Source: an uncultured Aureispira sp. (GTDB lineage Bacteria > Bacteroidota > Bacteroidia > Chitinophagales > Saprospiraceae). From it: 39,383 nucleotides of DNA. The position numbers were made by a program, and so were the translations under genes. A model generated the notes under the pieces. It was given only the letters and a program-made list of their open reading frames with translations, was not told the DNA's origin and ran no database searches. Below, in pieces: positions 1 through 39,383 of the stretch. The stretch spans positions 1 through 39,383 of the forward strand of contig CAJQOX010000261.1 in the NCBI GenBank assembly GCA_905480075.1, in the 5' to 3' direction. The number at the start of each line of letters is the position of its first letter. Within the stretch, counting starts at the first letter, position 1.

Positions 1-1
1 A

Positions 2-154
2 GGAAGGTTTAATCAAAAGATCCTGGAATTCAGTGCAATCCAACAATCAAAAATGCCTTTCAGAAAAACCGTTTTAAAAATAAAAAAAATTATCTGCGAT
101 AGAATAATAAAAGGAAAAAGAATCCGGATTAAATTGAATTACTTTGAAACATAA
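2..154 (+). CDS. possible 3' end of an upstream gene (partial, hypothetical)
   Basis: One frame is open from the left edge for 50 codons and ends with TAA at 152-154. The other two plus frames close earlier, at codons 4 and 25. The visible tail is very basic (many Lys/Arg, for example KTVLKIKKIICDRIIKGKRI) and ends in LNYFET. I recognise no family. It may be the C-terminus of a protein starting outside the window, or simply AT-rich sequence open by chance. Confidence 0.3.
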   Translation, partial: GRFNQKILEFSAIQQSKMPFRKTVLKIKKIICDRIIKGKRIRIKLNYFET

Positions 155-245
155 AAAAATTAAGCCCGTAAACTTGCCACTGTTGCCTCTTGTCAGGGAA
201 ACAAAAATTCATAAAATCAATTTAGCAATTAAAACCAAATTTAAA

Positions 246-710
246 ATGCATACCGTTATTACAGAATTTTACCTACATATAATAATAGCCGTAAAGGGAA
301 AAGAAAATTTAATAGTTGAAAAAAACAGGGAAAAGGCAGAGCAAAATATTTGTGATATCATTTCAAAGATTAATTCTGAGGCATTGGCTATCTATTGCAA
401 TCCTGATCATTTGCATGTACTGCTAAAATATGACCCTATATATAGTTTGGACCACACACTGGAGGAAATAAAAAGCAAATCCTCTGCGTGGATAAATAAA
501 CAAGGGTGGATGCAAAAACCCTTCAAATGGCAGTCTGGATTCTGTTCGTTTACAATTTCACCAATTAATGTTGAAAGAGAAACTAAATACATCCTGAATC
601 AACCGTCCTATCATCGGGAGGTGAGTTTCCGGGAGGAATACATCGGTATACTGGACAGGATTGAGATGGAATATGAGGAGCATGATTTATTTGAATGGGT
701 GGGGCAGTAA
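246..710 (+). CDS. IS200-like Y1 (HUH) transposase
   Basis: This 154-residue protein belongs to the IS200/IS605-type Y1 transposases, which nick and rejoin single-stranded DNA through a tyrosine. The metal-binding HUH motif is visible as NPDHLHVLL (His55 and His57). The catalytic tyrosine is most likely Tyr115 in KYILNQPSYH, the usual Y-I-x-x-Q helix, and the C-terminus EEHDLFEWVGQ is typical of the family. The frame is open from a TTG at 144, but family members begin shortly before a beta strand like EFYLHIIIAVKGKENL, so I chose the ATG at 246, which gives the usual length near 150 residues. No TnpB partner is present and I could not define left and right end hairpins, so it may be a solitary or domesticated copy. 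The frame is intact. Confidence 0.85.
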   Translation: MHTVITEFYLHIIIAVKGKENLIVEKNREKAEQNICDIISKINSEALAIYCNPDHLHVLLKYDPIYSLDHTLEEIKSKSSAWINKQGWMQKPFKWQSGFCSFTISPINVERETKYILNQPSYHREVSFREEYIGILDRIEMEYEEHDLFEWVGQ

Positions 711-718
711 TAACTTTT

Positions 719-865
719 ATGTATAGGTTGAATACAAGGAAAAGAGAATTACGGTTTTCTGATATCTTCAAAGCTGATAAAGATGAATTACCTCTGGCAC
801 AAAATAATCGACAATCATGGAAATATGAGTTAGTTGTAAGGCAAATTTGTGGAGATGATGTATGA
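719..865 (+). CDS. small ORF of 48 codons, doubtful
   Basis: An ATG eight bases after the transposase stop opens a 48-codon frame ending in TGA at 863-865. The peptide starts MYRLNTRKRELRFSDIFK and ends VVRQICGDDV. It is charged, has no signal peptide or membrane segment, and matches no family I know. It could be a remnant of a disrupted gene next to the transposon or a chance ORF. Confidence 0.2.
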   Translation: MYRLNTRKRELRFSDIFKADKDELPLAQNNRQSWKYELVVRQICGDDV

Positions 866-892
866 ATATTCTTTGCATTAGAATAAAAAAAA

Positions 893-920
893 GCGTCTCA
901 GTAAATATTTACTGAGACGC
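893..920. terminator. perfect 28-bp palindrome, intrinsic terminator
   Basis: The two 14-base arms GCGTCTCAGTAAAT and ATTTACTGAGACGC are exact reverse complements. Eight A residues precede it on the plus strand, giving a U-run for minus-strand transcripts, so it is best oriented to stop transcription leaving the SRP RNA gene. It also lies downstream of the transposase and could act in both directions. Confidence 0.75.
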
Positions 921-958
921 TAAGTTTTATATAAAGGCATATTAGTTTCATAAAAAAA

Positions 959-1052
959 GGAGCAGAAACACACTAGCTGCTACGACTGCCGACCCTTGCT
1001 TGCTTTCACACCTGGGGGATTAAGCAGGAGCTTGCCATATATCTCCAACTCC
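959..1052 (-). ncRNA. ffs: bacterial signal recognition particle RNA (4.5S/small SRP RNA)
   Basis: Read on the minus strand, the sequence contains the SRP helix 8 signature CCCCCAGGUGUGAAAGCAAG continuing CAAGGGU. The conserved internal loop (AGG on the 5' side, AGCA on the 3' side) is capped by UGU/GCA pairs and a GAAA tetraloop, matching the E. coli arrangement AGG-UCC-GGAA-GGA-AGCA. The CCC and GGG on either side form the next helix, and UGCU/AGCA can pair beyond it. A terminal GGAG (1049-1052) pairs with CUCC (959-962), giving about 94 nt, the size of small SRP RNAs lacking the Alu domain. A run of seven U follows at 952-958. The RNA binds Ffh and targets membrane and secreted proteins to the translocon. 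The ends are inferred from promoter position and pairing; the core is clear. Confidence 0.9.
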
Positions 1053-1057
1053 AGTTG

Positions 1058-1088
1058 CAAAGATAAACTCATTTTTAAGTTCCTGCAA
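1058..1088 (-). promoter_or_regulatory. Bacteroidota sigma-type promoter for the SRP RNA
   Basis: On the minus strand a -33 TTG (plus coordinates 1086-1088) is separated by exactly 20 bases from TATCTTTG (1058-1065), a perfect match to the Bacteroidota -7 element TAnnTTTG. The predicted start, about six bases downstream near 1052, coincides with the GGAG that closes the RNA's terminal helix. Confidence 0.8.
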
Positions 1089-1148
1089 GCTTTTTGGCAA
1101 AAAAAAAACAAGAATAGTTAAAAGTCACTGTATATCAACAAAAAAAAT

Positions 1149-1895
1149 TTAAAAAGTAATCCCAATTCTTAGTGAAGGTCGATAAAAGATTCTTTTTTCA
1201 AAAACAGGAGATGGATTCTGCCAATTAGAATATTCATATTCAGCAAACTGAATATTGTATCCAAAATCGAGTACTACATGAGTTCTTCTTGTAGAAGGAA
1301 AACGTATACCAATAGCCGGTCTGAGGTATAGGCCGCCTCTTGCCTCCTCCCAAAATCCCGGAATAGCAATTCCATAGCCAACATTCAAATCATAAAAAAG
1401 GGAAGCAGATGACTTCATAAAATATCCACGGACATTAGCGTAAACCGGGACAAAGGAATGTTCGAAAAAAGTATTGATACCAATACCCGCCCCGACTCCC
1501 AGTAATCTGTGGAAATGATAATCAAGTACATAATGCTGTCCTAAGCCGGGAACAATACCAAATTCAGTACGCCCCATCATAGTTTCACCGGTAAGTGAAT
1601 GAAAAAAGCCGGTATTCTGAGGTTTGTGATTTGATTTTTTAGATCGCCTGACTTTGTAGAGCGGAGTCTGAACAGATTCTTTTACAATTTTAAGAACTTC
1701 TGTCATTTTATAAACGAGGACAGAACCTCCCATTATTTCAATTTTGATATCTCCCTGAGGTTCAAAAAGAATTACATTTCCTTTGATAACAGAACCATTT
1801 TTGAGATAGACAACATCCTGAGTAGAAGATTGTGCAAAAAGAGAGAAAGCAGATGAGAGAAATAATATTATGCTAAAAAAAAGATTAAATTTCAT
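1149..1895 (-). CDS. putative outer-membrane beta-barrel protein
   Basis: A 248-residue exported protein. The signal peptide is MKFNLFFSIILFLSSAFSLF followed by AQ, the usual Bacteroidota cleavage context. The mature N-terminus carries VVYLKNGSVIKGNVI, a short beta motif seen in Bacteroidota envelope proteins. Residues from about 100 onward alternate aromatic and glycine-rich strands (TGETMMGRTEFG, VGAGIGINTFF, YFMKSSASLFYDLNVGYG) and end in RPSLRIGITF, with a terminal Phe as expected for BAM-inserted barrels. The frame extends 24 codons upstream to 1967, but the chosen start gives a clean signal peptide. It lies 76 bp downstream of an LVIVD lipoprotein gene on the same strand and may be co-transcribed. 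Function is unknown. Confidence 0.8.
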   Translation of the reverse strand: MKFNLFFSIILFLSSAFSLFAQSSTQDVVYLKNGSVIKGNVILFEPQGDIKIEIMGGSVLVYKMTEVLKIVKESVQTPLYKVRRSKKSNHKPQNTGFFHSLTGETMMGRTEFGIVPGLGQHYVLDYHFHRLLGVGAGIGINTFFEHSFVPVYANVRGYFMKSSASLFYDLNVGYGIAIPGFWEEARGGLYLRPAIGIRFPSTRRTHVVLDFGYNIQFAEYEYSNWQNPSPVFEKRIFYRPSLRIGITF

Positions 1896-1971
1896 AAGCC
1901 ATAATTTTTCATTAATAAATAATAACCGGAGGCAAATAAGATAAAATACCTCCGGAAATTGCTTCAAAATA

Positions 1972-3246
1972 TTATTTCTGAACTGGAATATGACTCAAGA
2001 GCTGTAAAGAAGCAGGAGAAGTAGTATTATACTGAAAAAAACCATCCTCTCCTACTACCAGTAAAATATTGGCATTTGGTATTGTAATAGCATCATAGGC
2101 AGAGAACGAACCATCATGAAAGAGTTGATTTTGACCTATATTAAATTTATCGGCCACATCAAACACTTTAAGACCATCCCTTCCGTCACAGAGATACAGC
2201 TTTTCATTTGAGACACTGAGGCCCTGCGGGTTGGTCAGTGAAGTAGAACTGACCAGGGAGGGATTCATCAGGTCAGAGATATCGACAACATCGAGTTGAT
2301 TCTGGAAATCCTGACAGCGAGTACCACTACGTAAAGTTACATAAGCAAAATTTCCATCTACAAATACGGGGTCGCAAACATCGGCATGCATAAACTGACT
2401 CATATAGGTAGGATTTTGAGGGTCGCTGTTATCATAGATAAACATTCCTGTATTGCTTCCGATAAATAATTTGTCCTGATAAGGAAAAATAGTTTCTATT
2501 CCCCAACCCCAGCCGACCTGTAGTTGATTGACCCGTGTAGGATTATCTGTAACATTAATATCGTAAACATGTAAGTCTGTGTTATCTACAACATACAGAT
2601 TCTGAGAAATAACAGCAAAACGAGCCATAGACCCTCCAATACCAATTGCTTCCCTTGAACCACCACCTGAAGCAGCAGAAACACCACCGGAATTCATGTT
2701 TTGAGCCATTAACATATCGGTAGTCATTCTACCGGGATTTCCGGCTTCGGAGCATTTAACTTCTTCCGTTACTTCTCTTGCATCATATTTAACGATCACA
2801 CCTTTATCGGGGTGAGCCCCAAAATTAGGGAAGGCATCATTAACTCTTTTTTTGAGGCGGATATTCTGAACATCTGCAATATCAATAGCAAGCAGATCAA
2901 CATAATTGTCGGCATATAAAATAGTTCCACTCATAGCAATATCAACATTTCCGGGAATAGCGATAAATGCAAGTTTGACCGGAGAAGCAGGATTGGAATT
3001 ATCAATAACATGCACCCCTTCATCAATTTCATTGACAAGGATCATGGAGCCGAAGAGGTATATTTTTCCCGGATTTATAAGGTCCCTTGCAGGTTCAACA
3101 ACCGGATCGACTCTTATTTCATCATAGGTTTTGTAAACCGGGTCGAATTTTGTGTAAGTCATCATTCTTGTACAATCATCCTTAACACAGGAATTGAGCA
3201 GAAAAATGAGGCAAAGAGCAGAAAACAAGAAATTAGCTTTGTTCAT
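1972..3246 (-). CDS. LVIVD-repeat lipoprotein, paralog 1
   Basis: A 424-residue lipoprotein with lipobox LLNSC (Cys20), so it is lipid-anchored in the envelope. The body is built of LVIVD-type repeats, each a four-strand beta-propeller blade: GVHVIDNSNPASPVKL, LHVYDINVTDNPTRV, MFIYDNSDPQNPTYM, LDVVDISDLMNPSLV and LKVFDVAD, each followed by a segment such as FAYVTLRSG or KLYLCDGRDG. It is close to the next upstream gene (3593-4774) over its whole length, sharing GNVDIAMSGTILYADNY against GNIDVAMKGDILYADNY, so the pair arose by tandem duplication. An insertion rich in Gly/Ser and Met sits near residues 165-205. Such propellers are thought to be binding or scaffold proteins; the ligand is unknown. 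Confidence 0.85.
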   Translation of the reverse strand: MNKANFLFSALCLIFLLNSCVKDDCTRMMTYTKFDPVYKTYDEIRVDPVVEPARDLINPGKIYLFGSMILVNEIDEGVHVIDNSNPASPVKLAFIAIPGNVDIAMSGTILYADNYVDLLAIDIADVQNIRLKKRVNDAFPNFGAHPDKGVIVKYDAREVTEEVKCSEAGNPGRMTTDMLMAQNMNSGGVSAASGGGSREAIGIGGSMARFAVISQNLYVVDNTDLHVYDINVTDNPTRVNQLQVGWGWGIETIFPYQDKLFIGSNTGMFIYDNSDPQNPTYMSQFMHADVCDPVFVDGNFAYVTLRSGTRCQDFQNQLDVVDISDLMNPSLVSSTSLTNPQGLSVSNEKLYLCDGRDGLKVFDVADKFNIGQNQLFHDGSFSAYDAITIPNANILLVVGEDGFFQYNTTSPASLQLLSHIPVQK

Positions 3247-3592
3247 AACAGAGAATTTTGTGTGTTATTATTTTTAGAATAAGGGTGTATTCTTACAATA
3301 TAAAAGACGGAGGTATGCGTTCAGATTAATAAACGATGAAGAAGCAACAAATGGAAAGAACTAAATAAAATTTAACATTTGATATTATAATAACATCCTG
3401 CAGCACATAAAGTGCCAAGAAGTGTTAAAACATATATACAGGCATTATTAAAACTGATAAAGTTATAAAAAAATACCGAGCTGAAATTTTAGACGAAAGA
3501 TCACATTTTAAATTTACAATCACCTACCTCTTAAAATAAAAAGCCCGAAGCTAAAAGCTACGGGCTGGAAAAGTAATATTGCGAAAGTGGAA
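3247..3592. other. intergenic region between the LVIVD paralogs
   Basis: These 346 AT-rich bases carry the terminator of the upstream paralog at 3542-3566 and presumably the promoter of the downstream one. I found no perfect TAnnTTTG box on the minus strand, no credible ORF and no RNA signature. Confidence 0.6.
3542..3566 (-). terminator. intrinsic terminator after LVIVD paralog 2
   Basis: Minus-strand stem AGCCCG/CGGGCT with an inner AGC/GCT, about 25 bases in all, is followed by TTTTTATTTT. It lies 26 bp past the stop of the 3593-4774 gene, so the two LVIVD genes are probably transcribed separately. Confidence 0.75.
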
Positions 3593-4774
3593 TTAAGCAT
3601 CTATAGTTATCTCACTGATACGTTCAGGTTTCTCAGGGTCCATATTATCGTATTGATAGATTCCTTCAATGCCCACCACGATTAAGGTACCGTTTTCGTC
3701 GTTGGGAATAACATCATATGCTTTGCGTATATCTCTGTCTTTGAACATCATGTTATCGAGCACAGCATGTTTGTCGGTAACATCAAAAACCTTGAGTCCC
3801 TGATTACCATCACAAAGGTATAGAATATTGTTTTTGACACTTAATCCGTGTGGGTTATGCATTTGGACATTTTTGACCAATCGGGGGGCATTTACATCTG
3901 AAATATTAACAATATCCAATTGATTGATCGCCCGGTCGCAGGGACCACCACTACGTAGTGTAACATAGGCGAAATCACCTTCAACAACTACCGGGTCACA
4001 GGCAACTGCATGTTCGAATTTGCTGAGAAACTGTGGATTTTGCGGATCCGTATTATCATAGATATACATCCCTTCTGTTCCGCCAATAAATAGCTGCCCT
4101 TCATGAGGGAAAATAGTTTCGACAGTAAAATCAAGAGGCATTTCCTTAATTTCCTGAGGATTTGAAGCATCGGTGATATCGTAGACGATCATGTTATTAC
4201 CATCAAGTACATAGAGAGTGTTCCCCACGATAGTAAATCGAGCCATAGAACCACCTACCCCAACAGGATTGCCTCCGGAAGTGGGAGTACCGTTAGAGAC
4301 AGCCTGAAACTGTGTCCCCCTCATTCCCATAGGTTCTACCCCGTTATTCATTGCAAGAAGTTGTTCCCTCCGTTCTTTTTCAAAATTTTTGAAAGCGTTT
4401 TTTACTCTTTTTATTTCACCGGTTTTTGTGTTAAGTGCAACCAGGTCCATATAATTATCAGCATAAAGAATATCACCTTTCATAGCGACATCAATATTAC
4501 CGGGAATTTTAACAAAGCCTACCTTTTTAGGATCTGCCGGATTCTGATTATAAACCAGATGAATTCCCTTGCCCATTTCATTGATCAAAATCATATCGTC
4601 CTTGATATAGATTTTACCTGGGTTATTAAGTTCACGAGCAGATTTCAACTCAACAGCATTTTTACGCATCTCGTCTGCAGTTTTAAAGCTGAGGCTGTCG
4701 TTTTCAGTATTATTACAGGAAAATAAGAAGGAACCTGCAATAATAGCTGCTCCCAAAACAAACATTTTTTTCAT
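3593..4774 (-). CDS. LVIVD-repeat lipoprotein, paralog 2
   Basis: A 393-residue lipoprotein with lipobox FLFSC (Cys20) and then an Asn/Asp-rich tether. The repeats match paralog 1 blade by blade: GIHLVYNQNPADPKKVGF, MIVYDITDASNPQEIKE, MYIYDNTDPQNPQFLSKF, LDIVNISDVNAPRLVKN and LKVFDVTDKHAVLDN. Shared signatures include VGGSMARF, VETIFPHEGQLFIGG, CDPVVVEGDFAYVTLRSGG and NPHGLSVKNNILYLCDGNQG. These indicate a beta-propeller held on the cell envelope. It has its own terminator. The main difference from paralog 1 is a shorter region between the first and second blades. No enzymatic motif is visible; a binding or adhesive role is only inference. Confidence 0.85.
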   Translation of the reverse strand: MKKMFVLGAAIIAGSFLFSCNNTENDSLSFKTADEMRKNAVELKSARELNNPGKIYIKDDMILINEMGKGIHLVYNQNPADPKKVGFVKIPGNIDVAMKGDILYADNYMDLVALNTKTGEIKRVKNAFKNFEKERREQLLAMNNGVEPMGMRGTQFQAVSNGTPTSGGNPVGVGGSMARFTIVGNTLYVLDGNNMIVYDITDASNPQEIKEMPLDFTVETIFPHEGQLFIGGTEGMYIYDNTDPQNPQFLSKFEHAVACDPVVVEGDFAYVTLRSGGPCDRAINQLDIVNISDVNAPRLVKNVQMHNPHGLSVKNNILYLCDGNQGLKVFDVTDKHAVLDNMMFKDRDIRKAYDVIPNDENGTLIVVGIEGIYQYDNMDPEKPERISEITIDA

Positions 4775-5070
4775 GATAGAATGAGTTATATAAAAAAGAA
4801 TAAGAACATTTTTAAATCAAATCATCTGAATGTAAGATGCACTAAGTATAAATTATTAATCTTTAAATATACAATATTAATTAATAAAAAAAGGTATTAG
4901 AAGAATTAATAATTTGCTAATTATAATAATAGAAAAACAATTTCTTGCCATCTGTATACAGTCAAAAAACCCGAAAAGAGGCAAAAAAGTTTCTTAGTCA
5001 GGTAATTTAATTAAAATATTTACTTTTATTTAAAAGAAATGAAAAACAAGAATCTTTTAATTGTAATTCA

Positions 5071-6456
5071 TTATCTGGTATAAGATTTTATTTTTTTTGA
5101 GTACAGTTCGTAGAAAAGAAATGAAAAAACCAATAGATATTCAATAAAGATCAGATAGAAATTCTCCTGAAAAGCTCCGGAATTATAACTGATATAAGAT
5201 AATCCTATCAGGTAAGACCAAAACAAGGTAAAGCGATAAGTTGTAAACAGGGTGAAAATGACCAATGGCGTAAGGTACCATGGATGAACGGTAGTGGACA
5301 GGAAGAAATGAAAAGAATATATAAACAATAAGCTTACAAAGAACGATCGGGAGGAATGACGCACCGATTTTCGGAATGAAAAATATAAAATCACAAAAAA
5401 GTCTGTTACAGGTAATAACTTCCGAAGTAAAGTGTGTAAATCCAGTTTTAAAAACTCCTCGACAAAGGATACATTCATAAAATAAGGATGATACGCCCAA
5501 AGCTGCCAATAATCAGCAACAAGAATATATCTGAACAGATAATAAATACCTGCATTGAATTCAAAACCCGAAAAATAAAGAGTAAAAGAACTACTGATTT
5601 TCATAATCAGGTTCATATCAAGAAAAGGAATAAACAAAAATACAGAGACAAAAAGAACAATGACACAATATTTAACTCCTTTCCGGAACCAAAGCCTCAA
5701 TAAAATTAATGGCAAAAAAATTAGTGGTAATAGCTTTGAACAAACCGCAAGAGCAAAAACTAATGCAGAGATCAACGCATGGTTTTTTAAATAAAAAAAA
5801 AGGGCAAGCAGCACAAAAAATATCATGGGACCTTCAGTATGCAGATTGCCACTTAACTCTATAATTACCAACGGGTTGAAAGCATAAACAAAAGAAAGGT
5901 AAACTGGCTTTCCAATTAAACGAAGGATTTCTGCAAGCATAAGAACAGTCCCTGCTTCGAATAAAATCATAATAAGATGCAAAAGGGTTACAGCAGCAAA
6001 AACATTATCAGGAAAGAAAAAGGAGGTAAAGGAAAAAATGATTTGATTTACAGGAGGGTAAACAGAATAATAATCCTTTGAATTAAGGTTTTCAAAAAGA
6101 GGGTCTAAGGATACATTTTCTACAATAGATTGGCCAATCAGATCCGCAGGTGTAAATGAAAAAGGATTGATACCATGACTAAGCAACCTTCCGTCCCATA
6201 AATAGCGCCAAAAATCGTCTGAGAGTTGTGGTAATGCAAAAATAAAAACGAGTCGCAGAAAAATAGCGGCAAGTATATAAACAGAGAATTTATCCTGACA
6301 AAATGTACCTTTAAGGTTTTTTATCCAAAAGAAATAAATTCCAAAAACAAGAGAGAATAAGAAGAAGAAGTTGTAAAAATCACTCCGTGGAACGACATAG
6401 GCAATAAATACATATGCAACAAAAGACAATATAAAGAGTACCTTTTCCTTTTTCAT
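5071..6456 (-). CDS. polytopic GT-C type glycosyltransferase (GT87/DUF2029-like)
   Basis: A 461-residue integral membrane protein with roughly ten to twelve hydrophobic segments and a short basic C-terminus. After the second or third helix lies SDDFWRYLWDGRLLSHGIN followed by PFSFTP, the acidic loop motif (DD...RY.WDG....G.NPF) typical of GT-C glycosyltransferases that use polyprenyl-phosphate sugars, such as mannosyltransferases of GT87. Further conserved pieces are YYSVYPPVNQ, the acidic/His loop LSGNLHTEGP, and VCSKLLPLIFLPL. It probably adds a hexose to a lipid-linked or envelope glycan at the outer face of the inner membrane; sugar and acceptor cannot be read from the sequence. The start follows the upstream serine-hydrolase gene by 39 bp on the same strand, so the two are likely co-transcribed. 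Confidence 0.75.
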   Translation of the reverse strand: MKKEKVLFILSFVAYVFIAYVVPRSDFYNFFFLFSLVFGIYFFWIKNLKGTFCQDKFSVYILAAIFLRLVFIFALPQLSDDFWRYLWDGRLLSHGINPFSFTPADLIGQSIVENVSLDPLFENLNSKDYYSVYPPVNQIIFSFTSFFFPDNVFAAVTLLHLIMILFEAGTVLMLAEILRLIGKPVYLSFVYAFNPLVIIELSGNLHTEGPMIFFVLLALFFYLKNHALISALVFALAVCSKLLPLIFLPLILLRLWFRKGVKYCVIVLFVSVFLFIPFLDMNLIMKISSSFTLYFSGFEFNAGIYYLFRYILVADYWQLWAYHPYFMNVSFVEEFLKLDLHTLLRKLLPVTDFFVILYFSFRKSVRHSSRSFFVSLLFIYSFHFFLSTTVHPWYLTPLVIFTLFTTYRFTLFWSYLIGLSYISYNSGAFQENFYLIFIEYLLVFSFLFYELYSKKIKSYTR

Positions 6457-6495
6457 TGAAACAGGAATGAGAAATCAGTTTTACTGGCAAAATTA

Positions 6496-7716
6496 CTATA
6501 TAGAAATTTTAGGGGCAAAATACATATCAAAAAAAGCACGGACACAGGCAGAAGAGAGATCATTTTTAGAAGAATTGGTTAAAAAGACAATACCAACATC
6601 TTCTTTGGGACAAAGTCCGATTTCAGGTCTGTAGCCCCTGACAAAACCTCCGTGATAAATAATTTTATGGTTATTATAATCAAAAATCCTCCAGCCCATT
6701 CCATAGGAAGCCTGTGCAAGTCCCGGAAACCATGTCTGATAATAATCTGAATCATCATTGATAGGAATATGTCTGGTAAAAACCTGATCAAGGACTTCCT
6801 GCGGTATAACGTCAGGGTGATGGCCAAGCATAGCATTGAGCCATACAGACATATCAGAAATTGAGGCATTTACACCTGCTGCAGGAGCTACATTATACCA
6901 GTTTTTACGAATATTGCCAGCTTTCCATTTCTTTTTACTACGGACGTGTGGCATTCCCTTGTTTTCGGTTTTCATCATAGCTTTATAACCAAGAGAAGCA
7001 TCATTCATTCCCAATGGCATAAAAATCATAGAGTCCATCAATTCTTCATAGGTTCGTTCTGTTGCCGATTTTGCGACTTCGCTGATAACACTGAACATCG
7101 CATTCTGATAAGCAAAAACTTGTGCAGGTTTGGATTCAACTCTGACATTCCGCATTTTTTTGAGTATAGATGGATAAGTTAAGCCCTGATAAATATAAGA
7201 GGCTCCCCCATACTTTGTAAGACCGGAAGTCTGACTAAGCGAGTGTCTTATAGTCATCTTATTGGTATTATAGGGTTTACTGAGTTTGAATTTCGGAAGG
7301 TGATCGATAATTTTATCATTCCAGCCTATATAACCTTTATCGACAAGCAGACCTGCCAAAACAGAAGCAAACCCTTTAGATACAGAAGCGAGACGAAAAA
7401 CAGTATGTTCATTAATACTATCGGCAGTGCCGTTCTTTCTGTAACCAAAGGTGTTCATACTAAGAATTTGGCCGTCTTTAACAATAGCATATGCAAGGCC
7501 CGGAAGTTGATATTCTTCCATTTTATCTTTAATATAAATTTCATATTGTTCTGCAACCTTTTCTAATCGAAGGCTTTCAGGGTCAGGTTGATTAATCAGT
7601 ATGGCCGATTTTCCTTTTGCAGCCATTGCCAACTCTTCCGGTGTAGGAACATTATTACAGGAACCAAAAACAAAAAGCACAGTAAAAAACAAAATCCACT
7701 CAGAGAATAATTTCAC
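6496..7716 (-). CDS. beta-lactamase-family serine hydrolase lipoprotein
   Basis: A 406-residue lipoprotein (lipobox FGSC, Cys20) with the class C beta-lactamase/DD-peptidase fold. All three active-site motifs are present: Ser111-x-x-Lys114 in LASVSKG, Tyr203-x-Asn205 in AYQNAMFS, and His355-Gly-Gly in YHGGFVRG, replacing the KTG box. These enzymes act on D-amino acid peptides, esters or muropeptides; most members are not antibiotic-resistance enzymes, and nothing here argues for one. The envelope location and the GT-C gene just downstream fit a cell-surface or cell-wall role. A second copy of this domain is fused to a GH3 glycosidase near 32 kb. Confidence 0.85.
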   Translation of the reverse strand: MKLFSEWILFFTVLFVFGSCNNVPTPEELAMAAKGKSAILINQPDPESLRLEKVAEQYEIYIKDKMEEYQLPGLAYAIVKDGQILSMNTFGYRKNGTADSINEHTVFRLASVSKGFASVLAGLLVDKGYIGWNDKIIDHLPKFKLSKPYNTNKMTIRHSLSQTSGLTKYGGASYIYQGLTYPSILKKMRNVRVESKPAQVFAYQNAMFSVISEVAKSATERTYEELMDSMIFMPLGMNDASLGYKAMMKTENKGMPHVRSKKKWKAGNIRKNWYNVAPAAGVNASISDMSVWLNAMLGHHPDVIPQEVLDQVFTRHIPINDDSDYYQTWFPGLAQASYGMGWRIFDYNNHKIIYHGGFVRGYRPEIGLCPKEDVGIVFLTNSSKNDLSSACVRAFFDMYFAPKISI

Positions 7717-7772
7717 AATTAATTATTTAAAAATCAATAGAATATTTTAAAAAAATACAGTAAAAACAAAAG

Positions 7773-7793
7773 CCGGATTCTCAAAGAATCAGG
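7773..7793 (-). terminator. intrinsic terminator overlapping the K+ channel stop codon
   Basis: Minus-strand CC-T-GATTCT, loop TTG, AGAATC-C-GG forms a stem with one mismatch, followed by CTTTTGTTTTT. The stem begins in the stop codon of the channel gene and would separate it from the serine-hydrolase gene. Confidence 0.5.
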
Positions 7794-8814
7794 AATGTTT
7801 ATGTTCTTCCTTCTCAATCAGCTCTTTACCACAATAAGGACAAAAAACAAATGCCTGACCAAAATGATTTCTACAATCATTATGATCACCGGAAACAACA
7901 GGAGCTTGATATAAAAGGTCTTCGGAATCATGTTTTTTACCAATAACAGTCTGAAACTGAGCTTGTGGCATAATTCCTTTAGGAGTAAAATCATCCACTT
8001 CCTCTTCTTTAATCGTTCCATCCTCTAATTTTTCTATAAAAGCAGAACTAAGAATACCTGCGGGCAAAGCTACTAAACCAATTCCTAATAGTGCTATAAT
8101 ACCGGATAAAAATTTACCCAACGGAGTAATTGGAAAAACATCACCGTAACCAACAGTAGTCAAGGTGGCTATTGCCCACCAGAAAGAAGCTAAAATATTA
8201 GGAAATAATTTAGGTTGAGCAGTTCCTTCTACATAATACATGATAGTGGCAGATACCATCAGCAGAATAAAGGTTACAAATAAGGTAATCCCCAAATCAT
8301 ACCTTTTTTCCTTAAAAACACCGGCAACTGCCATGATCGAATTATTAAAGGCATTCATTTTAAAAATCCGCAGGAGTCTTGTAATTTTAAGTATTCTTAT
8401 AAACCTGAAATCGGCTTTACCAAAATGAGAGAGCCCAAGAAAGCTTATGAAATGGAAAAAAATAGGAGAAAGAGCAACCAAATCAATAATCCCGGTTCCC
8501 GAAGTAAGAAAACGCCAGGCTGCAGGAGACCATCTGTCTAAATCTTTATATTTATATTCTGCAGTAATAACCCTAAGCAAGTATTCAATGCTGAAAATTG
8601 CTAAAGTAACATTTTCAAAAGTGTTGAAATAAAAACCATATAAAACCTTTAAATCTTCATTATGATCAATAAATGATTCAAGAACTATTGTAACAATACT
8701 CAATAAGATCAGCGCAGTAATGAACAACTCGAAGGATTGACTACCTAAAGATTGTTCTTCATCGTTGTCAATAAAATGATATATATGTTCTCTAAAGCCC
8801 CGTTTAGCGGTCAT
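7789..8814 (-). CDS. voltage-gated potassium channel with a C-terminal zinc-ribbon-like tail
   Basis: A 341-residue six-helix ion channel. The S4 voltage-sensor helix shows arginines at three-residue spacing (RFIRILKITRLLRIFK, about residues 137-152). The pore helix and filter read TLTTVGYGD (217-225), the K+-selective signature, followed by the S6 helix with a glycine hinge. After S6 the protein differs from simple Kv channels: a short acidic linker leads to a tail with CRNHFGQAFVFCPYCGKEL (Cys314, Cys325, Cys328), resembling half or all of a small zinc ribbon. It sits in the inner membrane and should pass K+ in response to voltage. It is transcribed from a 238-bp divergent intergenic region shared with the DUF5686 gene. 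Confidence 0.85.
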   Translation of the reverse strand: MTAKRGFREHIYHFIDNDEEQSLGSQSFELFITALILLSIVTIVLESFIDHNEDLKVLYGFYFNTFENVTLAIFSIEYLLRVITAEYKYKDLDRWSPAAWRFLTSGTGIIDLVALSPIFFHFISFLGLSHFGKADFRFIRILKITRLLRIFKMNAFNNSIMAVAGVFKEKRYDLGITLFVTFILLMVSATIMYYVEGTAQPKLFPNILASFWWAIATLTTVGYGDVFPITPLGKFLSGIIALLGIGLVALPAGILSSAFIEKLEDGTIKEEEVDDFTPKGIMPQAQFQTVIGKKHDSEDLLYQAPVVSGDHNDCRNHFGQAFVFCPYCGKELIEKEEHKHS

Positions 8815-9052
8815 AAATATAGTGTTGTTATCAAATTGTTCATAAACAAGTTACAAAGCTTGGAATAAAAAACAAAAATAGAGGGCATTATTTTCAATAG
8901 ATTACAAGATAGGCATATTAAATTAATTAAACATTGATAAAAGTTAAGAAAATGCTACCTATAAATATTGGCTTAAAGTTTGAATAATTAATTAGATGTC
9001 AGATATTACAAAAAAGTAACCGGAAAACATCTCTGATAAGATAAAAATTTAA

Positions 9053-11449
9053 ATGAAGGGCAACTGTATTGGTTTTATTTTACTGTTTTTGACAGTCACA
9101 CTCAAATCGCAATTTGTCCTCGAGGGCATAATAGCAGATGCTTCAGACAGAACCCCCCTTCCCTTCGTAAATATTTCTTTCAATAATGATCCTTTCCTTG
9201 GAACATGCAGTGACATTGACGGTAATTTCAGATTTGAACATACAGAAGCAATTCACTCACTTCAATTGAGTTACATTGGTTATAACAGTCAAAAAATAAT
9301 CTTAGAGAAGGGCATAAAATCAATGTCAGTACTGATGCAAAAAAACAATTTTGCACTGGAAGAAATTGTAGTTATAGCAGGCGAAAATCCAGCTTTCAGG
9401 ATAATTCGTAAAGCATCAAAGAACAGGAATAGTCATGACCATGAGAGAATAAACGCATGGACTTATGACAGTTATAATAAATTAAGGGTTTTCGATCACT
9501 ACAATCGTGATGAAAATAGAGACAGCCTTCAGGAGCCTAAAGTAAATTATTATTATTCATTGATGGAAATATCATCAAAAGCTAAATATATAGCGCCTGA
9601 CTTCAGAGAGGAAAACATCATAGCCTGTAAAGTTGCGGGTTTTAACAATCCCTCCTTTGTAACAGCTTTGGCAGAAATACAACCGTCGGGATTTCACAAA
9701 GATAATATATTGATACTGGACAAGGAATTCCTGAATCCAATAAGCTTAGGTAGCACTCTAAAGTATGATTACAGAATTGAGGACACTATCTATCAGGGAA
9801 TCGATTCGGTATATATTATCAGTTTTCGTCCCAGGAAAGGAAAAAACTTTGATGCGCTCAAAGGTATACTTTATATTAATACAAATGGTTATGCCATACA
9901 GAATGTTATTGCTGAACCTGCAGGACGTCAAAAAATGCATCTGAGGATAGAACAACAATACAAGTTGATAAAAGATGACATCTGGTTTCCGGAACAATTA
10001 AACTTTGAGATTGAGCTGGCCCCAAGAAAAAAAGATACATTGACAGTACAGGGAAAAAAATACCTGAGTAATATAAATCTGAATCCTGATATTTACACGA
10101 AGGATTTCGGAATAAACAAAACAACTATAGATGATGATGCATACAAGAAGGATAGTGTTTTCTGGGTCAATCACAGGGTATATACACTAACTGAAAAAGA
10201 AAAAGAAACCTACCGGGTTTTTACCAACATTTCAAAAAAATTGCCTTTGGATTTATTGATAGGAACAATAAATGAAATTGGAGATGAAAGAATTCAACTC
10301 GGTCCTGTCTCTATGAATTATACTCAGGTGATGGAGTTTAACCTGCATGAACAATTCAGATTAGGCCTTGGCTTGTATACGAGTTTTAAATATTGTCCGT
10401 ATATTTCTGTAGGTGGATATTTTGCCCATGGATTTAAGGACAAAAAATGGAAATATGGTGGCAGTATTACAATCCGTCCGGTACTGAACAAAGATATCGG
10501 TTTTCAGATAAGTTATATTGATGATATAACAGAACCTGCTGCAATAATTCAAAACACGCATTCCTTGTCCAAAAAAGTTTTACCTGCTCAGAGTTTTGCA
10601 AGACGCAACACGCTGAATCAGATGGATAAGACATATGAGATGGAAATTTCAGCATATTTCAGGTCCTTTCGGTATTTAAGAACAAGAATTTCAGGAAACT
10701 GGTCCAATAAGATTCCTTTATACAATTATACTTACATAAAATCCAAGGAAAAGCATCAAAGTTTTAAGATAGCAAGAATCGGCATTCAGTTACGTTTTTC
10801 CTATAAAGAAGATTTTATACAGGTGGGGTCCTCGAACTTAAAGACAAGGTCTAAATTTCCTGTTTTCTACCTGAGTTATACCAGGGGAATTAAAGGGGTA
10901 TTGGACGCTAATTTTGAATTCAATAAACTTACAACTGCTATTGAGAGCAATTTTTTTATTAAGGGCTTTGGACGTACTTCGTGGTTTTTACAAGGTGGAT
11001 GGGCAGAAGGAGACCTGCCCTACCCAATACTATTCAACGGCAGGGGCAGCTTTGACCGTTGGCGGATGTTTCTTGTAAAAAATACCTTTCAGACAATGCG
11101 GGCAAATGAGTTTGTTGTAGACAAATTCATTTATCTGTTTCTTGAGCATAATTTTGGTTCCTTACTTTTGAACATTGGAAAATTCAAACCTCAGGTAAAA
11201 ATATATCAGGCAATTGGTTTCGGATGGCTTGACAACCCTGAGGAACATCAGCAAATTATTACAGAGGATTTGAGCAAGGGATATTTTGAAAGTGGAATCA
11301 TGTTCTCTGATTTGTTAAGACTGGATGTATTGAATTTCGGATATTTCGGGCTAGGTGCCGGTGTATTTGTTCGCTACGGCCCTTATTATTTACCCTCAGA
11401 CACCATCGACAATTTTGCTTTTAAAATTGATATGACTTTTTCATTTTAA
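9053..11449 (+). CDS. DUF5686 outer-membrane protein with N-terminal carboxypeptidase-regulatory-like domain
   Basis: A 798-residue protein. A signal peptide (residues 1-19, ending LKSQ) is followed at about 21-105 by a CarboxypepD_reg-like beta sandwich (LEGIIADASDRTPLPFVNIS, then GTCSDIDGNFRF and LSYIGYNSQ), the domain also found at the N-terminus of SusC proteins. Next is NPAFRIIRKASKNRNSHDHE, the entry motif of the DUF5686 family, and then a long beta-barrel-like region ending in FKIDMTFSF with terminal Phe. There is no TonB plug or TonB box. The role is unknown; family context suggests an outer-membrane protein. Genes for a DUF6340-like lipoprotein and an AhpD-like protein follow at 27 and 31 bp, pointing to a three-gene operon. 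Confidence 0.85.
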   Translation: MKGNCIGFILLFLTVTLKSQFVLEGIIADASDRTPLPFVNISFNNDPFLGTCSDIDGNFRFEHTEAIHSLQLSYIGYNSQKIILEKGIKSMSVLMQKNNFALEEIVVIAGENPAFRIIRKASKNRNSHDHERINAWTYDSYNKLRVFDHYNRDENRDSLQEPKVNYYYSLMEISSKAKYIAPDFREENIIACKVAGFNNPSFVTALAEIQPSGFHKDNILILDKEFLNPISLGSTLKYDYRIEDTIYQGIDSVYIISFRPRKGKNFDALKGILYINTNGYAIQNVIAEPAGRQKMHLRIEQQYKLIKDDIWFPEQLNFEIELAPRKKDTLTVQGKKYLSNINLNPDIYTKDFGINKTTIDDDAYKKDSVFWVNHRVYTLTEKEKETYRVFTNISKKLPLDLLIGTINEIGDERIQLGPVSMNYTQVMEFNLHEQFRLGLGLYTSFKYCPYISVGGYFAHGFKDKKWKYGGSITIRPVLNKDIGFQISYIDDITEPAAIIQNTHSLSKKVLPAQSFARRNTLNQMDKTYEMEISAYFRSFRYLRTRISGNWSNKIPLYNYTYIKSKEKHQSFKIARIGIQLRFSYKEDFIQVGSSNLKTRSKFPVFYLSYTRGIKGVLDANFEFNKLTTAIESNFFIKGFGRTSWFLQGGWAEGDLPYPILFNGRGSFDRWRMFLVKNTFQTMRANEFVVDKFIYLFLEHNFGSLLLNIGKFKPQVKIYQAIGFGWLDNPEEHQQIITEDLSKGYFESGIMFSDLLRLDVLNFGYFGLGAGVFVRYGPYYLPSDTIDNFAFKIDMTFSF

Positions 11450-11476
11450 TAAAAAAATATTAATAAATAATACATT

Positions 11477-12514
11477 ATGTACAAATCCCTATTTTTTATT
11501 CTATTTATTATGCAAATCTGTTCCTGTGGAACAAATGTAGTAAGAATGACCGTAACAGAACCTGCACCTTTGACCCTCCCGACAGATATATCCTCCGTTG
11601 GAATTATTAACCGTAGTGTAGCTTCTGATGAAAACAAGGTATTAAATAAAATGGATGAAATTTTATCGATTGAAGGGAACAAACTTGACTCTTTTGGCTC
11701 AATAAGTTGCATGAAGGGGGTTTTTGATGAATTGATTCAAAATAACAGATTTGAATATATAAAAATCATTGATAGTGTAGACCTGAGGAGTCCTGTATTA
11801 GTTGGACTTCCTTCCCTGCTTGACTGGGATACCGTTGATGAAATATGCAGAAATCAAAACGTTGATATTTTATTCGTTCTCGAACAATATGATACAGATA
11901 CAAAAATAAGTTATAAAATAAATCAGATAACAATACAGACTGCTATTGGTCTGAACATTCCTGGTATAGAACATGAGGCTACTGTTTCAACTGTCATCTC
12001 AAGTACTTGGCGGATTTATGATCCGCTGACAAAAAATATATACGATGAGTTTCCCGGATCAAGAAGATTTATATCTACCGGCAAAGGCATCAACCCTGCA
12101 AAGGCAATTCAGGCAATCAGCAGCAGGAAAGACCTTTTAAAACAAAACAGCAACAGAATGGGGCATATCTATGCAAGCCGACTTCTTCCCTACCGAAGGA
12201 GAGTCAGCAGGGATTATTTTGTAAATGGCAGTTCAGGGCTCAGGACGGGGAAACGAAAAGCGCAAACAGGGAATTGGGATGGTGCTGCAGAAAAATGGCT
12301 GGAAGCTACAAAAAGTGCAAAAAGAAAAGTGGCAGGAAGAGGTTGTTACAATATGGCTATCAGCAATGAAATCAACGGGGACACGGATAAGGCAATAGAA
12401 TGGGCTCAAAAGTCCTATGAAGATTATAATAACAAACTTGCTCTGGATTATGTCAGGATACTAAGAAAAAGAAAGGCAAGAATAAAATTATTGCAAGTTC
12501 AGAGAGGAAAATAA
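11477..12514 (+). CDS. DUF6340-like lipoprotein with C-terminal TPR-like helices
   Basis: A 345-residue lipoprotein (lipobox QICSC, Cys17). The N-terminal half opens with a strand typical of the DUF6340 group (DISSVGIINRSVA) and continues with VDILFVLEQYDTDT and WRIYDPLTKNIYDEFPGSR, an alpha/beta layout seen in envelope lipoproteins that report on periplasmic proteins. Residues from about 245 form helix pairs like tetratricopeptide repeats (QTGNWDGAAEKWLEATKSAK; CYNMAISNEINGDTDKAIEW). The C-terminus is strongly basic (RKRKARIKLLQVQRGK). It follows the DUF5686 gene by 27 bp and is probably co-expressed, perhaps as a periplasmic partner of that barrel. Family assignment is from memory of sequence style; function is unknown. 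Confidence 0.7.
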   Translation: MYKSLFFILFIMQICSCGTNVVRMTVTEPAPLTLPTDISSVGIINRSVASDENKVLNKMDEILSIEGNKLDSFGSISCMKGVFDELIQNNRFEYIKIIDSVDLRSPVLVGLPSLLDWDTVDEICRNQNVDILFVLEQYDTDTKISYKINQITIQTAIGLNIPGIEHEATVSTVISSTWRIYDPLTKNIYDEFPGSRRFISTGKGINPAKAIQAISSRKDLLKQNSNRMGHIYASRLLPYRRRVSRDYFVNGSSGLRTGKRKAQTGNWDGAAEKWLEATKSAKRKVAGRGCYNMAISNEINGDTDKAIEWAQKSYEDYNNKLALDYVRILRKRKARIKLLQVQRGK

Positions 12515-12545
12515 AATTAATTCATCAATACAAGAATTTCATAAA

Positions 12546-13151
12546 ATGGCCTGGATAAAGGTAATAGAATATAAAGATGCAGCAGGAAAGCTAAAAAAGA
12601 TGTATGACAGGACAAAAGGCCCTGAGGACAACATTGATAATGTTCTGATGATACATAGTTTACGTCCCCACACCTTGAAGGGGCACATGGAACTGTACAA
12701 AAATGTTCTTCATAATTCAAACAACACACTACCTAAATGGTACCTGGAATCAATCGGTGTATATGTTAGTTATCTGAATGGATGTGCCTATTGTTACAAG
12801 CATCATTTTGCCGGTCTGAAACGATTGCTGAATGATGATAAAAGAGCAGAAAAAATCCTGAAATCTGTAAAAAAAGATAAAATGAGTGAATGTTTTGAAA
12901 AAGATTATCTTGAGGGCCTTAATTATGCTAAAAAATTGACAATTGAACTGCATAAAATTAATAAAGAAGATATAGAGAGATTGCGTCAACAGCAATTTTC
13001 AGATGGAGAAATTCTGGAAATCAATCAGGTAGTATCTTATTTTAACTATGTAAACCGCAGTGTGTTGGGACTGGGAGTAGATACAGAAGGAGATATATTG
13101 GGCTTATCGCCAAACGATGAGGAGAATGAAACCAATTGGGGACATAAATAA
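12546..13151 (+). CDS. AhpD-like / carboxymuconolactone decarboxylase family protein
   Basis: A 201-residue all-helical protein of the peroxidase-related AhpD group. The active-site motif is NGCAYCYKHH (Cys80, Cys83, His87), matching the CxxCxxxH core in which the two cysteines carry out peroxide or disulfide chemistry. The surrounding helix (ESIGVYVSYLNGC) and the later segment VSYFNYVNRSVLGLGV are also typical. No signal peptide is present, so it should be cytoplasmic. It ends the three-gene plus-strand set and is followed immediately by a strong terminator. AhpD partners in other bacteria are peroxiredoxins; none is adjacent, so the substrate remains open. Confidence 0.85.
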   Translation: MAWIKVIEYKDAAGKLKKMYDRTKGPEDNIDNVLMIHSLRPHTLKGHMELYKNVLHNSNNTLPKWYLESIGVYVSYLNGCAYCYKHHFAGLKRLLNDDKRAEKILKSVKKDKMSECFEKDYLEGLNYAKKLTIELHKINKEDIERLRQQQFSDGEILEINQVVSYFNYVNRSVLGLGVDTEGDILGLSPNDEENETNWGHK

Positions 13152-13188
13152 TTAATATTGCCGTGTAAAAAAACACGGCAATATTAAT
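13151..13188. terminator. strong bidirectional terminator between convergent genes
   Basis: Two perfect 16-base arms, ATTAATATTGCCGTGT and its reverse complement, flank a six-base A loop and are followed by T residues on the plus strand and AT-rich sequence on the minus side. It lies exactly between the convergent stops at 13,151 and 13,199. Confidence 0.85.
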
Positions 13189-13198
13189 TTTTGATGAA

Positions 13199-16100
13199 TT
13201 AATTGTGAGCAGAACTTGCTTTATTTTTAAAGCTACTGTAATCAGAAGGGTTAGAAATAAGCACTTCATAATAAGTACCATTTGGTGTTTTTACTCTTCT
13301 GTCCTTCGGCTTGAGTGAAGATATAGCATTATTATACAGCGGATTGGAAGATACAGTTTTAAGAAAGCCATTCTGATAAGAGAAATAATACCAATCCCCG
13401 TTAGCTGAGGCGAAATAAAAAGTCAATGCATCTCCCCTTGCAGGATCGTTTAATATTTCGAGATGTCCTTTAACTACCTGACCAATATGTTTACCCCCGA
13501 CAGATGAGAGCTGAAGTCGGCGCCCTTTAGTAATAAAAGATTGGGTTTTAGGACTCCATAAAAATTTATTATTGATAAAAAAGAAAGTATATTTGAATCC
13601 GTTCGGGAGTTGTAACCTTTCATCGTCCTTCACTTTTTTCCACATTTTATCAAATTTCCTTTCATCAGGTACATAGTTTTTCATATGCTGAAACAACTTA
13701 TCATTTTTAATACTTGCATAAAGGACTTTATCAGCCAATTCAGGATTAGATAACAAATCGGTAACTATAACATCTTTAAGTGCCTGAGGTACATAAAAAT
13801 CTAGATTCATAGAAGTCTCAAAAAGGTATTCAGATTCCGTATCAAGAAAGAAGCTGAAATCCCCGACTACATCTACTAATACAGGAGGAGAAGTGACAGA
13901 ATTAAAACCCTTATTAAAATCAAACCTGCCAGAAGCAGTAACTTTCAGGTTTTTTTCAGAAACAGTAAACAACTTTCCTGCATCACCGTCATTGAGAACT
14001 CTTGAAGAATCACCAAAGGAATAAATTTCTTTCCTGTTATCAAACTTAAGGACACCTGTTGCCGAGAAAATACTACGGTCTGAAGGGTTTCTTTTAGGGG
14101 ATAGTACAGTAGGATATAAAACCATCGTATCGAGGTCAAGAAATAATCCTACATACATTACCTGTCCTTCAGGGTTTTTAGGGTTATCGTATTCAATAGA
14201 CACATCTTTTTTATCAACTTCTGAATTAATGGCAAACCATTCCTGCGTGGGAATAGCGGCAGAGGAAATTTTAGCATAGCCTTTAAAGTTCAGCAGCTTT
14301 GAACTGGCAATGAGGTTTACATTCCCTTTGAACCTTGTACGTTTGTCTAGAAAGAAGTTTGCAGAATCGCTGACAGCACCGGAACCGACAGTAATAAAAC
14401 TTCCTGGCGAAGACTGTGAAACGGTTACATTATCAAACAGAATTTCCTGCTCTTTAAAACCTTCAACATTAAATTCGAGAAAACCATCAGCAATATATTC
14501 TCTACGGCTCAAGACATTAATAGTTGCCCTTTGTATAACGTGATTTTGGTTCAGGGTATCGGCCACAACTCTAGAATCAAGTAAGGTATGCATTTTAGAT
14601 CCACCTTCTATTTCAACATGTTTATCTTTAGGATAAATAAAGGCATCTGCTACCCTGATAAATTCTACTCCATCAATTTTCAGCAGGCTGGTATTGAGGT
14701 CAAAATCCGCAATTTCACCTTTAAAAATCAGAGAATCCTGCGACTGTTCAGTAGCGAGGAAGAAGCCCGACTTTCCATCCTGAGCCTCCATAATAATATG
14801 ATTGGTCGCCATATCCCAATGAAATTTATTCAGGGTGGTTTCATAACTGTTATAAGGTAAATCTGTAGCTAAATCCTGTTCCAACGAGATAAAATCACCC
14901 GTTTGTTTTTCAAAATCCACTACAGCTTCTACGTTTTCATTGTCAAAGGCGAATTTAAGTTCTCCATAGGTTTTAAGCATCAAAGATGTTGATTTAGAAG
15001 CAATAGACAAAGAGCCAAAATCGAAATCCCCGCCAGGGTTTGATTTCATTGTAGCACCATGCCAATCAAAAGTTCCTCTGCCTTTAAGTCCTCTGGGCGT
15101 AAGTGTAATAGAACCATCACTGAGATTAAAATCAGTAGAATCGAAGAACTGAAAAGGGATACCATCCACATCTATAGATTCAACATACATACTATCGCTA
15201 TAAGGGGTCCATTCAATCTTAACCTGTTGACCTTTTACATCAGGAAACGCTACGCCATCTCTTTCGGAACCAACAAGAAGGAAACTATCTACATTATCTG
15301 CTTTAAAATAATCAGGTATAAATTCAATATATTCTGATTCGATGGTAGCCCCCAGATAATTTAGTGTTCCATTGCCAAGAAAACCTTCATTACTGACACC
15401 GACGATACCTTTAAAGACCCCTTTTCCCTTTTTATCATCTCTAATGTACACAGGGTTAGGATCATTGCCCCTTGTTTCGGTTTCAAAACCAAGGGAAAGA
15501 TCATGATACATTACACTGAGTTTTTCAGTTATCGGTTCAAAAATATCGGCAGCATAGAGTTTACCATCAAAGACAAGTTGTTCAGGCTCCAGTTCATCCA
15601 TTCCATCGAGCATAAAAGGCTCCAGTTCATAATAGAATGATTCTCTTGGGTATACATCCCCGAGGCGGTTATTTCTATCATAATAGACTCGGGAATTGGT
15701 AGTTAATTCGAAGGAAGGATAAATGGGGTCGCTGATCATTCTACCCGATTTATTTGAAGGAACATCAATAAGAAGCAATCCTGTTCCTCCTTCAATAACA
15801 GAGTTTATGGGTTCTTTATCATAAGATAGCTCCTGAGTCTGTTTATTTATGGCCCTTTCTTTTTTAGGACGTCCAGCCATGAGTCCGGCATTTTCATCGT
15901 ATCGTTCTCTTTTAAAGATAAAAATATCCATAAAATTAATACTGTCGAGCTCAACATGAAAGATTTCATAAATGAAATGAAAATTCATTCCGGTAAAGTT
16001 GCAAAAGCCTCCCGTCATAACACCATTAAAGTCCATATCACGACCTTTTTTCATTTCTACAAGGCCTTCAAATGGTTTTGCAACCACCTGCTGTGAATCA

Positions 16101-18241
16101 CTAAGGATAAATTCCTGTACTCCATATGTTTCAATTACCCCCTTTTTCATATCAAAGACAGCATTGGCTGCTTTTTTATTATTATGGGAGGGGACAGATT
16201 TAATTCGGATTTTATCAAAATCGTGGTCTCTTTGTTTCCTGTTAACGGAAGCAGCATAATGAAAGAGTTTGTCCCGTAGAGTAATCGTTCCGTTTTCATC
16301 ATTATAAACCAGGAAACCATCTTTTACCATCTCCAGGAACAAAGGCAAGGAACTTCTCTTGTCAAAAGTTGAGCGTGGCACCACGGTAAGTAAATCGTAG
16401 ACATTCATTATACCAAACTTAAAAGTTCTGGGATATCCTTTTACAAAATCCCTGTAATCCTGATCTCTAGTTATTTCTTTAAAAATGGGATTCTTTTTAG
16501 CTTTTTCAACTTCTTCAGCAGTCAGTATCGTAATTTTTTCCATTCTGGGGTCAAGCAGTGCAGCCAATTCATCAGCGTCAATAATTCTTGGTCCCGTTTC
16601 GATCATATCTATTGGTTCAGGTTCTTCTTCCATTTCTTCAGAGGGAGGCCATTCGCCAATTTCTTTCAAAAAAGCAGTATCAAGGGGAACATCTTCTTCG
16701 CTATCATCAAATAGTCGATTACCAAATCCATCACAAAAATCTGGTTGCATTTCACAAAACTCTTCATCAGTAAGTGCCTCTTCCCAGGATTCTTCAAATT
16801 CCTCTTTCTCACCTGATCCTTCAGACTCCTCAAGTTTGATAGAATAAACGGCAAATTTAATTATTGGATTTATGGAACTGATATTCTGATATTTTTCAAA
16901 TAATCTCTGGTCAAAATGATTCTTTGAAGCCATTTCAAGATTCTGAACATTATCACCAAGTATTAAATTATCAGTATCAATAAACCATTTCATAGCAGTA
17001 ACTTTCAGGTCCATTTCCTGTAGAGAATTGGTAAAAGCAACCCTTGAAGTTCGGGTTTCACCACGCGTAAGTTCAACATACCTGTTGGTAATATTATAAA
17101 GAAAATGAATACTTGGGTGGAAAATAGAATCGACTGTAGCATCATCATTATAAATGTAGAGGACTACTTCAGAATCCTTAGAAATAACCTTTTCCCCTTT
17201 AAGAATATCAAAACTACTGGATTTTGCTTTGATAACAACTTCTCCTTTAGAGTTTTTGACGGTTATAACAGACAATCCTTTTTTATCTCCGTGGCCCTGT
17301 ACAGATGAACCTGACATGGCAAAACCTCCAATATAATTAACCCCTTCACCAATATCATCCATTTTAATATTTCTGTATTTGGATTCAAATTTGGGATAAC
17401 GTAATTTTTTACTGTTGCGTTTGGTGGCAACATCTCTTAGCGTACCGACAATTGGTTTTTTAAAAATTGAATTATAATGCAAAACAGCATCATAAGAACT
17501 ATAAGAGGTAGACCGGGTAGAGATAGTATATTTCTTTAGCATAGCATAGGCATCTGATGCACCTTCAGAGGTCCAGTTCACTCGTCCTTCAATACCTTTA
17601 AATTTTTGTTCAAGTGGATAATAAATCCCTCTGACATCCTGAATTTCCAGTGAATCACTTTTGTAGAAACAAATTAAATTAGTTTTTTCATATTTGATAG
17701 ATAATACGCCGTCCTCATATTTCATATCAAAAACCCTGCTTTCAGATTTCCACTTGTGGCTACCTTTGGAAATATCATACAAATTTCCTGTTTTCCAAAA
17801 TGAACGGAAAAACTTCAGGATATTTTCAAAATCTGCAGATTTACCTGCAGGTTGATCTTTTAGTAATTTTATTGCTAATGAAATAAATTTATCAAAATGT
17901 TGGGAAGAAAGACCGCTATCATCGGAAAAAGAATTAATAATTACAATGAGGTGTCTGAAAAAGTTAAAACGTTTCATATTATGGGCAATCATCTCATTTC
18001 CCAGATCAGCAAATCCCTGATAATGTTCTGAAGTCCATTTATTTGACTTTTGCTTTTGTTTCCATTCTTCCATTATCTCTACACATTCATTGCGTTTTGT
18101 TTTTAGCATTATTTCCTCCATATATTTATAACATTCTGAAGGAGATGTAGGTATTAGATCGAGGGGTTCCTCCTCCTGACAAAATACAGACGTAGAAAGA
18201 AAAAGAATAGCAGTCAGTGAAATAAATTGTAAAAATTTCAT
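13199..18241 (-). CDS. giant secreted protein of unknown function (1,680 residues)
   Basis: The signal peptide (residues 1-22, ending STSVFCQ) indicates export. The order is: a helical N-terminal part (about 35-150); a beta-rich module (about 180-470) with FKGIEGRVNWTSEG, LHYNSIFKKPIVGTL and GVNYIGGFAMSGSSVQG; a very acidic linker (about 470-560, runs of Glu/Asp and a Cys pair in CEMQPDFCDG); a short helical segment (about 570-660); then some 900 residues of beta strands with recurring themes such as FKGIVGVSNEGFLGNGTLNY, LKGRGTFDWHGATMKS and VEFIRVADAFIYPKDKHVEI. These strand repeats recall stacked LptA/OstA-like or AsmA-like sheets, but that is inference. I recall similar very long uncharacterised proteins in many Bacteroidota. 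No catalytic motif and no T9SS tail are evident. It is transcribed downstream of prmA, probably as its own unit. Confidence 0.8.
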   Translation of the reverse strand: MKFLQFISLTAILFLSTSVFCQEEEPLDLIPTSPSECYKYMEEIMLKTKRNECVEIMEEWKQKQKSNKWTSEHYQGFADLGNEMIAHNMKRFNFFRHLIVIINSFSDDSGLSSQHFDKFISLAIKLLKDQPAGKSADFENILKFFRSFWKTGNLYDISKGSHKWKSESRVFDMKYEDGVLSIKYEKTNLICFYKSDSLEIQDVRGIYYPLEQKFKGIEGRVNWTSEGASDAYAMLKKYTISTRSTSYSSYDAVLHYNSIFKKPIVGTLRDVATKRNSKKLRYPKFESKYRNIKMDDIGEGVNYIGGFAMSGSSVQGHGDKKGLSVITVKNSKGEVVIKAKSSSFDILKGEKVISKDSEVVLYIYNDDATVDSIFHPSIHFLYNITNRYVELTRGETRTSRVAFTNSLQEMDLKVTAMKWFIDTDNLILGDNVQNLEMASKNHFDQRLFEKYQNISSINPIIKFAVYSIKLEESEGSGEKEEFEESWEEALTDEEFCEMQPDFCDGFGNRLFDDSEEDVPLDTAFLKEIGEWPPSEEMEEEPEPIDMIETGPRIIDADELAALLDPRMEKITILTAEEVEKAKKNPIFKEITRDQDYRDFVKGYPRTFKFGIMNVYDLLTVVPRSTFDKRSSLPLFLEMVKDGFLVYNDENGTITLRDKLFHYAASVNRKQRDHDFDKIRIKSVPSHNNKKAANAVFDMKKGVIETYGVQEFILSDSQQVVAKPFEGLVEMKKGRDMDFNGVMTGGFCNFTGMNFHFIYEIFHVELDSINFMDIFIFKRERYDENAGLMAGRPKKERAINKQTQELSYDKEPINSVIEGGTGLLLIDVPSNKSGRMISDPIYPSFELTTNSRVYYDRNNRLGDVYPRESFYYELEPFMLDGMDELEPEQLVFDGKLYAADIFEPITEKLSVMYHDLSLGFETETRGNDPNPVYIRDDKKGKGVFKGIVGVSNEGFLGNGTLNYLGATIESEYIEFIPDYFKADNVDSFLLVGSERDGVAFPDVKGQQVKIEWTPYSDSMYVESIDVDGIPFQFFDSTDFNLSDGSITLTPRGLKGRGTFDWHGATMKSNPGGDFDFGSLSIASKSTSLMLKTYGELKFAFDNENVEAVVDFEKQTGDFISLEQDLATDLPYNSYETTLNKFHWDMATNHIIMEAQDGKSGFFLATEQSQDSLIFKGEIADFDLNTSLLKIDGVEFIRVADAFIYPKDKHVEIEGGSKMHTLLDSRVVADTLNQNHVIQRATINVLSRREYIADGFLEFNVEGFKEQEILFDNVTVSQSSPGSFITVGSGAVSDSANFFLDKRTRFKGNVNLIASSKLLNFKGYAKISSAAIPTQEWFAINSEVDKKDVSIEYDNPKNPEGQVMYVGLFLDLDTMVLYPTVLSPKRNPSDRSIFSATGVLKFDNRKEIYSFGDSSRVLNDGDAGKLFTVSEKNLKVTASGRFDFNKGFNSVTSPPVLVDVVGDFSFFLDTESEYLFETSMNLDFYVPQALKDVIVTDLLSNPELADKVLYASIKNDKLFQHMKNYVPDERKFDKMWKKVKDDERLQLPNGFKYTFFFINNKFLWSPKTQSFITKGRRLQLSSVGGKHIGQVVKGHLEILNDPARGDALTFYFASANGDWYYFSYQNGFLKTVSSNPLYNNAISSLKPKDRRVKTPNGTYYEVLISNPSDYSSFKNKASSAHN

Positions 18242-18300
18242 AATTCTATAATTCTAAAATAGGGTCAGTTTATACAAAATAAGTAAAACAAAAAATAACT

Positions 18301-18346
18301 GTTTCGTTAAAGAATACAGGATATTCTTACCTTTAAAACGAAAATA
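18301..18346 (-). terminator. possible terminator downstream of prmA
   Basis: On the minus strand AAGAATA/TATTCTT with a five-base loop is extended by TTTCGTT/AACGAAA across an internal loop, followed some six bases later by TTTTTT. It lies 21 bp or more past the prmA stop. Stem quality is moderate. Confidence 0.4.
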
Positions 18347-18366
18347 AAAAAAAAGAGGTGGGTAAT

Positions 18367-19197
18367 TTAACTTAATGAAAACAATAAACACCTCCACTTA
18401 TCTTTTTGCATTTTTGTGTTGAGTGATAATCCGTATTTTGCGGCAACCTCAACAACCAATTCAATATCGTGATCAAGAAAACCTGAAGTAAGCAAGAATC
18501 CACCCTTATTTAAACGCAAAGCCATATCCTTCATTGTATTCAAAATAACATTTCTATTAATATTTGCTAAAACAAAATCATACTTTTTAACAGGAAGGGC
18601 ATTGATTTCACCCATAAAAACTTCTATTGATTCTTCAGAATTGTTGATTCCGATATTCTCGACAGTATTTTCATATGCCCATTTATCGATATCAACAGCA
18701 TCGAGGCCCACAGCACCAAGTTTATGAGCAAGAATTGCTAAAACTCCTGTTCCGCAGCCATAATCAAAAACGGATTTACCTTCAAAATTCAATTTTTCCA
18801 TCTGTTTCATCATCATGAAGGTAGTTGCATGATGTCCGGTCCCAAAAGACATTTTTGGGGTAACCACAATTTCGTGTTTCACATGGACAACCGGGCGGTG
18901 AAAAGTGGCCCTTACTGCACAGAAATCATCTACAAGAACAGGTTCATAATCAGATTCCCATTTCTTATTCCAATTCTGATCCTCAATAGATTGTGTATCA
19001 ATTTGCAGGCCATATTCAACAATCAGTTCTTCAAGCCTTGTTTTCAATGGCAGAGAATACAGGTTTTCAGCAATGTAGGCTACAAGGGCTCCCTCTACTT
19101 CCTGAAAACCATTAAACTCAAAATCAGAGAGATGTGCCACTACAATATCTTTGTTAAGCGCTTCTGTCGTTTTAATTGTCAGTTTAAAATAATTCAT
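18367..19197 (-). CDS. prmA: ribosomal protein L11 methyltransferase
   Basis: A 276-residue SAM-dependent enzyme that trimethylates ribosomal protein L11. The N-terminal substrate-recognition domain is followed by the PrmA signature MSFGTGHHATTFMMM, SAM motif I VFDYGCGTGVLAILAHKLG, the acidic residue in GLDAVDIDKWAYENT, and the catalytic-loop equivalent FVLANINRNVI. The frame extends 27 codons upstream to 19,278, overlapping the end of the DUF72 gene; the ATG at 19,195-19,197 (MNYFKLTIKTTEALNKDI) begins exactly where family members begin, so I chose it. The distance to the upstream DUF72 gene is 52 bp, consistent with co-transcription. The protein is cytoplasmic. Confidence 0.93.
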   Translation of the reverse strand: MNYFKLTIKTTEALNKDIVVAHLSDFEFNGFQEVEGALVAYIAENLYSLPLKTRLEELIVEYGLQIDTQSIEDQNWNKKWESDYEPVLVDDFCAVRATFHRPVVHVKHEIVVTPKMSFGTGHHATTFMMMKQMEKLNFEGKSVFDYGCGTGVLAILAHKLGAVGLDAVDIDKWAYENTVENIGINNSEESIEVFMGEINALPVKKYDFVLANINRNVILNTMKDMALRLNKGGFLLTSGFLDHDIELVVEVAAKYGLSLNTKMQKDKWRCLLFSLS

Positions 19198-19249
19198 ATT
19201 AATAAAATCATAAAATTTAAATATCCAATGTAATTTTTCACTAAAAGTA

Positions 19250-20164
19250 CTAAAACAAAGACAATTGTGCATCATCAATGCGTTTAGTTTTTTTTATAAA
19301 ACGCAGATTGCTTTTTATTTCCAATTGTTCAATAAGATATATACAGATTTCTGGGGATAGAATATTATCAGGTTGATGCGAAAAGAAATAAATTTCTCTG
19401 AGCCCTTCGGTCATCCATTGAACCAATAAATCGAGCCAACTATCTATCCTGAGGTAGTCGGTAGGATGTAAGGAATTTCCAACAAACCGGATCATAGCAC
19501 AATGAGATGAAAGTCCAAGGTGCAAAACATCCCGGCGACCTGCTACATCCGTAATCACAGTTCCTGCATTATGTTCAGCTAGCAAATCCAGTAAAAGCAA
19601 CAAATTATTATCATTATTGAACCAATCAGCGTTCCTTACCTCAACAGACAAAGGGACATCTTTTATCGGGAATTTTTTGAGAAAAGAATCGAGTACAGCT
19701 ATTTTTTCAGGGCCGAAAAAGGGGGGCAATTGCATAAAAGACTGACCCAGTTTTTCGTTCAGCCTCCTTACAGAATTACAGAATTCGTCAATTTTAGAAC
19801 CAAAAACTGACAAATCATTGCTGTGGCTTATTGACTGAGGTATTTTAGGAGAGAATTTAAAATTATCATCGGATACTCTGTACCATTTATCAATTGTATT
19901 TTTTTCAGGAATTCTGTAATGAGTAGTATTGAGTTCTATTGTTGAAAATTGACGTGAATAGTAGTACAGAAAATCTTTGGCTTTTATTTTTGAAGGGTAG
20001 AAAGTTCCTGCCCAGTTTTTCATTGCCCACCCGGTACATCCAAAATAAAATTGGATGAGAGAAGGTTCTTCAGGAAGACTACCTAGCGTTTTGGTAGTAA
20101 ATGCAGGTATATTTCCAAGTTTAAAATCAACCTTGCTGATATCTTTAAGTTTTCCAAAATCCAT
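19250..20164 (-). CDS. DUF72 (YecE-like) TIM-barrel protein
   Basis: A 304-residue cytoplasmic protein of the DUF72 family. Diagnostic pieces are YFGCTGWAMKNWAGTFYP near residue 40, FSTIELNTTHYRIPEKNT, FSPKIPQSISHSN, the barrel strand PLSVEVRNADWFNNDN, and FFSHQPDN near the end. The tail AQLSLF is a common ending in this family. It carries an N-terminal extension of about 35 residues before the domain, as do other Bacteroidota members. The biochemical function of DUF72 is not established; a metal- or nucleic-acid-related hydrolase activity has only been guessed. It lies directly upstream of prmA on the same strand. Confidence 0.87.
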   Translation of the reverse strand: MDFGKLKDISKVDFKLGNIPAFTTKTLGSLPEEPSLIQFYFGCTGWAMKNWAGTFYPSKIKAKDFLYYYSRQFSTIELNTTHYRIPEKNTIDKWYRVSDDNFKFSPKIPQSISHSNDLSVFGSKIDEFCNSVRRLNEKLGQSFMQLPPFFGPEKIAVLDSFLKKFPIKDVPLSVEVRNADWFNNDNNLLLLLDLLAEHNAGTVITDVAGRRDVLHLGLSSHCAMIRFVGNSLHPTDYLRIDSWLDLLVQWMTEGLREIYFFSHQPDNILSPEICIYLIEQLEIKSNLRFIKKTKRIDDAQLSLF

Positions 20165-20267
20165 TGCAAATTAATTAAAAAGATCAGTAAAAATTTTAAA
20201 AAACAGGCTACTTATATAAAATTAATAATAAAAAATGTAATCAGTAGCTAAATGAGAAAATAAGAGT

Positions 20268-21353
20268 TTAATGGAACATTACCTTCAGTACCTGCTGAGC
20301 CATTTTACCCTGTGGTGTATAATCTCTTTTGCTGCTTCCTTCTCCACTGCTGCTACTAATATCCGGATACCATTTCCAAAGAAAACCTCCTGCCCACCAT
20401 TGCTGTTCAGAAAAAGTTTCAAGAAGTGCCTGAACAGCATTTGCCTGTGCTTTTTGATTAATAGCTGAACTTTCCCGTTTTTTTTCCAATTCCCAGGTTT
20501 TAAAAGCACAGGCATCAAGGCTAAGGTATCCGTATTCGGTAAAAAGGACCGGCTTTTTCCATTCTGAAGAAAAGGCTTTTAATTTTTTTACAATAGGTTT
20601 CCAGGCCTTTTTAAGATTACATACTGAAGGTGTTTTATCGGGCAACAAAGGGAAATAGGCATCGGTTCCTATAAAATCCAGTTTATCCCAAAATTCAACC
20701 AATTCATAAGCATCCCAATTTGATGCATAAGTTAGTTTGCCATGATAAATGCCCCTGATTTTAATAATAAGCTCTTCCCAGAATTCCGGTTTTTTCTGAG
20801 TGGAATGTCTGATCTCTGTACCTATGCAGAAGATATCTACATTCATAGAATCGGCGATCTTTGCCCAATTAAGGATAAATTCAGAATAGGAATCATGAAA
20901 GGCATTCCATTCTTCGTCTGACTCGAAATCCAAATCGCCAATCCATTGATTATGTGTCCACAACTGAGGTTTCAGCATCACTTTTATACCTTTTTCATCA
21001 GCGTTCCTGATAGTCTGACACACTCCTTCAGGCCTTTCTCCCCACCACCCTCCTGAAGAAAAAGAAAGGATAGCCGGTTTGTTTTTATTGAAATAAGAAT
21101 ACGGAAGTACAGCAATAAAATCTGCCCCCAAAACTTCTATAGGAATCATAGGATCTGCAGAAAAAGGATGTGGTGGTGCAACAAACGAAAGTCCTTTTAT
21201 TTTATTTTTCAGCATTCCGGACTTTACAGGTACAGTACAATCGTAATCAGAATTATTATTTTTTTCTTTATCCTCAGCAGAAGAAAATGAACCGACTACC
21301 GACAGCATTGTAATGACTATCAAAAACATCATAATAAAAAACAGATATCTCAT
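20268..21353 (-). CDS. GH113-like glycoside hydrolase (putative beta-mannanase fold)
   Basis: A 361-residue protein with an N-terminal hydrophobic segment (residues 4-25) serving as signal peptide or membrane anchor, followed by a TIM-barrel glycosidase domain resembling GH113. The opening strand KIKGLSFVAPPHPF, the substrate-cleft motif LKPQLWTHNQW, the probable acid/base Glu180 in FCIGTEIRH, WDKLDFIGTDAYFPL, and the probable nucleophile Glu273 in VLFTEYGYLS fit the clan GH-A layout with Glu on strands 4 and 7. The C-terminal strand holds GGFLWKWYPD. GH113 members characterised so far hydrolyse beta-1,4-mannan; the substrate here is inferred. It stands alone, about 100 bp upstream of the DUF72 gene and divergent from the TauE-like gene. 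Confidence 0.8.
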   Translation of the reverse strand: MRYLFFIMMFLIVITMLSVVGSFSSAEDKEKNNNSDYDCTVPVKSGMLKNKIKGLSFVAPPHPFSADPMIPIEVLGADFIAVLPYSYFNKNKPAILSFSSGGWWGERPEGVCQTIRNADEKGIKVMLKPQLWTHNQWIGDLDFESDEEWNAFHDSYSEFILNWAKIADSMNVDIFCIGTEIRHSTQKKPEFWEELIIKIRGIYHGKLTYASNWDAYELVEFWDKLDFIGTDAYFPLLPDKTPSVCNLKKAWKPIVKKLKAFSSEWKKPVLFTEYGYLSLDACAFKTWELEKKRESSAINQKAQANAVQALLETFSEQQWWAGGFLWKWYPDISSSSGEGSSKRDYTPQGKMAQQVLKVMFH

Positions 21354-21471
21354 CTCAGGAAAATAAATTTTAAAGATTTAATTTTTGGTTATTCTAAATC
21401 GATTAATTATCGAAAAGATAACTAGATTTATAAAAATATAGAAATGAATATCATTAAATAATAAAAATAGA

Positions 21472-22209
21472 ATGCTGATAATAGCGTTTATGGTACTTAC
21501 CGTATTTATCGGTAGTCTGATCAATTCAACCTTTGGGTTCGGTTTTTCTTTATTTTGTATGTCAGTTCTGAGTTTAAGTTTTACTCTTGAAATAACAGGC
21601 CCCTTAATTCCTGTTTTATTCATTGGAGGCTCAACTATTATACTTATCAACGATTACAAAAAAATTAAATTCAGGTCCATATCAATATTGGCTCTCTCAA
21701 GCTTTATGATCGTTCCAATAGGCGTCTACCTGAGTAAATATGGAGATGAGAGATTGATAAAAACGCTTTTGGGAACTTTTATAGTTTTATTTTCTATTTA
21801 CAGTATAACTTCACCTAAATTGCCTGCGCTGAAAAATGACAAAACAGGTCCTTTGTTTGGTATCTTGTCAGGATTGTTTGGTGGTGCCTGTAATATAGCC
21901 GGGCCACCTGCTGTCATTTACGCGACGCTCAGAGGATGGAAACCTTCAGAATCCAGGGTTACATTACAAGCTTTTTTCTGGTTTATTAACCTAATTATTG
22001 TATCCTCTCATTTATATGTCGGTTCCTATAAAGAAGCAATTCTTTTCAAATATTTCATCTGTTCTTTTCCCGCTATGCTTATAGCTGTACCCATTGGAAA
22101 AAAAATAAACAGTTTATTTGAAAATCCTTCAGAATTCAATAAATATGTCTATATTCTGATGCTTTTATCAGGCCTTTTACTGATATTCAAAGCTAACGGA
22201 TACCTATAA
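21472..22209 (+). CDS. TauE/SafE-family membrane permease
   Basis: A 245-residue integral membrane protein with about eight hydrophobic helices. It has the two-fold repeat typical of TauE/SafE: an N-terminal SLINSTFGFGFSLFCM and a second-half GLFGGACNIAGPPAVIYATL, both holding the glycine-rich turn of the transport core. Family members export organosulfur or sulfite compounds, but substrate cannot be deduced, and no sulfur gene is nearby. The stop is followed after one base by the ATG of the GT4 gene, so the pair is translationally coupled, which is an unusual partnership for this permease. Confidence 0.85.
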   Translation: MLIIAFMVLTVFIGSLINSTFGFGFSLFCMSVLSLSFTLEITGPLIPVLFIGGSTIILINDYKKIKFRSISILALSSFMIVPIGVYLSKYGDERLIKTLLGTFIVLFSIYSITSPKLPALKNDKTGPLFGILSGLFGGACNIAGPPAVIYATLRGWKPSESRVTLQAFFWFINLIIVSSHLYVGSYKEAILFKYFICSFPAMLIAVPIGKKINSLFENPSEFNKYVYILMLLSGLLLIFKANGYL

Positions 22210-22210
22210 G

Positions 22211-23314
22211 ATGAAAAAAATTTACTTCACAGTTACAAATGACCTCACCTACGATCAGCGTATGATTCGTATCTGTACAAGTGTTTCAAATGGTGGATAT
22301 GACGTTACCTTGATAGGCAGAAGTAGAAAAAACAGTAGAGAAATACAAACTCAGGTGTTTAAACAAAAAAGGTTAAATTGCTTTTTTGACAAAGGAAAGT
22401 TTTTTTACCTGGAATACAATATTCGTTTATTTTTCTTTCTTCTTTTCAGACGATATGATGCCGTTTGCAGTATAGACCTTGATAGTATTCTTGCCGGTTA
22501 TTATGCATCTAAATTAAAACGAAAAATATGTATTTATGATGCACACGAATTTTTTACAGAAGTGCCGGAGGTAGTGGAACGACCGGCAATAAAAAAAGTA
22601 TGGGAAATTGCTGGAAATTTGACAGTACCAAAACTGACCTATTGCTATACTGTTTGCGATAGTCTCAGAAATGTTTTTAAGGCAAAATACGGTGTTGATT
22701 TTTCTGTTATAAGAAACGTTCCATTCAAACAACCGGATAATGAGGAACTTATAAAATTTGAACCTCCCTATATACTTTTATATCAGGGTGTATTGAACGA
22801 CGGCAGAGGACTTGAGGAAATGATTGAAGCAATTAATTTATTAAATGATGTGGAATTGTGGATGGCCGGAGAAGGCGATCGTTCTGAGGAATTACGAACA
22901 TTGACCAATAAGTTAAATCTTCAGGACAGGGTTAAGTTTCTTGGGTATGTTAAGCCGGATGAGTTAAAGGAACTGACAAAAAAAGCACATATCGGTGTCA
23001 ATTTATTGCAGAACAAGGGACTGAATTACTACTATTCCCTGGCCAATAAATTTTTTGATTACATTCAAGCTCAGAAACCTTCTCTGAATATGAATTTTCC
23101 GGAATATTCCCATATAATAAAAGAACACGAGGTGGGCATATTGTTGAATAATTTAGAAAAAGAAACAATATCGGAAGCAATAAAAAATCTTACAAAATCG
23201 CATGATTATTATCAAAAACTACAGCAAAATTGTTTGATTGCGGCAAAGGAATTTGTCTGGGAAAAAGAAGAAATTAAGCTACTTGAATTTTACCGGCAGG
23301 TCTTCGAGAAATAA
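22211..23314 (+). CDS. GT4-type glycosyltransferase
   Basis: A 367-residue GT-B fold enzyme. The N-terminal Rossmann half starts KIYFTVTNDLTYDQRMIRIC and includes CSIDLDSILAGYYASKL and YDAHEFFTEVPEV, the latter a recurring motif of Bacteroidota GT4 enzymes. The C-terminal nucleotide-sugar half shows ILLYQGVLNDGRGLEEMIEA, LWMAGEGD, VKFLGYVKPDEL and the Glu-bearing sugar-contact region GLNYYYSLANKFFDYIQA. It has no signal peptide and likely works at the inner face of the membrane in polysaccharide or lipid-linked glycan assembly. No wzx/wzy-type genes surround it, so it is not part of a visible polysaccharide cluster. Confidence 0.85.
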   Translation: MKKIYFTVTNDLTYDQRMIRICTSVSNGGYDVTLIGRSRKNSREIQTQVFKQKRLNCFFDKGKFFYLEYNIRLFFFLLFRRYDAVCSIDLDSILAGYYASKLKRKICIYDAHEFFTEVPEVVERPAIKKVWEIAGNLTVPKLTYCYTVCDSLRNVFKAKYGVDFSVIRNVPFKQPDNEELIKFEPPYILLYQGVLNDGRGLEEMIEAINLLNDVELWMAGEGDRSEELRTLTNKLNLQDRVKFLGYVKPDELKELTKKAHIGVNLLQNKGLNYYYSLANKFFDYIQAQKPSLNMNFPEYSHIIKEHEVGILLNNLEKETISEAIKNLTKSHDYYQKLQQNCLIAAKEFVWEKEEIKLLEFYRQVFEK

Positions 23315-23385
23315 AATGAGTACACTATTAAACCATTGAAAGAATCCTGAGTCTATCTTACATTCCTTATTTTTAAATTATTACC

Positions 23386-24735
23386 TTGAAACACTTACTA
23401 CTTACGATTGTATTTTTTCTACTGAATTCAAATTTGTATGCTCAACCGGTATTAAAGCCATCGATCGGTATAGCTTCCCTGCCTTCTGATTCTGATACTA
23501 TCTGCAGCTTCACACCTTATCTGGGAGATTTTGACACATCAGGGTATAACATCGGTGATACTATCCCCGATTTTACCTTATATACCCTGTCAGGTACTCC
23601 TGTAAATATTCAAACAGTACTTGGTCAGGGCAAGCCCGTCTTACTGATCAGCGGTAGCCTTACCTGCCCTGTATTCAGAGAAAAATTACCTGATATTAAC
23701 AACATGTATAATCTGTATGCCGGGCAGTTGGAGATATTCATCATCTATGGCATGGAAGCACATCCCACCGACCCGAGCCCCTATAGTGGTGCCGTATGGA
23801 TTACAAATAAAAACCAACAGGAAGGCATTTTATATCCTCAACCTATTACCTATGGGGAGCGAAAAGCCTTAGCGGATACCTTGCATACTCTAGGTAGTAT
23901 CAGCCCTGATATATTAATAGACGGTGCCTGTAATGAATGGTTGATGAATTTTGGGCCTGCACCTAATAATGCCTACCTTATTGATACCACAGGAATAATT
24001 TACGAAAAACAGGGGTGGTACCACAAAATTCCGGATGATATGTACTGTGAAATTGATAGTTTGATTGGTACAAACAGTGGAATGTGTAATGCAGCTGGAA
24101 ATAACGGGACTTTCAGTTTCGCTTACCCGGGAGATACTATTGATTATGGCACTACCGGAGATGTTTTGGCAGTGCACGCCACCCTATCAAACAACTCTTC
24201 TACTGACAATGTAGTTATAGATATTATCCGATGGCAGGTCAATGTACCTATAGGATGGACAACTGCAATGTGCCTTGATGTTTGTCTGCCTCCGCATGTT
24301 GACACTACACAGCTTACAATTATTCCGGGTGCGACACAGGATTTTACTTTTTACTTTTATACTGACCCTATACAAAATGGAATAGGTCATGCTTACATAG
24401 GCTTTAAAAATACCAATATTCCACAAAATAAATTTTTTAGGAAATTCTGGGGAGAAACTAGTAAAGTAACTTCTTCAGATAAAACAGATATTGATCATGA
24501 ATCAATTAATTTTTATCCTAATCCATCTGAAGGAATTTTCTTCTTACATTGTAGCAACTCATTTGAAGGATCTATTATAGTCTTGAATACAAATGGGGAA
24601 ATTGTGAAAGATTCAGGTTATACAAGTTGGTCTGAAGGTTCTGAACTGAACCTTACAGGATTACCTGCCGCCCTCTATATTATTCAGATAAAAAAAGATA
24701 ATGAGCTAATTAATAGAAAAATACTGCTTCGATAG
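23386..24735 (+). CDS. secreted deiodinase-like thioredoxin-fold protein with T9SS sorting tail
   Basis: A 449-residue protein starting at TTG (23,386); no ATG occurs before residue 107, and TTG gives a clean signal peptide (MKHLLLTIVFFLLNSNLYAQ). Residues about 55-228 form a thioredoxin-like domain closest to iodothyronine deiodinases: SGSLTCPVF places Cys94 where deiodinases have selenocysteine (FGSxTUPxF), IFIIYGMEAHPTD matches the conserved EAHP/S-D segment with His126, and ILIDGACNEWLMNFG, NNAYLID and GIIYEKQGWY follow in the same order as in vertebrate enzymes. An Ig-like domain (about 240-365) and a T9SS type A tail (from INFYPNPSEGIFF to KILLR) complete the protein, so it is exported across the outer membrane. 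A simple peroxiredoxin-like or thiol reductase activity is the alternative. It is followed by a bidirectional terminator. Confidence 0.8.
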   Translation: MKHLLLTIVFFLLNSNLYAQPVLKPSIGIASLPSDSDTICSFTPYLGDFDTSGYNIGDTIPDFTLYTLSGTPVNIQTVLGQGKPVLLISGSLTCPVFREKLPDINNMYNLYAGQLEIFIIYGMEAHPTDPSPYSGAVWITNKNQQEGILYPQPITYGERKALADTLHTLGSISPDILIDGACNEWLMNFGPAPNNAYLIDTTGIIYEKQGWYHKIPDDMYCEIDSLIGTNSGMCNAAGNNGTFSFAYPGDTIDYGTTGDVLAVHATLSNNSSTDNVVIDIIRWQVNVPIGWTTAMCLDVCLPPHVDTTQLTIIPGATQDFTFYFYTDPIQNGIGHAYIGFKNTNIPQNKFFRKFWGETSKVTSSDKTDIDHESINFYPNPSEGIFFLHCSNSFEGSIIVLNTNGEIVKDSGYTSWSEGSELNLTGLPAALYIIQIKKDNELINRKILLR

Positions 24736-24738
24736 AAG

Positions 24739-24762
24739 ATAACACCAATTTCTTTGTGTTAT
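24739..24762. terminator. bidirectional terminator between convergent genes
   Basis: ATAACACCAA, loop TTTC, TTTGTGTTAT forms a ten-pair stem with one mismatch, followed by TTTATC. It fills the 41-bp gap between the convergent stops at 24,735 and 24,777. Confidence 0.65.
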
Positions 24763-24776
24763 TTTATCAGTTTACT

Positions 24777-26393
24777 TTACCTGATGATGAAACTACCGGT
24801 AATTTTACTTTTATCATTAGTAACCTGAACAACGTAAAGCCCGGCCTTAAAATTTTTTAATGGAATTTCAATCTCATTATTTCCTGATTTAAACAAAAAA
24901 GGACGATCAATTTGCAAGGCTCCGATTACATTATAAACTTTAATTCTTCCTTCTCCATATTGTAAACAACTGAAAGATATTGAACAATTATCTTTTGCTG
25001 GGTTTGGATGAACTAAAAGGTTATTGAAAGTAGTTGAAATCTCTTCCATAGCAGTATTTGCTGAAACAGTAACAACATTATTGGTTTTATCACTATGAAA
25101 TCCTGCAGGATCAATGGCAGAAACTGATACTTCACCTTGTGTAGCAGTAGTATAGAACTGAACATCCACCGTGGAGGCATTCAATACAGGTGACACAATT
25201 AGACCTCCATTTATCTCCCAACAGTAAGTATGATCTGACTGAGGGTTCAGCACAGAATAAGAATAATTGGTGGCTGAAACAACATTGGATGGCCCTGTAA
25301 ATGAAGGCAGGTCAGGCTTCATGATCTTATAGAAAAAATCAGCGGTTTTCTGTATAATATCCGGCCAGTAGGCATTGGGCCCGGAAAGGGTCCAGTTTCC
25401 GTTGACTACCCCCCAGTATTCATGGTTTTCTCCCTGTGCATAATAAGCCTCATGTAAAATAGAATCTGCTGTAAGAACAGAATCCATCATATATGTGCCG
25501 CAGGTAACCGGTGCAACAAGAATTACACTGGAAAAGGGTTTGTTACATTTATTATCGACAACCAAATCGCCGGTACCATGAAACATAATAGCAGGTGCAT
25601 GATTCCCGGAAGCATTTATCCAGGACAAATCGGCAATTGCTCCCCAATAAGCAGCAATTCCCTGTGGAATGGAATCAACATCGTCCGCAAGAACTGAAGC
25701 GCCTGAAAAAGGATTAAAACCCGAGAGTTCCACAACAGGACGACTATGCAATGCGCCCAGGTCTTTTTTCAGCAGAGGGACCAATTCATAACTTTCTGAC
25801 ATCCTTTCAGTATAATCCACAAAGGTACTATGCAAGGCACAAAAGGCGCCTGCAGAAGATCCTGCTGTAAAAACCCTGTCCGGATCAACACCGAACCAGT
25901 TTGAATTTTTGCGAAAAAACCTGACTGCAGCACTCATATCCTGTGCACCGCGCCACATTGCCCTTTTTATACTTGAAGTACTCAAAACATTAAATCCAAG
26001 CCTGTATTCAATAACCGCTGTTACGTAACCCCAATGTGCCAATGTATCAGCAAGGGCCTGTACATCATCATTGTCCTTTGTTCCAACCAACAGAGTTCCT
26101 CCCATAAAGGCAACATTAATAAATCCACCTCCATGTCCAATAATAATCACGGGTCTGTTACTCACCGTATCGGTAACAGGTGGCATAAAAACATCCATAA
26201 CCAAATCTTTGTTAAAAGTAGTTTCAGTAGTGAGTGATGCTGCAATCAATGAGGGCGCATCCTTTGAGTAAACAACATCCTGAAAAACCTGAATACTACT
26301 AAAGTAGCGGGTCTTGTAGCGGTCATTGCATTGCCCAAAAACAGTTAAGTGAATAATAAATACAGAAAACAAAAGGAATATAAATCTGATCAT
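24777..26393 (-). CDS. secreted alpha/beta-hydrolase esterase with T9SS sorting tail
   Basis: A 538-residue protein with signal peptide ending VFGQ. Residues about 60-355 are an alpha/beta hydrolase of the carboxylesterase type: oxyanion-hole motif GHGGGF (86-91), nucleophile elbow GSSAG (Ser180), probable acid Asp276 in HGTGDLVVD and His324 in GENHEYWG. A PKD-like domain follows (about 365-445), and the C-terminus has the T9SS type A pattern LVHPNPAKDNCSISF with KVYNVIGALQ and a final SFIIR. It should be delivered to the cell surface or medium and hydrolyse carboxylic esters; the natural substrate is unknown. It is divergent from the subtilisin pair over 165 bp and convergent with the deiodinase-like gene, itself a T9SS substrate. 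Confidence 0.87.
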   Translation of the reverse strand: MIRFIFLLFSVFIIHLTVFGQCNDRYKTRYFSSIQVFQDVVYSKDAPSLIAASLTTETTFNKDLVMDVFMPPVTDTVSNRPVIIIGHGGGFINVAFMGGTLLVGTKDNDDVQALADTLAHWGYVTAVIEYRLGFNVLSTSSIKRAMWRGAQDMSAAVRFFRKNSNWFGVDPDRVFTAGSSAGAFCALHSTFVDYTERMSESYELVPLLKKDLGALHSRPVVELSGFNPFSGASVLADDVDSIPQGIAAYWGAIADLSWINASGNHAPAIMFHGTGDLVVDNKCNKPFSSVILVAPVTCGTYMMDSVLTADSILHEAYYAQGENHEYWGVVNGNWTLSGPNAYWPDIIQKTADFFYKIMKPDLPSFTGPSNVVSATNYSYSVLNPQSDHTYCWEINGGLIVSPVLNASTVDVQFYTTATQGEVSVSAIDPAGFHSDKTNNVVTVSANTAMEEISTTFNNLLVHPNPAKDNCSISFSCLQYGEGRIKVYNVIGALQIDRPFLFKSGNNEIEIPLKNFKAGLYVVQVTNDKSKITGSFIIR

Positions 26394-26558
26394 AATTATG
26401 TATTTAACGGTGGTTAACCTGCAATTATAATAATTTATATTAATATTTACAATCTATAAATCAATTTCCTTTTAAAGTTTTTGAAAAGATTAAAAAAACA
26501 ATTACTTTAGAATCAGTCAAGTGCAGAAGTAATTGATATCTTTTCTTAAAACTACCCT

Positions 26559-28217
26559 ATGATTTTAGCGATTTTGTTCATTTTTACAATTTCAATCCTT
26601 CCACTAAACGCACAGACAACCGAATCTGACGAAACAGAACACAGCCTGCATCTCATAAAATTTACAGATAAATCTGGAAGCCCTTTCAGTATTTACAGAC
26701 CTCAGGATTTCTTAACAGCTAAGGCATTGGAACGACGGGAAATTCAGGGCATTATGATCGATGATTATGACCTGCCGGTGAACCCGGATTATAAAGAAAA
26801 AATTATGGAGGAGGGAGTACTTATTCAAGGGCAATCAAAATGGCTGAATGCCCTCTCCATTCACTGCGAAAGTAAAAAGATATTAGACAAGATCCGTCTT
26901 CTACCCTTTGTAAAATCGGTCTGTCCGCTGGGAAAATTCCGAAAGATTAAAAAAGGAAAAATGTATAGCCGCCGACCGGAAATAGACAGTTCTAAACACC
27001 AGAAAAGTTATTATGGCCTGGCCAAAAATCAGATAGAAATGTTGGGAGGAATTCACCTTCATCAAATGGGATTCACCGGCAGGGGGGTACACCTGGCAAT
27101 AGTGGACGGTGGCTTCAATAATGCCTACAGAATGTCTGTTTTTGATAGTTTATATCTTGAAAACAGGCTATTGGGCACACATGATTTTGTTGATGGGGAC
27201 GATTATGTATATCAAAGCAGTACACATGGTACATCTGTCTTGTCTACCATGGCATCAAAACGCCCTAACCTGATAGTGGGCACGGCACCTGATGCATTTT
27301 ATTATTTATTTAAAACGGAAGATGTCAGAGGAGAATATAAAGCAGAGGAGTTCAACTGGATAACGGCAATGGAATATGCTGACAGCATCGGGGTGGATGT
27401 AGTGAACTCTTCTATGGGATACAATCATTTCAGGGATACTTCTATGTCTTATTCCTATAAAGATATGGACGGCAAAACCGCTATGATTACCCGGGGTGCA
27501 AATTTTGCAGTGTCGAGGGGCTTGCTGATTGTAAATGCCGCTGGAAATGACGGACACAAAAAATGGCATTACCTTTTTGCCCCTGCCGATGCAGCGGGTA
27601 TTTTTACCGTTGCTGCAGTGGACGAAAATAAAAAAAGAACTAATTTTAGTTCCTGGGGGCCAACTGCCGATGGAAGGATAAAACCTGATATTGCGGCTCA
27701 GGGAGGAAAAACTGCTTATGCCACTATGACAAAATATGATGTTGGTTATGGAGACGGAACCTCTTATGCCTGTCCGGTTATGACAGGAATGGTTGCTTCC
27801 CTGAAACAGGCATTCCCCATGAAAAGCAACATAGAAATTTTAAATGCTATCCGACAAAGCGGACATCAATCCATAAAGCCTGATTCTTCCTTAGGATATG
27901 GAATTCCCGATTTTCTGAAAGCCTGGTTTACCTTAAAGGAAAGCTATATTTACATTAGCAAAGAAGGGGTTTTAAATAAAAAGCTAAATATAAAAAATCA
28001 GGACATTGAGATTTTTATTACTACTGAAGTAACTGATTCTTTGATGATAAAGATTTTTAATACAAAAGGAGAACAGGTAGCTGAACAAAGCACTACTTTA
28101 GAAGTAGGAATAATCAATAAAATAATACTTCAAAAATCTGAAAAATTCCTGAACAGTTGTAACATAATACAATTAATAAAAGGTAAACAAAAGTATTGGA
28201 TAACACTTATCAGATAA
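26559..28217 (+). CDS. secreted subtilisin-family (S8) serine protease, copy 1
   Basis: A 552-residue protein with signal peptide MILAILFIFTISILPLNAQ. After a pro-region (about 25-150, with PFSIYRPQDFLTAKALERR) comes an S8 catalytic domain with an intact triad: Asp183 in IVDGGF, His223 in SSTHGTSV, Ser402 in GDGTSYACPV, and oxyanion-hole Asn330 in NAAGNDG. The C-terminal 90 residues (IKIFNTKGEQVAEQ to KYWITLIR) look like a divergent T9SS-type beta-sandwich, without the usual NP motif. It is a likely surface or extracellular endopeptidase. It is a tandem duplicate of the next gene with triad residues at identical positions. Frame and start are clear. Confidence 0.9.
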   Translation: MILAILFIFTISILPLNAQTTESDETEHSLHLIKFTDKSGSPFSIYRPQDFLTAKALERREIQGIMIDDYDLPVNPDYKEKIMEEGVLIQGQSKWLNALSIHCESKKILDKIRLLPFVKSVCPLGKFRKIKKGKMYSRRPEIDSSKHQKSYYGLAKNQIEMLGGIHLHQMGFTGRGVHLAIVDGGFNNAYRMSVFDSLYLENRLLGTHDFVDGDDYVYQSSTHGTSVLSTMASKRPNLIVGTAPDAFYYLFKTEDVRGEYKAEEFNWITAMEYADSIGVDVVNSSMGYNHFRDTSMSYSYKDMDGKTAMITRGANFAVSRGLLIVNAAGNDGHKKWHYLFAPADAAGIFTVAAVDENKKRTNFSSWGPTADGRIKPDIAAQGGKTAYATMTKYDVGYGDGTSYACPVMTGMVASLKQAFPMKSNIEILNAIRQSGHQSIKPDSSLGYGIPDFLKAWFTLKESYIYISKEGVLNKKLNIKNQDIEIFITTEVTDSLMIKIFNTKGEQVAEQSTTLEVGIINKIILQKSEKFLNSCNIIQLIKGKQKYWITLIR

Positions 28218-28226
28218 AATATTATA

Positions 28227-28243
28227 TCAGGGAACATTCCTGA
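28227..28243. terminator. weak hairpin between the protease genes
   Basis: TCAGG-G-AA, loop CA, TTCCTGA pairs with one bulged G and is followed some ten bases later by a T-rich stretch. It might attenuate read-through from copy 1 into copy 2. Confidence 0.25.
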
Positions 28244-28299
28244 AATCTTAAAATTTTTCAAATTATCATCTCACATCATTTTTTTGTTTTAATAATTGT

Positions 28300-28307
28300 T
28301 ACTTTTG
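28300..28307 (+). promoter_or_regulatory. candidate Bacteroidota -7 box for protease copy 2
   Basis: TACTTTTG is a perfect TAnnTTTG element 55 bp before the start codon of copy 2. No TTG lies at the ideal 19-21 base spacing upstream, so the promoter assignment is tentative. Confidence 0.35.
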
Positions 28308-28362
28308 ATGCTTGACAAAAAATATCATCGGAATTGCAGACAAAAGTCTGAAAAAATAATTA

Positions 28363-30024
28363 ATGAAATATTCTCTACTTATACTGACATCGATAGTTTC
28401 CATTCATCTGAATGCACAAAAAAATGACTATAATCATCATGGACACAGCCTGCATTGCATAGAATTCACCGATAAGAAGAACAGCCCTTTCAGTGTTTTC
28501 AGACCCCAGGAATTTCTATCTGCCCGTGCTCTGGAAAGGCGTGAATTACAAGGTATTGAGATTGATGAAAACGATCTCCCTGTTTCCCCCGACTACACAG
28601 AACAAATAGTAGCCTTAGGTGCTCCCGTTCATGCAAAGTCAAAATGGTTAAATTCCCTGGCGGTACATACAAAAGACACGCTCTTACTTAAAAAAATAGC
28701 TGAACTACCCTTTGTAAAAGCGGTGTATCCTTTGGGAAAATTTCGTAAAGCAGAAAAGCCAAAAATGAACAAGAAACGTCCTAAGGTTGACCCTTCCAAG
28801 CACGAGAAGGACTATTATGGACAGGCCGATAATCAGATAAAAATGTTGGGTGGCGATGTTTTACACAGCTATGGGTATACAGGTAAAGGTGTACATGTTG
28901 CCGTGTTGGACGGTGGCTTTCTGAACGTATACAGAATGCCGGTTTTTGACTCTATGTTTAATGAAAACAGATTACTGGGCACGCATGATTTTGTTCAGGG
29001 CGACCGTTTTGTCTACGAAAGCAGTTCACATGGTTGTAATGTGTTGTCCTGTATGGCTTCCAAATCACCTCATCTGATGGTAGGGACAGCACCTGATGCC
29101 TCTTACTACCTTTTTAAAACGGAAGATGTTAAAGGTGAATTCAGAATCGAAGAATTCAATTGGGTGGCTGCAGTAGAATATGCCGACAGCCTGGGGGTGG
29201 AAGTAATTAATTCCTCGCTGGGATATACCGGATTCAACGATACCACTATGTCCTACAAATATCATCAGCTGGACGGAAAAACGGCAATGTGTAGCAGAGG
29301 GGCTGAAATAGGTGCCTCTAAAGGAATCTTGATTGTGAACAGCGCCGGTAATGAAGGAAGTGGTCCCTGGCATTATATAGGTACTCCTGCAGACACAAGG
29401 GGTGTACTTTCTGTTGCAGCAGTTCGCCCTGATGGCAAACGTGCTTCTTTCAGTTCCTGGGGCCCTACTCCTGACGGTAGAATTAAACCTGATATTGCTG
29501 CACAAGGAAGACATACTGTGGTAGCATCAATGACAAAATATGATATCCAAAGAACGAACGGCACCTCTTTTTCTTCTCCCGTTATGGCGGGAATGGTTGC
29601 CTCATTAAAACAGGCTTTCCCCGACAGAAACAGCGAGGAAATAAAAAATGCCATCCGAATGAGTGGCAGTATTGCCTCGCAGCCCGATTCATCACTGGGC
29701 TTTGGTATTCCCAATTTCTTCTTTGCCTACATGGCAATGCTGGAATCAAGTATTATTATTGACCACAGAGGGGAATTGTATTATGCCCCCAAAATTATAG
29801 ATTCACAGTTACATCTTTTTGTGGAACAACGTAAGGCTACAACAATAAAACTGACACTTTTTAATAATTTCATGCAGGAAAAATATATGTATGAAGGTTT
29901 TACCAAAGGCAACGAAATTGCTGAAGTAAAAATTCCTGACCTGAAAGACTGGCCCAAAGGGGTTTATATTTTAAAAATAGAAATAGGTCTGAACAGGTTT
30001 TGGTTAGAAATGGTCAAATCATAA
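28363..30024 (+). CDS. secreted subtilisin-family (S8) serine protease, copy 2
   Basis: A 553-residue paralog of the preceding gene: signal peptide MKYSLLILTSIVSIHLNAQ, matching pro-region (SPFSVFRPQEFLSARALERR) and the same domain order. The triad is intact at the same residue numbers: Asp183 in VLDGGF, His223 in SSSHGCNV, Ser402 in NGTSFSSPV, with Asn330 in NSAGNEG. Differences concentrate at the surface near the active site: STHGT becomes SSHGC, SYACPV becomes SFSSPV, and the segment after the oxyanion Asn differs, which suggests divergence in specificity. The C-terminal region is again a beta-rich T9SS-like tail (YILKIEIGLNRFWLEMVKS). The duplication is old, since the DNA has diverged visibly. 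Probable extracellular protease. Confidence 0.9.
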   Translation: MKYSLLILTSIVSIHLNAQKNDYNHHGHSLHCIEFTDKKNSPFSVFRPQEFLSARALERRELQGIEIDENDLPVSPDYTEQIVALGAPVHAKSKWLNSLAVHTKDTLLLKKIAELPFVKAVYPLGKFRKAEKPKMNKKRPKVDPSKHEKDYYGQADNQIKMLGGDVLHSYGYTGKGVHVAVLDGGFLNVYRMPVFDSMFNENRLLGTHDFVQGDRFVYESSSHGCNVLSCMASKSPHLMVGTAPDASYYLFKTEDVKGEFRIEEFNWVAAVEYADSLGVEVINSSLGYTGFNDTTMSYKYHQLDGKTAMCSRGAEIGASKGILIVNSAGNEGSGPWHYIGTPADTRGVLSVAAVRPDGKRASFSSWGPTPDGRIKPDIAAQGRHTVVASMTKYDIQRTNGTSFSSPVMAGMVASLKQAFPDRNSEEIKNAIRMSGSIASQPDSSLGFGIPNFFFAYMAMLESSIIIDHRGELYYAPKIIDSQLHLFVEQRKATTIKLTLFNNFMQEKYMYEGFTKGNEIAEVKIPDLKDWPKGVYILKIEIGLNRFWLEMVKS

Positions 30025-30157
30025 AAATTAACTTTATGTTCAGAGATCGATTTTTCTGATATATTTTCCGGGAACTATATCTATCTTTAAATCAGGCTAA
30101 TCAAATATAAAAAAGGATTATTTACATAATTACCTGATTTGATAAATTAATAAAGAC

Positions 30158-30766
30158 ATGGAAAAAGATTCGAGAATTGATGACTATATTAATAAATCAA
30201 ACGATTTTTCACAACCTCTCCTCAGGCACCTGCGTAAGTTGATACATATAAGTTGCCCTGAAGTTGTGGAAACCATGAAGTGGAATACTCCTCATTTTGA
30301 ATATCAGGGCAAATTGCTCTGTAGCTTCAATGCTTTCAAAAAACATTGTTCCTTTGGCTTTTGGCTGGGCAAACACCTGAAGGATGATTTAAAAATTCTT
30401 ACAGTCATCGGCAATACTTCTATGGCAGGAATCAATAAAATCACTTCAATTGAAGACCTTCCTTCAGATTCTGATTTGATACGATATATTAAGAATGCAA
30501 TGAATCTGAAAGAGGCCCCGGAAACAAAAAAGAATAAACCAAAAGTAAAGGCAGTATTGGAAATCCCGGAAATTCTGGCAAAGGAGTTACTTAAAAATGC
30601 AGCAGCAAAAAACACCTTCGACAATTTCAGTTATTCCAATAAAAAGGAATATATATTGTGGATAACCGGTGCAAAGACAGAAAAAACACGGAATTCCAGA
30701 TTGGCCACAACAATAGAATGGCTATCTGAGGGTAAAGTTAAGAACTGGAAATATATAAAGAAGTAA
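30158..30766 (+). CDS. DUF1801 + YdeI/OmpD-associated family protein
   Basis: A 202-residue cytoplasmic protein. The N-terminal half (about 5-115) is a DUF1801-type domain with LRHLRKLIHISCPEVVETMK followed by WNTPHFEYQGKLLCSFNAF and FGFWLG. The C-terminal half is the YdeI-like helical segment with EIPEILAKELLKNAAAKNTF, FDNFSYSNKKEYILWITGAK and the family ending TRNSRLATTIEWLSEGK. This two-part arrangement is common in Bacteroidota. Function is not established; the Bacillus relative ydeI is only known as a gene of unknown function. The gene ends 14 bases before the remnant of a cytochrome P450 gene. Confidence 0.87.
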   Translation: MEKDSRIDDYINKSNDFSQPLLRHLRKLIHISCPEVVETMKWNTPHFEYQGKLLCSFNAFKKHCSFGFWLGKHLKDDLKILTVIGNTSMAGINKITSIEDLPSDSDLIRYIKNAMNLKEAPETKKNKPKVKAVLEIPEILAKELLKNAAAKNTFDNFSYSNKKEYILWITGAKTEKTRNSRLATTIEWLSEGKVKNWKYIKK

Positions 30767-30780
30767 ATATGTGATTGACT

Positions 30781-30939
30781 ATTAATTTTGCAATGATGGA
30801 AATGAAGATAGCAATGTCGATGTTTGTACAGGAATTTGATTTAGAACTTTCAGAAAGTGCACCTGAAGGTCTTCCAGAGACTCTCGTAACTCTGAGACCA
30901 AAAAATGGAATAGAAGTATCTTTTAAGCCCGTTATATAA
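30781..30939 (+). pseudogene. 3' remnant of a cytochrome P450 gene
   Basis: The frame reads INFAMMEMKIAMSMFVQEFD, then a segment with TLVTLRPKNGIEVSFKP and stop at 30,937-30,939. This is the end of a P450: FAMMEMKIA is the helix that directly follows the heme-ligand Cys motif (FxxGxRxCxGxxFA), and VTLRPKNGI is the family's C-terminal beta hairpin. A stop at 30,772-30,774 closes the frame just upstream, so the heme Cys and about 400 residues are missing. The break falls some 15 bases after the YdeI-like gene, suggesting a deletion or insertion that joined this tail to new sequence. It has only 50 codons and cannot be active. Confidence 0.75.
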
Positions 30940-30942
30940 TAA

Positions 30943-31701
30943 TTACAACGTAGAAACAGACTTAAAAACATCCTCAGAATAGCCCCCTTCCTCCCAGGTC
31001 TGAAAGGCTTTGACATTAGTTATTTTAACATTAAAAGGACCAATTTTATGATTTTTGGCATAAAGTGCACCACTTGGAAGGGTATCCCAGTCTTGCCAGG
31101 TAACCTTTAGCCCACCAATAGGTAGTATGCCTACCCACATCTGCCAGGATTCAGGCATCCCATGATCATCAAATATCCAGAGGTAGGAATCTCCGGGTGT
31201 TACACCTCCTTTTAGATAAGTCACAAGAAGTGCACTTTTACCGTCCGGACGATCTACAACACGTAATTCTGGTGCACCATTATAGATTTGTGTGTAGGCA
31301 TTAAGCCAAAAAGCATCATTGGTAAAATGAGAATAAGCAGTATTCAGGGCATCTTCATTATCTTGCATTTCTTCACCTTTCCAAAATACTTTACCTTTTT
31401 TTGTATTCGGATTCAGCAAAACCCTGTAATTGCTCCATTCTACCTGAACAAGATGCCTTTTTCTATCCCATAAGAAATGGTGTGAACCAATAAAAGACCA
31501 TTGAACAATATGAGTGCTGTCCCAGGCCTCCTTGTTTACTTTTCTCATCATCTTTTCTGCCAATTCATTAGCTTCAGGTCCCAAATAACCATTAGGAATA
31601 GGTTCATTATACACGATAAAAAGCAATAGGAAAAGTCCTACTGCCAATAAAGACAAGAAAAGGAAACATTTCAGTAAGAACCTAAGTAAAGAAAAGATCA
31701 A
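30943..31701 (-). CDS. uncharacterised membrane-anchored protein
   Basis: A 252-residue protein with a strong N-terminal transmembrane segment (about residues 5-30, CFLFLSLLAVGLFLLLFIVY) and a soluble domain facing the periplasm. The domain is rich in Trp (HIVQWSFIGSHHFLWDRKRH, SNYRVLLNPNTKKGKVFWKG, LWIFDDHGMPESWQMWVGI), alternating strands as in LolA-like or other lipid-binding beta sheets; this resemblance is only impressionistic. I know similar hypothetical proteins from Bacteroidota but no function. The start lies 33 bp after the stop of the GH3 fusion gene on the same strand, so they may be co-transcribed. The stop is three bases from the end of the P450 remnant. Confidence 0.7.
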   Translation of the reverse strand: MIFSLLRFLLKCFLFLSLLAVGLFLLLFIVYNEPIPNGYLGPEANELAEKMMRKVNKEAWDSTHIVQWSFIGSHHFLWDRKRHLVQVEWSNYRVLLNPNTKKGKVFWKGEEMQDNEDALNTAYSHFTNDAFWLNAYTQIYNGAPELRVVDRPDGKSALLVTYLKGGVTPGDSYLWIFDDHGMPESWQMWVGILPIGGLKVTWQDWDTLPSGALYAKNHKIGPFNVKITNVKAFQTWEEGGYSEDVFKSVSTL

Positions 31702-31733
31702 AATAAAAGGAGATTATAAATTAAAAAAAAAGA

Positions 31734-34730
31734 TCATTCATTGGAAGCAGGTTCTGAAATAACAGCATCATAAACTACTTCTTGTATTCTGGAACGGATA
31801 TCCTTTCTGATTAGTGTCATATTTTCCCCTGAAGGAAAGGTTCTGTTTGATAAAAAAAGATATACTATTTTATTTTCAGGATCTCCCCAGGCGCCAATTC
31901 CTGTAAAACCCTGATGTCCGAATGTCATATCAGAAGCCTGGTAAGCAACATTAATAGAATTTTTGGGTTCAGAACTTACTTCCTTTCTGTCAAAGCCAAT
32001 ACCCCTGCGTGAATCCTTACTGAATTTAGCAGTAAATTTTTTGACAGTAGCCTCTTTCAAATATCTTTTACCACCATATTCTCCACCATTAATCAGCATC
32101 TGATAAATGGCCGACAGGTCCTGTGCATTGGAGAACAAACCGGCATGTCCCGAAACACCATTAAGCATGCCTGCCCCCATATCATGTACATCACCCTGAA
32201 CCACCTGATAGCGAAAATACTGATCGTATTCAGTAGGGATTATCTGATTCCGGGGAACACCTTCCTTAAGCGGGTTGAACATAGCAGTAGTAAGTCCCAT
32301 TGGCCGGTAAAAGGTTTCGTTAGCATATTCATCGAGGCCCATTCCTGATACGTTTTTAATCAGTTTGGCAAAGAGGTAAAACCCAAGATCACTGTATTTA
32401 TAGTTTCGTTTTCTTCGTAAATCCTGATCATAAATAGGTTGCCAAAGTACAGAATCTATCTTTGACTGGGCAAAATAAAGATTTTCAGCAATACGTATCT
32501 TATAATCCTCACTTTCTTCTTCAGCATAATACCTGCCCATAATGGGTTTTTTAAACTTGTCCAGTGTTTTCACATAAAAGGGAATCCAGGGTTTTAGTCC
32601 TGCTTTGTGTAACATAATATCTCTGATGGTCATTCTCGATTTATTCGTGCCTCTCAATTCAGGAAGATAGAAACTGAGGGGCTGATTGATATCTAATTTA
32701 CCTTCATCCACTAATCGCATTATAGAGATAGTAGTTGCTGCTACTTTGGTAACTGAAGCAAGGTCGTAAACATTGTCGAGTTTCACCCTTTTTTGTTTTT
32801 TATAGGTATAGTGACCAAAGGTTCTGTGATAAGCAATTTTACCATCTTTTGCCACGAGTACCTGACAACCCGGGGAAGCCTTGGCACGAATCATTTCGGC
32901 AGCGATTTTATCAATACGGGCAAGAATTTTTGAATCGAGCCCGGTTTCTTCAGGGCTTGAAGCATAAACCATTTTTTGGACTTCGGTATCTTTTCCCATA
33001 GCATATCTGAATTTTTTAGAGGCAGTAACAGGCAATCTCCCCCTGAAAGGCAGGGCACCTACTACGGCTCGTGCAGTTAATTTCTGAGTAAGGTTTTCAT
33101 CGTTATAAGCCACTACAACAGCCTGTGCAGAAGGAAAATTTTTGAGTGCATAGGGACTGCCGAAAGCAACCACAAGCACTTTTGTTTTGGCGCTTAATTG
33201 TTTCACAAACTTCTGAATTCCGGCAGAGACACCAAAATTGCTATTAATTTTTTTGTTGAGATTGTGCACAGCTACAATTACGAGGTCTTTTTTTGCCAGT
33301 TGATTGATACGTGCAGCAGATACTGAGGATTTCGAATTAAAATGGTCCTGTACAGAATATCTTTTCAATTCCTTCTGAAAGGGAGTTTCTGCTTTGGCAG
33401 TCCCCACGGATATACAGGCTATTTTTTTCTTACCAAGCGGGAGCAGGTCCGTTTCATCTATGAGCGTTAGCGCATTAGATACAATATCATTTTTAAGCTC
33501 ACTGTTTTCCAGTATATTCAGTCGTTTAACGACATTTGTTGCATTAACGGGTTTATATTTAAAGAGTCCCATATTATATTTTGCATGTAGAATTTTACGA
33601 ACTCTTCTGTCAATTTCATTCCATGTAATCAGATTACTGTCTATCGCCTCGTATATTTTCTTTTTTGCCTTGGGGATATCCTGAGTAACCAGTAAAATAT
33701 CATTTCCTGCCAACAATGCACGCAAATCCGTTTCCCCATCTTTGAAATGTTTTGTTACTCCTCTCATATTCAAGGCATCAGTAAAGATGAGCCCTTTGTA
33801 TCCGAGCGTTTCTTTCAGCAATCCGGTTACAGCAGGTTTTGAAAGGGTGATAGGTAAATTAGGAGTGGAATCGAGTGCCGGAATATGCAGGTGCGCTACC
33901 ATAACAGACTGTACTCCGTGCTGTGCCAGATTTTTAAATGGATAGAGTTCTATACTATCAAGTCTTTGCAAGCTGTGATTGATAACAGGCAGGTCTTTAT
34001 GAGAATCCACATCGGTATCTCCGTGCCCGGGAAAATGTTTGGCACAGGCCATCACTCCGTTATCCTGCAAGCCACTGATATACTGAAAAGATTTAGCAGT
34101 AACATTTTCTCGGTTTTCCCCAAAGGAACGGTCACCGATAACAGGATTGGCAGGATTGTTATTAACATCCACCACCGGTGCAAAATTAATGTGTATGCCC
34201 ATTGCCTTACATTCATTAGCTACAGCAGCACCAAATTCATAGATCAATGCATTATTCTGTATCGCCCCCATCATGAGCTGACGAGGAAATTTTACAGAGG
34301 CTGATACTCTCATATTCGTCCCCCATTCGGCATCCATCGCCATCATCATAGGAAATTTGGACCTCGCCTGATATTTGTTGGTCAGTGAGGCAATTTTGTC
34401 TTCCAGCCCCCTGAAGAAAATAATACCTCCGATTTTGTGGCTGTCAATATCGTGCAGAATTTTCTTTTCGTCAGATGCCCCCTTAGGTGGATAGGCCCCC
34501 ACCATAAATAATTGCCCCAACTTCTCATTTTGAGACATCTTAGCAAATTGTGCATCCACCCAGGCAGCTTCTTTCTTACGTTTTTCCTCCGCATGCTTTA
34601 TTTCCCGTCCAATAGAATCCTGCATAAACTGAATACGAGCCATTGAAACAGCATCCGGAATATCGGATTGACACATAAAAAAACTAACAGCCACAACAGT
34701 AAAAACAGATAATAAAATTCTCAGGGTCAT
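31734..34730 (-). CDS. GH3 beta-N-acetylhexosaminidase fused to a beta-lactamase-like serine hydrolase
   Basis: A 998-residue exported protein; the frame extends 12 codons upstream, but MTLRILLSVFTVVAVSFF is a better signal sequence. Residues about 55-400 form a GH3 domain of the NagZ type: substrate-binding KHFPGHGDTDVDSH (catalytic His232 of the family's Asp/His dyad region) and nucleophile Asp318 in LIFTDALNM. A GH3 C-terminal alpha/beta sandwich follows (about 420-590). The C-terminal third is a class C beta-lactamase fold with Ser659-x-x-Lys662 in ASVTKVA, Tyr779 in YSDLGF and His939 in HQGFTG. NagZ-type enzymes cut GlcNAc from anhydro-muropeptides, and the hydrolase could act on the peptide or ester part, so one chain may process cell-wall fragments twice. 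Similar fusions exist in Bacteroidota. Confidence 0.9.
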   Translation of the reverse strand: MTLRILLSVFTVVAVSFFMCQSDIPDAVSMARIQFMQDSIGREIKHAEEKRKKEAAWVDAQFAKMSQNEKLGQLFMVGAYPPKGASDEKKILHDIDSHKIGGIIFFRGLEDKIASLTNKYQARSKFPMMMAMDAEWGTNMRVSASVKFPRQLMMGAIQNNALIYEFGAAVANECKAMGIHINFAPVVDVNNNPANPVIGDRSFGENRENVTAKSFQYISGLQDNGVMACAKHFPGHGDTDVDSHKDLPVINHSLQRLDSIELYPFKNLAQHGVQSVMVAHLHIPALDSTPNLPITLSKPAVTGLLKETLGYKGLIFTDALNMRGVTKHFKDGETDLRALLAGNDILLVTQDIPKAKKKIYEAIDSNLITWNEIDRRVRKILHAKYNMGLFKYKPVNATNVVKRLNILENSELKNDIVSNALTLIDETDLLPLGKKKIACISVGTAKAETPFQKELKRYSVQDHFNSKSSVSAARINQLAKKDLVIVAVHNLNKKINSNFGVSAGIQKFVKQLSAKTKVLVVAFGSPYALKNFPSAQAVVVAYNDENLTQKLTARAVVGALPFRGRLPVTASKKFRYAMGKDTEVQKMVYASSPEETGLDSKILARIDKIAAEMIRAKASPGCQVLVAKDGKIAYHRTFGHYTYKKQKRVKLDNVYDLASVTKVAATTISIMRLVDEGKLDINQPLSFYLPELRGTNKSRMTIRDIMLHKAGLKPWIPFYVKTLDKFKKPIMGRYYAEEESEDYKIRIAENLYFAQSKIDSVLWQPIYDQDLRRKRNYKYSDLGFYLFAKLIKNVSGMGLDEYANETFYRPMGLTTAMFNPLKEGVPRNQIIPTEYDQYFRYQVVQGDVHDMGAGMLNGVSGHAGLFSNAQDLSAIYQMLINGGEYGGKRYLKEATVKKFTAKFSKDSRRGIGFDRKEVSSEPKNSINVAYQASDMTFGHQGFTGIGAWGDPENKIVYLFLSNRTFPSGENMTLIRKDIRSRIQEVVYDAVISEPASNE

Positions 34731-34893
34731 TCTCAGAAAGATAATAAAACAGTAAAAAAATAACATTGCTTAAAGGTATAAATCAATCCATCAAACAAAA
34801 AATTTTTAATTAAAATAAAAATTAAATTATTTCTATTTTTATTTTGTTAACATAAAAATGTTACCTTTTAGATGGTGTTTGTAAACTAAATGA

Positions 34894-35640
34894 ATGAAAA
34901 AAAAATTAAGGTATATACAATCTTTTTTCCCATTTTTTCAGGATGTAAGATATACAATTAAGTTTTTCTTTATGAGATTGTTTAAAAGACCTCATGAAAA
35001 AGACTTTAATGCCTTAAGCCTATTCAATAACAAATCGAGCGATATTTTTATTGATATCGGTTCCAACAGAGGTGAGTCTATTTTATCTATTATAGTCTCC
35101 TGCAAAAACATACCTGTTATTCATGGCTTTGAACCCAACAAATTTATTTATGATAAATTAAATAATAAATTCGGTAAGTTACCCTCAGTAAATCTGAATA
35201 ATTTGGGTATGGGAAATAAAACTGAAAACAAAACATTATTTGTCCCCTTTTACAGAAAATGGATGTTCGACGGTCTGTCTTCTTTTCATTATGAATTCGC
35301 TCAGGGATGGTTGAAAAACAGATTGTGGAGATACAAGGAAAGTAATCTGAACATTAAAGAAATTGAATGTAACATTAAAGTTCTTGATAATTTCGAACTC
35401 AATCCATTTTTCATCAAAATTGATGTTCAGGGCTATGAAATAGAAGTTCTACAGGGTGCAAAAGAAACTATTTTTAAAAACAAACCCATCATTCTTATAG
35501 AATCAATCACGCCTAATATCATAAATTTTCTCAGTGAATTGAATTATAAATTCTACTTTTTTTCCTCGGGTAAATTTCACGAAGGTGCAGGTACCTTGAA
35601 TACCTTTTGTATTACCGATGGTAAACTCCCGAAAACATAG
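34894..35640 (+). CDS. FkbM-family SAM-dependent methyltransferase
   Basis: A 248-residue methyltransferase. SAM motif I is FIDIGSNRGESI (about 52-63), motif II-like HGFEPNKFIYDKL follows, and the family hallmark FFIKIDVQGYEIEVLQGAKE lies near 171-190, ending with PIILIES. FkbM members O-methylate sugars or polyketides. The N-terminal 30 residues are aromatic and basic (IQSFFPFFQDVRYTIKFFFM), possibly membrane-associated. It stands alone with its own terminator and no polysaccharide cluster next to it, so the substrate is unknown; cell-surface glycan methylation is a reasonable guess. Confidence 0.87.
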   Translation: MKKKLRYIQSFFPFFQDVRYTIKFFFMRLFKRPHEKDFNALSLFNNKSSDIFIDIGSNRGESILSIIVSCKNIPVIHGFEPNKFIYDKLNNKFGKLPSVNLNNLGMGNKTENKTLFVPFYRKWMFDGLSSFHYEFAQGWLKNRLWRYKESNLNIKEIECNIKVLDNFELNPFFIKIDVQGYEIEVLQGAKETIFKNKPIILIESITPNIINFLSELNYKFYFFSSGKFHEGAGTLNTFCITDGKLPKT

Positions 35641-35645
35641 AAAAA

Positions 35646-35684
35646 TAAAGTACTGAAGTCAAAGGCCTCAGTACTTTAGTTTTG
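35646..35684. terminator. bidirectional terminator between convergent genes
   Basis: TAAAGTACTGA and its exact reverse complement TCAGTACTTTA (35,668-35,678) form an 11-pair stem followed by GTTTT. It lies between the stops of the FkbM gene and the convergent lipoprotein gene. Confidence 0.8.
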
Positions 35685-35701
35685 AGAAAAACTAGATTAA
35701 G

Positions 35702-36697
35702 TTAAGGACAGGATTGTAAACAATAATTACTATACCATCCCCAACGATTGGTCCCGGGAAAAGAAGTTCCATCACTCCAGGCGGTTTCAGATGAATTGGT
35801 ACAGGGGTTTGTAACTGCTGCATGTGCTGCTATTATTAAACATTCCGGGAGTCCGGATAAAGGAATTGAATAGGTGTAAGACTGTGTTCCTGTTGCATGA
35901 TTATCACTATATGGAAATTGTCCGGGGATAGGGACATTGGCATTATTAACAGGCAAATCTTCTGCTAATCCAACAAATAAATGTGTTTCTTCCAGTTCCC
36001 AACACCCTGAGAGATTCCAGCTTACATACAAATAATCATCGTCATTCACTACAATAAGGTTCCCCACAGGAATTGTCTGCCCTCCGAAAATCTGAAAAGT
36101 ATCGGCAATAATTTCACAACAGGACTGAACACAATAAGAATAATAGGTGGCCCAGCTGCCTTGTTGAGTAATCGGGTCACCATCGGCCCACCCTGTCTCA
36201 GATTGTATAATATTTCCGTTTTCATCAACAAGGTGCAATTCAGCATGCAAGGCAATGATAAAGCAAGTATCCAAAGAGGACAAAGGAAAGGTCCATGAAT
36301 AAGTAGTAATCATAGGGTTGTGTGTATTGCAATATGGAAACTGACCTATTTGAGGGTTGCCGGCATTGTTGACGGGAAGCCCCGAAAGGTTGCCTACATA
36401 TAGATGGGTTTTTCCTATTTCCCAACCTCCTGAAGTGGTGATTGTAATAAATAGGTCGGTACTGTTATTGGAAATTGTTACATTTCCGGCAAGAATATGC
36501 TGCCCGGCATAAAAATTTATTACTTCAGGAGTCCCACAGGGTGTTCCTGTAGATAATGAATTGCTTTGGACGGAATAATTAAAATTGTTATTTGATTCTG
36601 CAGGTTTTGGGCTGAAGTTTTTTACCTCTTCCTTTTCACAGGAAATCATGAAAATGAAAATGAAAGGAATAATTGATAATTTAAAGTAAGTTTTCAT
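35702..36697 (-). CDS. lipoprotein with two tandem repeats of an unrecognised domain
   Basis: A 331-residue lipoprotein (lipobox FMISC, Cys20) followed by an Asn/Ser-rich linker and two copies of a beta-rich domain of about 130 residues. Shared landmarks in order are: INFYAGQHILAGNVTI against FQIFGGQTIPVGNLIV; GGWEIGKTHLYVGNLSGLP against GCWELEETHLFVGLAEDLP; NPQIGQFPYCNTHN against NVPIPGQFPYSDNH; FIIALHAEL against LIIAAHAAV; ETGWADG against ETAWSDG; and WATYYSYCVQSC against WGWYSNYCLQSC. Each copy has conserved Cys residues that could form disulfides. I recall the domain from other Bacteroidota surface proteins but know no function; a ligand-binding jelly-roll is plausible. It stands alone, upstream of the 378-bp gap before the GH9 gene. 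Confidence 0.75.
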   Translation of the reverse strand: MKTYFKLSIIPFIFIFMISCEKEEVKNFSPKPAESNNNFNYSVQSNSLSTGTPCGTPEVINFYAGQHILAGNVTISNNSTDLFITITTSGGWEIGKTHLYVGNLSGLPVNNAGNPQIGQFPYCNTHNPMITTYSWTFPLSSLDTCFIIALHAELHLVDENGNIIQSETGWADGDPITQQGSWATYYSYCVQSCCEIIADTFQIFGGQTIPVGNLIVVNDDDYLYVSWNLSGCWELEETHLFVGLAEDLPVNNANVPIPGQFPYSDNHATGTQSYTYSIPLSGLPECLIIAAHAAVTNPCTNSSETAWSDGTSFPGTNRWGWYSNYCLQSCP

Positions 36698-37074
36698 AGT
36701 TTAGGTATTAATCAGTGAAAAAAGGTTATTAATAATAACTCGAATTCAATAAATGATAAATACTTTAAACCGTAGAAAGGGATAGTGACTATATATTTAT
36801 TATCTCAGACTGTTTTGTTTGTAGGCCTGAATAGCAGGTAGTGCTGCAGAGTAAAGAAAAGGAAAGTAAGCTTTGGAATATTTTTAGAGGCTACAAAATA
36901 GTTTTATTAGGTTTTATTGCCTCTTTGACAATGCTTATTTCAAAATGGTTGGAATTTATAAAATTTTAATTGCTTTTTTGTTTACAAAGCAAAATTTTAT
37001 ATAAAAAAGCAACAAAAATGTAATTACATAACATTTAACCTTAGATTTATTGATTATTAAATTTAGATGAAGCA
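36698..37074. other. intergenic gap before the GH9 gene
   Basis: This AT-rich gap between divergent genes presumably holds both promoters. It contains two inverted repeats: AGAGGC/GCCTCT at 36,886-36,924 and TTGCTTTTTT/AAAAAAGCAA at 36,970-37,012, plus a possible 42-codon membrane ORF at 36,841-36,969. I see no perfect TAnnTTTG box and no RNA gene. Confidence 0.6.
36841..36969 (+). CDS. possible small single-span membrane protein (GTG start), doubtful
   Basis: A 42-codon frame begins at GTG 36,841 and stops at TAA 36,967-36,969. It has a charged N-terminus (LQSKEKESKLWNIFRGYK) and then a hydrophobic stretch IVLLGFIASLTMLISKW, the topology of a small inner-membrane protein. No ATG start and no recognised family, so it may be chance; the inverted repeat at 36,886-36,924 lies inside it. 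Confidence 0.2.
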   Translation: MLQSKEKESKLWNIFRGYKIVLLGFIASLTMLISKWLEFIKF

Positions 37075-39383
37075 ATGAAAAGAAATATACAGATTGTTAT
37101 AAGCCTGCTAATTATCAATTCATCTTTTTCCTTTAGTCAAAACTTTTTACTTTTTGACGGAGAGATACCTTCCGTGAGCAGTTGCACTTTTCCCTACGGC
37201 GGTGCTGATTCGCTGAACTCATATGCCGGAACCTATTGCTTTCAGGGCAACCCCGATCAGTGGCATTCTCCTGGCATTAACCTGGGTTGTCAAAATGCAT
37301 GGCGAGCAGATTTAAGTGGATTCGATGAACTATGGTTTTATGCTAAAGCAAGTGAAACCGGAAAAAAGATCAATCTGGGTTTTTATGGATGGCCCTATGT
37401 GAGCAATGCTGTCGACATAGATCCTTATGGTCCTGCAGCCCTCGATACTGTATATCAATTGTATAAAATACCTTTGGACTCCCTTCGCACTCCTTCCTAC
37501 AATCTTGCCTCGGTTGAGATATTGTATTTTGGCACTGCTATGCCGGGAGACACGCACAAGATTTATGTCGATGAAATATGGGCTATAGATATTACTCCTA
37601 ACGATATTAACAGATATAAAATAATTTCCGAAGATGTCATTCGATTGGACATCAAAGACCGTTATGATACAACTCAGGTTCAGATACTAACTGACTACAC
37701 ACTGCAAAGTCTTACAGACAGCAATTACCTGAATCCTTTAAACCCCTTAAAAAACGGGATGAGATACTATGTAAAAGGCTTTGAAGACATTTCAACAATG
37801 GCTGTTGTACAGCTTAAGAACGAATTGTTCCTGAATTTCCCATTTCCTTTAATTAACGGACATAGTTATACTTTGACGATACAAAACATATCAGATCTTG
37901 CGGGAAATAATTTCACACAACCACAACAACTTACGATCAATTATAACGAAGAAACAGAAATCACCGGAACCGTCAAAGCCAATCATATCGGTTATCAGCC
38001 CGGGGCACCCAAATTCGGTTATGTAGGAAATTATCTGGGCAGTTCCGGTGCCCTGACAATATCAATAGACAGTTTTGAGATCCGGGACAGTCTGACACAT
38101 GCCAAGGTTTTCGGTGGCGTACCGAATTACCGTGGACCTGACTACAGGCTTAGTGGTGAAGATATATATGATTGTGATTTTTCTGCTCTGACTACTGAAG
38201 GAAACTACTATCTGTATGTACCGGGTGCGGGTCGGAGTTATAATTTCAGTATAGACTCACAGGTATATAACAATGCCTTTTATGTGAGTGCCCGGGGCTT
38301 GTTCTATCAACGGTATAATGCAGTGAACATGCCTTATGCATCATCTGAATATGCAAGAGGCGGTTGTCCTGAACTGTCAGAAATAGACATATCACACAGC
38401 ACATCTGCTGCCTTTAATGCTGCAAGCGACTACCCTGTGGGCACACAGATGAACATAACAGGTGGTTGGTTGGATGCCGGTGACTACGGAAGGTATGTGC
38501 CTACTGCAGCTTTGGCTGTAAATTTAATCATGACGGCCTATGAAATATACCCTGAACGTTTCACCGACAATTTTCTGGATATTCCCGAATCGGGGAACGG
38601 AGTACCTGATCTGTTGGATGAAGCAAGAGTGGAACTCGACTGGCTTTTGCAAATGCAGGCACCTGACGGAGGCGTCTACTTTAAGGTTACCACTCCTGCC
38701 TATGCAGGGTCTATGCCGGCACAGGATACTTTCCTGAGATATATAGCTGAAAAGACCACCTTTTCGACAGGACATTTTGCTGCTGTGATGGCAGAGGCTT
38801 ACCGGGTTTATCATGCCTTTGATTCTGTTTATGCAGATACCTGCCTGAACCGGGCTTTACTTGCCTGGCAATTTCTTGAAAATCATCCTACAGAAATTCC
38901 GGTTGGAGGCTTCAGTAATCTGGGTAATGGTGGCGGTGGCACTTATGGAGATCCCGGCGGAGATGCCGATGAACGTGCCTGGGCGGCGGCAGAACTCTAC
39001 AAAAGCACCGGAGATACCGCATTTCACAGTGCCTTCGAATTTTACTGGCTTCAACACAGTCCGGACTGGGGCTGGAATGAATTTCAGCATCATCAGCGAC
39101 GGGCTTCCTGGGCCTATTGTACCACTGATTTCCCAATTGACAGCAACTATTTCAACGCCTATATAAATCTGGTGGAACTGGGAATGGACAATTATCATAT
39201 ACCCCGGGCAAACAGCAATATCTACCGCAACTCCTATCGTTCGGATGTCATTCCATGGATTGGATGGGGGTCCTACGCACAATCTACCAAATATGTCTGG
39301 GAGTTTATCAAGGGGTATCACCTGGTTCCAAAACCGGAGTATCTTGATTATGCCCGCATTAATTTTGATGCACAGCTGGGCAA
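37075..39383 (+). CDS. GH9 endoglucanase/cellulase (partial, runs off the right edge)
   Basis: At least 769 codons are open from ATG 37,075. Signal peptide MKRNIQIVISLLIINSSFSF; then a beta-sandwich domain resembling a carbohydrate-binding module (about 22-180, with YAGTYCFQGNPDQWHSP); a further beta region; the CelD_N Ig-like domain of GH9 enzymes (about 300-385, starting VKANHIGYQPGAPKFGYVG); and the GH9 (alpha/alpha)6 barrel. The catalytic-base motif is GGWLDAGDYGRYVPT (Asp467, Asp470), followed by PESGNGVPDLLDEARVELDW, a strong GH9 signature. The catalytic Glu lies beyond the window. The enzyme should hydrolyse beta-1,4-glucan outside the cytoplasm; whether a T9SS tail follows cannot be seen. 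An earlier ATG at 37,066 only opens a three-codon frame. Confidence 0.92.
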   Translation, partial: MKRNIQIVISLLIINSSFSFSQNFLLFDGEIPSVSSCTFPYGGADSLNSYAGTYCFQGNPDQWHSPGINLGCQNAWRADLSGFDELWFYAKASETGKKINLGFYGWPYVSNAVDIDPYGPAALDTVYQLYKIPLDSLRTPSYNLASVEILYFGTAMPGDTHKIYVDEIWAIDITPNDINRYKIISEDVIRLDIKDRYDTTQVQILTDYTLQSLTDSNYLNPLNPLKNGMRYYVKGFEDISTMAVVQLKNELFLNFPFPLINGHSYTLTIQNISDLAGNNFTQPQQLTINYNEETEITGTVKANHIGYQPGAPKFGYVGNYLGSSGALTISIDSFEIRDSLTHAKVFGGVPNYRGPDYRLSGEDIYDCDFSALTTEGNYYLYVPGAGRSYNFSIDSQVYNNAFYVSARGLFYQRYNAVNMPYASSEYARGGCPELSEIDISHSTSAAFNAASDYPVGTQMNITGGWLDAGDYGRYVPTAALAVNLIMTAYEIYPERFTDNFLDIPESGNGVPDLLDEARVELDWLLQMQAPDGGVYFKVTTPAYAGSMPAQDTFLRYIAEKTTFSTGHFAAVMAEAYRVYHAFDSVYADTCLNRALLAWQFLENHPTEIPVGGFSNLGNGGGGTYGDPGGDADERAWAAAELYKSTGDTAFHSAFEFYWLQHSPDWGWNEFQHHQRRASWAYCTTDFPIDSNYFNAYINLVELGMDNYHIPRANSNIYRNSYRSDVIPWIGWGSYAQSTKYVWEFIKGYHLVPKPEYLDYARINFDAQLG

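Follow-up and report, generated by a model that had tools for sequence, protein, structure and literature searches.

A probable cysteine-type deiodinase-like protein with a PorA-N-like domain and a type IX sorting tail in an uncultured Aureispira

This study found that a 449-residue protein encoded by an uncultured Aureispira sp. is probably a Cys-type protein from the deiodinase-like branch within the thioredoxin/peroxiredoxin superfamily, and one that works outside the cell. Its gene lies in a stretch of 39,383 nucleotides (the window), which is a whole contig (C261) of a 5.08 Mb genome assembled in 408 contigs and 92% complete. Bacterial deiodinase-like proteins are already known, and the window protein is a patchy Bacteroidota variant of them. 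Reports of such relatives go back to 2005 (PMC1088965), and both Cys and Sec forms have been described from the Sargasso Sea and GOS sets (PMC1088965, PMC2398784, PMC13188914). According to a 2025 review, gut bacteria have deiodinase-like enzymes acting on thyroid hormone (PMC12521424). Our literature search returned no tested function for bacterial deiodinase relatives and no paper joining a deiodinase with type IX secretion. Within that search, the view of the first-pass annotation that an exported Cys form is not characterised stands; its architecture, though, is no one-off, as 47 of the 68 aligned family members carry the same fusion.

Gene layout, family assignment and export

The gene starts with a TTG codon, and its relatives align over most of its length, with identities from 63% (G003) down to 32% (G058). 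The domain layout is given in Table 1. The reading frame and the motifs quoted in the first-pass annotation, which had called the product a Cys-type deiodinase homolog, were recovered as described, with a TGC codon for Cys94 (23665-23667).

Table 1. Features of the deiodinase-like gene and its product, with positions in the window
Feature	Position	Strand	Basis or remark
Whole ORF, 449 aa: signal peptide, deiodinase-like domain, PorA-N-like domain, T9SS type A tail	23386..24735	+	ORF list, Pfam, NCBIfam
Probable Sec signal peptide, residues 1-19	23386..23442	+	Read from sequence
Deiodinase-like thioredoxin/peroxiredoxin-type domain, ~residues 50-232	23533..24081	+	T4_deiodinase at residues 56-206; AF2 model vs 4tr3 / 9h48
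Active-site motif S91-L92-T93-C94	23656..23667	+	Counterpart of DIO3 Ser167-Cys168-Thr169-Sec170
E124-A-H126-P127	23755..23766	+	Counterpart of DIO3 Glu200-Ala201-His202-Pro203; deiodinase insertion loop begins here
Q152-P153 to R159	23839..23862	+	Counterpart of DIO3 Gln218-His219 to Arg225; Pro in place of His219
D179-G-A-C182-N183	23920..23934	+	72-row table, tree
G190-P-A-P193-N-N-A-Y197	23953..23976	+	Pro193 at DIO3 Phe258; Asn-Asn at DIO3 Glu-Arg260
PorA-N-like Ig-fold domain, ~residues 236-362	24091..24471	+	AF2 pLDDT 92.7; 6kjk first match by Foldseek and VIA-align
C296-L-D-V-C300, CxxxC of the PorA-N-like domain	24271..24285	+	Both Cys in 47/47 fused rows
T9SS type A C-terminal sorting domain, residues 377-447	24514..24726	+	Por_Secre_tail (Pfam) 39 bits; TIGR04183 (NCBIfam) 34.8 bits

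In the Pfam scan of the 449-residue protein, T4_deiodinase passed its cut-off (29.7 bits against 27, E 4.8e-7), whereas AhpC-TSA (25.3 bits against 26) missed by 0.7 and Redoxin (22.4 bits against 26.6) stayed below. T4_deiodinase was thus the higher, as the first-pass annotation expected, though the margin of this single protein over AhpC-TSA is a small one, 4.4 bits. The NCBIfam model NF038285 (deiodinase_rel) was matched with E 4.4e-25 but with only 88.9 bits, its cut-off being 250; the window protein is related to this model and is not a member of it. A sequence search of the PDB with the single protein returned mouse DIO3 as the top match (E 2.2e-4). A profile was also made from a 68-row alignment that includes the window (A2; besides the rows absent from the 72-row table below, it lacks L025, on the minus strand; L082, with masked bases; L106, with a TGA; L115, with a TAG; and the duplicates of the window). 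With this profile DIO3 (3.1e-14) and DIO2 (2.1e-12) ranked first among the PDB sequences and, T9SS tails aside, were followed by plain thioredoxin-fold proteins from 2.7e-5, the first being the ResA-type 4nmu. All 68 rows matched deiodinase_rel (E<=0.001); at E<=0.01, T4_deiodinase was matched by 65, Por_Secre_tail by 47, AhpC-TSA by 42 and Redoxin by 33.

The AF2 model of the mature protein (pLDDT 93.5, pTM 0.72) points the same way. In VIA-align its best matches were DIO3 (4tr3; Z 17.9, 2.8 A, 167 residues aligned) and DIO2 (9h48; Z 17.8, 3.0 A, 168 aligned). The third match reached Z 16.6 (2.2 A, 145 aligned), leaving the deiodinases a margin of 1.3 in Z over the next fold, and the 48 rows listed after the deiodinases, this one among them, lay at Z 14.0-16.6 with 129-159 residues aligned. 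The longer alignment to the two deiodinases, together with EAHP at residues 124-127, agrees with the deiodinase insertion that the first-pass annotation had proposed. Foldseek, run on the whole model, placed Mycobacterium tuberculosis DipZ at ranks 1-5 (best 7.0e-9), followed by DIO3 (1.5e-8). The C-terminal region of DipZ (2hyx, 5cyy) likewise has a thioredoxin-fold domain followed by a second domain, but the TM-scores were 0.27-0.41, the rmsd 13-14 A and Z at most 14.2; the resemblance is likely an analogy of domain order only.

In the tree, both mouse deiodinases and 72 bacterial rows were split from four thioredoxin-like rows with support of 100/97, the bootstrap being unsettled and the long-branch warnings including deiodinase and thioredoxin rows. 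The second L097 ORF was left out of this tree and L023 was included. Its group labels ('T9SSform' and 'short') were assigned by hand, with no tail search behind them; no PNP tail motif was seen within the final 100 residues of L097 and L098, both labelled T9SSform, as judged by a rough check that detects the motif in 45 of 76 ORFs.

The predicted export route has several elements. Cleavage of the signal peptide before Gln20 would fit the Q-rule for Bacteroidetes signal peptides (PMC5837995), and Q20 is nearly invariant across the 11 rows of alignment A1. The T9SS tail named in the first-pass annotation was borne out by Por_Secre_tail and by the T9SS type A sorting domain TIGR04183, which passed its cut-off of 23 bits (scores in Table 1). 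The same genome encodes SprA_N (549 bits in a 2506-residue frame), and GldM scored above its cut-off at two places. These sequence features suggest that the protein would cross the outer membrane by the T9SS and then remain on the surface or be released.

Active site and other cysteines

Residue conservation was counted in 72 bacterial rows, window included, with one domain per ORF; the table omits both L002 pieces, L099 (cut by a contig end), L023 and mouse DIO3, as well as the first domain of the second L097 ORF, which has Cys and EAHP. Position 94 is Cys in 70 rows, Ser in one and an in-frame TGA in one. Around it, Tyr121 and Pro127 are invariant, as is Asp179; Glu124, His126 and Arg159 are each found in 71 rows, Asn183 in 68 and Gln152 in 65. 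Position 93 is Thr (62) or Ser (10), and position 91 is Ser (57), Asn (14) or Cys (1). The window protein matches the Sec/Cys motif (S/N)-x-(T/S)-(U/C) with S91-L-T-C94, and it has counterparts of the DIO3 network of Ser167, Thr169, Tyr197, Glu200 and His202. By the residue numbers and roles given in PMC7506546, Cys94 corresponds to Sec170, Tyr121 to Tyr197, Glu124 to Glu200, His126 to His202, Pro127 to Pro203, Gln152 to Gln218 and Arg159 to Arg225. The CxxC of TlpA/ResA oxidoreductases is absent (C94-P-V-F97, with no Cys at 97 in the 72 rows).

Compared with DIO1-3 (mouse DIO3 4tr3 and DIO2 9h48), the window protein thus has the same fold with the deiodinase insertion, the Ser and Thr next to the catalytic residue and the network just listed, but differs in several respects. 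It has Cys instead of Sec, and Leu92 in place of the proximal Cys, a position that is Cys in none of the 72 rows. The counterpart of His219 is Pro153 (P 60, A 9, H 2, T 1 in the 72 rows). Tyr257 and Phe258 are replaced by Ala192 and Pro193, and the Glu259-Arg260 pair by Asn194-Asn195, with Arg at 195 in no row. The insertion loop is about 10 residues longer than in DIO3 (P127 to Q152 against 203 to 218), and the deiodinases are membrane-anchored (PMC9141512), whereas the window protein has a signal peptide and a T9SS tail. The match to the deiodinase core claimed in the first-pass annotation accordingly held for the active-site network and failed for the proximal Cys, His219, Tyr257, Glu259 and Arg260. 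The cited papers assign roles to some of these residues: glutathione-dependent reduction of DIO1 is carried by the proximal Cys (PMC9141512), the Glu-Arg pair is considered to grip thyronines by their amino-acid end, and DIO1 also has Pro at the Phe258 position, which opens the cleft (PMC11592359). With neither the proximal Cys nor counterparts of His219 and the Glu-Arg pair, the protein appears unlikely to deiodinate thyronines by the deiodinase route.

One member of the family indicates that Cys94 occupies the position of a Sec. In L106 (Dehalococcoidales ARS1168), a TGA replaces the Cys94 codon in frame (FGSFT-TGA-PPFR), a short hairpin with a GGUC loop lies in the bases 3' of the TGA, and the genome has a SelB match of 331.6 bits (cut-off 242, which 2 of 14 control genomes also pass). 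Bacterial SECIS elements have a small apical loop with a G (PMC1088965). In the Aureispira genome, 92% complete, the best SelB match (189.3 bits) was below the same cut-off, consistent with a Cys form.

The other cysteines of the protein tend to come in pairs. Cys182 is found in 53 of 72 rows and is confined to the main Bacteroidota/Ignavibacteriota clade; it co-occurs with C40 (both in 53 rows, neither in 17, C40 alone in two), a pattern compatible with a structural disulfide. With two changes of C182 and four of C40, the tree gives too few events for a test, and the Fisher p of 1e-14 was obtained as if related rows were independent, which makes it an unfair one. C221 and C234 also co-occur (both in 40 rows, neither in 30, C234 alone in two); they change 7 and 9 times on the tree, whose starred branches allow no fair test of this either. 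C296 and C300 may likewise form a closed structural disulfide. Cys94 and Cys182 were considered as a 2-Cys pair but not adopted as one; C182 is missing outside the main clade and co-occurs with C40. Cys182 and C296/C300 are at most candidates for a resolving role.

The PorA-N-like domain and the distribution of the family

The linked domain that the first-pass annotation described as Ig-like was confirmed, and its model allows the narrower name PorA-N-like. When residues 236-376 were folded alone, AF2 confidence was poor only at the end. The N-terminal domain of PorA (6kjk) was the top Foldseek match (E 1.0e-6) and the first in VIA-align (Z 12.6, 2.8 A, 116 residues aligned; next Z 10.6), and it was the sole PDB hit of the sequence profile of the domain, a weak one (E 0.34). 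The CxxxC of the linked domain is aligned with ALCFGQC of PorA. Porphyromonas gingivalis PorA, which carries a T9SS C-terminal domain, has an effect on PorXY-SigP signalling and is proposed to relay surface signals, and its domain has been likened to the FimH lectin (PMC7712824). The two proteins are alike in the Ig-type fold, in a CxxxC at the matching place and in the C-terminal domain, and differ in that their sequence similarity is weak and that the available part of the same report gives no deiodinase-like domain for PorA.

The domain is fused in 47 of the 68 rows of A2, window included, and both Cys of the CxxxC are present in all 47; the remaining 21 rows are unfused. These comprise five main-clade rows with ORFs of 323-333 residues (L083, L085, L090, L092, L096), a further main-clade row (L104), the side-branch rows L097 and L098, and short forms. 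In three of the 21, all among the five main-clade rows, a separate PorA-like gene adjoins the deiodinase-like gene: directly downstream in L083 and L092, and divergently upstream in L090. L085 and L096 have no PorA-like gene in the available flanking DNA, and no further stand-alone copy was found among ORFs of at least 90 residues in the 68 regions. C-x(3 or 4)-C was seen in the nine separate PorA-like ORFs or frames examined; the partner ORF of L090 has both Cys of the CxxxC, and that of L092 is without the first. Among 60 related genomes, the Aureispira genome counted, 42 have a PorA-like domain (E<=1e-5) and eight have a protein of the kind in the window. Set against bacterial deiodinase-like proteins of the same superfamily (PF00837, NF038285), the window protein has a PorA-N-like domain and a T9SS tail in addition, and falls below the NF038285 cut-off.

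The distribution of the protein across the phylum and the family is patchy. With the catalytic-domain profile (E<=1e-15), matches were found in 5 of 395 genomes across the phylum and in 10 of 199 in the family, the Aureispira genome included in both. The copy with 63% identity (G003) is from the same genus, the nearest named relative among the matches listed is an Aureispira sp. (L050, 55% identity), and a second copy in the genome itself, on contig C57, has a broken frame. Named relatives of the fused form belong to Bacteroidota, apart from two loci (L065, L073) recorded as Ignavibacteriota. The short forms come from records of Chloroflexota, Planctomycetota, Verrucomicrobiota, Kiritimatiellota, Acidobacteriota, Pseudomonadota, Myxococcota, Armatimonadota and Bacteroidota. 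A scan of genome contigs with the single protein gave 18 pattern stretches with no relative among them, and one with alignment A1 gave at least 80 stretches at no fewer than 66 loci. The plasmid collection held one distant match, a Mycolicibacterium 'deiodinase-like protein' (E 1e-9).

The 68 regions compared (L004, L050-L115 and part of the window, many of them short) showed no conserved gene neighbourhood: 12 sets of neighbouring ORFs recurred in at least three regions, and none in more than five. A family-2 glycosyltransferase is upstream in three regions (L057, L059, L099), and a kynureninase-like or related gene is present in three. An OmdA/DUF1801 gene, also in three regions, directly precedes the deiodinase-like gene in L053 and L058, whereas the window has it some 5.4 kb downstream. 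We read these recurring neighbours as probably due to chance or close kinship. Beyond the adjacent PorA-like genes, the surroundings offer no clue. The Pfam names of the other scanned ORFs of the window include none pointing to halogen chemistry.

Possible chemistry and significance

The first-pass annotation had suggested reduction of halogenated or peroxidic compounds, and we infer that either peroxide or halide chemistry could take place at Cys94. The loss of the hormone-holding residues, the build for export and the presence of a second Cys-bearing domain make a redox enzyme of the outer surface likelier than a hormone enzyme. Most likely, its chemistry would be peroxiredoxin-like, with the PorA-N-like domain as the functional partner. 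After Sec export, cleavage before Gln20 and T9SS passage, the protein would be surface-bound or released. The Cys94 thiolate, set in a network of Ser91, Thr93, Tyr121, Glu124, His126, Gln152 and Arg159, would attack a soft electrophile, of which a peroxide or some other small oxidised compound is the likeliest, to give a sulfenyl species as in peroxiredoxins. Because the protein has no proximal Cys and no CxxC at Cys94, another thiol would have to reduce Cys94. Within the protein, the favoured reductant would be the CxxxC of the PorA-N-like domain, a domain that a neighbouring gene supplies in the three unfused relatives described above. More speculatively, and with a fairly low chance of being right, the two domains may form a two-part extracellular redox unit of Bacteroidota, in which oxidised Cys94 is reduced by, or reported via, the PorA-N-like CxxxC, whether fused or encoded by a neighbour.

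Two other readings each have a low chance. One is that the protein is a true reductive dehalogenase of the outer surface, which would strip halogenated aromatics (for example iodotyrosines or bromophenols) of iodine or bromine through the deiodinase mechanism. It would draw on the retained catalytic network, on the cleft opened at Pro193 as in DIO1, and on the occurrence of some relatives in marine-site records (e.g., ALOHA_ZT_63), brominated aromatics being common at marine sites. However, the Glu-Arg pair and His219 are lost (Arg195 in 0/72 rows, His153 in 2/72), Cys is a weaker dehalogenating nucleophile than Sec, and no halogen-related Pfam name was found for the other scanned ORFs of the window; this reading is rather improbable. 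The other, to which we give a similarly low chance, is a surface redox sensor in which oxidation of Cys94 is passed to the PorA-N-like domain and signalled as PorA is thought to do via PorXY-SigP. The structural match and the CxxxC alignment, the fused or adjacent arrangement and the surface relay proposed for PorA in P. gingivalis (PMC7712824) are in line with such a sensor. A common fold, however, is no proof of function, no linked signalling gene was found, and PorA-like domains occur much more widely than deiodinase-like ones (42 against 8 of 60 genomes), which indicates that the former are independent of the latter.

Two further alternatives have very little in their favour. An ordinary TlpA/ResA- or AhpC-type protein merely resembling deiodinases would explain the near-miss of AhpC-TSA, the match to Redoxin and the Z of about 14-16.6 reached by ResA-type and peroxiredoxin chains, but is highly improbable given the higher score of T4_deiodinase, the preference of the family profile for DIO3 (3.1e-14) over ResA (2.7e-5), the absence of CxxC with no Cys97 in 72 rows, and the 100/97 split in the tree, its long-branch warnings notwithstanding. 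Equally remote is a non-catalytic surface binding module with Cys94 as a relic: one L097 ORF has two catalytic-type domains, the second with Ser at both Cys94 and His126, but its first domain retains Cys and EAHP, so that the change in the second looks like the decay of a duplicate, and across the family 71 of 72 rows have Cys or Sec, and the network is retained.

Deiodinases are familiar as enzymes of hormone metabolism. A Cys-type family that is soluble and probably exported, and that retains the active-site network without the hormone-holding residues, would be a good system for studying the first reaction of the fold. The link to a PorA-type domain offers a concrete candidate partner for the enzyme and a possible chemical role for the PorA domain. 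If the two-part unit is true, it would give PorA-type domains a redox role and may provide a route from surface oxidants to T9SS-linked signalling.

Variants at the catalytic position and a second copy

The source genome of the window carries another deiodinase-like copy (contig C57, 6405-7725; locus L002), whose reading is split over two frames, with the break located downstream of the TYGERK motif. The frame is open in the counterpart from G005, a genome placed in the same genus (L008, L076). The break in L002 represents either a pseudogene or an assembly error. In a deiodinase-like protein from Dehalococcoidales (L106:1336), the position corresponding to window Cys94 is occupied by an in-frame TGA, and SelB is present in the same genome; together, these features indicate that this protein is probably a selenoprotein. 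An adjacent ORF pair at L097 (5203-7410) contains three catalytic-type domains altogether, and in the final one Ser replaces both the catalytic Cys and the EAHP His.

Other genes in the window and T9SS-related observations

Further features of the window are listed below. Elsewhere in the source genome, more than one GldM-like gene was found, with the cut-off exceeded at two places (contigs C160 and C183).

Additional features of the window
Position	Feature	Remarks
144-710	IS200-type Y1 transposase	close to contig end
12546-13151	putative carboxymuconolactone decarboxylase (CMD)	weak match, score slightly under cut-off
13199-18241	1680-aa ORF	no match in Pfam search at E<=0.001
24777-26393	esterase-like protein (BD-FAE/carboxylesterase)	T9SS-tailed; convergent neighbour of deiodinase-like gene
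26559-28217, 28363-30024	two tandem subtilase genes	almost identical in length and domain layout
31734-34766	fusion of glycoside hydrolase family 3 with a serine beta-lactamase-type domain	

PorA-N-like proteins outside the fusion

A split form, in which a deiodinase-like ORF adjoins a separate PorA-N-like ORF, occurs at three loci: L083 (on the contig shared with L009), L090 and L092. Two further PorA-N-like matches lie on contig C114 of the source genome. PorA-N-like matches were found in 42 of the 60 related genomes (for example, at L011, L012, L017, L020, L021 and L022), and the stand-alone proteins examined contain C-x(3-4)-C. Small stand-alone PorA-N-like proteins are common across the family.
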